Made by a program: the position numbers and the translations under genes | Assembly: GCA_018262795.1 (NCBI GenBank) | Contig: JADFDM010000005.1 | Coordinates: 62,001-126,000 of the forward strand | From: Sphingobacteriales bacterium | Lineage (GTDB): Bacteria; Bacteroidota; Bacteroidia; Chitinophagales; LD1 | Direction: 5' to 3' | DNA: 64,000 bases | Notes under the pieces: generated by a model | Databases searched by the model: none | What the model was told of the DNA's origin: nothing | The model's input: only the letters and a program-made list of their open reading frames with translations | Shown: piece after piece, positions 1 to 64,000 of the stretch | How the letters are laid out: each line of letters starts with the position of its first letter | How positions within the stretch are numbered: position 1 is the stretch's first letter

Positions 1-3000
1 TTCTTTGTAATACTAATTACACTTGCTCTAATTGCAGCGGGAGTTTATTCTATTCAGAACATTAAGATTGATGCTATTCCCGATCTAAGTGATACACAGG
101 TAATCATTTATACGGAATATCCCGGACAAGCTCCCGAACTGGTAGAACAACAAGTTACCTATCCGCTGACTACTGCCATGGTTTCCATTCCAAAATCAAA
201 AGTGGTACGAGGGTATTCCTTTTTCGGAGTTTCATTCGTGTATATCATTTTTGAAGACGGCACTGATTTATATTGGGCAAGAAGTCGGGTGTTGGAATAT
301 CTCAATTATGCCGCCAACAAATTACCCGCCAATGTTAAACCAGCCATTGGCCCCGATGCTACGGGCTTGGGGTGGGTTTACCAGTATGCTTTAACAAGCG
401 ATTCATTGGATTTGGGGAAACTTCGGTCCATTCAAGATTGGTATTTGCGCTACGGATTGGCTAGTGTGGATGGGGTGGCAGAAGTAGCCAGCATCGGAGG
501 GTATGTCCGCAATTATCGTGTTACCGTTGACCCCGTAAAAATGAAAGCCTTCAAGGTTTCATTGATGCAGGTCGAAAATGCCATCAAGCGAAGTAATAAT
601 GATGTGGGAGGCGGAACCATTGAAATGGGCGAAATGGAATTTATGATTCGCGGCAAAGGGTATTTAAAATCATTGGATGATTTCAACAAAATTCCGCTCT
701 CCGTAGATACGCTTGGCACACCCGTCTATCTTTCACAAATCGCCACTGTTTCAGTGGAGCCTTCCTCACGAAGGGGAATTGCCGAACTAAACGGCAAAGG
801 CGAAACCGTTGGCGGCATTGTAATTATGCGGGATAAGGAAAATGCAACTGCCACTATTGATGCAGTAAAAAAGAAATTGATTGAACTGGAAAAAGGTCTT
901 CCGAAAGATGTAAAAATTAAAACAGTCTATGACCGTTCCGATTTAATAAAAAGGAGTGTTGCCACCTTGCGCAACAAACTCATTGAAGAGGCAATCATCG
1001 TTTCACTCGTTTGTTTACTTTTTCTTTTCCATTTCCAAAGCGGATTAGTTGCCATCATCATGCTGCCCATTGCCATTATCCTTTCATTTATTGTAATGAA
1101 TATGCAGGGCATCAATGCCAACATTATGTCGCTTGGTGGCATTGCCATTGCCATCGGAGCAATGGTGGACGGAGCAATTATTATGATTGAAAATGCGCAC
1201 AAACACATTGAGCATGATAACGAAAGTGGCAAAACCCGATGGCAAATAATTACCGAAGCGGCAGTTGAAGTGGGTCCTACTTTATTTTTTTCCTTGTTAG
1301 TGATAGCTGTTTCATTCTTCCCAATTTTCACCTTGCAGGATCAGGAAGGGCGTTTATTCAAACCACTTGCATTCACCAAGACTTACGCCATGGCGGCAGC
1401 TGCATTGCTATCCATTACCCTCGTTCCGGTTTTAATGGGGTTTTTTATCAGAGGTAAAATTCCGAAAGAAGATAAAAATCCTGTCAATCGTTTGATGATA
1501 AAAATCTATCATCCTGTTTTAAATTTTGTTTTACGATTTAAAAAGTCTGTTTTATTAGCTGCGCTGTTATTGCTTGCAGTTACAATAATTCCATACAGCA
1601 AAATTGGCTCAGAGTTTATGCCCCCACTTTGGGAAGGTGATTTGCTATACATGCCTTCTAGTTTTCCTGGCATTTCTATTACCAAAGCAAAACAGGTTTT
1701 GCAGCAAACCGATAAAATTATCCGCACATTTCCCGAAGTAGAAAATGTTTTTGGCAAAATGGGCAGAGCCGAAACATCCACTGACCCCGCACCACTGGAT
1801 ATGATGGAAACAACCATTATACTCAAACCGGAAAACGAATGGAGAAAAGGAATGACACCCGACAAGCTCATTTCCGAAATGGATAAAGCATTACAAATTC
1901 CCGGGCTCACCAATGTATGGACCATGCCAATCAAGAACCGTATTGATATGCTCAGCACTGGAATTAAAACCCCCATCGGTATAAAAATTGGTGGTGCAGA
2001 TTTGAATATGTTGGACAGTTTAGGGAGGCAAATGGAAACCATCATGAGAACCGTTCCGGGTACTGCTACTGCATATTCCGAACGGGTGCTTGGAGGTAAT
2101 TATGTTGACTTCAACATTAACCGTGAAGCAGCCGCCCGATATGGTTTAACCGTAGGCGATGTGCAAGATGTAATTCAAACTGCCATTGGTGGCAGGAGTA
2201 CTTCAGAGATGGTAAACGGCTTAGAACGCTACCCCATCTCCATTCGGTATCCGCGAGAGTTAAGAGATAATATTGAAGGTTTGAAACGAGTTTTAGTCCC
2301 CACACCAACGGGAGCGCAAATTCCCCTCGCTCAATTATCCACCTTCGAAATTCACAAGGGAGCAATGGTCATTCGCAGTGAAGACAGTCGTCCGCAGGTT
2401 TGGGTTTATGTTGATATAAGAGGAACAGACATTGGAACTTATATCAAGAATGCACAAAAAATAGTAGCGCAAAATTTTAAACTCCCCGTTGGTTATACCT
2501 TGCAGTGGAGCGGCCAATTTGAAAATATGCAGCGCGCCACAGCAAGATTACTTTGGGTTATTCCGCTTACCCTGCTCATCATTTTTGTAATTCTCTATCT
2601 CAACACAAAATCATTCACCAAAGTGGCTATCATCTTTTTGGCTGTTCCCTTTTCTTTGGTCGGTGCATTTTGGCTACTGTATTTACTCGGCTATAATTTT
2701 AGTGTTGCTGTTTGGGTGGGTATCATTGCATTGGCTGGTCTAGATGCCGAAACTGGTGTAGTAATGCTGCTCTACTTAGATTTAGCATACAATGAGATGA
2801 AGAGCAAAGGGCAAATGTTCACAAAAGAACACCTCACAGAAGCGATACATCATGGAGCGGTAAAACGAATTAGACCTAAAATAATGACAGCCACTGCCAT
2901 CATCGCAGGTTTGCTTCCCATCCTTTGGAGTACCGGCACAGGTGCCGATGTAATGAAACGTATTGCAGCCCCAATGGTAGGTGGTGTGGTTACCAGTGTG

Positions 3001-3087
3001 ATGTTAGAACTTCTTGTATATCCTGTCATTTATTATTTGTGGAAAAATCGGGAAATGAAAAAAACTACAAACAGACATATCACATGA
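1..3087 (+). CDS. cusA: CusA/CzcA-family heavy-metal RND efflux pump, 5' truncated
   Basis: The frame is open from base 1, so the gene starts upstream of the window; 1028 residues are visible and CusA proteins are about 1040, so only the first few residues are missing. Inner-membrane proton-driven pump of a tripartite system that exports metal cations. The porter-domain start DLSDTQVIIYTEYPGQ and the TM4 relay motif GAMVDGAIIMIENAHK near 1156-1203 are typical of the heavy-metal subgroup. NRIDMLSTGIKTPIGIK near 1936-1986 and methionine-rich stretches in the cleft region favour Cu(I)/Ag(I) over Zn/Co/Cd; this is inference from family resemblance. Its adaptor and TolC partner should lie upstream, outside the window. 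A rho-independent terminator follows directly. No frameshift is seen. Confidence 0.93.
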   Translation, partial: FFVILITLALIAAGVYSIQNIKIDAIPDLSDTQVIIYTEYPGQAPELVEQQVTYPLTTAMVSIPKSKVVRGYSFFGVSFVYIIFEDGTDLYWARSRVLEYLNYAANKLPANVKPAIGPDATGLGWVYQYALTSDSLDLGKLRSIQDWYLRYGLASVDGVAEVASIGGYVRNYRVTVDPVKMKAFKVSLMQVENAIKRSNNDVGGGTIEMGEMEFMIRGKGYLKSLDDFNKIPLSVDTLGTPVYLSQIATVSVEPSSRRGIAELNGKGETVGGIVIMRDKENATATIDAVKKKLIELEKGLPKDVKIKTVYDRSDLIKRSVATLRNKLIEEAIIVSLVCLLFLFHFQSGLVAIIMLPIAIILSFIVMNMQGINANIMSLGGIAIAIGAMVDGAIIMIENAHKHIEHDNESGKTRWQIITEAAVEVGPTLFFSLLVIAVSFFPIFTLQDQEGRLFKPLAFTKTYAMAAAALLSITLVPVLMGFFIRGKIPKEDKNPVNRLMIKIYHPVLNFVLRFKKSVLLAALLLLAVTIIPYSKIGSEFMPPLWEGDLLYMPSSFPGISITKAKQVLQQTDKIIRTFPEVENVFGKMGRAETSTDPAPLDMMETTIILKPENEWRKGMTPDKLISEMDKALQIPGLTNVWTMPIKNRIDMLSTGIKTPIGIKIGGADLNMLDSLGRQMETIMRTVPGTATAYSERVLGGNYVDFNINREAAARYGLTVGDVQDVIQTAIGGRSTSEMVNGLERYPISIRYPRELRDNIEGLKRVLVPTPTGAQIPLAQLSTFEIHKGAMVIRSEDSRPQVWVYVDIRGTDIGTYIKNAQKIVAQNFKLPVGYTLQWSGQFENMQRATARLLWVIPLTLLIIFVILYLNTKSFTKVAIIFLAVPFSLVGAFWLLYLLGYNFSVAVWVGIIALAGLDAETGVVMLLYLDLAYNEMKSKGQMFTKEHLTEAIHHGAVKRIRPKIMTATAIIAGLLPILWSTGTGADVMKRIAAPMVGGVVTSVMLELLVYPVIYYLWKNREMKKTTNRHIT

Positions 3088-3115
3088 TTTTACAACAAAT
3101 AATACTATTAATTCT

Positions 3116-3150
3116 AAAGCCCTCGGCAATCACCGGGGGCTTTTCTTTTT
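3116..3150 (+). terminator. Rho-independent terminator after the CusA-like gene
   Basis: Arms 3116-3126 and 3133-3143 form an 11-bp stem with one G-T pair around a 6-base loop. It is followed by a T-rich tract to 3150, 28 bases after the pump stop codon. Confidence 0.85.
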
Positions 3151-3220
3151 GTAGTGCTATAAGGTTTACAAAGTTTAACGCATCGCGACAGTGTATTGTT
3201 TAATGCTAAATTTGTTGACC

Positions 3221-4120
3221 ATGAAAATAATTTTACTTTCAATTGCACTGACACTTGCAGGTGTAACTTCATTTAGTCAGACACCGCAAAGTAACTTTCG
3301 CTTTGCCGATTCAACTGCGGTATGGACTCAATGTCACCGTATTTTTTTAGAAGGACCGCAAGGAACTTCGGCAAGTTATCAAACTGACGTTTACAGGGTA
3401 AACCAAGATTCGTTTTTCAATAATTTTAATTACCAAAAAATTACACCGGGATTAGTTTCGTCTTCAGCATTTGTAAGAAAGGATTCAACAAGAAAAATTT
3501 TTCTTTATGATTTGGAATTGCAATCGGACAGAATGATTTACGACTTTAGTCTGAATCAAGGCGATACCCTACGACTGTATAAACCAGTTTCATTTTTTCA
3601 AGGAGAAGATACCCTCAAGTTAGTAGTTGATTCGACTGACTCCGTTGTTTACGGTGTAGCAAGAAAAAGAATGTTTATGCGATGTATTACCGGGGCCTAT
3701 TGCAGTTGGTTTACAAATGATGTTGTAATTGAAGGTATTGGCAGTTTAAATAGTCATTTTTTAAGTCCATACATTTATGAGTTCTTGTTCATTCCTGGAG
3801 ATGCGTTCAGGTTATTAAATTTTGAAGAAAATGGGAATACATATAGCTTTTCGGATAGTTGTGGAACCGTAGATATTCCCGAAATTTCATCAAATAACAT
3901 AAAAATCTTTCCTAACCCTGCTAACTCAACTTTGCATGTTACAGGAGCAACGCTCGAAAACACATTTTCTCTTTACAACTTTCTCGGACAACAAATTTTG
4001 CAACAGACATTTACAAACACCGCGACAATAAACACAGAGCAGTTGGCAGTTGGCATTTATTTTTATGAGTTACGCAACGACAAAGGGATAATTAAAACAG
4101 GAAAGGTCGTAAAACAATGA
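3221..4120 (+). CDS. Secreted protein with T9SS type A sorting domain
   Basis: Exported protein of 299 residues. I chose the ATG at 3221 because it gives a clean signal peptide (MKIILLSIALTLAGVTSFSQ); an upstream GTG at 3191 would add ten non-signal residues. The last 75 or so residues form a T9SS type A sorting domain, with the diagnostic IKIFPNPAN start, a central LYNFLGQ strand and a KTGKVVKQ end. Such domains direct export across the outer membrane and surface attachment. The middle (residues 25-220) has no family I recognise; it contains several aromatic residues and four or five cysteines. A TAAATTTG matching the Bacteroidota -7 box lies at 3207-3214, but no good -33 box is visible and the leader would be very short. 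The gene stands alone between the terminator at 3116 and a convergent gene. Confidence 0.85.
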   Translation: MKIILLSIALTLAGVTSFSQTPQSNFRFADSTAVWTQCHRIFLEGPQGTSASYQTDVYRVNQDSFFNNFNYQKITPGLVSSSAFVRKDSTRKIFLYDLELQSDRMIYDFSLNQGDTLRLYKPVSFFQGEDTLKLVVDSTDSVVYGVARKRMFMRCITGAYCSWFTNDVVIEGIGSLNSHFLSPYIYEFLFIPGDAFRLLNFEENGNTYSFSDSCGTVDIPEISSNNIKIFPNPANSTLHVTGATLENTFSLYNFLGQQILQQTFTNTATINTEQLAVGIYFYELRNDKGIIKTGKVVKQ

Positions 4121-4538
4121 TAGAGAAAAAACCGCATATAACAGCAGCTGCCCAAAAGGCGGGGTTTCGTGTTCCAAAGACAGTTTTGTGGTTAATGGAA
4201 GTTTAATTTTTAAATCAAGTCTTGTGGTGAAAATCCGCTCTTCGCCAAGTCCGAAACCGTCAGGCTATGAAATACCCTCCTCGTCAATTTTTGCCGGCAC
4301 AAAAACCGGAGGTAGGTTTGTGTATAGAGCGATTTGAGCTTGCTGTTTTTTAAGTGGTTATGCTGAAAGAAGCCTTACTATAGAATCTGTGCAGATTACC
4401 AATGAACATCTAAATTCTCGGAGTTACGAAAAGGGCTAAAAAGTCTTTCAGGCAGAAGCAGCGAAAGCCGGGGGGCTTCATTCGCTACTTCTGCCTGTGA
4501 GGGGAAGACTATCAGTTTACTGATGTTTGGGGGGAAAT
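4121..4538. other. Gene-free region between convergent genes
   Basis: No reading frame here resembles a protein. The only clear structure is the large hairpin at 4442-4510, listed separately. Confidence 0.6.
4442..4510 (-). terminator. Large hairpin, probable terminator of the minus-strand giant gene
   Basis: Arms 4449-4465 and 4481-4497 are 17 bases with one mismatch. Outer arms 4442-4447 and 4505-4510 pair as well, and a small inner stem (4465-4469 with 4474-4478) sits in the loop. Read on the minus strand the hairpin starts about 29 bases after the giant gene's stop and is followed by a short T run, which fits a terminator. The length is unusual, so a small palindromic repeat element is an alternative. 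Confidence 0.6.
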
Positions 4539-7500
4539 TTATTTGACCACCAACTTCTCTTTAAAGTTAGTTTGGTAGGTACTAATGTTTACTATATAGA
4601 TGCCTGCCGCCAGTATATCTTTTATGTTGAGAGTTATCACCTTACCCGAATTTGTAGAGTCGGCAGAAATCACTTGCCGGTAAACGGAAGCGCCAACTTG
4701 ATTGTAAATATTGATAGTCATATCTTCGGAGGCATTGCTCAGGGCAATATTCAATTTATCGGCAGTTGGGTTTGGATACAGACTGATGGAAGTGTTCGTG
4801 TCCGCAGTTCTTTTCACCATCACTATGTTGGAGTAAGCGAACTGACCGTCATAGTCGGTTTGCTTGAGACGGTAGTACGAAACACCGGATAGAGGATGCT
4901 CATCATTGAAAGTGTAATGGCGCTCTACGGTGCTGTTGCCGGCTCCTTCTACCCTTCCTACTTCTTTAAAATCAGTTCCATCATCACTTCTTTCTACCGT
5001 AAAGTAGTCGTTGTTTATCTCTAAAGAAGTAGCCCAGGTAGTAGCTACCACATTATCTTTTGACTGTGCATCAAAGCGCAGTAATTTGACGGGTAAAGCC
5101 GCCCCACCGCCATGCGAGCCGAAAGAGAAGGGACTGAAGGTGGATACGGTTCCGTCCAATTCAATACTTCCATTTCCGTTTCCGCTACAAACGGAACCGC
5201 CTACGGTAGTGGCTGCTTCATTCTGCCACTGACCACCGGTGTAGTGGGCAATGGTGAGGTAGTCGCAGTTTTGAATACCGGAGGCCAAGGCATCTTCCCA
5301 ATAAAGGCTGATTTTTACTGGATCAGCAGTAACGGTGCGATCAATCATCCAGTATTCGAGATCACTTACCAGATCAAGACCCGGAGTATCTACCGAAGTA
5401 ATATCGCTGTATGGGGTGGCAAAATATTCGGCAGTAATTTCAGTCGTGGCGTTGCTCATGCCCGAAACTCCTGCTCTTCTCCATCTGCCATCCTTCCCTA
5501 CCGGGAAATCGAAAGCAGTGTTGCCGATTTTTTTCATGGGGCCTGCCACATAACTGGCAGCCGAGCCGGAGGAGGAAGAAGCTGAAGCTGTCAGCGTGAG
5601 CATATTAGCAGCAGATGTATTCAATACACCATTGGTAAGCATGAGTGCTCTGCTAACCAAAGCCGGGGTGTTCAACGTTAATCCATCGGCTGAATTATTT
5701 AAGCCAATGTTGTTGAAAGTAGTTGTAGTGGTACCGCTGATAACTTGTGCCGCAGCACCATTAAAATTCACAGACTTTGACCCTTCAATAAAAACACCAT
5801 CATTGATCCAGTCTCCTCCTATGTTTAGGTTATCGGCCAACCCTTGATCAAATGTTCCTGCTGCGATGTTTAGGTTATTGTTGATTGTAAGAGTAGCCGT
5901 GCTGCCATCAATGAAGAGGGTTTTGCCGGTTTTGTTGGCAACTAAGTCGTAAAATGTTTGAGCGGTTGCGGTGCCATTGATGTATTGGTCAATGGAAGTT
6001 GCATTAAAATGGACGAGGGAGATGGAGGGAGCAAACGTTCCTCCGTTATTGGTCCAGTCACCGGATAGCATATTAATGACCGCATTAGCTCCGTCAAAAG
6101 TGCCGGAGGTTAACAGCACTTTGGCATTCACATTCAGGGTATCGGTGTTGCCGCTGAAACTCAGTGTGCCTGCGCTTTTGTCCACTGCAAAGTTGAAGAA
6201 AGACTGAGCGGTAGCCGTGCCGTTGATGTCTTGATCGGTGCTTCCGTTAAAGTCAACCGTTCCTGTTCCGTAAGTAAAGATTCCACCATTGTTGGTCCAG
6301 TTGCCACCGGAGTAAACGGTAGTAACAGTAGCGGGATCAAAGGTTCCGGAGTTTAAGGTCATGTCGCCATCGAGAGTTAAGGTAGCTATACTTCCTGCGG
6401 TGCTGAGTGTTTGTGAAATTTTATCTACCGTCAATCCACCAAAATTTTCATTAGTAGCCGTGCCGTTGATGGCTTGCGCTCCCGCAGCCGAGTTGAAAAC
6501 AACGGTGCTGGTTCTTGGCTGGAATGTTCCGCCATTGTTCGTCCAGTTACCGGCATTCATATAGATAGTGGTGGCCGTTCCTCCGTCAAAGGTTCCGGCA
6601 GTTAAAGTCATATTACCCATGATGTGCAAGGTGTCGGTGCTCTCGCTAAGGCTCACCGTTCCGGCACTTTTGTCTATTACTGTATGATAGAAAGTTTGAC
6701 TCGCAGCAGATCCGTTGATAGCTTGCGCACCAGCGCCATTGAAGGTTATTGTTCCTGTGCCATAGGTAAAATTGCCTCCATTGTTGGTCCAGTTGCCTCC
6801 TACATAAATAGTGGCCGCAGTGCCTTTGTCGAATGTGCCCGAGTTTAGGTTCATATCCTGGCTGATAGTTAAGGCAGAGGTACTGCCGCTTACGCTAAGC
6901 GTGCCACCGCTTTTGCCCACGGTAATTCCATTTAGCGTTTGGCTGGCAGCCGTACCATTAATGGCTTGCGCTCCTGAACCGGTAAAGGAAACGGTTCCTG
7001 AGGAAGGGGTATAAGTGCCTCCGTTGTTGGTCCAGTTGCCTCCCGCCATTACAATGTTGGTGGCGGTTCCTTTATTAAATTCGGAGCCGGAGCTGAGCGT
7101 CATGTTTCCATTCAGCGTAAGGGTAGTCGTGCTGCCTCCTACGGTTAAGGTGTTCCCGCTATTATTCACCGTGATGTTGTTGAAAGTCTGTGCGGCAGCA
7201 ATCCCCTGTATGGCTTGGTCGGCTGTATCGTTGAAGGTTACAGTGCTGCTGCCGGGTGTAAATGTACCTCCGTCATTCTGCCAGTTACCCCCGGTCATGT
7301 TGATCGCAGTGGCGGTACCGGCATCCAGCGTTCCTCCGGTGAGAATCATATCTCCATCCATGCTTAGAGTGGTAGTGCTTCCGCCTACCGTTACGGTTCC
7401 ACTTGATTTGTTTACGTTGATGCTGTTAAAGGTTTGGCTGGCAAAAGTACCGGTGAGGGGTTGATTATCTGATCCGGAAAAGTAAACCGTGCCATCAGAG

Positions 7501-10500
7501 GCAATGAAACTTCCTCCGCTTAGAGTCCATCCTCCGCTTCCGGTTACATTGATGCTTTGCCCTCCGAAATAATCGGGGGTTCCATCGCGAAGAGTTCCTC
7601 CACTCAGCACTATTCCATTCACCGCAATGCTATCCGTTAAGGTAGAGGTGGCCGAACTGGAGTGGGTAAATATTCCGCCAATAGTCAGTTCGCTGTTGGA
7701 TGTAATAGAGGCGGTGTTAGTCACATCCAGATTGTTGGCAATAGAGCTGACTGCGGACAGATCATAAGGAGTAGAGCCATTGAGTTTAAGATTGTAATAG
7801 TTCCCGGGATGGAGTATGGCGCTGTCTGCCGTTTGGTAAATAGTCACCGTTCCTCCACTGCAATTGTAAGTTCCGCTTAGTTCCGGATATATATCTTCTA
7901 CGCTTCTCCGAAGTTTTAATTCAGAAGTACCGGTCATTGTCAAATCCGCATCGCCTGACAATACGTGTGTGCCTTCATCCAAGATGGCGTTGCCTCCCAA
8001 ATTCACTTCATTGTCCACGTAAATATCGGCTGTCAATGATTTTGTGCCGCTGTTAGTAGCTGCCAAATTATAGTACGATATCAGCGGAACTTTGATGTTC
8101 TGCGCACCGGTGCCGTTGTAATAAACAGTATTAGGACTGGTAGAAACATCCAGCGCTCCGGTGGAAAGCAGTGTTCCGGTAATGCTTAGTGAAGAAGTGG
8201 CGTTATTTATCCAAAGAGAAGTAGAAGCATTTGCCCCGGTCATATTTCCATAAAGAGTGATGTTGCCGATGTTATTCACGGTGGTGTTAGAAGCCAGTGT
8301 TACGTTGGTGTTTACACTCGAACTGCCAATAGTTAAAGCAGAGTTAGGATCAATAATTTTATTTCCGGATAGAGGGAAACTGCCACCGGAGGCAGTGGTG
8401 TAAGTGCCCGAACCGCTGATGTGAGCACCGTTGCCGGTGAGAGATAAGGAAGTACCGGAGGCCATACTTAGATCCCCTGCTATTTCAATATCACCACCTA
8501 CGGTCAAAGTGCCACTGGATTGGGTGTAGGCGGTACCCGAGGGGAGGGTAAACCAACCTGCCACATTCACATTTCCGTTAACGGTGGGGGAAGTAGCGGA
8601 AGCCATCAGCAATTCACCCGTAACATTTAAGGTCCCGCTATTGGTGAAGCTGCCGCTTCCATACATATTCATATTTCCACCACAATTAAATGTTTTACCA
8701 CTGTTGATCACGAGTCGCGCAGCGGAATCTATATCGAGAAATTTCACAGAGTCAGTAGCCGTTAACGTAACGGTGTATCCGGCAGCTATTTCTGCATAGC
8801 CAGAACCACCGGGAGTACAATCGCAACTGGCACCCCCCGGAGTGAAACTCCAAGTTCCATTGCCGGTAGTCATATCATTCCAATTTCCTGATTTAATGAC
8901 ATAAACATATTGGTACATCGGGGTAGTATAACGATCATTGGTTCCCAGTATCCAAGCATTATTAAGGTTGGATACAGAGAGTCCGCTGCGGTATCCGGTA
9001 GGTGCGCCCAGGGGGCCGGCAGTGGTGACGTGCGTGCCGCAAGACCCCAACACACTACCGGTATGAGTCAACAATTTCAAATTAGCCACGTTGCCAGCCG
9101 AACCCATGTTGCTGAACTTTACACCAATATTGTAAGCCCCTCCGGTGAGGCCGGATGTACTTATATCCGAATGCATCTCTGCGATTTGTTGTATCACAGA
9201 GCCTTCGTTATCGGTATAGTTTACAATCATAGCAGACTGCATATCGGTATGAGTAGCAGATACATATCCACCCACCGTTGGGTTGGAGGTAGAATTAATG
9301 GTAACCGGCCGGCAGTAAACCATCGTTCCTATCGGAAAAAGACCATAATAATTTCCGGAGGTGCTGGTAATAGCCGTGGAAGCCGGCCAGTATCTTCTCC
9401 AAGTACCGCCATAAGCCTGGCCTAATGAGTAAACCAAAGCTGCTCCCGAGCCGTTGCCCAATGTGAAGGTGTTACTGTTCATGTCCATATTTGCCCCGTT
9501 CATGGTTAGCGTATTAGAAACGGTGACATTATTCATCAGTTTTATAGTAGTGCCATAGGGGGTAATATTCAGCTTGTAAAAAGTTTCTGATCCACCGGAG
9601 TTGCTGATCTGTTGAGTTGAAGATCCGTTGAAGCTGACCGTATAAGTGCCGGGCACAAAGGCTCCGTTGTTGATCCAGTTGCCTTTTACACTCAAGTCGC
9701 CTGCTGTGGTCAGCGTATAGCCGTTGTTGATTTGTAAGTGACCAAAAGTGATAGCGGCTGTAGGAGTCACGGTAGCTGTGCCGTCAAATATTTCTGTACT
9801 GCCGATGGTAAAGGCAAGTGCGCTGCTGGCCGTTAGCCCCTTGGCGAAAGTGATATGGCTGCCGTAGGAGGTCGTGATTACCGGACTGGTGGCACCGCCA
9901 AAAGTTAAGCTGGGTGCTGCGGTTCCGTTGAAGTTAATATCGCCTGCTCCGGTCACAGCAATTGTACCGCTTTTATTTCCCATGGTTATGGAACTGCCAA
10001 AGTTGAGCGTTCCCGTAGCCGTTGTAATCACTTCGGTTGCTACCGAGTTATTACTCATCCAGGTGATGCTGCCGTCTAAAGTGAAATCACCACTGGTAGT
10101 TTGCACTTTGCTAACTCGGGTAGTTCCGTTGTTAATTCCCACAAAAATCAAATTACCGTAAACATGACAACTGCTATTCCCTATATACAACAGCGCGGTT
10201 CTACTGTTTTGGGTAGGTTGGTTGATGGTCACATTGCCTGTTACGGTTAAAGTATTGGAACTTCCGCTTAACGAAAGGGTTCTGTTCTTGGTTGACTTAT
10301 AAATGATCAAATCGCTGATTGTGCAGCTTCTGCTGATAGTGCAACTGCGATCGGTGCCATTGCTACTCGAACCTATTTGCAAAGTTGAAAGTGTAACTCC
10401 AGTACTGCCGTTGATAGCTGAGGAAACCCCATTCATGGTTAAAATGGTGGAGCCTCCGGCAGAAATACTTCCTCCATTGTTGGTTAAGGAGCCATCAATC

Positions 10501-11360
10501 TCCAACTTATCATTCATTGTAAAAAGTGAGGAAGAGCCTAATGTTAGATTCCCTTTCATTATCACCACTCCTGCACCAGTGGGCAAAGTGGTGGAGGCTC
10601 CTGTAGTGATATTTACGTTATTAAAAGTGATGTTCTTGGTGTGTGTAATTGTGCCGATGCCGTAGAAATTTGCAGTGCCGAATGTTTTCCAGTCCACATT
10701 AGTGCCGCTGACGGAATAGTTGCCATAAAAATTTATGCTGCAACCTGCATAAAAAGTGACTTTGTTATACTCATCGGTGAAGTCTCCATTAAAGGTAACT
10801 GTTCCTGCTCCGGAGAATATAATTCTTTTGCCGGAGTCATCAATGGTAACGGAGGGGGTAAAATTTAGTGCTCCAGTACTAATTTTAAATTGATTGGTTC
10901 CGGTGGTGGACCAGTGAGAAAAAGTTCCGGCAATATTGATAGTTCCGGGGCCGGCATCTAAAGTGTAAGTAGTATTCTTATTGCTGGGGTTCATGTCAAA
11001 ATCCCCGTTAATAGTCAGGCTATTTCCGGCAGCTACTATTTTTAAGGTAGTCGAACTGCTGGTTGAGTTTCCCAAGTTGAGATTGTGGCAAATGAAAATA
11101 CTATCCACCGTAACGGTCTTGCCGCTGTTGATGATCACATCATCGGTGTCCACCGGAACACCGACAGGACTCCAGATGGAGGGGTTGCTCCAGTTACCTG
11201 TGACAGTGGCTGTTTTCGTAGCTGCCTGACTAAACAAGCCCACCAGCATAAACAATAAAATAAACGTAGATTTTGTCGCCCCATGGCAACGAAGTGCCAA
11301 GTTTCTCTCAATAGTAATCAGTATCCCATTTCCCATAACTCCGGTTTTAAAAATTTCCAA
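4539..11360 (-). CDS. Giant repetitive cell-surface protein with T9SS type A sorting domain
   Basis: A 2273-residue exported protein. The N-terminus carries a hydrophobic segment (STFILLFMLVGLFSQAA, near residues 31-47) after an unusually long basic lead; the ATG at 11336 is an alternative start. Most of the protein is Gly/Thr/Ser/Asn-rich short strands of the type NGDMTLNSGTF and GGNWTNNGGTF, as expected of a right-handed beta-helix or stacked-strand adhesin. Residues of about 1290-1850 are clear tandem repeats of roughly 82 residues. Near residue 1980 comes a VAGPMKKIGN...FPVGK segment common in Bacteroidota surface proteins, then a beta-sandwich (LEINNDYFTVERSDDG). The final 80 residues form the type A sorting domain (ISLYPNPTADKLNI to EKLVVK). 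Few cysteines and no catalytic motif are visible. A role in adhesion or matrix is inference. Confidence 0.85.
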   Translation of the reverse strand: MEIFKTGVMGNGILITIERNLALRCHGATKSTFILLFMLVGLFSQAATKTATVTGNWSNPSIWSPVGVPVDTDDVIINSGKTVTVDSIFICHNLNLGNSTSSSTTLKIVAAGNSLTINGDFDMNPSNKNTTYTLDAGPGTINIAGTFSHWSTTGTNQFKISTGALNFTPSVTIDDSGKRIIFSGAGTVTFNGDFTDEYNKVTFYAGCSINFYGNYSVSGTNVDWKTFGTANFYGIGTITHTKNITFNNVNITTGASTTLPTGAGVVIMKGNLTLGSSSLFTMNDKLEIDGSLTNNGGSISAGGSTILTMNGVSSAINGSTGVTLSTLQIGSSSNGTDRSCTISRSCTISDLIIYKSTKNRTLSLSGSSNTLTVTGNVTINQPTQNSRTALLYIGNSSCHVYGNLIFVGINNGTTRVSKVQTTSGDFTLDGSITWMSNNSVATEVITTATGTLNFGSSITMGNKSGTIAVTGAGDINFNGTAAPSLTFGGATSPVITTSYGSHITFAKGLTASSALAFTIGSTEIFDGTATVTPTAAITFGHLQINNGYTLTTAGDLSVKGNWINNGAFVPGTYTVSFNGSSTQQISNSGGSETFYKLNITPYGTTIKLMNNVTVSNTLTMNGANMDMNSNTFTLGNGSGAALVYSLGQAYGGTWRRYWPASTAITSTSGNYYGLFPIGTMVYCRPVTINSTSNPTVGGYVSATHTDMQSAMIVNYTDNEGSVIQQIAEMHSDISTSGLTGGAYNIGVKFSNMGSAGNVANLKLLTHTGSVLGSCGTHVTTAGPLGAPTGYRSGLSVSNLNNAWILGTNDRYTTPMYQYVYVIKSGNWNDMTTGNGTWSFTPGGASCDCTPGGSGYAEIAAGYTVTLTATDSVKFLDIDSAARLVINSGKTFNCGGNMNMYGSGSFTNSGTLNVTGELLMASATSPTVNGNVNVAGWFTLPSGTAYTQSSGTLTVGGDIEIAGDLSMASGTSLSLTGNGAHISGSGTYTTASGGSFPLSGNKIIDPNSALTIGSSSVNTNVTLASNTTVNNIGNITLYGNMTGANASTSLWINNATSSLSITGTLLSTGALDVSTSPNTVYYNGTGAQNIKVPLISYYNLAATNSGTKSLTADIYVDNEVNLGGNAILDEGTHVLSGDADLTMTGTSELKLRRSVEDIYPELSGTYNCSGGTVTIYQTADSAILHPGNYYNLKLNGSTPYDLSAVSSIANNLDVTNTASITSNSELTIGGIFTHSSSATSTLTDSIAVNGIVLSGGTLRDGTPDYFGGQSINVTGSGGWTLSGGSFIASDGTVYFSGSDNQPLTGTFASQTFNSINVNKSSGTVTVGGSTTTLSMDGDMILTGGTLDAGTATAINMTGGNWQNDGGTFTPGSSTVTFNDTADQAIQGIAAAQTFNNITVNNSGNTLTVGGSTTTLTLNGNMTLSSGSEFNKGTATNIVMAGGNWTNNGGTYTPSSGTVSFTGSGAQAINGTAASQTLNGITVGKSGGTLSVSGSTSALTISQDMNLNSGTFDKGTAATIYVGGNWTNNGGNFTYGTGTITFNGAGAQAINGSAASQTFYHTVIDKSAGTVSLSESTDTLHIMGNMTLTAGTFDGGTATTIYMNAGNWTNNGGTFQPRTSTVVFNSAAGAQAINGTATNENFGGLTVDKISQTLSTAGSIATLTLDGDMTLNSGTFDPATVTTVYSGGNWTNNGGIFTYGTGTVDFNGSTDQDINGTATAQSFFNFAVDKSAGTLSFSGNTDTLNVNAKVLLTSGTFDGANAVINMLSGDWTNNGGTFAPSISLVHFNATSIDQYINGTATAQTFYDLVANKTGKTLFIDGSTATLTINNNLNIAAGTFDQGLADNLNIGGDWINDGVFIEGSKSVNFNGAAAQVISGTTTTTFNNIGLNNSADGLTLNTPALVSRALMLTNGVLNTSAANMLTLTASASSSSGSAASYVAGPMKKIGNTAFDFPVGKDGRWRRAGVSGMSNATTEITAEYFATPYSDITSVDTPGLDLVSDLEYWMIDRTVTADPVKISLYWEDALASGIQNCDYLTIAHYTGGQWQNEAATTVGGSVCSGNGNGSIELDGTVSTFSPFSFGSHGGGAALPVKLLRFDAQSKDNVVATTWATSLEINNDYFTVERSDDGTDFKEVGRVEGAGNSTVERHYTFNDEHPLSGVSYYRLKQTDYDGQFAYSNIVMVKRTADTNTSISLYPNPTADKLNIALSNASEDMTINIYNQVGASVYRQVISADSTNSGKVITLNIKDILAAGIYIVNISTYQTNFKEKLVVK
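5800..7480 (-). repeat. Tandem repeats of about 245 bp inside the giant surface gene
   Basis: The segment encoding the GGNWTNNGG-type motif recurs near 6045, 6292, 6533, 6781, 7022 and 7270, a regular spacing of 241-248 bases (about 82 residues). Copies are diverged at the DNA level but keep the same order of strands: DGDMTLNSGTF, GGNWTNNGG, TVTFNG, QAINGTAASQTF, then GTLSVSGST. More degenerate copies continue on both sides. Confidence 0.8.
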
Positions 11361-11442
11361 TATTCAATCGCTGTGAAATAGAACGGGGGATTGTTCTAAA
11401 TCGAGTTGGGGGGAATAGAGTTTCATACGGAGCGCAATTTGC

Positions 11443-11474
11443 TTTGTTACATTAATCGGGAAAATTTATCTTGC
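11443..11474 (+). promoter_or_regulatory. Candidate Bacteroidota promoter for the chalcone-isomerase-fold gene
   Basis: TTTG at 11443-11446 is followed after 20 bases by TATCTTGC at 11467-11474, matching 6 of 8 positions of the TAnnTTTG box. The ATG at 11494 lies 19 bases further on. Confidence 0.4.
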
Positions 11475-11493
11475 TTGCCTAAATACAATCGAA

Positions 11494-12060
11494 ATGAAAA
11501 AGAACAGTTTGGCAATATTGGTTTGCTTAGTCATCACCTTAGCCGCAGATGCACAAGTAACTTTAAACAGTGTGACGCTGCCTGCAAAAATTAAAACAGA
11601 CAATACGGAGTTGATTTTAAATGGTGGTGGAATCAGAAAGAAACTCTTCTTCAAATTATATACTGCGGGACTTTACCTGAGTGCTAAATCATCGGATGCC
11701 AATTCGGTTATTAATGCCGACCATGCAATGGCCATGCGCTTAGTGATTACTTCAGGAGTTATCAGCAGCAGCAATATGAGCGAGGCCATTGAAGAAGGTT
11801 TCGAAAAAGCCATGAACGGCAACACTGCTCCACTTCAAACAAAAATTGATCAGTTCATCAACACGTTTAAGAAAGAAGAAATAAAGCAAGGCGATGTATT
11901 TGATATTTGGTACGTGCCCGGTGAAGGAGTGAAGTCCTATAAAAACGGCAAGTACCAAAGCACAATTCCGGGTATGGATTTCAAGAAAGCACTCTTCGGC
12001 ATTTGGTTTTCCGGCAACCCAGTTGATGCAGATCTGAAGAAAGGGCTGCTCGGTTCCTAA
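11494..12060 (+). CDS. Secreted chalcone isomerase-fold protein
   Basis: A 188-residue protein with a signal peptide (MKKNSLAILVCLVITLAADAQ) and a chalcone-isomerase-like domain over the rest. Family features seen are the GGGIRKKLFFKLYTAGLYL strand-helix start, the RLVITSGVISSSNM region and the closing ALFGIWFSGNPVD. Bacterial members of this family are periplasmic or secreted, mostly of unknown function, and need not act on flavonoids. The plant catalytic residues cannot be assigned here. It sits between divergent and downstream T9SS cargo genes with no obvious operon partner. Confidence 0.82.
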   Translation: MKKNSLAILVCLVITLAADAQVTLNSVTLPAKIKTDNTELILNGGGIRKKLFFKLYTAGLYLSAKSSDANSVINADHAMAMRLVITSGVISSSNMSEAIEEGFEKAMNGNTAPLQTKIDQFINTFKKEEIKQGDVFDIWYVPGEGVKSYKNGKYQSTIPGMDFKKALFGIWFSGNPVDADLKKGLLGS

Positions 12061-12200
12061 GCAAATCTCCTTTCAGAAATTACTATCGCACTGTTGCAAA
12101 AATTAATCGCAGCAACGATGGTATGGATAACATTCTCCGCATGGGGGCAATAGAGTATGCAAAGTAAAATATCTTACAGCACCACTAAACCCTGTGCTAT

Positions 12201-15110
12201 ATGAACAGAAAAATTTACGCTGTTATCCTTCTCTCCACTTTGTTCGCTGCCTTTTCTTTTTCGCAGACTTCCTCGAAGCTCGACCTGCGATTATTCAAGC
12301 GCTTGCAGCAAGAGGTATCTCCTGCAACAAATATTTCTCTGTTAGTGAAGGGAGAGATGAAAGAAGTACAAACACTCACCGAGCATTTTGGCGGAACTTA
12401 TAAATACGGGTATAATGGGATTTCATCGGTTACAATTCCCGAACAAAGTCTGATAGCCTTTTCTAAAAATCCAGCCGTTCAGAAAATATTAACCACCCAA
12501 GGCAAGGGTGTTTTTTTGATGGATTCTGCTCGTGTTCGCAATAATATAGATAGTCTGCACCGAGGCTTTGCCCCATTAGTGGACAGCCTGAACGGGAAGG
12601 ACGTAGTAATAGGAATAATTGACGGTGGTATTTATTGGCAGCATTACGATTTCAGAAACCCTGCGGATAGCAGCACCCGAATTAAATATATCTGGGATCA
12701 GGTGACCAATACGGGCGGAACTATTCCAAGCCCTTACAATTACGGAAGGCAGTGGACGGCCACTGATATTAATAACAACAACTGCCAGCACACTCCTCCT
12801 GCCAATGATTTTGGCCACGGCACCTGCGTGGCGGGAATTGCCGCAGGGAATTGCCTTTCTACCCAAGGCACGGCTTATGAAAATCAGTTTACGGGAGTGG
12901 CTCCCGAAGCCGACATCATAGCCGTTCGGGTAAAGAATGACAACAACTTTATTTCAAACGTGGTGGACGCAGTGGACTATATCTTCAAAAAAGCAGACTC
13001 CTTAGGCAAGCCTTGTGTGATTAATACCAGCATAGGCGATTACTACGGTTCGCATGACGGGAACGATTTGGCCACTCAAACTATCGAGTCTATGCTCGAT
13101 CAAAAAAATGGAAGAGTGTTGGTGGCTGCTGCTGGGAATGCCGGAAACATAGCGCATCACCTTTCTTATACTATTCCGACCGATTCGGCTTACACCTTGT
13201 TTGCTTACAACAGCTCTTCTGGCGATGTGTATTTTGATTGGTGGGCCGATACTTCTGATTTTAAGAATGCGCAATTCGCGGTGGGATGCAATGATGCCAA
13301 TGGCACAGATTCAGGGCGAACCATTTATCTGAATGTTATCGCAGATTTTAACCCACCACCCGGTGGCAGCATCTTAAATACTTATACTCTGATGGGCACT
13401 TCCGGACAATTGGGAACTATTTATGTGCAAGTCACTTTAGACGATAACCGATACCACTGCGAAGTGGATATTATTCCCAACAACACAGCTCATCTATGGC
13501 GATTGCAAACCAAGGGCACCGGTACTTTTGATTTGTGGAGCAGTGCCGCCTTGATAGGCACTTCCGATATGATGACCAAAATTGGAAGCATTCCCATAGT
13601 CGCTCCCGCTTATCGTTTTCCCGACACTTTGAAAACGATGGTATCGTATTGGCAGAACAGCGATAAGGTGATTACTGTAGGCAATTATTCTAATAAGGCC
13701 AGCTACCTCGATAGAGATGGGAACACCGTGAACCTTACCGTCTCTCCTTACAACGAAGTAGTGGGGAAACGTTTTTTCACCTCGAGCATTGGTCCTACGC
13801 GCGACAACCGCTTAAAACCCGACCTGATGGCTACCGGCAGCACGACCATTTGCACCGGAGATGCCAACTTTATAGCCACCGCTACGGCTCCGGCTAATCG
13901 CTTAAAAGTATCTATTACTCAAAAGCATATTCGCAACGGAGGTACCTCTATGGCCTCACCGATTGTAGCGGGAATAGCGGCACTCTATCTGCAAAAGCAC
14001 CCCAATGCTTCTCACGATGAAATCAAACAGGCGCTTATTTGCACTGCGAAGGAAGATGCATTTACCGGAACCGTGCCTAATTATGAATACGGAAACGGGA
14101 AGGTGGATGGATTTGCCGCTATTGCTCATTCCTGCATCGTTTATGGTTCCACCGATACATCCTGCCTCCACTTCAATCCCTCAGCTAATATTGATACTGG
14201 TTGTGTGCCCAAAGTTTATGGCGTGATGGATACCGCTTGCCTCAACTATAATCCATTGGCGAATGTGAGTGGTGGTGTTTGTGTGCCCAAAGTTTATGGC
14301 GTGATGGATACTGCTTGCCTCAACTACAATTCATTGGCGAATGTGAGTGGCGGAATTTGTGTGCCCAAAGTTTATGGCGTGATGGATACCGCTTGCCTCA
14401 ACTACAATCCATTGGCGAATGTGAGTGGCGGAGTTTGTATGCCCAAAGTTTATGGCGTGATGGATACTGCTTGTCTCAACTACAATCCATTGGCGAATGT
14501 GAGTGGTGGTGTTTGTGTGCCCAGAGTTTATGGCGTGATGGATACTGCTTGCCTCAACTACAATTCATTGGCGAATGTGAGTGGTGGTGTTTGTGTGCCC
14601 AAAGTTTATGGCGTGATGGATACCGCTTGCCTCAACTACAATCCATTGGCGAATGTGAGTGGCGGAGTATGCGTCCCTAAAGTTTATGGCGTGATGGACA
14701 CCGCTTGCCTCAACTACAATTCATTGGCGAATGTGAGTGGTGGTGTTTGTGTGCCCAGAGTTTATGGCGTGATGGATACTGCTTGCGATAATTATAACTC
14801 ATTGGCCAACGTAGATGACGGCACTTGTATCATTTCATCTATCACGAATGTTGGAGATAAAAGTGTAAGCGTGCAGGTAATACCCAATCCCTTTACCAAT
14901 CAAACCACTTTTCGGATAGAAGGCCTGAATGCCCGTGAATGCTACATCCGCATTTTTAATATTCCCGGCCAATTAGTAGATGAATTAAAGCTGAACGCAG
15001 GACAAACAGAGGTGGTATATTACAATCGAAACCTGCCGCAGGGCATCTATCACTTTGTGTTATCAGCCAATGGAAAGAAAGTGAAGACAGGAAAATTAGT
15101 AGTAGAATAG
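12201..15110 (+). CDS. Secreted subtilisin-like serine protease (S8) with Cys-rich repeats and T9SS type A domain
   Basis: A 969-residue exported protease. Signal peptide MNRKIYAVILLSTLFAAFSFSQ, then a propeptide-like region to about residue 130. The subtilase triad is complete: Asp141 (GIIDGG), His206 (FGHGTCVAG) and Ser583 (GTSMASPIVAG), with the oxyanion Asn313 in AAAGNAGN. A long insert (about residues 325-480) separates Asn and Ser, probably a beta domain. Residues 648-878 hold nine repeats of about 26 residues with consensus VYGVMDTACLNYNPLANV, each carrying two cysteines; similar Cys-containing repeats are common near the C-termini of Bacteroidota exported proteases. The end (VIPNPFTNQTTF to TGKLVVE) is a T9SS type A sorting domain. 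Convergent with rpiB, nine bases apart. Substrate unknown. Confidence 0.93.
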   Translation: MNRKIYAVILLSTLFAAFSFSQTSSKLDLRLFKRLQQEVSPATNISLLVKGEMKEVQTLTEHFGGTYKYGYNGISSVTIPEQSLIAFSKNPAVQKILTTQGKGVFLMDSARVRNNIDSLHRGFAPLVDSLNGKDVVIGIIDGGIYWQHYDFRNPADSSTRIKYIWDQVTNTGGTIPSPYNYGRQWTATDINNNNCQHTPPANDFGHGTCVAGIAAGNCLSTQGTAYENQFTGVAPEADIIAVRVKNDNNFISNVVDAVDYIFKKADSLGKPCVINTSIGDYYGSHDGNDLATQTIESMLDQKNGRVLVAAAGNAGNIAHHLSYTIPTDSAYTLFAYNSSSGDVYFDWWADTSDFKNAQFAVGCNDANGTDSGRTIYLNVIADFNPPPGGSILNTYTLMGTSGQLGTIYVQVTLDDNRYHCEVDIIPNNTAHLWRLQTKGTGTFDLWSSAALIGTSDMMTKIGSIPIVAPAYRFPDTLKTMVSYWQNSDKVITVGNYSNKASYLDRDGNTVNLTVSPYNEVVGKRFFTSSIGPTRDNRLKPDLMATGSTTICTGDANFIATATAPANRLKVSITQKHIRNGGTSMASPIVAGIAALYLQKHPNASHDEIKQALICTAKEDAFTGTVPNYEYGNGKVDGFAAIAHSCIVYGSTDTSCLHFNPSANIDTGCVPKVYGVMDTACLNYNPLANVSGGVCVPKVYGVMDTACLNYNSLANVSGGICVPKVYGVMDTACLNYNPLANVSGGVCMPKVYGVMDTACLNYNPLANVSGGVCVPRVYGVMDTACLNYNSLANVSGGVCVPKVYGVMDTACLNYNPLANVSGGVCVPKVYGVMDTACLNYNSLANVSGGVCVPRVYGVMDTACDNYNSLANVDDGTCIISSITNVGDKSVSVQVIPNPFTNQTTFRIEGLNARECYIRIFNIPGQLVDELKLNAGQTEVVYYNRNLPQGIYHFVLSANGKKVKTGKLVVE
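14139..14834 (+). repeat. Nine-copy 78-bp coding tandem repeat in the subtilase gene
   Basis: Eight units of exactly 78 bases begin at 14211, and a shorter diverged unit precedes them at 14139. The middle copies differ only at a few positions, mainly Pro/Ser in NYNPLA or NYNSLA and Lys/Arg before VYG. The last copy ends in DDGTC instead of SGGVC. Near identity at silent sites suggests recent expansion or gene conversion. Confidence 0.95.
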
Positions 15111-15119
15111 AATCGGAAA

Positions 15120-15551
15120 TCAGCAGGGAATTTTGTCAACCCTGTTCTGATGCCGCCCTCCTTCAAATTCAGTAGTGAGGAAAGCATCTGCACATTCCTT
15201 CGCCACATCCATAGAAATAAACCGAGCGGGGAGGCATAGCACATTCGCATTATTATGCTGACGAGTAAGTGCTGCCAGTTCTTTTGCCCAGGCAATTCCG
15301 GCACGTATGCCCACATGTTTGTTGGCGGTCATCGCTACTCCATTGGCAGTACCGCAAATCAGAATACCGAAATCAAATTCTCCTTTTTCAACTGCATTGG
15401 CTATCGGATGCACATAGTCAGGATAATCTACGCTGGCATCGCTGAAAGGACCAAAATCTTTCACCTCGTTTCCCTTAGAAGTGAGATAGTCTATCAGTGC
15501 TTTTTTGTGCTCAAATCCGGCATGATCTCCTCCAATAGCGATTTTACTCAT
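15120..15551 (-). CDS. rpiB: Ribose 5-phosphate isomerase B
   Basis: A 143-residue cytosolic enzyme interconverting ribose 5-phosphate and ribulose 5-phosphate in the pentose phosphate pathway. The N-terminal GGDHAGFEHKKAL phosphate-binding stretch, the DFGPFSDASVDYPDY segment and the catalytic Cys in ILICGTANGVAMTANK identify the RpiB/LacAB family. The anion-hole segment reads GTANGVAM rather than the more common GTGIGMSI, still compatible with function. It starts nine bases after the tatC stop, so the two genes are probably co-transcribed. Confidence 0.95.
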   Translation of the reverse strand: MSKIAIGGDHAGFEHKKALIDYLTSKGNEVKDFGPFSDASVDYPDYVHPIANAVEKGEFDFGILICGTANGVAMTANKHVGIRAGIAWAKELAALTRQHNNANVLCLPARFISMDVAKECADAFLTTEFEGGRHQNRVDKIPC

Positions 15552-15560
15552 GGCTTTTTA

Positions 15561-16442
15561 TTAGGCGTGAACAGTCATTTCTTTTTCCCGCTTTCGATCA
15601 TTGCGAGCAGCAATAAAAATACTCAACTCATACAAGATATAGATAGGCACAGCTACAATGCACTGTGTAAACATATCTGGCGATGGAGTTATAACCCCCG
15701 CCACAATCAGAATAATAACGATGGCGTACCTTCTCGCTTTCTTCATTGTGCTGGCATGAATGATTCCTATTTTTGAAAGGAAGTACACCACCATCGGCAA
15801 TTCAAATACGGCTCCGATAGCAAGTAGCATCACGGTGAAAAAATCAATGTAACTCTCAATGGTGAAGTCGTTTTTGATTTTATCGCTGATAGAAAAACTC
15901 ACTGCAAAATTTACCGAGAAAGGAATAATGACAAAGTAACAAAAGGCGACTCCGGTGAAGAAAAACCCTGAACAGGCTAATATGATACGGCTGGTTTTTT
16001 TGCGTTCCTTCTCACTTAGTGCCGGAGCCACAAAACGCCACAATTCAAAAACAATGTACGGAAAGGCTATTACAAGCCCGATGATAATAGAGTATTGCAC
16101 CAACAGAGTGATTTGACCAAACATGGTCAGGTTTTGAAGCACAATCGGAATATCATGATCAATGCAGATAGAGTCAGAAAGATGAAATTTTTGACTAACG
16201 GCACACAGTAATTTATAAGTAGGGAAATCTTTAGAGCAAATGCCGAGGATAATCTTATCGAAAACGAAATCGTAGAACAGCCCCACTACAGAGGCACATA
16301 CGATAATGGCAATAGCTGAACGCAGAAGGTGCCAACGCAAGGTTTCTAAGTGATCAAAGAACCCCATTTCCGCTTCCGGATTTTTGGGGTCGCGCTTCCA
16401 ATTCATCGCGCGAATGTAAACGAAAAAAGGAGGCTTTATCAA
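15561..16442 (-). CDS. tatC: Sec-independent protein translocase subunit TatC
   Basis: Integral inner-membrane core of the twin-arginine translocase, which recognises RR signal peptides and exports folded proteins. Six membrane spans are visible in 293 residues. The cytoplasmic N-terminus carries the conserved MGFFDHLETLRWHLLRS, and the region FPYIVFELWRFVAPAL and the later ITPSPDMFTQ are typical of TatC. An internal ATG at 16406 (MNWKRDPK) is a plausible alternative start because the first 12 residues are not conserved. No tatA/B gene lies nearby. Followed closely by rpiB on the same strand; 41 bases separate it from the RND pump gene upstream. Confidence 0.95.
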   Translation of the reverse strand: MIKPPFFVYIRAMNWKRDPKNPEAEMGFFDHLETLRWHLLRSAIAIIVCASVVGLFYDFVFDKIILGICSKDFPTYKLLCAVSQKFHLSDSICIDHDIPIVLQNLTMFGQITLLVQYSIIIGLVIAFPYIVFELWRFVAPALSEKERKKTSRIILACSGFFFTGVAFCYFVIIPFSVNFAVSFSISDKIKNDFTIESYIDFFTVMLLAIGAVFELPMVVYFLSKIGIIHASTMKKARRYAIVIILIVAGVITPSPDMFTQCIVAVPIYILYELSIFIAARNDRKREKEMTVHA

Positions 16443-16483
16443 AGGGAAAAACCTCTTGTGTTATGTCATTAACAACTTTCGTA

Positions 16484-19400
16484 TTATGCCCTGCCCTTAT
16501 CTGCTCGATATAAAATTTTAAGAAGGCTGGGAAGTACTATCAGCAGTAATGGTAAAGCCACTACAAACCCACCAATAACGGCAATAGCCAGTGGTTGATG
16601 CAACTGGGCTCCGGTACCGATACCGAAGGCCAGCGGCATTAAAGCGATAATGGCTCCGAATGCGGTCATCAGGTTAGGTCGTAGACGAATGGAAACCGCA
16701 TTAACTAAAGCGTCATCCATGGGCAATTCCTTGAGGGATTTTTTAAACTGGAGTAAAGTGAAGATTGCGTTCTCCCCAATTATCCCTACTATCATCACAA
16801 TACCGGTGTAACTGCCCACATTCAGAGGTGTACCGGTGATGAACAAAGCAATTACACTTCCTGAAATACCTACTACTGCGATTAACAATAAAGTGAGGGA
16901 GGCGAAAAAATCTTTCGATAAGAGGAGTATTACGCCAAAAACTAAGAGACTGGCTGAGATAAGAATCAGCAAAAGTTCTCTAAAAGATTGTTGCTGTTGT
17001 GCGTACTCGCCTCCATACGTAATGTGATACCCCTGAGGCAAGTGGACTCGTTTGCTCACTTCCTTTTGAATGTCGTTCATAACACGACCTAAGTCCCGGT
17101 TATTGAGTCGTGCTGTTACTACCGCCATTGACTGTAGGTTTTCCCTCTGTAATTCATTAGCTCCCTGTCCTATCTGTATATCAGCTAGGTCTTGAATAGG
17201 CTTTAACTTACCATTCGGTAAAAATATATTGGCCTCCTTTAAGCCATTGATCCCTGATTGCTGAACATTGGGGTATATCATCCGGATGTCTGTCTGTTGT
17301 TCACTTTCCAGAATTGTTCCAACCACATTACCTTCTGTTTGGGTTTGCAATTGACTTTGCAAATCGGCAGGACTTAAACCATATTGTGCTAATACATCGG
17401 GATGGGGTGTAATGTTGACCGAAGGTCCGGCTGCTACTATACCATCAAATACATCGGCAGTTCCTTTTACACTATTCACCGCTTCGGTTGTTTGCTCAGC
17501 CAACCTATTCAGTTGCTGCTGATCATTCCCAAAGATTTTTATTTCTATCGGTTGAACGGAGGTCATTAGGTCGCCCAGCATATCAGTAATAACCTGACCA
17601 AAATCTATTCTTAAAGCAGGCTGGGAATTTTCCACCTTTTGCCGGATGTCATCAATCACTTCATCGGTCGTTCGGATCCTGTTTTTCTTTAACTCAATCA
17701 GGTAGTCTCCCCGATTAGGCTCTGTAATGAAAAAACCCAGTTGGGTACCGGTCCTCCTGGAATAACTTTCCACTTCAGGTATTTTGACAATCATTTTTTC
17801 TACCTCTTGTAAAATCCTGTCAGTTTCTTCGAGAGAAGTTCCTGGGGGCGAGCTGTAATCCAGTATGATGGCTCCCTCATCCATGGTTGGTAAAAAACCT
17901 GATTCTAACCTGGGTATCAGTATATACACGGTTATAGCTAAACTTAGTATAAGGGCAACACTGAAAAGAGGGTATCGGCCAAAAAATAGAACCCATTGTT
18001 GTGGTTTAACAGGTATTGGCTGTAACGATTTTACCTTTTTCTGTCCTTTTGAAAACAGCAGATACACTACAGGTAAGCCCATCCAGGTTACGAAAAACGA
18101 ACATGTAAGGGCGATAATCATAGTATTGGAGAGTACAGTGAAATAAGCCCCTGCCACCCCGCTCATAAAAGCAAAAGGTAGAAATATCACGATGGTGCTT
18201 ATAGAAGAAGATACCATGGCCGGCAATAAATAATGAATGGATTGCTGTACTAAATTAGGAGATGATTCTGCCGGATGGTCATCGTGCATTCGATGTATTT
18301 GCTCCACCACTACAATCGCATCATCAATAATTAATCCGATAGCTGCAGCGATAGCTCCCAGGGTCATAATGTTGAGCGTATACCCTATGCTGTATAGAAC
18401 AATGAGAGTTAACGCCAGTGTAACCGGAACAGTAATTAATATAGTAGCACTTGCTTTGGCTGAACGAAGAAAAATAACTGCTACCACCAAGGCCAGGAGA
18501 ACGCCTAACAAAAGGGCATCGCTTACACTGCGCACGGCTCCGTCTACAAAATCGGCCTGGATATAATAAGGTGTGATGCTGACATCCTTCGGTAAGGTTT
18601 CTTGCAGCTCTTTTATTTTTTGTTTCATCTGATTCGAAACATCAATCAGGTTAGCATTCGGTTGTTTAATTACCGATACTAATACCGCTGATTTGCCGTT
18701 GGCATTAATTCGAACGTATTCATTTGCCGGATGTACTTTGGTTTGCGCAATGTCCTTTAATCGTATAGTCCGTTTTGCATCGCTGCTTATTACAATGCTG
18801 TCTAATTGTTGCAAATTATTTACGGTGGCATCAGTAACGGTGAGATATAGCCGCCTATAGTCGGGTTGGTATCCGGTGGAGAGTATGAAATTGGTTCGTC
18901 CAACTGCCTGTGACATCTGATCCGGAGTAATGGATAAGGCACTCATTTTTTGAGGGTTTAAGACTATCCAGTACTCTTTGGTTTTCCCGCCACTTACCGC
19001 TACTTCAGCTACCCCCTCTACTTGCGACAAAAAAGGTTTTATGGTGTAAAGCGCTAATTGTTTCAACTCAATGGCGGTTTCCTTATTACTTTCTATGGCA
19101 TACCCCATTACAGGAAGAATGGATGGGTTCATCTTTTCAACTGTAATTTTTACTCCGGGCGGTAAATCCGTTTGTATCTCGTTAATTTGTGCTTCAATTT
19201 GCTGTTGCGAAAGATCAATGTTTGCCGACCAGTCCATATAGGCCGAAATCTCACAACTGCCTCGGCTGGTAATACTGCGAACGGTAAGCAAATGCGGCAC
19301 TTTTTTGACGGCATTTTCCAATGGTTTGGTCACCGTTATCATCATCTTATTAACCGGCTGAAGACCATTATCTGCAATCACTTTTATTTTCGGGAAGGTG

Positions 19401-19519
19401 ATTTCAGGGAATAGCGATTTGTGCATGTTTCCATACACCATCACCCCTCCTGCTATTATCAGGCAAAGCACCACTGTGATCGGATTCCTATAAATGCTGA
19501 AATAGGGCTGCTTGCTCAT
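16484..19519 (-). CDS. RND-family efflux transporter permease
   Basis: A 1011-residue inner-membrane pump, last gene of a TolC-adaptor-pump operon; its start overlaps the adaptor stop by four bases. N-terminal span ITVVLCLIIAGGVMVYGNM, then the first porter domain. The TM4 proton-relay motif IGLIIDDAIVVVEQIH has Asp399, Asp400 and Glu406. This double Asp resembles the drug-type (HAE1/AcrB) subgroup, while other stretches such as NPSILPVMGYA are intermediate, so the substrate class is uncertain. The second transmembrane set (GSYTGIVMIVGIIGENAIF, RLRPNLMTAFGAI) is complete. The pump seems intact. It is clearly different from the CusA-like pump at the left end. Confidence 0.93.
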   Translation of the reverse strand: MSKQPYFSIYRNPITVVLCLIIAGGVMVYGNMHKSLFPEITFPKIKVIADNGLQPVNKMMITVTKPLENAVKKVPHLLTVRSITSRGSCEISAYMDWSANIDLSQQQIEAQINEIQTDLPPGVKITVEKMNPSILPVMGYAIESNKETAIELKQLALYTIKPFLSQVEGVAEVAVSGGKTKEYWIVLNPQKMSALSITPDQMSQAVGRTNFILSTGYQPDYRRLYLTVTDATVNNLQQLDSIVISSDAKRTIRLKDIAQTKVHPANEYVRINANGKSAVLVSVIKQPNANLIDVSNQMKQKIKELQETLPKDVSITPYYIQADFVDGAVRSVSDALLLGVLLALVVAVIFLRSAKASATILITVPVTLALTLIVLYSIGYTLNIMTLGAIAAAIGLIIDDAIVVVEQIHRMHDDHPAESSPNLVQQSIHYLLPAMVSSSISTIVIFLPFAFMSGVAGAYFTVLSNTMIIALTCSFFVTWMGLPVVYLLFSKGQKKVKSLQPIPVKPQQWVLFFGRYPLFSVALILSLAITVYILIPRLESGFLPTMDEGAIILDYSSPPGTSLEETDRILQEVEKMIVKIPEVESYSRRTGTQLGFFITEPNRGDYLIELKKNRIRTTDEVIDDIRQKVENSQPALRIDFGQVITDMLGDLMTSVQPIEIKIFGNDQQQLNRLAEQTTEAVNSVKGTADVFDGIVAAGPSVNITPHPDVLAQYGLSPADLQSQLQTQTEGNVVGTILESEQQTDIRMIYPNVQQSGINGLKEANIFLPNGKLKPIQDLADIQIGQGANELQRENLQSMAVVTARLNNRDLGRVMNDIQKEVSKRVHLPQGYHITYGGEYAQQQQSFRELLLILISASLLVFGVILLLSKDFFASLTLLLIAVVGISGSVIALFITGTPLNVGSYTGIVMIVGIIGENAIFTLLQFKKSLKELPMDDALVNAVSIRLRPNLMTAFGAIIALMPLAFGIGTGAQLHQPLAIAVIGGFVVALPLLLIVLPSLLKILYRADKGRA

Positions 19520-20445
19520 TGGGCCTTGGGTTGTGTGATTAAAATGTTTGCGGTGTCCGGTAGGCCGTAATTGCCGGTTAGTAGAATCCTGTCGGTATCT
19601 GAAAACACGGGAGTTCTGATTTCTACACGACTATTCGTTTCAATACCTCGTACCACCGGTACTTTTATTGCAGTTGAATCATTGAGTAGCTTCATCACCC
19701 AGAAGTTGTCTTCTGATTCATTGGTTAGTACGGCTTCTTTAGGAAGTGACCGGGCATGATTTAGCACGTTCTTGGCTACCTGAATGGTAACTATCAGGTT
19801 TTCCGGAAGGCTGCGATTGGTAAAGGCTTTTACCAGAAAAGCCTGTGTTTGCGATACTGCGTCCACCACTGGCATACGCGAGCTTATGAGTCCTTTAATG
19901 GTAGATTTATCAGGCAGCAGGATGGTGCAGGGTGAATTTTCAAGGATATACCGGTTTAACTCAAAGGGGACATTCAACATAAAAATGAAGCTGCTCTCTT
20001 GTGCTATTGTGCATAGCAAATCACCGTCCGCTACATAATCACCTTCCTGTTTTTCTAACTGTGTGATAATGCCGGAACTGCTGGCATGGATGCCGAATTC
20101 ACCATTGAAGTTTAAAATGGAATCCAATGCATTGGTAGATAAAGCAGCCGATTCTTTTGTTTTTATGATGAAAAGTGTTTGATCCTTATTTACGTGATCG
20201 CCAAGCCTTACATTGACCTTCTCAACATAGCCTGCTGCAGAGGATTTAAGGCTGTTTTTTTTGAGGAAAGAAGAAACGGCAGTCAATGACAGGCTGTCAC
20301 TCATAGTCCCCAGGGTAATATTCGTAACAGTTACCGGTGTTTTAGAGTTCACCGATGTATTATCTGTTTGTGGCGCCTGATGGTTACAGCTATGCACCAA
20401 CAGTAGCAGCGGAATTGAAAATGTAGCTATGAGAAATCGATTCAT
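19516..20445 (-). CDS. Periplasmic adaptor (membrane fusion) lipoprotein of the RND efflux operon
   Basis: A 309-residue adaptor that links the inner-membrane pump to the TolC-like channel. The lipobox LVHSC (Cys20) after a short hydrophobic segment predicts a lipid anchor. The lipoyl-like halves are seen as SSAAGYVEKVNVRLGDHVNK and HASSSGIITQLEKQEGDYV, followed by beta-barrel and membrane-proximal domains. The helical hairpin between the lipoyl halves is short (about 30 residues), which is common in metal-type adaptors. Start and stop each overlap the neighbouring genes by four bases (ATGA type), showing translational coupling. Confidence 0.92.
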   Translation of the reverse strand: MNRFLIATFSIPLLLLVHSCNHQAPQTDNTSVNSKTPVTVTNITLGTMSDSLSLTAVSSFLKKNSLKSSAAGYVEKVNVRLGDHVNKDQTLFIIKTKESAALSTNALDSILNFNGEFGIHASSSGIITQLEKQEGDYVADGDLLCTIAQESSFIFMLNVPFELNRYILENSPCTILLPDKSTIKGLISSRMPVVDAVSQTQAFLVKAFTNRSLPENLIVTIQVAKNVLNHARSLPKEAVLTNESEDNFWVMKLLNDSTAIKVPVVRGIETNSRVEIRTPVFSDTDRILLTGNYGLPDTANILITQPKAQ

Positions 20446-21677
20446 TTGAAATAGTTGAGTTCGTTAATAATTTGAAGCCGTTCCATTTGCATTTGTTGCA
20501 GGCTTGTTTTAAAACTGAAATAATTGTTGACTGCCAGAACCAGATCAGTGATTTTTGCGATGCCTTTTTCGAGCTGGGCTTTGTAAATATCAATGAGCCC
20601 TTGGGCTAATTCCATTTGTTTTTGTGTGTCACTTATCAGTTCATCTGCCGATTGCAACCTGTTTTCTAACTGCTGAATTTCCTGCCGGTACCGACTCTGA
20701 TAGTATATTTGATAGTTATGCGAAATCTCGGCAGCGAGTTGAAGTTTGGAATATTCAAATTTGCGCTGGTGGCCATCATATATAGGCATCGAAAAGTTAA
20801 GGCCGATACCTGCCCCGAAATTCTTATAAGCTATGGGAACATTACTGGTGAGCAGTCCGGCATCTGCAAAGGCTGAAAGCTTTGGAAGATACCCCACATC
20901 AATAATTTTCCTTCTGTTCATAAACTGCAAACTGTCAATATGATATTGCATCAACAAAACTGAGTGACTAAGGTCGAAAGAAGGTGCCAGAGAAATTGAC
21001 GGTGCCTTTAGCAGGCTAAAGCTGGTGTCACTTAATCCGCAAAGTATGTTTAAACTGTAAAGATCTGTAGTGTATTGCCTCCTTGCCTGGCGCTGATTGA
21101 GCAATTGTTTTTCTACTGCCATACGCAGATTCAGAAAGTCAGTTTGCGGATAGATCCCCCTTTCTATTAAAGGACGAAGTAGAGCTTTTTCCGTGTTTAG
21201 CAACGTTGAAACCTCTTCAGCAGATTGAACCGCGATAAGATCGTTATAGGCAGATATATATTGTGAAGTGATGGCTTTCTTCAAATCAAGTTGTGTGATC
21301 TTGGATGCATTATCCGCATACCGATTTTGTATGTTCAGGTCTTCAAGTTGTGCCTGCTTTGACTTCCGCATGATCAAGGGCTGCGATACACTGAGTTGAG
21401 CTGAATACGTGCCTCCGTTAGTGACCGCTATATCGTAGCCGTATCCTTTTATTGTAGGTGCGTAATAAAACTGACTGTTCAGATTTACCTGCGGCTTGAA
21501 AGTGGCCTTTATCCGCATACTGTCAATGCCATTCTGTGACATTTGAAATTGGTAATCTTTAAGCACTGGGCTGTTCTTCAGTCCTGCCTCAAGATAGTCG
21601 TCTAATGAACTTGGTTGTGCAGAAAGAACAACGCCAAAACACAGAAGAAGGAAAAGAGAATAGATTTTAATTTGCAT
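20442..21677 (-). CDS. TolC-family outer-membrane efflux channel
   Basis: A 411-residue outer-membrane protein with signal peptide (MQIKIYSLFLLLCFGVVLSAQ). Two copies of the long-helix OEP domain are apparent: residues of about 25-200, with alpha-barrel heptads such as ALLRPLIERGIYPQTDFLNL, and about 230-411, with MELAQGLIDIYKAQLEKG. This forms the exit duct for the pump encoded downstream. It is the first gene of the three-gene pump operon, with a four-base overlap to the adaptor gene; about 110 bases separate it from the PepSY-like gene upstream. Confidence 0.92.
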   Translation of the reverse strand: MQIKIYSLFLLLCFGVVLSAQPSSLDDYLEAGLKNSPVLKDYQFQMSQNGIDSMRIKATFKPQVNLNSQFYYAPTIKGYGYDIAVTNGGTYSAQLSVSQPLIMRKSKQAQLEDLNIQNRYADNASKITQLDLKKAITSQYISAYNDLIAVQSAEEVSTLLNTEKALLRPLIERGIYPQTDFLNLRMAVEKQLLNQRQARRQYTTDLYSLNILCGLSDTSFSLLKAPSISLAPSFDLSHSVLLMQYHIDSLQFMNRRKIIDVGYLPKLSAFADAGLLTSNVPIAYKNFGAGIGLNFSMPIYDGHQRKFEYSKLQLAAEISHNYQIYYQSRYRQEIQQLENRLQSADELISDTQKQMELAQGLIDIYKAQLEKGIAKITDLVLAVNNYFSFKTSLQQMQMERLQIINELNYFK

Positions 21678-21786
21678 TTCTATGCTTTTATTACAAAGGA
21701 TTCAGTAATTCTCATGACATTATATGACCACGCAGATGTCCAGATTAATTCTCTGAACATCTGCTGATTGGTCATACTGGGTTAGG

Positions 21787-22206
21787 TTAGTGAATAAACT
21801 TCCCGTTCGTGTCAAAGACCAAATCTTTGCCTTTAACTTCAGCTTCATAGGTAGCATTCCCTTTTGCATCCACAATTCTAGAAGCCTCACTGATTTTGCT
21901 TCCTGAATAATGGGCATTTATATATTCTACTACCGCTTTAGGTAACTCTGAAACCGGGATTTCTGATTCTGTTTCAACGATTTGTCCTTCGGCAGTGATG
22001 AGTACCGAAGTCTCTACCTTTTTCAGGTCGAACCCTGCTTCGTATTTACCTTTTTCCATTTCCCAACCCACCTTGTTGATGTCCGGATATTTTGCTTTAA
22101 AGGCAAAAAGAACTTTAGCAGGAACTTTATCTGAATTTATTTTTTGTGCAGAAGAGGTTGCATGGCAAACACATGCCATTAGCAACACGATGATTATATT
22201 TTTCAT
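21787..22206 (-). CDS. Small exported PepSY-like protein
   Basis: A 139-residue exported protein. Signal peptide MKNIIIVLLMACVCHATSSAQ, then two consecutive PepSY-like beta-alpha-beta units: VPAKVLFAFKAKYPDINKVGWE and LPKAVVEYINAHYSGSKISEAS. Bacteroidota use this family as small periplasmic proteins, often beside two-component or metal-efflux genes. It is directly upstream of the TolC-adaptor-pump operon on the same strand and may be part of the same unit. No catalytic motif. Confidence 0.85.
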   Translation of the reverse strand: MKNIIIVLLMACVCHATSSAQKINSDKVPAKVLFAFKAKYPDINKVGWEMEKGKYEAGFDLKKVETSVLITAEGQIVETESEIPVSELPKAVVEYINAHYSGSKISEASRIVDAKGNATYEAEVKGKDLVFDTNGKFIH

Positions 22207-22281
22207 GTCGTATAGTTTGAATGTTTAAAAAGTGAACCACACCTATTCAGATAAATAGATGTCAATAAATTAAAGCATCAC

Positions 22282-22677
22282 TTAGGCAATAGGAGGGCGG
22301 AAAACAGAGTCAAGATAGTCGGAGTGATAAACCTTATCACGCACGACCGACTTATCAGTGACTGAAGAAGGTAGTAACGGGATGTTGACTCCTTCAAATT
22401 TGGAAACAAAATTAATCTGGATCGACTGATGATGAAACTGCACCGGCTGATGAGGCTTCTCGTTTTCGTCATGTTCTTCATTAATTCCTAAAAGGCCGTC
22501 AATATCTAAAAGATGCTCTGTTATAAAGTCCGGAATATCCATATCCGGATCCTCCGTCACTTTGCAATGTTCGTACATTTTAGGCAAGTCGCACAGAGTA
22601 GAAAAATCGCCCATTGGCAACAACAGACTTCCGCTCAAAAAATAAATCGCAACAATGATGGACGAGAGCTTATACAT
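22282..22677 (-). CDS. Small conserved membrane/exported protein of unknown function with His-rich segment
   Basis: I chose the ATG at 22677 (MYKLSSIIVAIYFLSGSLLL) because it gives an N-terminal membrane or signal segment; an upstream start at 22758 adds 27 residues unlike a signal. The product has 131 residues. After the hydrophobic start comes MGDFSTLCDLPKMYEHCKVT, with two cysteines, then an acidic stretch and a His-rich stretch EEHDENEKPHQPVQFHHQ. I recall similar small proteins near efflux genes in Bacteroidota, but know no function. Its place at the head of the PepSY and RND cluster and its His/Cys/Asp content suggest metal binding, which is inference. Confidence 0.7.
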   Translation of the reverse strand: MYKLSSIIVAIYFLSGSLLLPMGDFSTLCDLPKMYEHCKVTEDPDMDIPDFITEHLLDIDGLLGINEEHDENEKPHQPVQFHHQSIQINFVSKFEGVNIPLLPSSVTDKSVVRDKVYHSDYLDSVFRPPIA

Positions 22678-22905
22678 AACTATCAGCTCAAAGATAACTT
22701 TTGGGGAGGTGGAAACCCAAAGAGAGCCGCCTGGCCGGCCCAAAGCCGCATTTAACACTAAGCGATATGGACTTAAAGAGGTATGAATCCTTCAATCGGA
22801 TAATTATCTCGTTTCTTAAATGATAGAGGGAAAATTGTAGGATTCCTTCAGATGAGGCTGAGCAGAGCTTTGGCGAGTTTAAGTAAGCAAGCTGAAAAGT
22901 TAAAG

Positions 22906-23883
22906 TTAGTTACTGGAATTCAGAATACTCATAATGGCTTTCATATCCGGCTCCAGCACCACTTCAATTCTCCTGTTCTTACTTCTCCCTTCGGCAGTTT
23001 TATTATCATCCACCGGGAAGTATTTACTTCTGCCCGATGCGGTAATTCGCATACCATCTACCTTGTAATCATCTACCAAAAGTTTGGTCACGCTCGAAGC
23101 TCGCATCACACTCAAATCCCAATTACTGCTAATGGGCCCCGAAGTGGAACTGATGTAGGGAATGCTGTCGGTATGGCCTTCGATTACAATATTGATATCG
23201 GGCTGTTTATTCAGCACTTCCGATATTTTTTTCAAGGCTTCCTTTCCACGACTTTCTACTGAATAGCTGCCCGTTTTGAAAAGCAATTTATCGCTCAGCG
23301 CTACATACACCTTTCCATCCTTTTCATACACGCTCAAATCGCCCGAACCAAAACCCGTTAACGCATCGAGCATTTTCTTTTTCAAGGCTTGCACGGCAGA
23401 GTCTTTGCGAGCGATGAGCGATTCCAACTCGCGCACCTTTGCATCGCGAGCATTCAACTCTTTACTCAGGTTGTTCAGTTCCGTCTCCTTATCCATTAAG
23501 TCCTTCTCTCTTCCTGCTAATTGTTTCAGCAGTTTGTCTTTTTCAGAGGCCGAGGAGGAAGTGATCTGGTCGAGTTGCTTCCTTACTTTTTCGCAGATAG
23601 CCTCCGTTTCATCCTTCAACTGATTCAATTTTTTGTTCTTTTCTTCCAGCGAGGCATTACTGTCTTTCAACTTCTGAATTTCATTATTGAGATTCGCAAT
23701 TTGCCCATTCAAATCATCAATAGAAGCGTTGGCTTGATTCAACTTGCTATTGCAATCTTCTTTTTCTGATTTCAGTTTATCGGCTAAAGCTACTTGTTCG
23801 TCAAATTTCTTCTTGCTGACTAAGCAGGACGACATAGAGAAAATCAATAAGGCTACAAGGATCGCCTGGAGGGATCTTTTCAT
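22906..23883 (-). CDS. OmpA-family lipoprotein with long coiled coil
   Basis: A 325-residue envelope protein. Lipobox SMSSC (Cys20) predicts a lipid anchor. Residues of about 28-170 are heptad-rich coiled coil (LNNEIQKLKDSNASLEEKNK). Residues of about 195-312 are an OmpA-like peptidoglycan-binding domain: KLLFKTGSYSVESRG, INIVIEGHTDS and the closing GRSKNRRIEVVLEP are its hallmarks. It probably tethers the outer membrane to peptidoglycan. It is divergent from the collagen-like gene at 24059 and may be unrelated to the efflux cluster downstream. Confidence 0.92.
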   Translation of the reverse strand: MKRSLQAILVALLIFSMSSCLVSKKKFDEQVALADKLKSEKEDCNSKLNQANASIDDLNGQIANLNNEIQKLKDSNASLEEKNKKLNQLKDETEAICEKVRKQLDQITSSSASEKDKLLKQLAGREKDLMDKETELNNLSKELNARDAKVRELESLIARKDSAVQALKKKMLDALTGFGSGDLSVYEKDGKVYVALSDKLLFKTGSYSVESRGKEALKKISEVLNKQPDINIVIEGHTDSIPYISSTSGPISSNWDLSVMRASSVTKLLVDDYKVDGMRITASGRSKYFPVDDNKTAEGRSKNRRIEVVLEPDMKAIMSILNSSN

Positions 23884-23988
23884 TTTTTTTTTGCAAATTG
23901 TTTGCTGGCGAAGATAGAGAAGGTCATTGCCCGATTAGGAAGATTCTCAACCTCCTTTTTGTGGACGTATGTTTTTTTACACAAAAAG

Positions 23989-24020
23989 TTGCGCATAATT
24001 AGAAAGCAGTTCTATATTTC
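23989..24020 (+). promoter_or_regulatory. Candidate promoter of the collagen-like/T9SS cluster
   Basis: TTG at 23989-23991 and, after 21 bases, TATATTTC at 24013-24020, which matches 7 of 8 positions of the Bacteroidota TAnnTTTG box. The ATG follows at 24059. Confidence 0.45.
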
Positions 24021-24058
24021 CACTTTAATTATCCTGACACCTTTATTTAATTCGCACT

Positions 24059-25291
24059 ATGAAATCTTTTTACACTTGCGCAACAGTATGCGCTTTTGCT
24101 CTTTCGGTTTTCTCTACCTACGCTCAAAATAATAATGTGGGCATAGGAACTACTACGCCCGATGCGAGTGCTATGTTGGATATCAACGCCACTAACAAAG
24201 GAGTTTTAGTTCCTCGGTTAACTACCCAACAGCGCAATGCCATTCTGTCTCCGGCCAATGGATTAATGGTATATGATACCGACTTGGGATGCTTTTACTA
24301 TTTCAATTCCTCTCAATGGATTTCCTTGTGTCAAGCCGGGCCACAGGGGCCTGCCGGGCCGCAAGGAATAGCCGGAGTAGATGGCCAACCGGGAGTAACC
24401 GGGCCACAAGGCCCTGCGGGAATACAGGGTGCTACCGGCCCTCAAGGGGCAAACGGTGCTAATGGAGCGACCGGCCCACAAGGACCTTCCGGAAATGATG
24501 GAGCACCCGGAGCGACTGGAGCGCAAGGGCCAACCGGACCGCAAGGAGCTACGGGACTCAACGGAAATAATGGAGCAACAGGAGCTACCGGTGCACAAGG
24601 AACTCCAGGAGTTACCGGTGCCACCGGCCCACAGGGAGTGACCGGGCCAATAGGAGCCACAGGTCCACAGGGAGCAACCGGCCCGCAGGGAGCAACCGGC
24701 CCGCAGGGAGCAACCGGCCCGCAAGGTCTTCAAGGTGTAAGCGGAGCGAACGGATCTCAAGGAATTCAGGGAATACAAGGTATTCAGGGGATCCAGGGAC
24801 CCCAAGGCATTCAAGGATTACAAGGGCCTACCGGCCCCAATTGGTTGAACTATCAGGATAATCAGTCTTCAGGTGTTACGGTGAATCCTGCCAACTTCCC
24901 AACCTTTACATTGCTTCCGGGTCTTTCCAGAACGATCAACCTCACCAGTCCGGCTAAAATTTTAGTGCTGACAGATGGGGGGATTCAAACTACCTCTACT
25001 TCTACCAGCGGATATTCATTGGTAGATGTGGTGATGACCATCAACGGAAACTTAATGCCAGATGGCGGTTTCAAACGATTAAATGCTACTAATACCACCG
25101 GTATAGTAGGAGCCTTTGCTTTCTGGTCTATGGGAGTTTATGCAACTACTTCTTCCGGCTCCTACACCTTGCCTGCCGGCTCCTACACTATTGCTGTGCA
25201 AGCCAGAGGTAATGGAGGTTCCAACGCTACCGTAGGGGGCGATAACACTACCGTGTTGCAGGGAGTGATGCAAATATTCGTGATTCAATAA
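24059..25291 (+). CDS. Exported collagen-like repeat protein
   Basis: A 410-residue exported protein. Signal peptide [23 protein letters not shown], then an N-terminal module ([33 protein letters not shown]) seen in many Bacteroidota surface and fibre-like proteins. Residues 94-261 are 56 uninterrupted Gly-X-Y triplets rich in GPQ, GAT and GIQ, predicted to form a collagen triple helix and so a homotrimeric stalk. Residues 262-410 form a beta-rich C-terminal head that probably trimerises ([32 protein letters not shown]). No T9SS sorting domain is visible, so the export route past the outer membrane is unclear. First gene of a plus-strand cluster ending with T9SS membrane components. Confidence 0.9.
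24338..24841 (+). repeat. Collagen-like Gly-X-Y coding repeat
   Basis: 168 codons encode 56 consecutive triplets. At 24671-24724 an 18-base unit coding GATGPQ is present three times, identical except for the last base, a likely slippage site that would change stalk length in steps of six residues. Confidence 0.95.
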
Positions 25292-25302
25292 AAAAAGCGA
25301 CT

Positions 25303-25602
25303 ATGAAAAGTGTTTTTTTGATAGCCGGTTTTGTTTTTCTGTCAGTAGCTTTTGCCGCAGCACAGGAGCCGGTCTTTCTCAGCCCTTATAAAGACGGACG
25401 TCCTTTTCCTGAAAAGTGGAAAGATTATTCAAAGCCTGTGCAGATAAATTTACTATCGGGTGGAGCGGTGAAGACTACAGCCAGTAAAACCATTGTGTAT
25501 GATAAAAGCAATGAAACGCCTCTGGTACCGGTGAGAGAAGAAAAAATTACTCCGGTGCAGTTGAGTAATTCAAAAGATAAAAAAGCATCGGGCAAAAACT
25601 GA
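25303..25602 (+). CDS. Small exported protein of unknown function
   Basis: A 99-residue protein with signal peptide (MKSVFLIAGFVFLSVAFAAAQ); 11 bases follow the collagen-like gene and 33 bases precede the type B cargo gene, so all three are probably one operon. The mature part is about 78 residues, charged, with a basic lysine-rich tail (SNSKDKKASGKN) and no cysteine. I recognise no family. Confidence 0.7.
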   Translation: MKSVFLIAGFVFLSVAFAAAQEPVFLSPYKDGRPFPEKWKDYSKPVQINLLSGGAVKTTASKTIVYDKSNETPLVPVREEKITPVQLSNSKDKKASGKN

Positions 25603-25635
25603 TGACAACCTATAACACGCAGAAAATAATGAAGC

Positions 25636-26907
25636 ATGTTACCTCTTAAAAAAATCATTGGAAGCATCGCCTTGGTGGCCTTGTATTCTGTTTCCTCCGC
25701 GCAACTCTTCTACAACAATGGAGCCGATGTGGCGGTGAGTGGTGGAGGAATTCTGTATGTGGACGGAGCCGTAGAGAATGCACACGGCCTTTTCAGCAAT
25801 GCCGGGCAAACTACTGTGAAAGGCTATTTCCGCAACGGCAGCAATGCCACCGGTGGCGGAGCACAAGGGGAATACCGCGTATTTGGCGATTGGGAAAACA
25901 ACGATGTATTTACCGCTGACCAAAGCAATGTGCGATTAACCGGTCCTGCGCAGAATATCACCGGCACTCAGGTGACCACTTTCTATGACCTTACGCTTGA
26001 AACGGCTAATACCGTAAAGACACAAACCTTAGATGCTAACGTTAATCATTTATTGGCATTGAATGATTGTGAACTGGCCACAGGCGATAACAAGATGAAT
26101 GTGCTGAATGCGGTGAGTACTTCTATTACTCGCGGAAGCGGATTTGTAAGCAGCACTTCCGTTGGGCGGTTGACCAGAGCTACTAACGCTACAAGCATTT
26201 ACCTTTTCCCTACAGGATGGAACGATAATGGCAATGTGTATTATCGTCCGGTGGAGATTACGCCCTCCGTCAATACTTCACAGTCTTATACCGTTCGCAT
26301 GGCTTATGGCGATCCTTCCAACGAAGGGTACGATGTAAATCTGAAAGCCGGCAATGTAACGGCTGTCAACCATAAATTCTTCCACTTGATTCAGCAGATA
26401 GGGGCGAGTACTCCTTCCGATTTGTCCATCTATTTTAACGTGGCACAAGATGGCGACTGGGGTTCTATTGGCCGGTGGCAACATATTCCGCAGTGGGAAG
26501 ATTTAATGAACACTACTTTGATTCCCGCTTCGGGTACCGGCTTATCCAGCCGCACCAAAGCTTCTTGGTTAGATAGCGGTGACGAGCCACATGTATTGAT
26601 TAATGCAAAAGATGTGCAAGCCTACTTCAACTTCCCGAACGTATTTGCCCCCGGAGCCAGCGACCCTACCAATCAGACCTTTCACATCATTGATAACCTG
26701 AACTTGGCAGAAGTACAGAGCATGAAGATTTTTAATCGCTGGGGCGAGCCGGTGTTTGACAGTAGTCGCGATGGGAAAACGGAATGGGATGGCAACTACC
26801 AAGGCAAAGCACAGCCCATGGGAAATTACGTGTACATGGCTTCGGTGAAGATTAGCCCTACGGGAGAAGTAAAAAAAGTTTCCGGTAACTTATCCTTATT
26901 GTGGTAA
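25636..26907 (+). CDS. Exported protein with T9SS type B (gliding-motility CHU_C-like) C-terminal domain
   Basis: A 423-residue exported protein. Signal peptide MLPLKKIIGSIALVALYSVSSAQ. Residues of about 25-150 are beta-rich (GGGILYVDGAVENAHGLFSN, WENNDVFTADQSNVRLTG), resembling stacked-strand surface proteins. The C-terminal 90 residues are a type B sorting domain: FPNVFAPGASDPTNQTFHI, then MKIFNRWGEPVFDSS, EWDGNYQGKAQPMGNYVYM, and the end SGNLSLLW. In Flavobacterium, type B cargo such as SprB needs a partner PorP/SprF-like protein for secretion or attachment, and one is encoded 16 bases downstream. Confidence 0.9.
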   Translation: MLPLKKIIGSIALVALYSVSSAQLFYNNGADVAVSGGGILYVDGAVENAHGLFSNAGQTTVKGYFRNGSNATGGGAQGEYRVFGDWENNDVFTADQSNVRLTGPAQNITGTQVTTFYDLTLETANTVKTQTLDANVNHLLALNDCELATGDNKMNVLNAVSTSITRGSGFVSSTSVGRLTRATNATSIYLFPTGWNDNGNVYYRPVEITPSVNTSQSYTVRMAYGDPSNEGYDVNLKAGNVTAVNHKFFHLIQQIGASTPSDLSIYFNVAQDGDWGSIGRWQHIPQWEDLMNTTLIPASGTGLSSRTKASWLDSGDEPHVLINAKDVQAYFNFPNVFAPGASDPTNQTFHIIDNLNLAEVQSMKIFNRWGEPVFDSSRDGKTEWDGNYQGKAQPMGNYVYMASVKISPTGEVKKVSGNLSLLW

Positions 26908-26923
26908 CGATAATCCATCTGCT

Positions 26924-27958
26924 ATGAAGAAATTATACACCTTGTTTTTGTTGGTCGGTTGCGGACTCAGCGGGATGGCGCAAGACATTCATTTCTCTCA
27001 AACTTTCAATGCTCCACTTTGGATGAACCCGGCTCTTACCGGCTTTACTCCGGGAGTGGCTCGCGTAGGAATCAATTACCGCAACCAGTGGTTTTCGGGT
27101 CCCAATAACGGCTTCTTTAAATCACCTTACATGACTACCGCTTTGATGGCCGACATGCCTTTTAAAGTGAAGAACGATGCTATTGGTGTAGGCCTCATGT
27201 TGGCAAATGATCAACAAGGAGCCAATACCTTCAGCGGGATTGTAGTAGATGCCTCGGTGGCTTATATCAAAACACTGGGCAATAAGCAAAACCATCGCTT
27301 ATCTGCGGGGCTTCAGATTGGCTATACCCACGAATCGGTGAAATCAGAAAACTTTCAATATGCCAGTCAGTTTGATGTGAATAATCAGTTTAACAGCAAC
27401 CTGCAAGGAGAGTCATTGGCAAAAAACAGTGCCGGTTATCTGAATTTGAATGCGGGCTTGTTGTGGTACGGAAAATTTGGCGATAAGTTAGGTGCTTATG
27501 CCGGAGCTTCTTTCTTTAATGTGACCGCTCCAAAATACGATGTAATGCCGGGGCAAAAGCGCAACTTATACTGGCGCTGGAACGTACATGCCGGGTTGGA
27601 CATTATCTTGGCCGAGAAATATCACATTTTGCCATCGGGACTATTTACCCGACAGGGAGTGAACGATCAGTTGAACACCGGCCTCGGTTTTGGTTACGAC
27701 ATCAACCCGAAAGCAAATTTGACCATTGGCCTTTACAACCGCATTTCAAATATAAGTTCAGGCGTAACAGCCGATGGCCTCATCCCCTATTTTGCTTTCT
27801 CGATTTCAGGCTTCAAACTGGGGCTGAGTTATGATGCTACCCTTTCGACCCTGAAAAATGCAGGTAAAGGAGTTGGGGCACTCGAAATCCATTTGTCATA
27901 TACCATTCAGAAGAAGGAATACAATTTCAGAAACGCCTTGATTTGTCCCCGCTTCTGA
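26924..27958 (+). CDS. PorP/SprF-family type IX secretion outer-membrane protein
   Basis: A 344-residue predicted beta-barrel. Signal peptide MKKLYTLFLLVGCGLSGMAQ followed by the family signature DIHFSQTFNAPLWMNPALTG and VGINYRNQW. The remainder has alternating strands typical of this barrel and closes with LEIHLSYTIQ. Family members anchor or help secrete type B T9SS cargo on the cell surface. Placement between a type B cargo gene and a PorE-like gene matches the arrangement of dedicated SprF-cargo pairs; it need not be the core PorP of the cell. Confidence 0.93.
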   Translation: MKKLYTLFLLVGCGLSGMAQDIHFSQTFNAPLWMNPALTGFTPGVARVGINYRNQWFSGPNNGFFKSPYMTTALMADMPFKVKNDAIGVGLMLANDQQGANTFSGIVVDASVAYIKTLGNKQNHRLSAGLQIGYTHESVKSENFQYASQFDVNNQFNSNLQGESLAKNSAGYLNLNAGLLWYGKFGDKLGAYAGASFFNVTAPKYDVMPGQKRNLYWRWNVHAGLDIILAEKYHILPSGLFTRQGVNDQLNTGLGFGYDINPKANLTIGLYNRISNISSGVTADGLIPYFAFSISGFKLGLSYDATLSTLKNAGKGVGALEIHLSYTIQKKEYNFRNALICPRF

Positions 27959-28006
27959 TTTTTACAACTATATGATTTTAACCTGGCCACATAAATCTTT
28001 TCAGAA

Positions 28007-30067
28007 ATGATGGATAAACGTTTAACGATACTGAGTGCCGTGTTGCTGATGGCGATGCTCCAAACTTCTGCCCAGCAGATAGAAGCACAAAAGCCGGCCA
28101 GCGATACTACGATACGCAAAGGGGTGAAACTGAAAGAACTGCCTGACCCTAAGACGGTAAGTTGGCAAAAAAATGTAGAGTTGGGGGCTAAGTTATTCAA
28201 TAAAGGAAGCCTATACAACGGCCTTACTTACTATGAAGAAGCCGTTACCAAAAATCCTAAGAAAACCGATTTGTATTTGCCTATTGCCGAAGGAAATTTT
28301 GCCTTGCGCGATTACAAATCAGCAAACAAGTATTACAAAATGCTGGTGGATATTGATTCCGCAAAAGGGAAAGATTATTACTCGCTGTATCAATATGCGC
28401 TCACTGATAAGTATCTCGGGAACTACGAACAGGCCAAAACTTCATTCGAGAAATTTTTGGATGTTACTAAAGGAATTCCCGAGTTGGCAGATATTCGCAA
28501 AAAAGCAAGTACTGAAAAAGAGGGCTGCGACTTGGGCATTGAATTGCGCGACAGTAAAAAGCTAAAGGATTATTTGGTGGAGCATTTGGACAACAATGTC
28601 AATCAAGCATTCACCGATTACTCCCCTTACTTAGCCGACCCGAACACCCTTTACTTCGGCTCGTGGGTATCGGATGATGTGATATTGGAAGGCCGCACCG
28701 AGAAGTACGCTACCTTCTCGCGCATCTATTCATCCAAGAGAAATGGCGACAAATGGAACAAGGCCAACGAAGTGCAAGGGGCGGTAGATACCGTGCATTT
28801 CCACACCGGCAATGCGGTGATTACTCCGGACGGCCAAACTATGTATTACACACAATGCTATCAGGATGATAAGCAGCGGATGCGTTGCAGCATATACAAA
28901 AGCAAGTGGGAAAGCAGCGGATGGAACGAAGGAGAAAGTTTGAGTATCAATGAAAAAGGAGCCACTACTACTCACCCTGCATTGGGCAAAGATGAGAACG
29001 GCAGCCAGGTGCTCTTCTTCGCCTCTGATCGCAATGAGGCCAACGGCATGGATTTATATGCCGCCAAAATGAATGCCGATGGATCGCTGCAAGCGCCCAA
29101 AGCTTTGAGTGCAGTAATCAATACCACAGGCGATGAAATGACTCCCTTCTACGACTTTACTTCCAACAGCCTTTTCTTCTCCAGCAATGGATTAGTGAAT
29201 ATAGGTGGTATGGATATTTATAAAAGCACTGCAAAAAATGGGGGGTGGAGTACTCCCGAACATTTGGGGCTTCCGGTCAATTCCAGCGTGGACGATATGT
29301 ATTACAACTGGAATGATGCCGCTAAGTTGGGCTTCTTTGTATCGAACCGCCCCGGGGGATTTGGCTTAAAGAGTGAAACTTGTTGCGATGATATTTACCA
29401 GTTCCGCATGAATGTGGTGTACTTAGCCGTGCGCGGCACGCTGCTCGATGCCGATAGCGGGAAGGCTATCACCGATCAAATCATTACGCTGTTCGATGCC
29501 GAAACCGGAGCCACCCTCAAAACCTACAACTCCACTGACGGTACTTTCTTTTTCGATTTGAAGCCCGACAAAAAGTATAAGCTCTCCGGAATTCGCAAAG
29601 ACTACTTTACGGCTTTCCAAAATTTCACGACCGAAGGAATTACTAAAAGTGATACGCTTCACTACGCGATGACGTTCCAGAAAATGGAGAAAAACAAAGC
29701 TTACACCCTCAACAATATTTACTACGACTTTGATAAGTCAGACCTCAGCGAAGATTCAAAACGAGTGCTCGACACACTCTATACTATCCTACAAGAAAAC
29801 CCGGCTATCGTGATTGAGTTAAGCTCGCATACCGACTCAAAGGGTTCCGATAAATACAACATGGACCTGAGCCAAAAACGCGCGGAGAGTTGTGTGAATT
29901 ACCTGATCAACGAAAAGAACTTGCCGAAAGAAAGGATTACTGCCAAAGGCTATGGTGAAAGTATGCCGGTAGCTCCTAACCAAAATCCGGACGGCTCGGA
30001 CAATGAAGAAGGTCGCGCTAAAAACCGCAGAACAGAATTCAAGATTATTGGGGAGGTGAATAAATAG
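28007..30067 (+). CDS. PorE-like OmpA-family protein (TPR, beta-propeller, CRD-like, OmpA)
   Basis: A 686-residue periplasmic or outer-membrane-associated protein with signal peptide (LTILSAVLLMAMLQTSAQ). Domain order: TPR-like helices at about residues 55-180 (GLTYYEEAVTKNPKKTDLYL), a PD40-type beta-propeller at about 190-460 (SPYLADPNTLYFGSW, TPDGQTMYYTQ, FFSSNGLVNIGGMDIYKS), a carboxypeptidase-regulatory-like beta-sandwich at about 470-555, and an OmpA-like peptidoglycan-binding domain at about 565-682 (IVIELSSHTDSKGSDKYN, AKNRRTEFKI). This is the domain order of Porphyromonas PorE, which links the T9SS to peptidoglycan. A second ATG three bases on is equally possible as start. Last gene of the cluster; 48 bases follow the PorP/SprF gene. 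Confidence 0.9.
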   Translation: MMDKRLTILSAVLLMAMLQTSAQQIEAQKPASDTTIRKGVKLKELPDPKTVSWQKNVELGAKLFNKGSLYNGLTYYEEAVTKNPKKTDLYLPIAEGNFALRDYKSANKYYKMLVDIDSAKGKDYYSLYQYALTDKYLGNYEQAKTSFEKFLDVTKGIPELADIRKKASTEKEGCDLGIELRDSKKLKDYLVEHLDNNVNQAFTDYSPYLADPNTLYFGSWVSDDVILEGRTEKYATFSRIYSSKRNGDKWNKANEVQGAVDTVHFHTGNAVITPDGQTMYYTQCYQDDKQRMRCSIYKSKWESSGWNEGESLSINEKGATTTHPALGKDENGSQVLFFASDRNEANGMDLYAAKMNADGSLQAPKALSAVINTTGDEMTPFYDFTSNSLFFSSNGLVNIGGMDIYKSTAKNGGWSTPEHLGLPVNSSVDDMYYNWNDAAKLGFFVSNRPGGFGLKSETCCDDIYQFRMNVVYLAVRGTLLDADSGKAITDQIITLFDAETGATLKTYNSTDGTFFFDLKPDKKYKLSGIRKDYFTAFQNFTTEGITKSDTLHYAMTFQKMEKNKAYTLNNIYYDFDKSDLSEDSKRVLDTLYTILQENPAIVIELSSHTDSKGSDKYNMDLSQKRAESCVNYLINEKNLPKERITAKGYGESMPVAPNQNPDGSDNEEGRAKNRRTEFKIIGEVNK

Positions 30068-30494
30068 CAGATAGCAAACTGCGCTCATCCACTTCACTTG
30101 CATCCTTATCTCACTTTGTTATTTAGGCAACTCTGCCCCACCGGTCAGGCATCCTCATCCCTTTAGTTCAGGCTTGGCTACAGACTAAATACAGCAGGAC
30201 ACAAGGGAGTTTTGGGAATAAATTTAATGCCCTACTTGCCAAATCCTCTGTTTGGAAACTTCTATCGAGTGTTATGGAATATTTATTAGCTGGCATGGAA
30301 CATTAAAAACTTCTCTTGGAAAATTTCTCCATAATTTTCTGTGTGGATAGCATTTCCCGTTTACTTTCTATCCGTATCACACCGCTTAGGGTTACCCACT
30401 TCGTTTTCGCATCATTTGTTTTTGCACAATATCCATTGTCTAATTTATCTCCCTTGAATTAGCATTTATCGTATCATTGCATAAATTCATGTCT
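30068..30494. other. Intergenic region with one copy of a dispersed repeat
   Basis: No protein-like frame. It holds the 47-base repeat at 30141-30187 and is otherwise AT-rich without clear structure. I see no RNA gene. Confidence 0.6.
30141..30187 (+). repeat. Dispersed 47-bp intergenic repeat, copy 1
   Basis: A 10-base block (CCGGTCAGGC) and a 19-base block (30169-30187) are separated by 18 bases. The same two blocks with the same 18-base gap occur inverted at 58584-58630. The 11-base core AGCCAAGCCTG also occurs at 31729-31739. Confidence 0.75.
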
Positions 30495-31394
30495 ATGAAT
30501 AAAATTTATCTATCCCTCCTGTTCTGTTGCTTGTTGATAGCCTCTTGTAAGAAGGCTGATGACAGCGAAGATTGCATTCCTCCTTCATTCAATATCGGTA
30601 TCGCCAATTACGAAGTAACAGTAAGCCTAACCGCTAATGTTTCGGGCGATACTTATGAACTGGAATATGGCCAAGCAGGTTTTAGCAAGGGCAGCGGTAC
30701 AGTAGTTTCCTTTAGTGGCAGCAGCAGTGTATTTACTGTAACCGATTACGGCAGCTATGACGTTTATGTGCGGGCAAAGTGTGGTAGTAAATATTCTGAT
30801 TGGACGGGCAAGTCCACTGTTACTGTAGATGGTGGATATTCCAGTTGTACTACCCCATGGGGTTTAGATGTAAATACCACTTCTTACAACCCTTACAGGA
30901 TACAGTGGAATGCGAATGGCGACTATTATGATATAGAGTATGGCCCTACCGGATTTTCATTGGGAAATGGAACCCGAGTGCGCACCAATAATCAATATAC
31001 CAATGAGCAAATTATGCATTCAGGTACAACGTACGATTTTTATGTGCGTGCCAACTGTGGCGGCAATATCTTTAGCAGTTGGGCAGGCCCTCATAGTATT
31101 TATGCCGCAGCCGACCAAAACATCAGCGCTGCCTGCACTCAACCTACCAACCTTTATGCTTACAAAACCAGTTCTACTGAAATAAGCTACACTTCACAGG
31201 GGCATGGCAGCATTAGTTACGAAGTTTCTATCTCCACCTCCAACACTACCATAAGCAACAACATTCTTTCGGTAAGTTCACCGAACGGTGGGGTAATAAA
31301 CACAGGCGGATATAACGGCACCCGTTATTTTTGGATACGGGGCAAATGTGTCAACAATCTTTTTACCAGTTGGTCGGTTTCGCAAGTACAGTAA
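30495..31394 (+). CDS. Lipoprotein with three fibronectin-III-like repeats
   Basis: The ATG at 30495 starts a lipoprotein signal (MNKIYLSLLFCCLLIASC). The 299-residue product then shows three repeats of about 90 residues resembling the Fn3-like domains of Bacteroidota exported proteins. Units 1 and 2 share YELEYGQAGFSKGSGT / YDIEYGPTGFSLGNGT and YVRAKCGSKYSDW / YVRANCGGNIFSSW; unit 3 keeps WIRGKCVNNLFTSW. Each unit has a conserved Cys. No sorting domain follows and no enzyme motif is seen. Probably a surface or periplasmic binding protein; ligand unknown. Confidence 0.85.
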   Translation: MNKIYLSLLFCCLLIASCKKADDSEDCIPPSFNIGIANYEVTVSLTANVSGDTYELEYGQAGFSKGSGTVVSFSGSSSVFTVTDYGSYDVYVRAKCGSKYSDWTGKSTVTVDGGYSSCTTPWGLDVNTTSYNPYRIQWNANGDYYDIEYGPTGFSLGNGTRVRTNNQYTNEQIMHSGTTYDFYVRANCGGNIFSSWAGPHSIYAAADQNISAACTQPTNLYAYKTSSTEISYTSQGHGSISYEVSISTSNTTISNNILSVSSPNGGVINTGGYNGTRYFWIRGKCVNNLFTSWSVSQVQ

Positions 31395-31982
31395 AAATTA
31401 ATAGTGTATTTGTGCCTCCGCAGGTTCTCCGCTTGCGGAAACCTACGCTGCAAGTACGCAAGCTGTACAAGTACGCAAATTACATTATTCACTCTATGCT
31501 TCCGTAATCATTCGATCTAAAGAAGCTAAACGTACCTAATTCCTTCCCACTTGTTCCAATCTGTAGCAATCAAACATCCATTAAGACCCATTATCATTGT
31601 GCGGGCTTTTTCAAAACATAAACCGTACAGAGCTCCAAGCAACCTTCCTCCTTATATTCCCTAAACCCGTTCCATCCGTTCCACTTTTTGCGAGCGGTAA
31701 AGATTGTCCATCTAAACTGGCGCAATGAAGCCAAGCCTGAGCCGAGAGACTACGGCCCTTAATCGTTGTAGTGTGTTATCGCCCACAACGTCTTCTTCTC
31801 TCGCAAGATCCTCTGCGGCAGACCGTGAGGGGAGGAAGTAAACACTCCTTTTAGATTATTCACTCAGTAGAAAGGTTCAGTTTTCTGAACGCAAGACCGT
31901 TTGTGAATTATAGTAAATGAAGGAATGTTGATTCGTTCCGAAAGGTTATTCTTATAATTTCGTCAACAGTAAAAAGAATAGA
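31395..31982. other. Gene-free 588-bp region
   Basis: No convincing coding frame, tRNA or ncRNA. A small hairpin lies near 31421-31445 (AGGTT and ACCT arms with CCGC/GCGG), and the short direct repeat AAGTACGCAA follows it. TAATTTCG at 31955-31962, 21 bases before dsbD, matches 7 of 8 positions of the TAnnTTTG box. Confidence 0.5.
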
Positions 31983-34067
31983 ATGAAGAAGGCCGTAGTA
32001 TTTGTGTATCTCGCTTCACTATTAATATCCGGTTCGGCATGGGGTCAAATATTGAATCCGGCCAAGTGGAGTTGGAAGGCTGTGCCCACCGGCAAGGGCG
32101 AATATAATCTTGTGTTTACAGCAAGTATTGATGGGAAGTGGCATGTCTATTCGCAGTTTTTAGGCGAAGGTGGGCCGGTGCCTACTGCGCTGCTATTCAC
32201 CGAGAATAAGGATGTGCAAATAGTGGGGAAAGCCAGCGAAACGGGGGCAAGAATGCACGAAGGCCACGACCCGGTATTTGATATGGAGTTGAAATATTTT
32301 GAGGGCAGCATGACCTGTATTCAAAAGGTAAAAGTGCTCAAGGATACCAAACTGAAAGGAACGCTTGAATTTATGCTTTGCGATGATTCTCGATGCCTTC
32401 CGCCTGACGATTTAGAATTTGAATTTGACCTGAAAGCCAACGAAGGCAAGTCAAGTGTAGATGCAAAAAAGGACTCTACCCGTTCGCAAAATACCATTCC
32501 CGCAAAACCTACCAATGATCAGAATACCTTTGACTCGGCTGTGCAGGCGGTGATAGAGCAAAACATGCCATCGCCTGATACTGTTGAACAAGCCCAAGTG
32601 ATAGCGCAGGCTGGTTCCGATAACAAGTTTGGCGAACCTTTGAGCAATTGCGGTAAAACCGCAGACACTGCCAAGAGCAAGAGCCTATGGTCTATTATTT
32701 TGCTGGGTTTTTTAGGTGGTTTGGTAGCCTTGGTTACACCCTGTGTGTTCCCTATGATACCTTTGACAGTTTCCTTTTTTACTAAACGCAATGAGTCAAA
32801 AACAAAAGGTCGTTTCGATGCCGTTCTTTATTCATTCAGCATTGTGCTGATATACTTTCTTATCTCTGTTCCCTTTCTCATTTTCAATATCTCGCCAGAT
32901 TCCCTCAATGAAATTGCTACTGGTGCTCCGCTCAACGTAGTGTTCTTTATTATCTTCGTCATCTTTGCATTTTCGTTCTTCGGCTATTACGAAATCACGC
33001 TGCCCAGTTTCATTGCCAATAAAGCAGACTCGGCCTCTCAAGTAGGTGGATTCATCGGTATCTTTTTTATGGCACTTACGTTGGCCATCGTTTCATTTTC
33101 GTGTACCGGCCCCATTATCGGATCACTGTTAGTTGGGGCACTCAGCTCGGCCAATGGCAAGCTGAATTTAGTAGCCGGCATGACCTCTTTCGGCTTTGCG
33201 CTGGCCTTGCCTTTCGGAATATTTGCCTTGTTTCCCAGTTTGATGAAGTCGCTTCCAAAATCGGGCGGATGGCTAAATTCGATTAAGGTGGTACTCGGCT
33301 TTGTAGAGTTGATATTTGCCGTGAAGTTTTTATCGAATGCTGATTTAGTAGCACATTGGGGGATTCTTAAACGCGAAGTTTTTCTGGGATCGTGGGTCAT
33401 ATTGGGGGGCGGCTTGTTCCTTTACCTGATTGGCCTACTGAAATTCCCGCATGATTCTCCGGTGAAAAAACTTCCTCCTCTACGCCTTGCCTCCGCAGGC
33501 ATTGCGCTGCTTTTTACGGCTTACTCCGCTTACGGAATTCCGGGAAATGAACTTCACTTGTTCAGCGGCTTCCCCCCTCCTAAATTTTATTCTTTAAGAG
33601 TGCAAAAAATGGCCATAGAGCCGATTCATAACGATTACGAGGCGGCACTCCTAAGAGCTAAAGCAGAAAACAAACCCTTAATGATAGACTTTACCGGTTG
33701 GGCTTGTGTGAACTGTAGAAAAATGGAAGAGAATGTATGGACAGACCTTAACGTAATGAAACAACTGAACGAGCAGTTTGTAGTGGTTTCGCTTTATGTG
33801 GATGACAAACAACAACTCCCCGAAAGCGAACAGCGGATGAGCGATTTCTTTAAGGGGAAAAAAATTAAAACAGTCGGGAACAAGTTCAGCGAAATGCAGG
33901 CAAAGTACTTTGGGTCAAATTCGCAACCCTTTTATGTGCTCGTAAGCCCCAATGAGCAGCTTTTGAATCCTCCGCAAGGATACACTCCTGACGCAAAAGA
34001 CTATGCGGCTTTTCTGGATTGTGGCCTGCAATCCTTTAAGCAATTAGCTGCTTCGGAGAAAAAGTAA
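31983..34067 (+). CDS. dsbD: Thiol:disulfide interchange protein DsbD
   Basis: A 694-residue inner-membrane protein that carries electrons from cytosolic thioredoxin to the periplasm. All three modules are present. The N-terminal periplasmic domain has its cysteine pair Cys133/Cys138 in LCDDSRCLPP. The eight-span membrane domain starts near residue 235, with Cys254 (TPCVFPMIPLTVSFF) and Cys374 (SFSCTGPIIG). The C-terminal thioredoxin-like domain has Cys575/Cys578 (GWACVNCRKME). The signal peptide is MKKAVVFVYLASLLISGSAWG. A linker of about 80 residues between the first two modules is longer than usual and low in complexity. Likely partners are periplasmic thiol proteins, possibly including the DsbA/SpxH-like protein at 57527. 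Confidence 0.95.
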   Translation: MKKAVVFVYLASLLISGSAWGQILNPAKWSWKAVPTGKGEYNLVFTASIDGKWHVYSQFLGEGGPVPTALLFTENKDVQIVGKASETGARMHEGHDPVFDMELKYFEGSMTCIQKVKVLKDTKLKGTLEFMLCDDSRCLPPDDLEFEFDLKANEGKSSVDAKKDSTRSQNTIPAKPTNDQNTFDSAVQAVIEQNMPSPDTVEQAQVIAQAGSDNKFGEPLSNCGKTADTAKSKSLWSIILLGFLGGLVALVTPCVFPMIPLTVSFFTKRNESKTKGRFDAVLYSFSIVLIYFLISVPFLIFNISPDSLNEIATGAPLNVVFFIIFVIFAFSFFGYYEITLPSFIANKADSASQVGGFIGIFFMALTLAIVSFSCTGPIIGSLLVGALSSANGKLNLVAGMTSFGFALALPFGIFALFPSLMKSLPKSGGWLNSIKVVLGFVELIFAVKFLSNADLVAHWGILKREVFLGSWVILGGGLFLYLIGLLKFPHDSPVKKLPPLRLASAGIALLFTAYSAYGIPGNELHLFSGFPPPKFYSLRVQKMAIEPIHNDYEAALLRAKAENKPLMIDFTGWACVNCRKMEENVWTDLNVMKQLNEQFVVVSLYVDDKQQLPESEQRMSDFFKGKKIKTVGNKFSEMQAKYFGSNSQPFYVLVSPNEQLLNPPQGYTPDAKDYAAFLDCGLQSFKQLAASEKK

Positions 34068-34102
34068 AAAAGAAAGAGGCTGTCTCCATCATGGATGCCT
34101 CT
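34068..34102 (-). terminator. Terminator for the minus-strand small gene
   Basis: Arms 34075-34080 (AGAGGC) and 34097-34102 (GCCTCT), with a small inner stem, are followed on the minus strand by a T-rich tract complementary to 34066-34074. It lies 27 bases past the stop of the 34130-34312 gene and just after the dsbD stop on the other strand. Confidence 0.5.
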
Positions 34103-34129
34103 CTCATTATAATAGTGAGTTACCGTTTT

Positions 34130-34312
34130 TTACTTTCCAAACTTCTTAACTATAGCAGCCCATGCTTCGGGATTCTGATCTAAATCCACCGCTCCTGCTT
34201 TGTAGTACATTTGCTTATAAGTATCGTTGTTCTTGAACTTGTCAACGTTCACTTCCGTTCTTTCAGAATGAATAAAACCGAGTGCCATTAAAATTGAGAT
34301 GATTAAAGCCAT
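34130..34312 (-). CDS. Small membrane-anchored protein, unknown
   Basis: A 60-residue frame starting MALIISILMALGFIHSE, a single hydrophobic segment, then a soluble tail of about 43 residues rich in Lys, Asp and Tyr (KFKNNDTYKQMYYKAGAVD). I do not recognise it. The minus-strand terminator directly after it and the lack of any overlapping gene support a real gene. It sits alone between dsbD and the NhaD-like gene, divergent from the latter. Confidence 0.5.
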   Translation of the reverse strand: MALIISILMALGFIHSERTEVNVDKFKNNDTYKQMYYKAGAVDLDQNPEAWAAIVKKFGK

Positions 34313-34475
34313 GTTTTCTATTTTTTAGGTTATTAATTTTTGTTTTCGCTTTAGATGTTATGGCTTTGTTTACGGCATCTACCAAAAAAAGTTTCACTTC
34401 TTTCAGGTATGATTTTTTCAGGTTCAAATACAGCGGTTTAGCTATCCAAGCAATCGAAACTTTTATTTTCGCGTC

Positions 34476-35699
34476 ATGCCAATATTTCAGCCGGTTACCA
34501 TTGCAGGAATTGACCTCGAGTTCTTCCTATTTGCCCTAACGCTCATAGGTGTAGCAATTTTTCACCACAAAACCGTGCAAGTTGCCTTGACCGGGTTGGC
34601 AGTTATTCTGCTTTATAAATTATTCTTTACCTCCTTCAGCTTTATTCATCTCGCTTCACACGAGTGGCCCATCTTAGTCAATTTGCTGGGCTTGCTATTG
34701 GGCTTTGCCATTCTCGCCAAGCACTTTGAACATTCGGGTATTCCGGCTCGATTACCGTATTATCTTCCCGATGATTGGAAAGGTGGGTTCCTACTTTTGG
34801 TGCTGGTATTTATTCTATCCTCCTTTTTGGACAACATCGCAGCCGCCATGATTGGCGGTGGAATGGCCTATGTGGTTTTTAAAAAGAAAGTTCATCTGGG
34901 GTATTTGGCGGGCATTGTAGCCGCCAGTAATGCAGGTGGATCCGGCTCAGTACTGGGCGACACCACCACCACCATGATGTGGATTGATGGCGTAAATGCC
35001 ATAGATGTAATACACGCCTATGTAGCCGCCATTCCGGCTCTGTTTATTTTCGGCATAGTGGCTTCCATTCAGCAACACCGATATCAACCTATTATGAAGG
35101 ATGAAATTGTCGGCTCCCACATCAGTTGGAAACGACTCCTTTCTATTGCGCTTATTTTGATTGGAGCTGTGTCTGCCAATCTATTGTTCGACTTCCCCGC
35201 CTTTGGGGTATGGGTGGCTATTTTTGCCGGTGCTTTTATTATCCGACCAGAGTGTAGAGAAATTAAACTTGCTCTTCCCGGCACCGTTTTTCTTTTAGCA
35301 TTGGTACTGGCCGCTTCCATGATGCCGGTAGAGCAACTCCCGGCAGCCAGTTGGCACACCACCTTAGCCATGGGTTTTGTTTCCTCCATCTTCGACAATA
35401 TTCCGCTCACCAAATTAGCCTTAGACCAAGGCGGCTACGACTGGGGCGTGCTGGCCTATGCTGTTGGCTATGGCGGCAGTATGATCTGGTTTGGCTCTTC
35501 TGCCGGAGTAGCGCTTTCCAATTTATTTCCTCAAGCCAAATCGGTAAGTGGCTGGGTAAGAAATGGGTGGCATGTGACGGTAGCTTATGTGGTCAGTTTC
35601 TTCATTCTGCTAAACGTAATGGGCTGGCATCCACACGCTCCACACAAACAACACAAAACCCCTCCCGATATAAAGTTGGAGCAACATCATCCAAATTGA
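34476..35699 (+). CDS. NhaD-like ion transporter (IT superfamily) membrane protein
   Basis: A 407-residue membrane protein with about ten spans. The re-entrant motif SSFLDNIAAAMIGGGMAY and its later counterpart VSSIFDNIPLTKLAL, together with NAGGSGSVLGDTTTTMMW, are characteristic of the NhaD/ArsB/citrate-type IT superfamily, most like sodium:proton antiporters of the NhaD group. Two DN pairs fit cation coupling. Predicted role is ion or pH homeostasis; the exact ion cannot be read from sequence. The C-terminal tail is His-rich (HPHAPHKQHK). TATTTTCG at 34464-34471 resembles a -7 box very close to the ATG, so the transcript may have almost no leader. Confidence 0.83.
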   Translation: MPIFQPVTIAGIDLEFFLFALTLIGVAIFHHKTVQVALTGLAVILLYKLFFTSFSFIHLASHEWPILVNLLGLLLGFAILAKHFEHSGIPARLPYYLPDDWKGGFLLLVLVFILSSFLDNIAAAMIGGGMAYVVFKKKVHLGYLAGIVAASNAGGSGSVLGDTTTTMMWIDGVNAIDVIHAYVAAIPALFIFGIVASIQQHRYQPIMKDEIVGSHISWKRLLSIALILIGAVSANLLFDFPAFGVWVAIFAGAFIIRPECREIKLALPGTVFLLALVLAASMMPVEQLPAASWHTTLAMGFVSSIFDNIPLTKLALDQGGYDWGVLAYAVGYGGSMIWFGSSAGVALSNLFPQAKSVSGWVRNGWHVTVAYVVSFFILLNVMGWHPHAPHKQHKTPPDIKLEQHHPN

Positions 35700-35798
35700 G
35701 TGCGCAGCGTTCATTATCCCGAACATTTCGCCTTGCCAGTATTAATAACTTCATCTCTTTCGGCTTCACTATATCGCATCGCGTCTTACTTTTAATGT

Positions 35799-36965
35799 AT
35801 GATTTATGAATTTCTTACTCCGGTGGACAAAGAGTCCTTGCTTCAGGGAACTGAACTGCACCCCGGGCAAATAGGCAACTACATTTTTATTTATGCAGGA
35901 AAGGAAGTTGACTTAAACGATTTCAATATTGCTATTATCGGGATAGATGAGGATCGCGGCTCGCAGGAAAACTCCGGCACCTGCCGAGCAGCCGATTTTG
36001 TGCGCGAAGAACTTTACAAACTGTTTCTTCCTCCGGCCGAAAGAGAATTTAAAGTAATTGACTTAGGCAATGTGAAGCCCGGTGAAACCCTGCGCGATAC
36101 TTACTTTGCCGTTGCTGCGGTGGTTTCAGAACTGTTGGTACACAAAGTAATTCCGATAATCATTGGCGGAAGCCACGACCTTACTTACGGGCAATACTTG
36201 GGGTATAAGAGCCTGCAAACGCTGATCAACTTAGTGGTGGTGGATGAGAAGATTGATATGCTGGAGAATCCTTCAAAAGAAATGGATGCCACTTCGTACC
36301 TGATGAGTATTTTTACGCAAACCCCTAATTACCTCTTTAATTATAGTCACATCGGTTATCAAACCTACCTCAACGATTACAAAGCCGTGCAAACCTTAGA
36401 GAGTCTGAATTTCGATTGCCATCGCTTGGGGCTTATTCGCCAAAACTTAGAGGAGGTAGAGCCTATTCTCCGCGATGCCGACATGTTGAGCATTGATGTC
36501 TCAGCTATTCGCCAGGCCGATGCACCGGCTCATGCCAATGCTTCTCCAAATGGATTTAGCGGGGAGGAACTTTGTCAGATAGCCCGCTATGCCGGACTGA
36601 GCGATAAACTGACCTCCTTCGGAATTTTTGAAATGAATCCGGGCTTTGACAACAACCGGCAAACGGCTCAGTTGGCGGCACAAATGATTTGGTATTTCAT
36701 GGAAGGTTTTTACAGCCGCGTGGGCGACTACCCCATCACCATTCAAGAACATTTGAAGTTTACGGTACACGTGAACGATGCCGACCATGAGTTGATTTTT
36801 TGGAAAAGTCGCAAAACCGAAAGATGGTGGATGGAACTGCCCTTTGGCGATAAGAAAAAGTTTGCCCGCCAGCAGTTAGTGCCTTGCTCGGTGCGCGATT
36901 ACGAAACCGCCTGCAATCATGAATTGCCCGATCGGTGGATGCGAGTTTATACGAAATTAGTATAG
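35799..36965 (+). CDS. Arginase/formimidoylglutamase-fold protein with altered metal ligands
   Basis: A 388-residue protein of the ureohydrolase (arginase) family. The fold is shown by IIGGSHDLTYG (His126, Asp127), LVVVDEKIDM and MLSIDVSAIRQADAP, plus FGIFEMNP. The binuclear Mn site normally needs DAHxD and SxDxDxxDP. Here the first reads DEKID (Lys151 in place of His) and the second SIDVSAIRQ (Ser235 in place of Asp). Two ligands therefore appear to be lost, while His126, Asp149, Asp153 and Asp233 remain. The about 75-residue C-terminal extension after residue 310 (HVNDADHELIFWKSRKTERW) is not part of arginase. It may be a pseudoenzyme or use another cofactor. It follows the transporter gene by 99 bases and ends at a strong terminator. 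Confidence 0.8.
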   Translation: MIYEFLTPVDKESLLQGTELHPGQIGNYIFIYAGKEVDLNDFNIAIIGIDEDRGSQENSGTCRAADFVREELYKLFLPPAEREFKVIDLGNVKPGETLRDTYFAVAAVVSELLVHKVIPIIIGGSHDLTYGQYLGYKSLQTLINLVVVDEKIDMLENPSKEMDATSYLMSIFTQTPNYLFNYSHIGYQTYLNDYKAVQTLESLNFDCHRLGLIRQNLEEVEPILRDADMLSIDVSAIRQADAPAHANASPNGFSGEELCQIARYAGLSDKLTSFGIFEMNPGFDNNRQTAQLAAQMIWYFMEGFYSRVGDYPITIQEHLKFTVHVNDADHELIFWKSRKTERWWMELPFGDKKKFARQQLVPCSVRDYETACNHELPDRWMRVYTKLV

Positions 36966-36997
36966 GGTACTTTTAAGAAAATTAATGTCTGCAAATT

Positions 36998-37030
36998 AAA
37001 AGCGCGAGGTGACCCTTCGCGCTTTTGGTT
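36998..37030 (+). terminator. Rho-independent terminator after the arginase-fold gene
   Basis: Arms 36998-37009 and 37014-37026 pair over 12 bases with one bulge around a four-base loop. The right arm itself ends in TTTT and T-rich sequence continues after it. Confidence 0.8.
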
Positions 37031-37123
37031 TTAGAAATACGTAGTTACACCATTGCCGAGCTTTGCCACTATATCAGTTAGAAATTTTATCATTCAAGCA
37101 TCTCGGCCTGTTCTGCCTACTTT

Positions 37124-38287
37124 TTACTCTTCGTTATAATCTGTGGTATCGCCTTCTATTCCGTAAATCATAGACCAAAGTGGTTTTACATTATACACGT
37201 AATGATTGTAGCGATTAGAAAGAATAATGATCGTGCTGGTATCGCGAATGTTGCGGTAGAAAACGGTATTGTTGCCATGCCACCAGCCATTGTGATAAAC
37301 CAGATAGGTGCTGTCGGGCTGTCGAATCAGTCGCCATCCGTAGCCGTAATTCCGCACCCCCGGCTTTTCAAAACTGCGGGGCTTATATGCTTCTTTCATC
37401 ATTTCCTGCGATAAGAGCTTGCCCTGATAAAATGCTTGATCCCAAATAAACATATCATTCACGGTAGAGTACACGCCTTTATCGCCCACTACTCCATCAA
37501 AGCAATCGTCATATTGTATCTGCCATTTTGAATTATAACTGATGGCAATTTTTCGGTCGGTAGTGTCGGCATAATCATAAATAAAAGTATGCTTCATGCC
37601 TAAGGGAACAAAAAATGTTTCGCTCATAAAATCCTTAAAGCGCTTGTTCGATACCTTTTGAACAATCGAAGCCAAGAGCAGATAGTTGGTATTGCAATAT
37701 TCAAACCTGCGATTCGGCAAGGCGTATATTGAAGGCTTCTGCTTCTTCATAATTTCGATTACCTGCGCATTAGTCAGGTATTCTCCTCTTTCGCATTTAC
37801 CGGAACAGAAATACAAGTAGTTGGGCAAACCCGAGCGATGGCACAACAAATCCTTGACGCAAATTCCGCGATACGGAAAACCGGGAAAGAATTTTTGGAG
37901 GGTATCATCCAACGAAAGCAGATGATGCTCGGCACACCATAAAATAGCAGTTGCGGTAAAATTCTTTGACACAGAGGCTAACTGAAAAGCAGCGGTATCG
38001 TGCATTAAATCTTTATTCCGGTAGTTGCAATAGCCAAAACATTTTTCGTAAACGGGTTCTCCTTTCAATGCAATCAGCACACTGCCGCTGAAACCATTTT
38101 CAGTACTCCGCTTCGTAAAAAAAGTATCTAAGGAATATGCCAGCACTTTATTTCTAAGATCACTCGAATCGGTCGCGGAATTCTTCTTTGCGGTAGTACC
38201 CCTTTTGCGAAGCGATGGTGGAGACTTTAGATAAAAGAAAGCGGCAAGCACACCGGCCAGCAGCAGCAGCAGAATCATTTTTTTCAC
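37124..38287 (-). CDS. Membrane-anchored serine hydrolase (class C beta-lactamase/PBP-like)
   Basis: A 387-residue protein with an N-terminal membrane or signal segment (MKKMILLLLLAGVLAAFFYL). Serine beta-lactamase-fold motifs are present: Ser105-x-x-Lys108 (ASVSKNF), Tyr197-x-Asn199 (EYCNTN) and a HNGWWHG in place of KTG. This matches the large family of class C-like esterases and D-amino-acid peptidases, not a resistance enzyme. It is cysteine-rich for the family (CGYCNY-type pairs, CSGKCERG), suggesting disulfides in the periplasm. Unlinked to neighbours; convergent with the arginase-fold gene. Confidence 0.88.
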   Translation of the reverse strand: MKKMILLLLLAGVLAAFFYLKSPPSLRKRGTTAKKNSATDSSDLRNKVLAYSLDTFFTKRSTENGFSGSVLIALKGEPVYEKCFGYCNYRNKDLMHDTAAFQLASVSKNFTATAILWCAEHHLLSLDDTLQKFFPGFPYRGICVKDLLCHRSGLPNYLYFCSGKCERGEYLTNAQVIEIMKKQKPSIYALPNRRFEYCNTNYLLLASIVQKVSNKRFKDFMSETFFVPLGMKHTFIYDYADTTDRKIAISYNSKWQIQYDDCFDGVVGDKGVYSTVNDMFIWDQAFYQGKLLSQEMMKEAYKPRSFEKPGVRNYGYGWRLIRQPDSTYLVYHNGWWHGNNTVFYRNIRDTSTIIILSNRYNHYVYNVKPLWSMIYGIEGDTTDYNEE

Positions 38288-38454
38288 GGGTGGGAAATTA
38301 AAAAGGGATGTCGGCTTTTCAGAATCGTTTTACACAATGCTTGCATACACTTGCTGTGATTTTGATTCAACACATAAACAATCACTCAGCCCAAATACCT
38401 CCATTTAAAAGTTTGGATGAATCAATGGAGTTTCCATAAGGAGTGAAAAGCTAT

Positions 38455-39903
38455 CTACGAAGCAACTTTACTTTTCAGTATTGCCAAGCCTTGTTGTACC
38501 GGAATAATTTTAAGTGCCGCTAAGAGCGCCAAACTGATAGTGCCGCAAGCTATCAGGCTCACATACCAGTGAAATGGAAGTTGGTGGGCCAGAGAAAAGA
38601 CCGCCCAACTCAACAAACAGAAAACACTCAGCTTTATAAAATCCTTTCCTCCAAAATCGAAATGGAATTTGCGATGCGCTACGATAATATGAGCAGCGGC
38701 TGTAACAAACTGTGTAATCAGTGTAGCAGCAGTAGCCCCCAGCGCTCCTTTTGCAGGAATGAGATAAATATTCAATCCCACATTCATCACCACCCCGCTC
38801 ACGGCAATCACATTCAGCGCTTTCATATTCCCTTTGGCAGTGAGCAAAGTGCCGAATACATAGATAGTGCTCATAGGGATGAAGTTCAACATCAGCCAGC
38901 CAAAAATTGTCCACCAGTATTCGGAGGCGTTGTGGTAAAGCAGTTGAATAATTTCCTGCCGAAAGAAAAAACAAATCAATCCGATAACGATGCTTCCTGA
39001 AAACATCAACTCTGAACTGAATTTTACTAATGGACGGATGTTTTCATTTCTGCGAATCATTCCGGCAAACATGGGCAGCAAAAGGGTTGCGAAAAGATAA
39101 CCGAACATATTCACCGCATCCAATAGCCGAAAAGACGCGGCATAAATTCCCGCCTCCGTTGCGCCATCGGGCAGCATTCGCTCAATCATTACACCGTCAA
39201 TCCGATAGTAAATTCCCATCAATAAAGCGAGCAGCGCAAAGGGCATAGATTTCAACAAAATCATACGGGTGTATTTGCCCTTCCATATTTTTAGAGCTAT
39301 CACCGCCTTACCGGCAATAACGAAAAAAGCGACTAAGGCAGTGAGTAACAAAGCCGCAGTTTGCGCATAGATGAACCAGAGAATGTTGAAGGAGTCTTTA
39401 AACAGAGGCGCATACATCAGCACGGTACAAAAAACTATTGTGAGCAAGCGATCGAGAATGGAGATGAAAGAATCAATTTTAAATAGTTGAAGAGCGGCAA
39501 TGTTAGAACGAAAATAAAGGATAGCGGAAAGCAGAATTTGATTGATAGCCAATGCAAAAAGCATGAACAACTGTTGCTCATTAAAGCCGGTTGCGACCGC
39601 AGAAAGAAAGGTGATGACTAAGTAGAGAACACTTAGAACCATTTTTATCATCATCAGATTGCTCAGGTATTCTCCCAACCTGTTATTATTTCTTGAGATA
39701 GCTCTATTATTAAAATTGTTGATGCCGAAATCGAGCAGGATGCTGAACAAAAAGGAATAATTAAAAACGGCAAAGTAGGTGCCATACATTTCGGGGCCTA
39801 CGCGGTTTTGTACTACGCGATCTACCCCGAAAATCCAATAGGGCTTTACGAGCAAATTAGCGGTGAGTAGAAAAATCAGATTGGCGACAAACTTTCTACG
39901 CAT
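38455..39903 (-). CDS. Polysaccharide flippase/oligosaccharide exporter (MATE/MVF-like)
   Basis: A 482-residue protein with about 12-14 hydrophobic segments and the family start FVANLIFLLTANLLVKPYWI followed by VVQNRVGPEMYGTY. The YYRIDGVMIERMLPDGATEAGIYAA motif is typical of Wzx-type polysaccharide transporters. It likely moves lipid-linked sugars across the inner membrane for surface glycan assembly. Divergent from the glycosyltransferase at 40003 with about 100 bases between, an arrangement that supports a shared glycan role. Substrate unknown. Confidence 0.88.
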   Translation of the reverse strand: MRRKFVANLIFLLTANLLVKPYWIFGVDRVVQNRVGPEMYGTYFAVFNYSFLFSILLDFGINNFNNRAISRNNNRLGEYLSNLMMIKMVLSVLYLVITFLSAVATGFNEQQLFMLFALAINQILLSAILYFRSNIAALQLFKIDSFISILDRLLTIVFCTVLMYAPLFKDSFNILWFIYAQTAALLLTALVAFFVIAGKAVIALKIWKGKYTRMILLKSMPFALLALLMGIYYRIDGVMIERMLPDGATEAGIYAASFRLLDAVNMFGYLFATLLLPMFAGMIRRNENIRPLVKFSSELMFSGSIVIGLICFFFRQEIIQLLYHNASEYWWTIFGWLMLNFIPMSTIYVFGTLLTAKGNMKALNVIAVSGVVMNVGLNIYLIPAKGALGATAATLITQFVTAAAHIIVAHRKFHFDFGGKDFIKLSVFCLLSWAVFSLAHQLPFHWYVSLIACGTISLALLAALKIIPVQQGLAILKSKVAS

Positions 39904-40002
39904 GAATTATAAAACAGTTGGTAAACAGAGAGAAAATATGGCAGACCTCATGCGAAATATTTCAACGCTTAAAAGTAATATTATTGCTACAAGGAAATTC
40001 GC

Positions 40003-41145
40003 TTGCAACAGAGAACTCAAATAGCCGTGAACACCCGCTTTCTGATTAAAAACAAATTAGAAGGCATCGGTCTGTTTACTTATGAATCACTGAAGCGAAT
40101 AGTAGTGGCTCATCCCGAAATTGATTTCTATTTTCTATTTGACCGGCCTTACGATACTGAATTTATTTTTGGAGAAAATGTAAAGCCCGTAGTTTTATTT
40201 CCTCCTGCACGGCATCCCTTTTTATGGTACTGGTGGTTCGAGGTTTCAGTAGCTCGCTGGCTCCAGCGCAACCAACCCCACCTCTTTCTTTCTACCGATG
40301 GCTACGCTTGTTTAAAAGCATCCGTTCCGCAAGTGTTGGTCATGCACGATCTTTCCTTTGAGCATTTCAAAGAGCACCTCTCTTTTGTTACTTACCGCTA
40401 CTATAAACATTACATGCCTTTGTTTGCGCGTAAGGCTGCTCGGTTAGCAACAGTCTCTGAATTTTCAAAGAGTGATATTGCGAAGCAGTACGGCATTGCT
40501 GCTGATAAAATTGATGTGGTATATAATGGTGCCAAGGAAGTTTATATACCCGTGAGCGATGCAGTTCGTCAGCAAGTGCGCGACAGATATAGCTCCGGCA
40601 AAAACTATTTTATTTATGTAGGGGCGGTTCATCCGCGCAAGAATATTCGGAACTTGCTATTGGCGTTTGAAAAATTTAAACAGCAAACCGGCAGTAATTT
40701 CAAATTATTGTTAGTGGGGCGAATGGCCTGGGATTATAAGGATGTGGAAACAACCCTCCACGCCATGCAATTTAAAGAAGAGGTGATTTTCACCGGCCAT
40801 GTTCTGCCCGAAGAATTAGGGCAAATAACCGCTTCGGCCTTTGCGATGGTTTATGTTTCACTTTTTGAAGGCTTCGGCATCCCTATTATTGAGGCCATGA
40901 GTTGTGAGGTACCGGTGATTACTTCTAACACCACTTCTATGCCCGAAGCGGCTGGGGAGGCGGCACTGCTGGTAGATCCGTATTCCGTGGATGCCATTGC
41001 AAAAGCTATGAAACAGGTAGTGAATGAGCCGGAGTTAAGAAAGAGTCTGATTGAAAAGGGCAAAACCCAATTGAAGAAATTCAGTTGGGAGCTCACTGCC
41101 CGCAAACTTTGGGATTGCTGCGAAAAGGTGCTGCAGAATACTTAA
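40003..41145 (+). CDS. GT4-family glycosyltransferase
   Basis: A 380-residue cytosolic GT-B fold enzyme. The N-terminal domain shows NTRFLIKNKLEGIGLFTYE; the sugar-nucleotide domain shows YVGAVHPRKNIRNLLLAF and EGFGIPIIEAMSCEVPVITS, with the E(x7)E signature of retaining GT4. I chose the TTG at 40003 because AAGGA lies about eight bases upstream and the sequence upstream is not conserved; a GTG at 40027 is the only close alternative. Likely acts with the divergent flippase in surface polysaccharide synthesis. Ends 12 bases from a convergent AraC-type gene. Confidence 0.9.
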   Translation: MQQRTQIAVNTRFLIKNKLEGIGLFTYESLKRIVVAHPEIDFYFLFDRPYDTEFIFGENVKPVVLFPPARHPFLWYWWFEVSVARWLQRNQPHLFLSTDGYACLKASVPQVLVMHDLSFEHFKEHLSFVTYRYYKHYMPLFARKAARLATVSEFSKSDIAKQYGIAADKIDVVYNGAKEVYIPVSDAVRQQVRDRYSSGKNYFIYVGAVHPRKNIRNLLLAFEKFKQQTGSNFKLLLVGRMAWDYKDVETTLHAMQFKEEVIFTGHVLPEELGQITASAFAMVYVSLFEGFGIPIIEAMSCEVPVITSNTTSMPEAAGEAALLVDPYSVDAIAKAMKQVVNEPELRKSLIEKGKTQLKKFSWELTARKLWDCCEKVLQNT

Positions 41146-41157
41146 TCATAGAAAATC

Positions 41158-42210
41158 TCACTTTGTAAGCGTACTCAGAATCTTTGCTTTTTCGACAGCA
41201 CTCAATTGCAAGTATTGCATGGGGGTAATTTTATTCATCTGCTTAAACTGGCGCGAAAAGGAACCCTGCTCTTTGTATCCCAATTTGGTAGAAATTTCCT
41301 TCATGCTTTTTCCCCTTTTCAGATATTGAATTCCCAAAATCAACTTTACTTCGGTGACGATATTGGAAAAACTGGTGTTTTCTTCTTTTAAAATGAGTTG
41401 TAGTTTACGGATAGAAAGGTGGAGCTTACGCGCAATAAACTGAATGGACACCGGGAACAATTCGGCATTGTTCAGCAGAATAGATTTGATCGTGTTGGCG
41501 TAACTCTTATTGCTGTAATGACGGTTCATCTCTTTCTTCAGCACCGCATCAAGGTTGGTGTAAAGAGTATAGTTTTGGTAGTGAATAGTTTTGTTTAAAT
41601 CGAGAATACTGTAATGCAGCACATTGTGATGCTTTGTATAGCTGACCTCGCAGTTAAACTGCTTTTTAAAAAACGCCAACCTTTCTTTCGAGTTATCCCG
41701 GTTGTAAAAAAGTTCTATCTTCTTTGGGTATAAAGGGCCGGTGGAAAGTGTTTCTACAATACGCAACCGAAAGAACAATTCAAAATCAGATAAGCTCTCC
41801 ATGCTAAACTCCTCGCCATAAATTTGGTAGGGCATCTGAACACTCCATAATATATCCTGCCGATCTCTTTTGTATTTAAACTCCACAAAGTTTGAAAACA
41901 GCAGTTGATATTCAATCAACTTTTCGTAAGAGCTGAAAATGTTTTTACAGCACAGCAAATAGTGCCCCAATAAACCCATGTCTAACACATGAAGGTGTCT
42001 GAACAGCGGATAATAGGATTCTACTCTCGGATATTCCGCTCTTATTTCTGAAATTAATCGAAAAAGGATGGCCGCATCCACCATCTGGTCGGCCTTTTTT
42101 TGTGGGGCAAATAACTTCTCCTTTTCAATAAATGAATACTTGCGAATGTCCACATGGTTATTGGCCAATGATTTTAAGATGCCCTTTAGTATAGAAGCGT
42201 TTATCTGCAT
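41158..42210 (-). CDS. AraC-family transcriptional regulator
   Basis: A 350-residue regulator. Residues of about 1-220 form an arabinose-binding-like effector domain; residues of about 240-345 form the double helix-turn-helix (FIARKLHLSIRKLQLILKEE, then SMKEISTKLGYKEQGSFSRQFKQMNKITPMQYL). The second helix-turn-helix is a near-textbook AraC signature. Divergent from the collagen/S74 protein gene at 42408, so it may regulate that gene; this is inference from position. The shared intergenic region is about 200 bases. Confidence 0.9.
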   Translation of the reverse strand: MQINASILKGILKSLANNHVDIRKYSFIEKEKLFAPQKKADQMVDAAILFRLISEIRAEYPRVESYYPLFRHLHVLDMGLLGHYLLCCKNIFSSYEKLIEYQLLFSNFVEFKYKRDRQDILWSVQMPYQIYGEEFSMESLSDFELFFRLRIVETLSTGPLYPKKIELFYNRDNSKERLAFFKKQFNCEVSYTKHHNVLHYSILDLNKTIHYQNYTLYTNLDAVLKKEMNRHYSNKSYANTIKSILLNNAELFPVSIQFIARKLHLSIRKLQLILKEENTSFSNIVTEVKLILGIQYLKRGKSMKEISTKLGYKEQGSFSRQFKQMNKITPMQYLQLSAVEKAKILSTLTK

Positions 42211-42350
42211 GGGTGCTTAGATTTCTGTGGTTTGGTTCCCTTCATAAATGTACACTCATTTTGTGCAAACTTCAATCATGCTACCTCAATGTTTGCGCAT
42301 TCTGCTAAAAATCGTGCGCGATATGACGGCATTTCTCTCATCGCTGGCTC

Positions 42351-42358
42351 TACTTTTG
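42351..42358 (+). promoter_or_regulatory. Candidate -7 element for the collagen/S74 fibre-like gene
   Basis: TACTTTTG is an exact match to TAnnTTTG, 49 bases before the ATG at 42408. No clear -33 box is visible. Confidence 0.35.
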
Positions 42359-42407
42359 CGTAATAATGAATGTATCAATTTACAACATCCATTAAATACT
42401 TAGTACT

Positions 42408-44885
42408 ATGAAGAAGCATTTCCTTTGGTTTGTTTTTGCCATTACAACTGCAACTACTGCTTATTGTCAAAACGTAGGAATAGGGACTAACGACCCTCAA
42501 ACTAAATTAGATATTAACGGAGCGCTCTCTGCTCGCGTTTCTTCACACGCAGCAGCGGCTTCAGTTACTATCCCTGATAATGTAACCCTCTTTCGCCTTA
42601 CCAATACCACCAACGGAAGCAATACCAATTTGTCGGTAGTTACTCCTAAAGACGGGCAATTTCTAACGGTGCTTAACGAGGATGACAATACCGCTTCGCT
42701 GGACGGCTATACTATTCTTGCCGGAACTCCAGCTAACCCCAGCGTGGCAAATTTTATTTACGTAGGCACGGGAGCAAATCCCGGGTGGAAAGTCAGTGGC
42801 GACAATACGCCCAGTGGCACCGGTCCACAAGGTACGACCGGCCCGCAAGGGGCACAAGGGCCATCGGGTGCTGATGGGGCAACAGGTCCACAAGGGCCTA
42901 CAGGTGCTGATGGCGCACAAGGCATTCAAGGAATACAGGGACCTACTGGACCACAAGGAGCTACGGGAGCTGATGGGTATTGGACTAGAGATAATGCTAC
43001 CTCGCACCTATACAACACTACTCTTACCGATAGTGTGGGGATTGCAACAGCCACACCTACACAAACTCTTGACGTAAACGGAACTGGCCTTTTTAGAAAT
43101 GGGAATACAGGATCATCCTTCACTAATAATCAAATTTTATTTGGATACAATAGTACTGCTACCTACCGGCACGCTATTAAATCACGGCACAATTCGGGGG
43201 CACAAGCCGGCAACTCTTTAGATTTTTATCTATGGAATCAAGGAACGGATGCTAATACTGCCATAGGAACAAAGCAGGTAATGACCTTAGATGGTAATGG
43301 CAATGTGGGTATAGGAGCCACGGCACCATTTACCAAGTTAGACGTGGTGGGTAACATTTTTACGACTATGCATGGTAACAACAGCCAACATGATGTGAGT
43401 GAACAAGGCACCACCTATATAGGTATGAGTTCTGGAAATCAGGGCACTACTGCCTTTGCCGGTATGAAGATGCAGGTAGGTGCTTTCGGTAGTGGGGGGG
43501 CTAAAAATGGTGCTAGAATATTTTTCCAAACTTGGGGGAATAGCATTGCCAACTCGAGAGACGTAATGGTGATTAACGAATATGGCAATGTGGGTATTGG
43601 AACTTCCGCTCCCATTGCACGTCTGCATGTTGTTGGTTCCAGCGGAACCACCTCTTTTGCTGCCCGATTTACACAAGCTAATTCCAGCAATGGAAATAAC
43701 ATGTTTATTGGATTAGGAACCGAGAATTCGGCTTGGTCGAAAGCTGCAATTGGATTTCAAAGAACAGGTAGTTACGATGTGGGCGATATTACATTTAACC
43801 TCAATTCAACTAGTACATCCGGTGCAGACGTTTCTACTTCGGATGAAAGAATCAGAATAAAAAACAACGGAGACTTACAGATGACTGGTGTGCAAGGGAA
43901 ATTATGGCTCGAAACGAACGGATGGACAGATCCTGGTACTACAGGTGCAGGTATTTCCGTTGATAATAACAACTATAAGCAGCTAATGATAATTGGCAAC
44001 AACATTTCGGGAAATGATGGGCAAGGCAGGCAAGTGGGGATTTGGGATTATTTAAAAGTAAATGGAAAAATGCGGGTAACGGGTAACCTTTACTTAAATG
44101 ACGGCAGTAATATTTTGCCCTATGCAGCAGGTAATTATGTTCGTATAGGAAGTGCCAGTACTCCTTTTCAGGATGTAACCTCTAACTATTTTTACTGCGC
44201 AGGTAAAATGTCGGTAGGAACTACCAGTTCCCCAAACAATATCTTAGATGTGTACGGAAGCGTATCTGTGAGCGTTGGTAATAACATTAATAATTACATT
44301 GGAAGAATAAGAAACGTAGCGAATGGTGGCGGGTCTTTTTATTTATCTACAAACAATCTTTCCAACTCGGGTCGTTGGCTGCAATTGGCAGTAGGCACAA
44401 CCGAGCAAGGGTGCTTATATAACAATGGATCAACCGGAGCCCAATTGTATTCTGCTTCTGATGAAAGGTTGAAGACGAACATCCGAAACACCACGTTAGG
44501 ATTAAGCACCTTAATGAAAATTAAAGTGCGAGATTATGAATGGAAGATAGATGGCAAATCGGTAAATGCAGGTTTCATAGCTCAAGAATTGTATGAGGTA
44601 TACCCACAAGCGGTATTAAAAGGTTCTACAGGCGAATTGGACAGCACCGGCACCTGGATGGTGAATTACTCGGGTATTACACCATTGTTAGTAAAGGGAA
44701 TTCAAGATCTTGAACTTGAAATAGCTGCGCAGAAGGCAGAAATTGCGAGCTTAAAAGCTGAAAACAATCAGCTTAAAACAACTATCTCTACCAAAGCTGA
44801 TGAGATAGATATTTCGCTGTTGAAGGTACAGATAGATGACCTGAAATCTCTCATGGAAAAAAACGGAATAAGAACCGAGCGGTAA
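42408..44885 (+). CDS. Exported collagen-like protein with S74 intramolecular chaperone (tail-fibre type)
   Basis: An 825-residue protein with signal peptide ([21 protein letters not shown]). It begins with the same [17 protein letters not shown] module as the collagen-like protein at 24059. Near residues 137-190 are about 18 Gly-X-Y triplets ([12 protein letters not shown]). A long beta-rich region follows with recurring [16 protein letters not shown] units, as in trimeric fibre proteins. Near residues 683-770 lies a Peptidase_S74 domain with the catalytic [13 protein letters not shown] (Ser-Lys dyad); in phage tail spikes this domain drives trimerisation and then cuts itself off. The C-terminal 50 residues are coiled coil. 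The signal peptide and lack of phage neighbours argue for a host surface fibre. Confidence 0.9.
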
Positions 44886-45020
44886 GCAAAACACTATTTC
44901 GCTTTGGGTAAAGGCACAGAACCTTAACTTCTTAAACTTTGTGCCGGCAGTACCAGCTTCAATGCTAAAGACAGTCATGGGTCACAACTAATATAGCGAA
45001 CCGAATTCACTTTACAATGC

Positions 45021-45809
45021 TCAGTTCATCTTCATACCATCCACTTCTTTTTTCAAATCCTGCATCATGGTCAGGATGTTTTGAAAAGATAAATCGTTGC
45101 CTTTATTTAGATGGCTGATGTGCAACACCGCTTTCCAAATTTCCAATACTTCATCTACCTGAACAGGATAAGCGGGGTACGAAGGGTTATCGCTGCGCAA
45201 CACTAAAGTACCGGTTTCCTCCACCTGATTAAATACGCGCTTGTACACAATGCCATCGTGTTTCGAAAGCAGAATATAGGTTTGCCCATCCTTTATATTT
45301 TTCCAGTTGTCAACGTACTCGGCTACAATCACCGAACCCGGTTGAACGGGAAGCATCGAATCGCCTTTAATTTCAAAAGCGCGATAAGTACCGGTGGGCA
45401 GAAACGGCAGTCTGAATTTTTTCAGTTCCTCAATAAAGGAGGGGTCAGAAAACCCGTTCAGATAACCGGCTGCGGCCTTCACCGGAACCAGTTCAATGTT
45501 TTCATTTTCCTTTTTATCAACCGTGATTGCCAGCACGCGCAGGCTTTTCCCTTCCACATCGCTCTTCATCTGATCTTCGGTAAATAAGGGTACCCGCTCC
45601 GTCTGCCGCAGATCATGCGTAATCAGGTCATCTATCTTATACTTAAAAATTTTCGATAGCTCCACCAGCACTTCGTAGGTGGGGCGCGCGCGACCTTCCT
45701 CATAAGAACCGATGACCGGCCGCGATACCTGAAGAGCTTCCGCCAAATCATTCTGCGTCCAGCCTTTTAGCTTCCGAAGAAATTTCAGATTTGTTTTAAT
45801 AAACTCCAT
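45021..45809 (-). CDS. XRE helix-turn-helix repressor with S24 (LexA-like) self-cleaving domain
   Basis: A 262-residue regulator. Residues 5-65 are an XRE-type helix-turn-helix (LRKLKGWTQNDLAEALQVSRPVIGSYEEG). Residues of about 105-240 are an S24 peptidase domain: a probable cleavage site Ala114-Gly115 in KAAAGYLNGF, the nucleophile Ser151 (KGDSMLP) and the general base Lys190 (IVYKRVFNQ). This is the layout of HdiR/CI-type repressors inactivated by RecA-stimulated self-cleavage. It is transcribed divergently from dinB with 63 bases between, which hold two similar palindromes. It probably represses itself and dinB, acting as the local SOS switch; this is inference. Confidence 0.92.
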   Translation of the reverse strand: MEFIKTNLKFLRKLKGWTQNDLAEALQVSRPVIGSYEEGRARPTYEVLVELSKIFKYKIDDLITHDLRQTERVPLFTEDQMKSDVEGKSLRVLAITVDKKENENIELVPVKAAAGYLNGFSDPSFIEELKKFRLPFLPTGTYRAFEIKGDSMLPVQPGSVIVAEYVDNWKNIKDGQTYILLSKHDGIVYKRVFNQVEETGTLVLRSDNPSYPAYPVQVDEVLEIWKAVLHISHLNKGNDLSFQNILTMMQDLKKEVDGMKMN

Positions 45810-45811
45810 AC

Positions 45812-45827
45812 ACTAAAAATATTTGGT
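45812..45827. promoter_or_regulatory. Candidate repressor operator 1
   Basis: ACTAAAAATATTTGGT is an imperfect 16-base palindrome (12 of 16 positions symmetric). It ends 2 bases before the repressor start codon. Confidence 0.6.
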
Positions 45828-45835
45828 TTGCTGCG

Positions 45836-45868
45836 CTAAAGTAGGCAAAAATATTTAGTAATTTGCAA
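45836..45868 (-). promoter_or_regulatory. Candidate promoter of the S24 repressor gene
   Basis: On the minus strand, TTG (45866-45868) and TACTTTAG (45836-45843, 7 of 8 to TAnnTTTG) are separated by 22 bases. Operator 2 lies between the two boxes, where binding would block transcription. Confidence 0.45.
45844..45859. promoter_or_regulatory. Candidate repressor operator 2
   Basis: The minus strand reads ACTAAATATTTTTGCC, matching 12 of the first 15 positions of operator 1 in inverted orientation. Centres of the two sites are 32 bases apart, about three helix turns. Confidence 0.6.
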
Positions 45869-45872
45869 CGCC

Positions 45873-47099
45873 ATGCAACACTATATTCTACATCTCGATC
45901 TCGATTCGTTTTTTGTTTCGGTTGAAAGGCTCTTCGACCCTTCGCTACATGGCAAACCGGTTATCGTAGGCGGAACGGGCGATCGGGGAGTGGTTTCCTC
46001 TTGTAGTTATGAGGCGCGAAAGTTGGGAGTGCATAGCGCGATGAGTTTTAAAAAAGCTCAGCAGCTTTGTCCGCAAGGAATTTATCTGCCGGGGCGCATG
46101 CACGAGTACGGTCGTTACTCCAAAATAGTAACGGATGTGATTGCCGACCGCGCTCCCCTTTTCGAGAAAGCATCTATTGATGAATTTTATGTGGACCTCA
46201 CCGGGATGGAAAAATTCTTCGGCTGCTGGAAATGGAGCACCGACCTTCGCCAAACTATCACCAGCGAAACCGGGCTTCCCGTTTCGTTCGGATTGTCAGT
46301 GAATAAAATGCTGGCTAAAATGGCGACTAACGAAGCCAAGCCAAATGGACAATACATGATTGAGTTGGGCAAGGAGCAGGAGTTTTTAGACCCAAAGCCG
46401 GTGGGCAAAATTCCCTTTTGCGGAGAGAAAACAGCGCAAATGCTCAATAGCAAAGGCATTTATACCATTTACGATTTGCGCCAGTTTTCCGCCTCGGCTC
46501 TCGAGCAAATGATGGGCAAGCACGGTGTGGATTTATGGAACCGCGCTCAAGGTCAAGCCTCTGTCGAAATTCATCCGTACCTCGATCCGAAAAGTATGAG
46601 CAGTGAGCGAACCTTCGACAAGGATACCTCAGATGCCGATGGGTTGAAGAAAGTCATTGTATCGCTGACCGAAAAATTGGCCTTTGAATTAAGAGAATCG
46701 AAAATGATAAGTGCCTGCGTCACACTCAAACTTCGCTTCACCGATTTTTCGACACACACTAAACAGATCAGCATAAAGCCTACTTCCAACTCGAAGTTGC
46801 TCATGGAAAAAGCGCTACATCTGTTTGATGAATTTTATGAAACCGGCCAACTGATTCGTTTGATAGGTGTGAAATTTTCAAACCTCAGCGAAGGGGCTTA
46901 TCAAATTAATATGTTCGAAGACCGCGAGAAGGATATTCTTTTGTATAAAGCCATAGATGAAATGAAAGCAAAACACGGGCGCGATAAAATTATGCTGGCA
47001 CAGAACATGGGGAACGAAAATGTAAAGCGCAACGACCCCAAGGCCGACTTGAATAAAGAGGTAAAGCGCGAAACCGTTAAGGCTAAAAAGTTGAAATAA
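45873..47099 (+). CDS. dinB: DNA polymerase IV (Y-family, DinB)
   Basis: A 408-residue error-prone translesion polymerase. Catalytic carboxylates lie in LHLDLDSFFVSVE (residues 6-18) and the SIDEFYVDL motif; SCSYEARKLGVHSAM is the fingers signature. The helix-hairpin-helix region is PVGKIPFCGEKTAQML, followed by the little-finger domain. Near the end QINMF matches the sliding-clamp binding peptide. A basic Lys-rich tail follows. The divergent S24 repressor and shared operators indicate damage-inducible expression. Confidence 0.95.
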   Translation: MQHYILHLDLDSFFVSVERLFDPSLHGKPVIVGGTGDRGVVSSCSYEARKLGVHSAMSFKKAQQLCPQGIYLPGRMHEYGRYSKIVTDVIADRAPLFEKASIDEFYVDLTGMEKFFGCWKWSTDLRQTITSETGLPVSFGLSVNKMLAKMATNEAKPNGQYMIELGKEQEFLDPKPVGKIPFCGEKTAQMLNSKGIYTIYDLRQFSASALEQMMGKHGVDLWNRAQGQASVEIHPYLDPKSMSSERTFDKDTSDADGLKKVIVSLTEKLAFELRESKMISACVTLKLRFTDFSTHTKQISIKPTSNSKLLMEKALHLFDEFYETGQLIRLIGVKFSNLSEGAYQINMFEDREKDILLYKAIDEMKAKHGRDKIMLAQNMGNENVKRNDPKADLNKEVKRETVKAKKLK

Positions 47100-47481
47100 C
47101 AAAAATCAGTTTTTTACTCCGGTTAAAATGTAGTCAGCAATAGTATGATCCCGTGGACGTGTATAATTCATGAACTCTATTTTACCAACAAGGTAAAAAC
47201 ACAAACAGCACGATAAGTTTTCCTTGTGCCTATCGCATATTCTTGGTGTTCTTAATGATTCATTTTAGGAAGCTCTGCGTGTTCTTTCCCAAATTAAGAT
47301 GAACGGCAAAGTGACGGAGGTATCTCAATACATTAATCCGGAATTTTCCCCACTCACTTGGTGCTGGCTTAGTTATAGACTAAGGATTGCTGAGATGCCA
47401 TCCCGCTGATATGAAATTTCTAATAGTTCAGGTATTTTCACCACAGGGAGTTGTGCCTCCATTTAAAACGAAAAACAACCG
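47100..47481. other. Gene-free 382-bp region
   Basis: No frame here looks coding and no hairpin terminator or RNA gene is evident. Confidence 0.5.
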
Positions 47482-47733
47482 ATGGCTGTCACCAAGAAGG
47501 ATCTCTTATTTTGGGTAGGAATTATAACTGCCATTTGGTTTGCGCTTTGGGGAATGGTTTGGGTGTACTATGTGGCCTTGGTAATTGCCTATCCGTTTGG
47601 CGTGGCCAGTTTTTTAATTTGGAGAAACATACGTGCAGACCTAAAAGCACGGAACAGATTTATCCCAGTAATCTTATTGGCGGGGTTTATCTTTTCCCTT
47701 TTGTCCTTGATCACTTTGTTGATCTATAATTAA
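47482..47733 (+). CDS. Small multi-pass membrane protein, unknown
   Basis: An 83-residue protein with three predicted membrane spans (LLFWVGIITAIWFALWGMVWV, YYVALVIAYPFGVASFLIW, FIPVILLAGFIFSLLSLITLL) separated by a basic loop (RNIRADLKARNR). I recognise no family. It converges with the MFS gene 25 bases away. Confidence 0.6.
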   Translation: MAVTKKDLLFWVGIITAIWFALWGMVWVYYVALVIAYPFGVASFLIWRNIRADLKARNRFIPVILLAGFIFSLLSLITLLIYN

Positions 47734-47758
47734 TCGGTGAGGCACTCATTACTTAGCT

Positions 47759-49009
47759 CTATTCCAAATTCTTCAGGTTTCTCATTTTCGGAACAAACAG
47801 ATAAGTGAATACCACAACTATCAAGGTCATACTTCCGCCAAAAATCACGGAGGGAACAGTTCCCATCAACTTGGCGGTGAGTCCACTTTCAAAAGCGCCA
47901 ATTTCATTGGAAGAAGAAACAAAAATCTGGTTCACCGAACTCACCCTTCCGCGCATGGGATCGGGGGTCATGGTTTGTAATATCGTTTGCCGGATTACCA
48001 CACTCACATTGTCAAACACCCCGGTAAGAAACAACATGATAAATGAAAGCTCAAAGTTTTTAGAAAGCGCAAAGCCGATGGTAGCTGCGCCAAAACCGGT
48101 GACAGCTATCAGCAAGTTGCGACCGGCTTTTACGGTGGGCGGATGGTAAGCCAAGAAAAAGCCCATAATCACTGAACCCAAAAATGGCGCTGCCCGAAGA
48201 ATACCCAAGCCTTGCGGCCCCACGTGTAATATATCGCTGGCAAATACCGGCAATAGCGCTACCGCTCCGCCAAACAGCACAGCAAATAAATCAAGCGAAA
48301 TGGCCGACAGCATCACCTGCGTTTTAAAAACAAAGCGCAAGCCGGTGGTCAGCGATTCGTACAGCGTTTCTTTTTTCTCCTTAGGGATGGTGGCTTTTAT
48401 AGGTACCTTCAGAAACAGGAAGAAAGCAATCAGCATAAGCACCACGGCAAAGGTGAACGAGGTTTGTACATTCGTAAAGCCATACACCAATCCGCCAAAG
48501 GCCGGGCCTACTACCGCTGCGGTTTGCCAGGTGTTGCTGCCCCAGGTAGCTCCGTTGGCATACAACTCTCGCGGCAACAGTTGAGGGAAAATACTTTGAA
48601 AAGCAGGTGCCATAAAACCCCTCGCAATTCCGCTAACGCCTATTACGAGGTACACGGGCAACACCCCATAAGCTTGCATCAAAGGGGCGGTTCCGCTCAT
48701 CATATAACCCACCGCACCAAAGCACAGCGCGGTAGCCAAGATTGCAGCCCTTGCAATTTTATAGCGGTTGAAAGTATCGGCCGCATGGCCGCCAAACAGT
48801 GAGGTAAGAATAAAAGGCAGTGCTTCACTCAAGCCTATTAAGCCCAAGGCTAACTTATCGTGCGTGATTTCATAGACCTTCCACGCCAAAACGGTTTCTG
48901 CCATTTGCACCGCAAAAGTGAGAGTGAACCGAGCGAGTTGAAAATTGCGGAAGGCCTGAATTTTCAGGGCTGCGTAGGGGTCTTTTCGGACCGGTTTAAT
49001 TTCTTCCAT
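47759..49009 (-). CDS. MFS transporter
   Basis: A 416-residue, 12-span major facilitator. FGGHAADTFNRYKIARAA between spans 2 and 3 is the MFS loop motif (GxxaDrxgrr type), and the RGFMAPAFQSIFPQLLP region resembles EntS-like/DHA3 exporters. Its stop lies nine bases before the TrmH-family start on the opposite direction of reading, i.e. it follows the TrmH-family gene in the same direction, so the two may be co-transcribed. Substrate unknown. Confidence 0.88.
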   Translation of the reverse strand: MEEIKPVRKDPYAALKIQAFRNFQLARFTLTFAVQMAETVLAWKVYEITHDKLALGLIGLSEALPFILTSLFGGHAADTFNRYKIARAAILATALCFGAVGYMMSGTAPLMQAYGVLPVYLVIGVSGIARGFMAPAFQSIFPQLLPRELYANGATWGSNTWQTAAVVGPAFGGLVYGFTNVQTSFTFAVVLMLIAFFLFLKVPIKATIPKEKKETLYESLTTGLRFVFKTQVMLSAISLDLFAVLFGGAVALLPVFASDILHVGPQGLGILRAAPFLGSVIMGFFLAYHPPTVKAGRNLLIAVTGFGAATIGFALSKNFELSFIMLFLTGVFDNVSVVIRQTILQTMTPDPMRGRVSSVNQIFVSSSNEIGAFESGLTAKLMGTVPSVIFGGSMTLIVVVFTYLFVPKMRNLKNLE

Positions 49010-49018
49010 TTATTCTTT

Positions 49019-49828
49019 TCAAATCGTTGTTTCGCGTTGCCGCAAGGCCTCAAACAAAAGTATGCCGGCACTCACGCTCACATTCAGCGAATCAATTCTT
49101 CCGCGCATTGGTATTTTAATTTTTTTATCGGCTGCCTTCCGCCACTCCTCGCTGAGGCCGCTGGCTTCGGTGCCCACCACTATTGCGGTTGGCTTTCTGA
49201 AATCTTGTTCGTAATGAAACTTCTCGGCTTCCAATTCGGCTGCAAAAATGAGTATGTTCTTTTGCTGAAGAAAGAGAATGGCCTCTTTTGTTTCGCATAC
49301 GGCAACGGGGTTAGTAAACACCGTTCCCACACTGGAGCGAATCACATTCGGATTGTAAATGTCAGTTCTCGCATCGCAGATAATCACCGCATCTACTCCG
49401 GCCGCATCGCTGGTGCGCAACATCGCCCCCAGGTTGCCGGGCTTTTCTACAGCCTCGATCACCAGCACCAAGCTATTTTCGCGAAGCGGTAGTTGCGCCA
49501 ACGAAATATCCTTAAACGAAACTACGGCTATCACTCCTTCAGTACTCTCTCGATAACAAAGTGACTGATATACTTCACGATTGATAAAGAACACAGTGGG
49601 GGAGGGATGCTGCGTGAGCAATTCGTTGGGAGAATAATTTTTATCGGGCTTCATCAACTCTTCACAAATAAAAAGTTGTTGAATACAATACCCTGCCCGA
49701 TGAGCCAGCACCGTTTCGCGCAAACCCTCCACAGCAAATAACTGCTGCTCTTTTCGTTCCGAAGCCTTTTCAAGCTTCTTTAGGTTTTTGATTTTGGGGT
49801 TTTGAATACTGGTAATAATCTCCTTCAT
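49019..49828 (-). CDS. TrmH/SpoU-family RNA 2'-O-methyltransferase
   Basis: A 269-residue SPOUT enzyme that methylates ribose 2'-OH in rRNA or tRNA with S-adenosylmethionine. The N-terminal L30e-like substrate-binding domain spans about residues 1-105. The knotted catalytic domain has motif 1 EKPGNLGAMLRTSDAAG, motif 2 VVGTEASGLSEEW and motif 3 IPMRGRIDSLNVSVSAG. It resembles the RlmB/TsnR group, but the target base is not predictable. Its start codon lies 58 bases from the divergent corA start. Confidence 0.92.
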   Translation of the reverse strand: MKEIITSIQNPKIKNLKKLEKASERKEQQLFAVEGLRETVLAHRAGYCIQQLFICEELMKPDKNYSPNELLTQHPSPTVFFINREVYQSLCYRESTEGVIAVVSFKDISLAQLPLRENSLVLVIEAVEKPGNLGAMLRTSDAAGVDAVIICDARTDIYNPNVIRSSVGTVFTNPVAVCETKEAILFLQQKNILIFAAELEAEKFHYEQDFRKPTAIVVGTEASGLSEEWRKAADKKIKIPMRGRIDSLNVSVSAGILLFEALRQRETTI

Positions 49829-49874
49829 GAATGCAAGCGCAAATCTATCAGTTATTCTTATTTCCTATTTTGCG

Positions 49875-49880
49875 AAGGAG
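49875..49880 (+). promoter_or_regulatory. Strong Shine-Dalgarno sequence deciding the corA start
   Basis: AAGGAG lies five bases before the ATG at 49886. Such a strong site is uncommon in this window and excludes the upstream in-frame start at 49802, which would overlap the TrmH-family gene. Confidence 0.8.
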
Positions 49881-49885
49881 TAATT

Positions 49886-50899
49886 ATGGATACTAAAATT
49901 TCGATTTACCACTACAATGCCGATGAATGTTTTTTTTCTGACAGCATATCCTTGAAAAAAAGTGCCGAATACGACCGCCAATCGCATGTAAGCTGGATTA
50001 ATATCTTGGGCATCAGCGACCAAAAGGTATTGCAAGAAACCGGAGAGATATTCAACATTCACTCCTTTGCCGTGGAAGACATTGCCAACGCAATACAACG
50101 GGCAAAGATTGAAGAGTATGACGATATGCTCTATATCGTACTGCGCATGTTTTATATTGGAGCAAAGGGTAAGATACAGGACCAACAGGTCAGCTTTGTG
50201 TTGCGCAACAATGTGCTGCTCACCTTCCGCGAAACCGATACGGGTATTTTCAGTAAAACGATTGGAGAACGACTCAAAGCCGGCTCCGGAAATCTGAGAA
50301 AACGCGGAGAGGATTATCTGTTGTATTCACTGCTGGATGTGATTATTGATAATTATTATTTCGTGTTGGAGCACATCAGCGATCAAATAGAAGAGTTAGA
50401 CCATGCTGTATTGCACCGACCCGATGACCGCCACCTGATGGTGCTGCAAAAACTCAAGGGGCAGATCTTGTATATCCGCAAATACATATTGCCGGTGCGC
50501 GAGTTGATTAATAACCTAAAGCGATTTGAGATAGAATACTTTGATGTGGCCAGCAAGTACTTTCTTCGCGACTTGCAAGATCACATGCAACGCAATGTGG
50601 AGGAAATAGATTTTCAGCGCGACCAACTCAACTCGCTGATGGACCTTTACTATTCGCTTCAAACGCACAAGATGAATACTATTATGAAAACGCTCACAGG
50701 GGTTTCGTTTGTGTTACTTCCACTCACCTTCTTAGCCAGTTTGTACGGTATGAATTTCTCCGTTATTCCCCGTTCAGAAGATCCGATGGGTTTTTATGAA
50801 ATGGTGGCCGTGATGGTGGTGGTGGCCGTGGTGCTGATTATTTTTGCGTTTCGGTGGGGTTGGCTCTCTGTGAAAGATTTTAATCAAGACAAGAAATGA
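49886..50899 (+). CDS. corA: CorA-family magnesium/cobalt transporter
   Basis: A 337-residue inner-membrane channel for Mg2+ (and Co2+/Ni2+). A long cytoplasmic alpha/beta and coiled-coil domain (for example YFVLEHISDQIEELDHAVLH) leads to two C-terminal spans. The selectivity signature YGMNF lies after the first span (GVSFVLLPLTFLASLYGMNF), and the second span is followed by the basic tail GWLSVKDFNQDKK. The stop overlaps the nadD start by four bases, so the two are translationally coupled. Confidence 0.93.
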   Translation: MDTKISIYHYNADECFFSDSISLKKSAEYDRQSHVSWINILGISDQKVLQETGEIFNIHSFAVEDIANAIQRAKIEEYDDMLYIVLRMFYIGAKGKIQDQQVSFVLRNNVLLTFRETDTGIFSKTIGERLKAGSGNLRKRGEDYLLYSLLDVIIDNYYFVLEHISDQIEELDHAVLHRPDDRHLMVLQKLKGQILYIRKYILPVRELINNLKRFEIEYFDVASKYFLRDLQDHMQRNVEEIDFQRDQLNSLMDLYYSLQTHKMNTIMKTLTGVSFVLLPLTFLASLYGMNFSVIPRSEDPMGFYEMVAVMVVVAVVLIIFAFRWGWLSVKDFNQDKK

Positions 50900-51471
50900 A
50901 AATAGGTCTGTTTTTCGGCTCCTTTAATCCGGTGCACAATGGGCATTTGATTATCGCTAATTACTTGTGCGAGACCACCGACTTAGACCAGGTATGGATG
51001 GTAGTTTCTCCCCAAAATCCGCTAAAGGACAAGGATAGTCTGCTCAATCAATACGACCGCCTGCACCTCATTCGCTTGGCCATTGAAGGCAACTCTAACT
51101 TAAAGGCTTCTGACATTGAATTCAAATTGCCCAAGCCCTCTTATACCATTGACACCTTGGTGCATCTGAGCGAAAAGTATCCGCAGCATCAGTTTAGCCT
51201 TCTGATGGGTAGTGATAACCTTTGCTCTATTCATAAATGGAAGAACTACGAATTACTGCTGCGCAACTATTCTATGTATATTTACAGGCGCAGAGGCGAT
51301 GATGAAAATCCTTACCCCGAAAATTCAAATATTCATTTTCTCGATTTTCCTTACTTAGATATATCAGCCACTTTTGTGCGCGCCAATCTTAAAAAAGGGA
51401 TTTCTATGCGCTACTTTCTTCCCGAAGCAGTTTGCACTTATATAGAGGAAGGAAATTTATACCGCAGCTAA
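50896..51471 (+). CDS. nadD: Nicotinate-nucleotide adenylyltransferase
   Basis: A 191-residue enzyme joining nicotinate mononucleotide and ATP in NAD synthesis. The nucleotidyltransferase HxGH motif is in GSFNPVHNGH (residues 8-17). SYTIDTL and the C-terminal ISATFVRANLKKG (the ISSTxIR equivalent) complete the family pattern. Overlaps corA by four bases. The candidate replication origin begins directly after its stop. Confidence 0.95.
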   Translation: MKIGLFFGSFNPVHNGHLIIANYLCETTDLDQVWMVVSPQNPLKDKDSLLNQYDRLHLIRLAIEGNSNLKASDIEFKLPKPSYTIDTLVHLSEKYPQHQFSLLMGSDNLCSIHKWKNYELLLRNYSMYIYRRRGDDENPYPENSNIHFLDFPYLDISATFVRANLKKGISMRYFLPEAVCTYIEEGNLYRS

Positions 51472-51979
51472 TAGATATACACTTGCCCCTTGTGGATTAG
51501 TGTGGATAAGCGGTGTAAATACATCGCGTAAGTTTGTTTTGAAAGACCGGAAATAACACAGGGCTGTTTTGCCTTAAAAAATATGTGAGCAAATAGGTAG
51601 TAATCAACAGCTCCGATGCTTCAGTGTGGAAATCAACTTGTGCGCAGGGCTTGTCCACAACGCTTTCCACAGGAGGTTGATAAACCTAAAGATAGGAGTA
51701 AACACAGGGCTTCGCAATCCACATAGGGTGTGAGTTGCAGTGCATAAAGTGAAACTTATGTGAATTGAAAGACCTCTCCAAAAAGGTTATCCCAATATCC
51801 ACCGCCTTAATAATAATGGCTTTCATTTTTTAAAAATCAATTTACAAGTGATACAAGTACCTGTTGTGGATGAAAAAATTTTACCGGCTCTGAAACATTT
51901 TTTTTAAAGGTTGCTATAAGATAAAACAGGGTAGAACGTTTTTATTGTAACTTACTTCTCATTAAAAGGTCAAACCTGA
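51472..51979. other. Candidate chromosomal replication origin (oriC)
   Basis: A 508-bp gene-free stretch with a cluster of DnaA-box-like 9-mers. One is perfect (TTATCCACA, minus strand, 51501-51509). Three have one mismatch: 51491-51499 (minus), 51651-51659 (plus) and 51865-51873 (minus). Two-mismatch forms occur at 51625-51633, 51663-51671, 51715-51723 and 51794-51802. The right part, about 51810-51970, is strongly AT-rich with A and T runs, as expected of an unwinding element. No such cluster was noticed elsewhere in the window. parS-like sites and mnmG lie about 10 kb away. Confidence 0.6.
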
Positions 51980-52753
51980 ATGAAATTGATCCCCCGCAGA
52001 TATTGGATGCTCTTATTGATTTTCGTTACCGCGTTTGTGCCAGTTCAGCTCACTTTTGAAGAAAAGCAAAAGGAATTTCCGCGCGTGGCCGATGCTTATG
52101 AGAGAAAGGAGGAGCTGTTTCTAATGAAATGCCGCTCAAAGGAAATTCCTGAAACTTTCAGCGATATGTTTATTAGAGTGTTTAAAAGGGAAGAAACGTT
52201 AGAAATATGGGCGAAGAACGTAAGAGGTAAATACGTGAAATTTGGCGAGTATAAAATCTACTCCATGTCGGGGCACTTGGGGCCAAAGCGGCAGCAGGCC
52301 GATGCGCAGGTACCCGAAGGTTTTTACTACATCACCGAGTTTAATCCACAAAGCAGTTATCATCTTTCCTTAGGGATAAACTATCCGAACGAATCGGACA
52401 AAATTCTCAGCAATGCGGATAGAATGGGAGGAGACATATTTATACATGGCGGCAACGTGAGTGCCGGCTGCATAGCCATGAGTAATTACTACATCGAAGA
52501 TATTTATATAGCAGCAGTGAAAGCGCGCAACCAAGGGCAAGAAAAAATTCCGGTCGAGATTTTTCCTTTTGAGATGACTCGCTTTAATATGGTGTATTAC
52601 GCTAACTTTTTTCAGTTGCACCAGTATATGGATTTGTGGAACAACTTAGCACAGGGCTACCGCTATTTTGAAACGAATAAAGATTTGCCGGAGGTAGATG
52701 TGGACCCACTGGGGCAATATATTTTTACACCCACTTCAACTAAAACTAAGTAG
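51980..52753 (+). CDS. L,D-transpeptidase-family (YkuD/YafK-like) protein
   Basis: A 257-residue exported or membrane-anchored enzyme with an N-terminal hydrophobic segment (YWMLLLIFVTAFVPVQL). The YkuD catalytic motif is complete: His156 (FIHGGNVSAG) and Cys164 (SAGCIAM). PEGFYYITEFNP is typical of the YafK/DpaA subgroup, which acts on peptidoglycan cross-links or lipoprotein attachment. First gene after the candidate origin; psd follows 36 bases later on the same strand. Confidence 0.9.
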   Translation: MKLIPRRYWMLLLIFVTAFVPVQLTFEEKQKEFPRVADAYERKEELFLMKCRSKEIPETFSDMFIRVFKREETLEIWAKNVRGKYVKFGEYKIYSMSGHLGPKRQQADAQVPEGFYYITEFNPQSSYHLSLGINYPNESDKILSNADRMGGDIFIHGGNVSAGCIAMSNYYIEDIYIAAVKARNQGQEKIPVEIFPFEMTRFNMVYYANFFQLHQYMDLWNNLAQGYRYFETNKDLPEVDVDPLGQYIFTPTSTKTK

Positions 52754-52789
52754 TAAAGCGATATTCACAGATGTAATTATATTCGGGCA

Positions 52790-53428
52790 ATGAAATGGAT
52801 TCAGCGCACACTATACGCAGCCGCATTTTTTTGCCTATTCTGTATAGCCTTTTATCGGCTTTGGTTTTTGCGACAGCCCGAACGAAACATTCCGCATAAC
52901 CCTACTGAGTTTGTAAGCCCGGCCAACGGCAAAGTTGTTTCGGTAAGGCATTGGAATACTGCTGACTTAATAGAAACCAAAGGAGAGTTAGGCGCTATTC
53001 ATCTTTGGACCAGCGAGGTGGATACTGCGGGCACTATTATTTCTATACAAATGAATCCATTAAACGTGCACTATCAGCGCGCCCCACAGGATAGCAAGTT
53101 GCTGAAAGAGATTTACACCAAAGGCAGTTTTCACAATGCGGTTTCTATGAGCAATGAATACGGCATCCGCTTTGAAAACGAACACAATGAAATGCTGTTT
53201 AAAACTAAGAGTGGAAAAAAATATAAGGTGATTCAGATTGCCGGTTTTATGGCTCGCAGAATTGTGGAATACCTGAACCCTAACCAAACGGTGACTCAAG
53301 GCGAAGTGATCGGCCTCATTAAATTAGGCAGCCAAGTTACAGTAATTCTACCTCACGATGTAGCGGTGACTACACAGGTAGGTGATATCGTTACCGATGG
53401 AGAAACCGTGTTGGGGAAAGAGCGATAG
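52790..53428 (+). CDS. psd: Phosphatidylserine decarboxylase (archaeal/short type) proenzyme
   Basis: A 212-residue membrane-associated enzyme making phosphatidylethanolamine. A short N-terminal membrane segment (AAFFCLFCIAFYRLWFL) precedes FVSPANGKVVSV. MNPLNVHYQRAP matches the conserved PLDVHVNRAP-type motif. The self-cleavage pair is Gly180-Ser181 in IKLGSQVTVILP, which would give the pyruvoyl-bearing alpha chain. All features of the short, archaeal-type Psd are present. Confidence 0.92.
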   Translation: MKWIQRTLYAAAFFCLFCIAFYRLWFLRQPERNIPHNPTEFVSPANGKVVSVRHWNTADLIETKGELGAIHLWTSEVDTAGTIISIQMNPLNVHYQRAPQDSKLLKEIYTKGSFHNAVSMSNEYGIRFENEHNEMLFKTKSGKKYKVIQIAGFMARRIVEYLNPNQTVTQGEVIGLIKLGSQVTVILPHDVAVTTQVGDIVTDGETVLGKER

Positions 53429-53522
53429 GCGGATATGCTAATGGGCTGATTTGTTGATATGCTGATGGGTGAATTATTTATCACCAAACACATAACTCAA
53501 TATACCACCAAATCCAATAATT

Positions 53523-53990
53523 ATGAAAACTAAAAGGGATAGCCCGGGTGTATTTATTCCACCACCATTATTTTATGTGGTCACTTTTGTAGTTGCAAAT
53601 TTTATTCAACAGCAAGCACCGTTTGACGATACTGTATTTCGGTTACAATGGATTAAAATTTTTGGAATCGTATTATTAGTTATTGCCCAGTTCTTTTTAG
53701 TAAGAAGCCTACGACAATTTTTCCAAACAAAAAACACAGTGGTTCTAATTAAGCCGGCAAGTACCCTGCAGACCAGTGGAATTTATAGTATAACCCGAAA
53801 CCCAATGTATCTTGGGTTAGTTATAGCCTATTTAGGATTAAGTTGTCTGATTGGGAATTGGTGGCACTTGATTTTACTACCTGTGCTTTTTTTAGTGGTG
53901 CAAGAGTATATTATTAAAAGCGAAGAAAAATATTTGGTGCGCGAATTTGGATCTGAATATGATGAGTATAGAAAAAAGGTTCGTAGGTGA
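53523..53990 (+). CDS. Isoprenylcysteine carboxyl methyltransferase-like membrane protein
   Basis: A 155-residue protein with four spans. The family signature is in the second half: SGIYSITRNPMYLGLVIAYLG and, at the end, EEKYLVREFGSEYDEYRKKVRR. These enzymes bind S-adenosylmethionine at the membrane; bacterial substrates are mostly unknown and probably lipids. It lies 94 bases after psd, so a lipid link is possible but unproven. Confidence 0.88.
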   Translation: MKTKRDSPGVFIPPPLFYVVTFVVANFIQQQAPFDDTVFRLQWIKIFGIVLLVIAQFFLVRSLRQFFQTKNTVVLIKPASTLQTSGIYSITRNPMYLGLVIAYLGLSCLIGNWWHLILLPVLFLVVQEYIIKSEEKYLVREFGSEYDEYRKKVRR

Positions 53991-54215
53991 CTATAAAACT
54001 ACCCTCAGTTCGGCCATACAACTCTACCCAATACTACCTACTATTTACTAATTACTTCCTACTATTGACTATCTACTAAATACCCTTTTCGCTTCAGTAG
54101 CCGATTGTATGCCGCTTAATTGTGTTTGATAGTTTGCTTCATGTTTTGTTTTTTTGTTTTATTGTGTTTAATTTACTCTTATCAACGCCACCTTCTAAAC
54201 CAAAAACAACACAAA

Positions 54216-55166
54216 ATGAATAGAATATTTACGCTATTTGTTATCCTATTTCTAATTGCAGGATGTAAGAAAAAAGAAACCCCGGTACAGGAAGAAGAAA
54301 TTCAGTATGGAAAAATTATTGACACCACCATGGTGGATGGAATTCAACGAGAATACATAGTAAGTGTGCCACCGGGGTATGATGGTAAATCTGCCACCCC
54401 GGTAGTGTTTATGTTACACGGCACCGGAGGCGATGGGGAAAGGTTCTACAACCACTCCGGTTGGAAAGAGGTGGGTGATCAAGAAAATATTCTGACTGTT
54501 TATCCCTCGTCTTTATCTAATTGCATTTTAGATGAAGGGGTGCAAAAAATAACTACCAAATGGAACTCTCAACCCGATCGCTTCTGGACTTATTGCCCCT
54601 CTGTTACACCGCCCGATGACGTTAAATTTCTCAGTCAGGTGATTGACGAACTAGTGGCTAAATACAAGGTGGATAGCAAGCGAATTTACTTTGTAGGCTT
54701 CTCGAATGGCGGACAAATGTGTGCTAAATTATCTATCCAATTAGGCAATCGTATTGCAGCAATTGTAGAAAGTGCGGCTGCCTTTGGCACCGATACCGTT
54801 TATACCCCCGTACGCAAAATGCCTGTTACTTTCCAAATGGGCAATGGCGATTACGGCCCCGGTATTACCGGCCCCTTTCTTCCGCTATCAAGCTTAGATA
54901 CTTTACTCCGTATTCCTAATCATCAGCCGTATATCATTTCGCAAACCTACATTAGAAGTTTCAACTTAAACCCTAATTTTACTATTTCGGGCGATACTAA
55001 TACCGCGGTGATAGCCACTTACATACCCAATGACGGCAATACGACAAACAACTTCAATTTCGTCTTTATTAAAGATCTTACGCATCAATATCCGAATGGA
55101 ATTAACCATTGGTTAAATGCCGCACAAGCAAATTGGAAATGGTTGAAACAGTTTACGCTGCCATAG
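54216..55166 (+). CDS. Lipoprotein esterase of the PHB depolymerase/LpqC type
   Basis: A 316-residue lipoprotein. The ATG at 54216 gives MNRIFTLFVILFLIAGC with lipobox LIAGC; the open frame upstream from 54120 is rejected as it adds a second hydrophobic run. The alpha/beta hydrolase core shows VVFMLHGTGGDGE (oxyanion region), the nucleophile elbow VGFSNGGQM and a C-terminal His in NGINHWLNA. The family hydrolyses polyhydroxybutyrate or feruloyl and acetyl esters; the substrate here is not predictable. Stands alone. Confidence 0.87.
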   Translation: MNRIFTLFVILFLIAGCKKKETPVQEEEIQYGKIIDTTMVDGIQREYIVSVPPGYDGKSATPVVFMLHGTGGDGERFYNHSGWKEVGDQENILTVYPSSLSNCILDEGVQKITTKWNSQPDRFWTYCPSVTPPDDVKFLSQVIDELVAKYKVDSKRIYFVGFSNGGQMCAKLSIQLGNRIAAIVESAAAFGTDTVYTPVRKMPVTFQMGNGDYGPGITGPFLPLSSLDTLLRIPNHQPYIISQTYIRSFNLNPNFTISGDTNTAVIATYIPNDGNTTNNFNFVFIKDLTHQYPNGINHWLNAAQANWKWLKQFTLP

Positions 55167-55337
55167 AGAAATTAGCAGAGGTGCTAGTATGTGATGGGCT
55201 GATAGGTTAATTATTTAATGTGCCGTTTTACTAATTACTATCTACCACCTGCTGCTTTCTGTGCTTTTTTGCCAAGTGAACCGTTAACCCATTTTGTCCG
55301 TATATAACACGGCATTACTGAAATATATTTTAGTACT

Positions 55338-56648
55338 ATGAACCTGCTTAAAAGTTATTGGCACCAGCTCATGGACATAGGAATAAATCAGGATGTTCCT
55401 TCCAACGAGGAACGTTATATCCGGTTTACTAATCTGGAAGCTTTTTTTATTTGCATAGGGGTTACTCCCTATGTGTCTTATTCTGTTTTTCACGGTCACC
55501 CTCTTCTTGCCATGTCGCAGGGTGTTAGTGTCTTTTTGGGGCTAATGGTTTTTTGGCTTAATCACCAGCATTATTATAAAACCGCTAGGATGGTTTTTCT
55601 GTTTGTGGTCAATTGTATTATTCTGATTAATGCTTGCTTTATAGGGTACCAAAGTGGGGTTTATGAGCTTTTTTATCTCAGCTACACCATCCCTTTTTTA
55701 GTGTTTTCTGTAAAGGATTATAAACTGATTATTGTGGGTGGTTTGTTTGCCATCGTGCCCTACTTTATTTACCCCTATCTGTATCCGTCCTTTGTGGCCT
55801 ATAATGTAGATCCGGATATCCAGCTTACTATTTATAAAATCAACACTTGGGTCATATTTGTGTTGTTTGGTTTGTCGGTTTATATTCTTGCCTATTACAA
55901 TTATAAAACAGAGCAGAAGTTGGAAAAGACGAATGATAGGTTAGAAGACCAAGCCATTGAACTGAAGCGCTCTAACGAAGACCTAGAACAGTTTGCCTAC
56001 ATCATATCGCATGACTTAAAAGCACCGGTTCGCAATATCAGTAGTTTTATGGATTTGCTTACCAAGCAATTGAACGAGTCGTATCCTAAAAGTTCGCGCG
56101 ATTTTGTAGAAATGTCGAAACAGAGTGCCGATAGGCTGACCCGCCAGATAGATGATATGCTTTCATACTGCACTATTGATAGAAACCTGCCACCGGTTGC
56201 GGCAGTAGATTTAAACCAGATGGTGAAAACTATCAAGATGGAGTTGAATGAAAAAATAGCAGAGAAAAACGCAGTGATTATTGTGAGAAATGAGTTGCCT
56301 TTGCTGAACCAGATGCACTCCAGCATGATGCATCATGTGTTTCAGAATTTAATAGCCAATGCCATTAAGTTCAATACCAATGCTGCCCCCGAAGTTCGCA
56401 TTGGCTATGTAGAGGAAAACGGAATCTATACGTTCAGCGTCAGCGACAATGGAATTGGAATTGATCCGAGTTTTCAATCGAAGCTCTTCCAGATGTTTAA
56501 TCGCTTGCATACGTCCGATCAGTTTGAAGGCACCGGTATTGGATTGGCGGTGTGTAAAAAGATTATTACGTTTTATAAAGGCGATATTTGGTTTAAAAGC
56601 GAGCCAAATCAAGGTACTACTTTTTATTTTACCTTGCCAAAATTATAG
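55338..56648 (+). CDS. Membrane sensor histidine kinase
   Basis: A 436-residue kinase. Residues of about 35-190 hold five or six membrane spans without a large periplasmic domain. A coiled coil (EKTNDRLEDQAIELKRSNED) leads to the HisKA domain with phospho-acceptor His225 (FAYIISHDLKAPVRNIS). The ATPase domain has the N box (VFQNLIANAIKFNT), G1 (SVSDNGIGID) and G2 (GTGIGLAVCKKII). No response regulator is encoded beside it, so it is an orphan kinase. Signal unknown. Confidence 0.92.
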   Translation: MNLLKSYWHQLMDIGINQDVPSNEERYIRFTNLEAFFICIGVTPYVSYSVFHGHPLLAMSQGVSVFLGLMVFWLNHQHYYKTARMVFLFVVNCIILINACFIGYQSGVYELFYLSYTIPFLVFSVKDYKLIIVGGLFAIVPYFIYPYLYPSFVAYNVDPDIQLTIYKINTWVIFVLFGLSVYILAYYNYKTEQKLEKTNDRLEDQAIELKRSNEDLEQFAYIISHDLKAPVRNISSFMDLLTKQLNESYPKSSRDFVEMSKQSADRLTRQIDDMLSYCTIDRNLPPVAAVDLNQMVKTIKMELNEKIAEKNAVIIVRNELPLLNQMHSSMMHHVFQNLIANAIKFNTNAAPEVRIGYVEENGIYTFSVSDNGIGIDPSFQSKLFQMFNRLHTSDQFEGTGIGLAVCKKIITFYKGDIWFKSEPNQGTTFYFTLPKL

Positions 56649-56754
56649 GAAGCTCTCTTCCTGAAAGCTAAAAACTGCAAGCCAAGAATCGGGAACAAAG
56701 AACCAACGCAACTCCTACATTTCCTCATTTCTTTATTACCTCATCAGCCACCCA

Positions 56755-56890
56755 CTTACCCCTCCGCCCTTCGGGCACCTCCCCTTCCCGCAGGATTGCG
56801 GGGAGGAGGACCTGCCAGACGGTCTGGCTGGGATGCCGAAGCCTGCCTGAATGACGAAGTCGGGCAGTGCAGAGGAGGTAAATGAGAACC
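56755..56890. repeat. Hairpin-rich GC element, probable dispersed repeat
   Basis: About 136 bases, much richer in G+C than the surroundings. It contains several inverted repeats: GCCCTTCGGGC at 56766-56776, CCCGC/GCGGG around 56788-56803, CCAGAC/GTCTGG at 56815-56827, and outer arms CCTCC near 56760 and GGAGGT near 56875. It looks like a small non-autonomous mobile repeat; no copy elsewhere in the window was seen. Confidence 0.5.
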
Positions 56891-56944
56891 AAGACAGAGT
56901 ATTAACTCCAGCCTTTAGACTGGAGGCAACAGAATATCTATCTC

Positions 56945-57097
56945 ATGGGCTTTAGCCCTACCACTCTAAAATATCTGCGAGCCTATTTTAAAGAATATAA
57001 GCCCAAGGTGTTTTTTGAAGGGCAATACTCAGGAGGGTTTTATAGCATGCGAAGCGTTCAACCGATACTCGCTGCGTCTAAAAAAAGTCAAAATTGA
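56945..57097 (+). pseudogene. Fragment of a tyrosine recombinase (XerC-like integrase)
   Basis: A 50-codon frame containing SPTTLKYLRAYFKEYKPK and VFFEGQYSGGFYSMRSVQ. This matches the segment of Bacteroidota tyrosine recombinases just before the catalytic HTLRHS block. Both the N-terminal core-binding domain and all catalytic residues downstream are missing. It ends at a TGA where transposase-like coding begins in another frame. A dead remnant. Confidence 0.55.
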
Positions 57098-57291
57098 ATA
57101 AGCTGACCGAAGAACAAAAAAACGAAAACACGATTCAGGCAAGAAAAAGAGTGTGGATAGACCACGCCATTTGCGGAGTGAAAAGACTGAAAATAGTGAA
57201 GGACGCGTTTCGAAATCACAGTGAAGGAATGATAGATTTGTCCATTCAAGTAGCTTGTGGTTTACATAATCTCCGATTAGCCACAGGATAA
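57082..57291 (+). pseudogene. C-terminal fragment of a DDE transposase (IS5/Tnp_4-like)
   Basis: About 65 residues with TEEQK, then RVWIDHAICGVKRLKIVKD and the ending VACGLHNLRLA. This is the characteristic C-terminal block of IS5-type DDE transposases, including the last catalytic region (a Glu or Asp before HAICGVK). The rest of the transposase is absent and a stop at 57079 closes the frame upstream. Not functional. Confidence 0.8.
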
Positions 57292-57314
57292 ACTCTTATG
57301 CTGTATAATGTCTA

Positions 57315-57515
57315 ATGGAAAGAACCGAAATTATTAACTTTGAACCTCTACAGTATATTGTTGAAGGCAATATGGTAGTGGTTTTAGGAAGAGAACATCA
57401 AAAAGTAAAACGAACGGGAAGAGAACTGAAACAAGATTGGGTTCAGATATATACGGTTGAAAAGCTATTTGATTACAAAAATGGAAGAATTTGCAAGTTC
57501 AGAAGTAGTAATTGA
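57315..57515 (+). pseudogene. Internal fragment of an NTF2/SnoaL-like protein
   Basis: A 66-residue frame. The part NMVVVLGREHQKVKRTGREL and DWVQIYTVE resembles the central strands of SnoaL/NTF2-like proteins, which are about 120-130 residues. The N-terminal helices are missing and the C-terminal strand is replaced by unrelated sequence (KLFDYKNGRICKFRSSN). Its stop overlaps the region just before the DsbA/SpxH-like gene. Probably a decayed gene next to the transposase scar. Confidence 0.55.
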
Positions 57516-57526
57516 ATAGTATAATT

Positions 57527-58543
57527 ATGATAATTCGAACAGTAACAGTATTAATCACCTTGTTAAGCTTTACAGCATGTCAAGGACAAGCAAAAACTAA
57601 AGATATGAATAACGATATATCAAAAAATAGTAACCCGCTTTTATGCGATATAAAAACCGGAATGTGTGAAACAACATATGAGAATATAAATACTTCATCT
57701 AAAACGAATCAGCAATTTTCAGAGAAATCCGTAAAGCTAATTTATTACACAGACCCAATTTGTTCATCTTGTTGGGGAATAGAACCACAACTGCGCAAAC
57801 TTAAATTGGAATACGGCAACGCTATTGAGATAGATTATCGAATGGGCGGTTTATTGCCAGATTGGAGCTACAATAGTGGAGGTATTGGTAAACCTTCTGA
57901 CGTTGCACACCATTGGGATGAAGTAAGTGTTTATTATGATATGCCCATAGATGGTGATGTTTGGTTAGAAGACCCCTTGCACTCATCTTATCCACCCTCA
58001 ATCGCATTTAAAGCAGCACAAATTCAAGACAATGAAAAAGCGATTTTGTTTCTGCGTGAAATACGAGAAATGGTTTTCCTCCAAAAAAAGAATATTACAA
58101 AATGGGAGTATTTGGAATTGGCGGGAAAGAAGGTTGGGCTCGACATTGTTAAGTTCAAAACCGATTATGAAGGAAAGGCAAAAGAACTTTTTGCTGAAGA
58201 TTTGAGATTAGCCAAAGAATTAGGCGTAAGAGGCTTTCCGACAATATTTTTTACAGACACAACAGGACATAAAGAAATAGTTTATGGCTCAAAACCCTAT
58301 AACATATTTGAAAATGCTTTGCTTAAACTATTTCCTATGGCTTCTAAAGCAGCTTACGACAAAACTTGGACTTCTATATTTTCTAAATATCATTCATTGA
58401 CCGCAAAAGAGTTTTCAGAACTGACAGGAAAACCACGTAATGAGTGTGAAAAATATTTAGACGACTTAACCACTGATGGGGAAATAGAAAAACTGACAAC
58501 AAAAAACGGAGCAATTTGGACCCTGAAAAATACCAGCCGCTAA
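57527..58543 (+). CDS. DsbA-family (FrnE/SpxH-like) thioredoxin-fold protein with extra C-terminal domain
   Basis: A thioredoxin-fold oxidoreductase of 338 residues from ATG 57527. That start gives a lipoprotein-like signal with lipobox SFTAC; a second ATG at 57605 would give a cytosolic protein beginning just before the family start NPLLCDIKTGMCE. The active site is Cys79/Cys82 (DPICSSCWGIEPQLRK), with cis-Pro in RGFPTIFF. The last 55 residues (LTAKEFSELTGKPRNECEKY, LDDLTTDGEIEKLTTKNG) look like a winged-helix unit, unusual for an exported protein. It may be a SpxH-like adaptor or a periplasmic DsbA. It lies downstream of the mobile-element scars. Confidence 0.85.
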   Translation: MIIRTVTVLITLLSFTACQGQAKTKDMNNDISKNSNPLLCDIKTGMCETTYENINTSSKTNQQFSEKSVKLIYYTDPICSSCWGIEPQLRKLKLEYGNAIEIDYRMGGLLPDWSYNSGGIGKPSDVAHHWDEVSVYYDMPIDGDVWLEDPLHSSYPPSIAFKAAQIQDNEKAILFLREIREMVFLQKKNITKWEYLELAGKKVGLDIVKFKTDYEGKAKELFAEDLRLAKELGVRGFPTIFFTDTTGHKEIVYGSKPYNIFENALLKLFPMASKAAYDKTWTSIFSKYHSLTAKEFSELTGKPRNECEKYLDDLTTDGEIEKLTTKNGAIWTLKNTSR

Positions 58544-58583
58544 CAGCACCTAAATGCAAACAAAAGAAGTAGCCAGCTCGTCC

Positions 58584-58630
58584 TAGTCTGTAGCCAAGCC
58601 TGTGCGTCAGGGACGCGCCCGCCTGACCGG
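58584..58630 (-). repeat. Dispersed 47-bp intergenic repeat, copy 2
   Basis: Inverted copy of 30141-30187: both conserved blocks (19 and 10 bases) are identical and the 18-base gap is the same length with different sequence. The region 58544-58862 otherwise holds no gene. Confidence 0.75.
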
Positions 58631-58862
58631 ACGGGCAGGGATGTCTGCCAACCCCAAAGAATAGTTCTGGTAGCAATAACAAATTTGCGCAGGGGTGCTG
58701 TGGTTCAAGATGTACTTAGCGCAGGGATAAAACTCATACCTTTAAATTGCAAAGACAGCAGTGCATTTTGTTTCGTCAATTATAAGTAACCACTCTGCGA
58801 GTGGACGATCGAACCAGTATGGGAATGTGTCCGCTTTTTTGAGAAGAAACACTGAAATTATT

Positions 58863-59708
58863 ATGACAACCACTTACTTACCAAACAAGAAGTGTCTGCT
58901 CACTGGAGCGGCAAGCGGTATCGGTAAAGCAATGGCTCTATTATTAGCTGAAAGCGGAGCGGAACTATTTCTTATAGACATTAACGCCAACGGATTGCAG
59001 GAAACTGTTGAGTTAATCAGAGGGAAAAACGGAAAAGTAAATGCCTATAAAGTATTCAGCATTACTGATTTTGAGCAGGTGAAATTATTTGCAGAAGAAA
59101 TTCATGCACTGTATGGAGCAATGGACATCGTGATGAACATTGCCGGCATTTCTGCCTGGGGTGCGGTGGACAAAATGGGACACGAAGAATGGAGCAACAT
59201 AATAGACATCAACTTGAAAGGACCGATTCACATTATCGAATCATTTGTTCCTAAAATGATGCAACAACAGAAAGGGCATGTAGTAAATGTGTCATCCGCT
59301 GCCGGGCTTTTCGGCTTGCCTTGGCACGGTGCTTACAGCGCGAGTAAATACGGGCTTCGTGGCCTGTCAGACGTTTTGCGACACGATTTAAAAAGATATA
59401 ACATACACACTCATTTGGTTTGCCCAGGCGCTGTGGATACGGATTTGGTAAACAGCATCAAAATATCGGGCCTTACAATTTCAGAGAAAAAACTTCAAAC
59501 ACTCAAAACACGTTTTCAGAAACACGCGGTAAAGCCTGAGCAAGCGGCAAAAACCATATTGAAAGGAATTGAAAAAAATGAATACCTGATTTTCACTTCA
59601 TTCGATGTTCGCTTCGGATATTGGATGCAACGAAAATTCACTTTCTTATACGAATGGGCGATGCAGAAAATGAACGATTATTTTCAAAAAACACTGACCG
59701 AAAAATAG
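58863..59708 (+). CDS. Short-chain dehydrogenase/reductase (SDR)
   Basis: A 281-residue NAD(P)-dependent oxidoreductase. The ATG at 58863 places TGAASGIGKAM close to the start, as usual for classical SDRs; an upstream frame to 58761 is not conserved-looking. Catalytic Ser is in VNVSSAAG and Tyr/Lys in YSASKYGLRG; NIAGISAWG supplies the NNAG equivalent. The C-terminal region (FDVRFGYWMQRKFTFLYEWAM) is amphipathic and may contact membranes. Convergent with the CMD-family gene nine bases away. Substrate unknown. Confidence 0.92.
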   Translation: MTTTYLPNKKCLLTGAASGIGKAMALLLAESGAELFLIDINANGLQETVELIRGKNGKVNAYKVFSITDFEQVKLFAEEIHALYGAMDIVMNIAGISAWGAVDKMGHEEWSNIIDINLKGPIHIIESFVPKMMQQQKGHVVNVSSAAGLFGLPWHGAYSASKYGLRGLSDVLRHDLKRYNIHTHLVCPGAVDTDLVNSIKISGLTISEKKLQTLKTRFQKHAVKPEQAAKTILKGIEKNEYLIFTSFDVRFGYWMQRKFTFLYEWAMQKMNDYFQKTLTEK

Positions 59709-59717
59709 TTTTCGATC

Positions 59718-60365
59718 TTACTTTATTTTGATATTAAATTCCTGGATTACTTTTTCCACAGAAGATTCCAACTTCAATCCCACACTGTTTAAAAAGCCCG
59801 CCAACATTTGGTAATTTCCTATCAGCATAGAAATTTCAATCAGCATCTTTCCCGAATAAAATTGAGAGAGCAGTTGCCAGGTGTTTTCTGAAATAAGTTG
59901 GTGGTTTATCAATTCATCGCAAGCGATTATCAAACCTTTTTCTTTTTCATCTTGAAAAGCCGAAGCCCCAATTGAAACACCTACTACATCCTTATCCGTC
60001 AGTCCGTTTTTTAGACCTAATTCTATATGTTGTCCCCATTCATACCGACATCTGCACAGCCACGCTACTCGAAGAATAACCAGTTCGCGTTCCCTGCTCG
60101 ATAGTTTTCCGTAAGGCATCAGTCTTGAGGCAAAATACAACCACGCCCAAAACAGCCGTCTGTTTACCCCTAACACTTTGAACACATCAGGCACTTCATC
60201 TCTGCCAAACCACTTTCCGGCTTTTCCCACGATTTTAAACAACAAGCTTTGATCTTGTGCAGTGGGGATTTTCATTCTTTGGGGAACGTCTATCCAACCT
60301 TGTGCAGGAATCAGTGTATCTTTCATAATAGCACCCAATTTTACAAATAATAATTCAGCCCTCAT
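59718..60365 (-). CDS. Carboxymuconolactone decarboxylase (CMD/AhpD)-like protein
   Basis: A 215-residue all-helical protein. The CMD core is ERELVILRVAWLCRCRYEWGQHIELG, with the Cys and His positions of the AhpD-like redox site, although the usual CxxC is CRC here. A second ATG at 60326 (MKDTLIPAQGW) is a plausible start. Such proteins act as thiol peroxidase-like or decarboxylase enzymes; exact role unknown. Confidence 0.85.
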   Translation of the reverse strand: MRAELLFVKLGAIMKDTLIPAQGWIDVPQRMKIPTAQDQSLLFKIVGKAGKWFGRDEVPDVFKVLGVNRRLFWAWLYFASRLMPYGKLSSRERELVILRVAWLCRCRYEWGQHIELGLKNGLTDKDVVGVSIGASAFQDEKEKGLIIACDELINHQLISENTWQLLSQFYSGKMLIEISMLIGNYQMLAGFLNSVGLKLESSVEKVIQEFNIKIK

Positions 60366-60509
60366 TCATTAGCGACAAACTCCTGTTCCGAAGTTGAACC
60401 CTGACTAAGGTCACCTTACCTGCTGTCTGTAGATTGAAGCACGGCCAAAGGTTAAGCAACTACAGACTTTCGAGAGAGAACTCGACAAAAGAGATATTTT
60501 TACATCACA

Positions 60510-60785
60510 ATGACAGCTGCGAAAACAATTAAAGAGCTTACAGAAATTCCGGGAGTTGGTAAATCTATCGCAACAGATTTATACAACATCGGTATCAGAC
60601 ATGTGGACGACCTAAAAGGCAAAGATCCACAACTGCTTTACGAGCAGTCTAATAAATTTGCTGCTTGCGTTCAGGACAAGTGTTTGCTTTATGTTTTTCG
60701 TTGTGCGGTATATTTTGCACAAACACCAGCGCACCAGCGCGACAGCGAAAAACTAAAATGGTGGAATTGGAAAGACAAGAAATAA
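60510..60785 (+). CDS. Helix-hairpin-helix protein of the Cdd1 (pathogenicity locus) family
   Basis: A 91-residue protein. EIPGVGKSIATDLYNIGIRH is a helix-hairpin-helix, and DDLKGKDPQLLYEQ plus DKCLLYVFRCAVYFAQ match the Cdd1 family throughout. The HhH suggests DNA binding, but no function is established. Two conserved Cys lie in the second half. Sits alone between CMD and ybeY. Confidence 0.87.
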   Translation: MTAAKTIKELTEIPGVGKSIATDLYNIGIRHVDDLKGKDPQLLYEQSNKFAACVQDKCLLYVFRCAVYFAQTPAHQRDSEKLKWWNWKDKK

Positions 60786-60951
60786 GAAACACTAACACCT
60801 GTGAGCGTTGCGCTTCTGCCGTTTAAACAGGCACAAAAACTTTGCTTGCCAGAAGCCACCGCCTAAGCGGTAAATAAACAACCCAAAACCGCTTCCCCAA
60901 AAATCAAATAAGAATAAATATTTTTGAGAGATAGATAATACCCCTTACTCC

Positions 60952-61428
60952 ATGCCCATTACCTTCCACACTGCCGATATTCAATTCACATTAAAGCAGA
61001 AGAAAAAACTAAAGCATTTTATCACCGCACAAATCAAAGCTGCCCAGTACCAGCCCGGCACCCTGTCCTTCGTGTTCTGCTCCGATGATTATCTCCTTGA
61101 CATTAATAGGCAGTTTCTAAAACACGATTATTATACTGATATTATTACCTTCCCACTCAACGAGTTTCCGGAACTTATCGAAGGGGAAGTTTACATCTCC
61201 ATAGATCGTGTGAAGGAGAATGCCGAGAAGTATCGGAAGGCGAGTGCAGGAAAATTTGCACACCCTTTGCCCTACGCCTCTTTGGTTTTTAATACAGAAC
61301 TTCACCGCGTTATTTTTCATGGGGTGTTGCACCTGCTTGGCTATAAAGATAAATCGGCCTTGCAACAGGCAGAAATGCGGAAAATGGAAGACCGCTGGCT
61401 TCGTAAGTATGAAAAGGAAGAGAATTAA
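60952..61428 (+). CDS. ybeY: Endoribonuclease YbeY (rRNA maturation)
   Basis: A 158-residue metal-dependent RNase that processes 16S rRNA ends and takes part in ribosome quality control. The UPF0054 signature is present: LDINRQFLKHDYYTDIITFP and the zinc-binding HGVLHLLGYKDKS. The usual third His of the HxxxHxxxxxH site is replaced by Asp/Lys positions here, a form I recall from other Bacteroidota members. The gene is 250 bases upstream of mnmG on the same strand. Confidence 0.93.
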   Translation: MPITFHTADIQFTLKQKKKLKHFITAQIKAAQYQPGTLSFVFCSDDYLLDINRQFLKHDYYTDIITFPLNEFPELIEGEVYISIDRVKENAEKYRKASAGKFAHPLPYASLVFNTELHRVIFHGVLHLLGYKDKSALQQAEMRKMEDRWLRKYEKEEN

Positions 61429-61485
61429 AGCATTTATGGTGTAAGAAATTAGTGCAACTGCCTGTATTTCAATCTAATATAACTA

Positions 61486-61501
61486 TGTTCCATGTGGAAC
61501 A
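61486..61501. promoter_or_regulatory. parS-like palindrome 1
   Basis: TGTTCCATGTGGAACA has perfect 7-base arms. It differs from the symmetric form TGTTCCACGTGGAACA at one position and resembles ParB-binding parS sites. Confidence 0.6.
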
Positions 61502-61541
61502 AACCCCAAGCGCTTCTCAAAGGCTGTTTTCTTTTCCAAAT

Positions 61542-61557
61542 AGTTCTACGTGGAACA
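61542..61557. promoter_or_regulatory. parS-like palindrome 2
   Basis: AGTTCTACGTGGAACA keeps the central ACGT and matches 14 of 16 bases of TGTTCCACGTGGAACA. It lies 56 bases after site 1 and both precede mnmG. Confidence 0.55.
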
Positions 61558-61699
61558 AAAACGAAAGGACACTGTAGCTTATGCCGTTCAAATATCCGTA
61601 CGTCAATCCAAATTCATCATTAATTTTACCCCGTGATTAAAGAGAATAAGATTATAGCAGTTGGGGTGGGTCTGCTCAAACCAACACAAACCAAGAAGC

Positions 61700-63586
61700 A
61701 TGTTTAAGGAGTACGATGTAATAGTGGTTGGGGCGGGTCATGCCGGCTGTGAAGCTGCTGCTGCAGCTGCTAATATGGGTAGTAGTGTATTGCTCATCAC
61801 TATGAACATGCAAGTAATGGGGCAAATGAGTTGCAACCCGGCTATGGGAGGCATTGCCAAAGGTCAAATAGTTCGTGAAATAGATGCGCTGGGTGGCTAC
61901 TCAGGAATTGTAAGCGATAAGAGCATGTTGCAGTTCAGAATGCTTAATCTCAGCAAAGGTCCGGCTATGTGGAGCCCTCGCACGCAGAACGATAGAATGA
62001 TGTTTACAAGTCTGTGGAGAACCATGCTGGAAGACGCTCAAAATGTGGATTTTTGGCAAGATATGGTTAGTGGACTGTTAGTAAGGGATGAAAAAGTGTG
62101 CGGAGTGAGGACTTCTATGGGGATAACCATTGAGGCAAAAAGCGTGGTTTTGACCAATGGAACCTTCCTCAATGGTCTTATCCATATCGGTGAAAAACAC
62201 TTTAGCGGAGGTCGTGCAGGTGAGAAAGCAGCTCATGGTATTACCGAGCAATTGGTAGAGCTTGGCTTTGAGTCGGGCCGAATGAAAACCGGAACCCCTC
62301 CCCGTATTGACGGCCGCAGCTTAGACTATTCTAAAATGGATGAGCAGAAGGGCGATGAGGAAGTAAGTGGCTTTTCCTTTAAGAAGGGGATGCACCCCTT
62401 TGGCTCTAAATCTTCACCGGCCATTAGCCAACTCAGTTGCCACATTACTTACACCAACCAAAAGGTGCACGATATCCTTCGCACCGGCTTTGATAAAAGC
62501 CCAATGTTTTCGGGTAGAATAAAAGGGCTTGGCCCTCGTTATTGCCCCAGCGTGGAAGATAAAATTGATCGTTTTGCCGATAAAGATAGGCATCAGTTAT
62601 TTGTAGAGCCGGAAGGTTGGAACACGGTAGAAGTGTATGTCAATGGCTTTTCTACCTCCCTGCCGGAGGATGTGCAATACAAGGCACTGAAGGAAGTTCC
62701 GGGTTTTGAAAATATGCGGATGTTCCGCCCCGGCTATGCCATTGAATACGACTATTTTCCGCCTACGCAGTTAGAGCACACCTTAGAAACCAAGTTGGTA
62801 AAGAACCTGTTTTTTGCAGGGCAAATCAACGGCACTACCGGCTACGAGGAAGCAGCTTGCCAGGGCTTAATGGCGGGTATCAATGCCCATAAAGCCGCAC
62901 GGGACGAAGAACCTTTTGTGCTCAAGCGTTCCGATGCCTACATTGGTGTATTGATTGACGATCTCATTACCAAGGGAACTGAGGAGCCTTATCGCATGTT
63001 TACCAGCAGGGCAGAATATCGCATTTTGCTCCGTCAGGATAATGCCGATTTGAGGCTTACAGAACTGGGCCATCAACTCGGTTTGGCCGATGAAGACAGG
63101 CTGAAAAGAGTGAGAGAAAAGAGGGCAGCCATAGATGCCATTCGGAAGTATTTTGGAGAATACGGAGCCGAGCCTTCTGTGTTGAATCCTGTTCTTGCGG
63201 AGGCCGGTACCAGTGGATTGAACCAGCGGATAAAATTAGACAAGGTGCTTTCTCGTCCGCAGGTCGATATGACTATGCTTAGGAAATCATTGAAAGAGGT
63301 GGATGAATTTCTTTCCCGATACGAAAAGGAGTTTGTAGAGAGTGCCGAAATTGAAATGAAATACGAGAGCTACATTCACAAGGAGGTAGAGTTGGTACAG
63401 AAGATGAATCACTTAGAGGATATTCGCCTTCAGGCAGATTATGATTACAGCAAGCTAAAGTCGCTCTCCATGGAGGCGCGGATCAAATTGACTAAAATTA
63501 AACCCACTTCCTTAGGGCAGGCGAGCCGAATCAGCGGGGTTTCTCCGGCTGATGTATCGGTATTGTTGGTGCACATGGGAAGGTAA
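61700..63586 (+). CDS. mnmG: tRNA uridine-5-carboxymethylaminomethyl modification enzyme MnmG
   Basis: A 628-residue FAD enzyme acting with MnmE at the tRNA wobble uridine. The ATG at 61700 is chosen because MFKEYDVIVVGAGHAGCEAA matches the family start; an upstream frame adds 13 residues. The FAD-binding GAGHAGCE, GGIAKGQIVREIDALGG and the second family signature (GYEEAACQGLMAGINAHKA) are present, as is the C-terminal MnmE-binding helical region. mnmG is often close to oriC and parS; two parS-like sites lie just upstream. Confidence 0.96.
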   Translation: MFKEYDVIVVGAGHAGCEAAAAAANMGSSVLLITMNMQVMGQMSCNPAMGGIAKGQIVREIDALGGYSGIVSDKSMLQFRMLNLSKGPAMWSPRTQNDRMMFTSLWRTMLEDAQNVDFWQDMVSGLLVRDEKVCGVRTSMGITIEAKSVVLTNGTFLNGLIHIGEKHFSGGRAGEKAAHGITEQLVELGFESGRMKTGTPPRIDGRSLDYSKMDEQKGDEEVSGFSFKKGMHPFGSKSSPAISQLSCHITYTNQKVHDILRTGFDKSPMFSGRIKGLGPRYCPSVEDKIDRFADKDRHQLFVEPEGWNTVEVYVNGFSTSLPEDVQYKALKEVPGFENMRMFRPGYAIEYDYFPPTQLEHTLETKLVKNLFFAGQINGTTGYEEAACQGLMAGINAHKAARDEEPFVLKRSDAYIGVLIDDLITKGTEEPYRMFTSRAEYRILLRQDNADLRLTELGHQLGLADEDRLKRVREKRAAIDAIRKYFGEYGAEPSVLNPVLAEAGTSGLNQRIKLDKVLSRPQVDMTMLRKSLKEVDEFLSRYEKEFVESAEIEMKYESYIHKEVELVQKMNHLEDIRLQADYDYSKLKSLSMEARIKLTKIKPTSLGQASRISGVSPADVSVLLVHMGR

Positions 63587-64000
63587 GTGCAACTCTTGAA
63601 AACCCAATCACTGATACCCGAAACGAAGGCGACTCTGCGGCTGCTTAGGCTGCTGTTCGTGGCTGTTGTCTTATATGGATGTGCTAATGAAAGTGCACCC
63701 TTGGGGGGTAAGGAAGACAAAGATGCCCCTACACTGAAAAGCGTTTCTCCGCCTGATAAGGCTATCCATTTTAAAAGCACCAAGATTCAGCTCACCTTTA
63801 ATGAGTTTATTCAGAGCACTGGCTTTGCTCAAACTATCATCTCTCCTCCGCTTGATAAGAATCCGGTGTATCGAGTCAGCAGAAACAAATTAACTATCCA
63901 ACTAAAAGGCGAACTTCAACCTAACACTACCTACACCATCAATTTTGGAGATGATATTAAAGATGTAAATGCAGGGAATATTGCTCCAAACTTCACCTAT
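63587..64000 (+). CDS. Lipoprotein with bacterial Ig-like domain, 3' truncated
   Basis: The frame is open to the window end (138 codons). There is no ATG: the candidates are GTG at 63587, directly after the mnmG stop and preceded by GGAAGG, or TTG at 63596. A hydrophobic run (LRLLFVAVVLYGC) with a lipobox is followed by a low-complexity linker (ANESAPLGGKEDKDAPTL) and an Ig-like domain of the SbsA/Big type (IHFKSTKIQLTFNEFIQ, TYTINFGDDIKDVNAGN). Probably a surface or periplasmic lipoprotein translated with mnmG. Confidence 0.8.
   Translation, partial: MQLLKTQSLIPETKATLRLLRLLFVAVVLYGCANESAPLGGKEDKDAPTLKSVSPPDKAIHFKSTKIQLTFNEFIQSTGFAQTIISPPLDKNPVYRVSRNKLTIQLKGELQPNTTYTINFGDDIKDVNAGNIAPNFTY

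Follow-up and report, generated by a model that had tools for sequence, protein, structure and literature searches.

The 508-bp gap at 51472–51979 of the 64,000-nucleotide stretch analysed here (the window) is, judging from sequence evidence, very probably the chromosomal replication origin (oriC). The first-pass annotation had proposed a candidate oriC at this place, and the proposal is supported by four kinds of evidence: the gap holds a conserved, mostly single-copy non-coding element, its core combines DnaA boxes with trios, it is linked to parS, and GC skew switches at the element in two relatives. The origin identity is in itself ordinary, and what makes the element interesting is that its core is widespread, occurs mostly once per genome and stays close to parS despite the turnover of its neighbours. 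We consider it likely that the element represents a widespread oriC core in the class Bacteroidia, which is usually present as one box-plus-trio copy per genome, is recognisable across many families, has flanking genes that turn over, lies within tens of kilobases of parS wherever the two share a contig, and is tied neither to dnaA nor to nadD. For the trio, this statement draws on 28 inspected copies, the wider set being model matches.

The gap extends from the end of nadD (50896–51471, + strand) to the start of a YkuD-domain gene (51980–52753, + strand; PF03734, with NF040599 below its cut-off), both of which lie outside the origin. The ORF list of the window contains no ORF of at least 80 aa starting inside 51472–51979, so that the stretch is gene-free as described before. 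The largest ORF of the window (2273 aa) is located at 4539–11360 on the - strand. Within the gap, a perfect DnaA box TTATCCACA is found at 51501–51509 (- strand), and three boxes differ from this strict consensus by one mismatch: TAATCCACA at 51491–51499 (- strand), TTGTCCACA at 51651–51659 (+ strand) and TCATCCACA at 51865–51873 (- strand). These are the one perfect and three single-mismatch boxes of the first-pass annotation, which had also correctly given a spacing of 10 bp for the boxes at 51491 and 51501. The box TTATGCACT at 51739–51747 (- strand) can be added as a fourth when compared with TTATNCACA, from which it differs by one mismatch. Weaker boxes with two mismatches are CTTTCCACA at 51663–51671 (+ strand), which aligns with TATCCACA of the relatives, and TTATCCCAA and ATATCCACC at 51787–51803 (+ strand), which adjoin the trios. 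The right part of the gap was confirmed to be AT-rich, with an AT content of 72% in 51807–51979 versus 56% window-wide.

When 28 copies of the element were aligned, the most conserved 30 columns corresponded to 51787–51816, which start at the two weak boxes. The core consists of these boxes followed by TAATAATAA, a layout that resembles a box plus DnaA-trio unwinding module, and the core alignment together with a scan for the pattern of the basal unwinding system (BUS) assigned four DnaA-trio-like triplets (3'-AAT TAT TAT TAC-5') to 51807–51818 on the - strand. The core reads AATTCACA or AATCCACA, 2–3 bases and then CTAATAA or a near form in 17 of the 28 copies, and TTATCCCAATATCCACC-GCC-TTAATAATAATGG in the window. 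TAATAA or TAGTAA stands beside a box in all 28 copies, the weakest of which were perhaps found partly through that motif. Nearest-neighbour energies showed that the 50 bp of lowest stability in the gap (51807–51856), which belong to the lowest 0.03% of the window, begin exactly at the trios; this segment is the likely unwinding element. The BUS pattern, defined as a box with at most two mismatches, a spacer of up to 16 bp and at least three trios, occurs at 51787 (spacer 11, four trios) and at 51795 (spacer 3, four trios). Since it occurs 287 times on both strands of C15, the contig that holds the window, and only 10 of the 28 copies carry it with a strict box, the pattern alone is weak evidence. 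The strict BUS pattern was rejected as a statistical test because it is too loose.

A similar box-bearing gap follows nadD at 12 loci of the same family among the 30 nadD loci inspected. Eleven of these gaps are 438–607 bp long, and at the remaining locus (L009) the contig ends before the next long ORF. The boxes were in register across nine aligned family gaps, and a later alignment took in all twelve. A sequence-only model built from the twelve gaps (R1) was run on 40 genomes including the present one (G000). It matched 24 of the 25 family genomes with E-values of 1.3e-5 or better, the sole miss being a genome that is 80% complete (G011). Half of the matched family genomes (12/24) had no part in the training of R1, and none of these 12 has the element directly behind nadD. 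In G000 itself, R1 had a single hit with an E-value of 1 or less; second matches exist among the 40 genomes and are weaker, with a best E of 0.00175. Among 80 named nadD loci, three R1 matches were obtained at E up to 10, one of which was strong (L041). A wider model (R2) was then built from the 28 copies, and E-values of 0.001 or better were counted as matches. In the order, 77 of the 119 genomes had an R2 match (exactly one in 73 of the 77) and the other 42 had none; when the 21 training genomes are set aside, 56 of 98 matched. Of 148 genomes sampled from the class, R2 matched 32, including 28 from other orders with one match each, and had no match in 116, while the false matches expected in this sample amount to ~0.15 by E-values that are themselves rough.

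The proximity of parS to oriC is usual but not defining. The parS-like sites and mnmG that had been noticed within about 10 kb of the gap are indeed present. A pair of parS-like sites lies between ybeY and mnmG (gidA; 61661–63586, + strand, TIGR00136), just left of the latter and ~9.8 kb from the element. The site at 61486–61501 has one mismatch to TGTTYCACGTGRAACA and is the sole site in the genome at that stringency, and the second site at 61542–61557 has two mismatches. ParB is encoded on C9, a contig other than that of the element. The count of sites in the own genome proves nothing, because the search with at most one mismatch gave one site in the genome and also one in the reversed control; the weight comes from the position and from the relatives. 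The pattern was, moreover, adapted to the relatives post hoc. A search with TGTTTCACGTGAAACA allowing two mismatches was at chance level in the own genome (on both strands together, 4 sites versus 10 for the reversed control) and was discarded there, and it brought to light the TGTTCCACGTGGAACA form of G018 and G023, after which the pattern was widened to TGTTYCACGTGRAACA.

With the widened pattern, parS was found in 25 of 28 genomes that had R1 E-values below 1e-4 (set 1), on the contig of the element in 17 and always within 28 kb of it. Set 2 comprised 27 genomes picked for few contigs among the 77 matched by R2; 24 had parS, which shared the contig with the element in 21, all within 54.2 kb, and the distance was 8.9 and 11.3 kb in the two single-contig genomes. 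All 28 genomes of the class set had parS, 23 of them on the contig of the element and all within 34 kb. In total, parS and the element were on one contig in 60 of 76 distinct genomes, all within 54 kb, and on different contigs in 16; G026, which belongs to sets 1 and 2, was counted once. No parS match was obtained in six of 82 distinct genomes (G007, G015, G030, G080, G110, G114). For a genome of 3.5 Mb, a uniformly placed site would fall within 54 kb with a chance of ~3%. In seven of nine relatives (G005, G008, G017, G018, G021, G023, G028), parS is located at or just upstream of the mnmG start; in G019 it lies 3.3 kb away, and in G026 within mnmG. The parS-like pair is recurrent near mnmG in those seven relatives, G028 having one site only. 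In G023, thirteen parS-like sites with at most three mismatches are spread over 35 kb to the right of the element (C4:13789–48317), far above the other scanned genomes, and this cluster is perhaps a spread-out centromere.

GC skew switched at the element in two of the 11 contigs examined. It changed from -0.051 on the left to +0.064 on the right in G018, with the minimum 9 kb away, and from -0.061 to +0.036 in G028, with the minimum 2.9 kb away; none of 2000 permutations matched the change in either case. The other nine contigs showed no switch. On the own contig C15 the skew is weak (+0.008 and +0.021 around the element, change point permutation p 0.50), and its nominal minimum is at C15:37671 with the element at 113.5 kb; in this genome the skew check suggested by the first-pass annotation speaks neither for nor against an origin here. 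The left and right values were +0.015 and +0.007 in G005, -0.019 and +0.012 in G017 (p 0.63), +0.007 and +0.019 in G026, -0.019 and +0.003 in G019, and -0.013 and +0.020 in G014 (p 0.10). Only 8 kb is available on the right in G021 (-0.005 and +0.096) and in G008 (+0.012 on the left). In G023 the contig ends 11 kb from the element, and the best change point (p 0.03) falls at another place. The skew of G000, as seen in twenty 20-kb samples and C15, is weak and mixed, the samples ranging from -0.059 to +0.025, whereas that of the sister-genus genome G018 is strong and clean. Frequent rearrangement or a weak strand bias may be the cause.

An origin beside dnaA is common but not defining. As the first-pass annotation had stated, the window contains no dnaA; the gene is on another contig (C11:63962), so that the gap is not beside it. 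A perfect box is present at C11:63464, ~0.5 kb from the C-terminal end of dnaA, whose flanks were scanned for perfect boxes and with R1 only. Besides full-length dnaA, short ORFs of 94–151 aa gave a second, weaker hit to the C-terminal, box-binding domain of DnaA at G018:C2:632272, G020:C2:66362, G021:C7:47860, G023:C26:7664 (below the family cut-off) and G033:C354:2581. DARS and datA are DnaA-binding regulatory or titration loci, and the gap might be such a locus while oriC is situated at another place, for instance next to dnaA. The perfect box close to dnaA and the lack of a skew switch on the own contig speak for this possibility. However, R1 finds a single place in the own genome, in G018 and G028 the skew changes sign at the element, and an origin is the better fit both for the parS linkage (60 of 76 genomes) and for the unstable trio-flanked stretch. 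Thus, a titration or regulatory locus is improbable here, and oriC remains the preferred reading of the gap.

The setting between nadD and an L,D-transpeptidase gene, with which the gap had been introduced, is true in the window but is only a local address, because 12 of the 24 family genomes have the element away from nadD. Across genomes, one side of the element is often occupied by ykuD-psd and the other side varies. The frequent contact with ykuD-psd, and with nadD in 12 family genomes, would suit a small RNA or a cis-acting control region of nadD or ykuD, with the DnaA boxes as regulators. Yet the element is not directly after nadD in the other 12 family genomes, and some genomes have neither neighbour within ~1.5 kb of it (e.g. 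locus L144 of G018). The gap had no match in Rfam, and promoter and terminator patterns in it were at the shuffle level. Such a regulatory role is therefore very hard to reconcile with the data, and we return to the gap as an origin.

The density of boxes was evaluated in a genome sample of 698 kb, made up of C15, a stretch of C16 and twenty samples of 20 kb each. Seven [AGT]TCCACA cores lie in the gap, which ranks first among the 109 gaps that are 200 bp or longer; the other 108 have at most two, a number reached by the next two gaps. Shuffled sequences gave a mean of 0.22 cores, and none of 2000 shuffles reached seven. Boxes with at most one mismatch number five in the gap versus a shuffle mean of 0.80, and 3 of 2000 shuffles reached five. 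In this sample no other intergenic region is equally dense in cores, but in the looser one-mismatch count another 500-bp stretch (C15:92051) ties at five. Single boxes mean little, because perfect boxes number 107 genome-wide versus 88 for the reversed pattern and are hardly enriched. Two perfect boxes 244 bp apart (C16:34587 and C16:34830) were rejected as a candidate, being inside a 292-aa ORF with few other boxes around. A chance cluster of box-like words in AT-rich DNA, to which this slight genome-wide enrichment and the tie at C15:92051 lend some colour, is scarcely credible in view of the shuffles that never reached seven cores and of the conservation across the family, the order and beyond.

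The literature searches made here turned up no title or abstract that deals with how origins are built in this part of the Bacteroidota; databases such as DoriC may hold predicted origins of class members. The string 'Bacteroid-' is absent from the main text of the paper on BUS conservation, and a testable unwinding site is now at hand in a phylum that this main text does not name. A signature that usually yields one candidate origin per genome, independently of dnaA and skew, would make it possible to estimate peak-to-trough growth rates and to map replichores in draft genomes. If the core is indeed widespread, it could serve to locate origins in drafts with uninformative GC skew.

By analogy with the BUS module as treated in parts of PMC6669920 and PMC8287927, DnaA may start at the weak tandem boxes and load onto the strand that carries the trios. 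DnaA would bind the stronger boxes at the left and middle of the gap, and DnaA on the weak boxes at 51787–51803 would extend its oligomer along the - strand trios from 51807, as in Bacillus. The AT-rich and highly unstable DNA on the right side of the trios would then melt and take the helicase. The parS-like sites ~10 kb off, beside mnmG, would serve the segregation of new origins through presumed binding of ParB.

In E. coli and Yersinia, oriC lies between gidA and mioC. The origin region described here likewise includes mnmG, but the gene is ~10 kb away from the element and has parS-like sites upstream of it, whereas E. coli is not known to have a chromosomal parS. The closer comparison is with the BUS of Bacillus subtilis, which consists of DnaA-boxes 6/7 plus DnaA-trios, both boxes and trios being required for DnaA-driven strand separation according to the sections of PMC6669920 and PMC8287927 that deal with it. 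The BUS criteria set out in PMC8287927 are a box, a spacer and at least three 3'-NAN-5' trios. Relative to the B. subtilis module as those sections present it, both proximal boxes are weak here, with two mismatches each, the trios are AAT/TAT/TAT/TAC rather than GAT, and the element is not beside dnaA. The two share tandem boxes, a short spacer (here 11 bp from the first box), at least three central-A triplets read 3' to 5', more boxes at a distance and AT-rich DNA past the trios (PMC6669920, PMC8287927).
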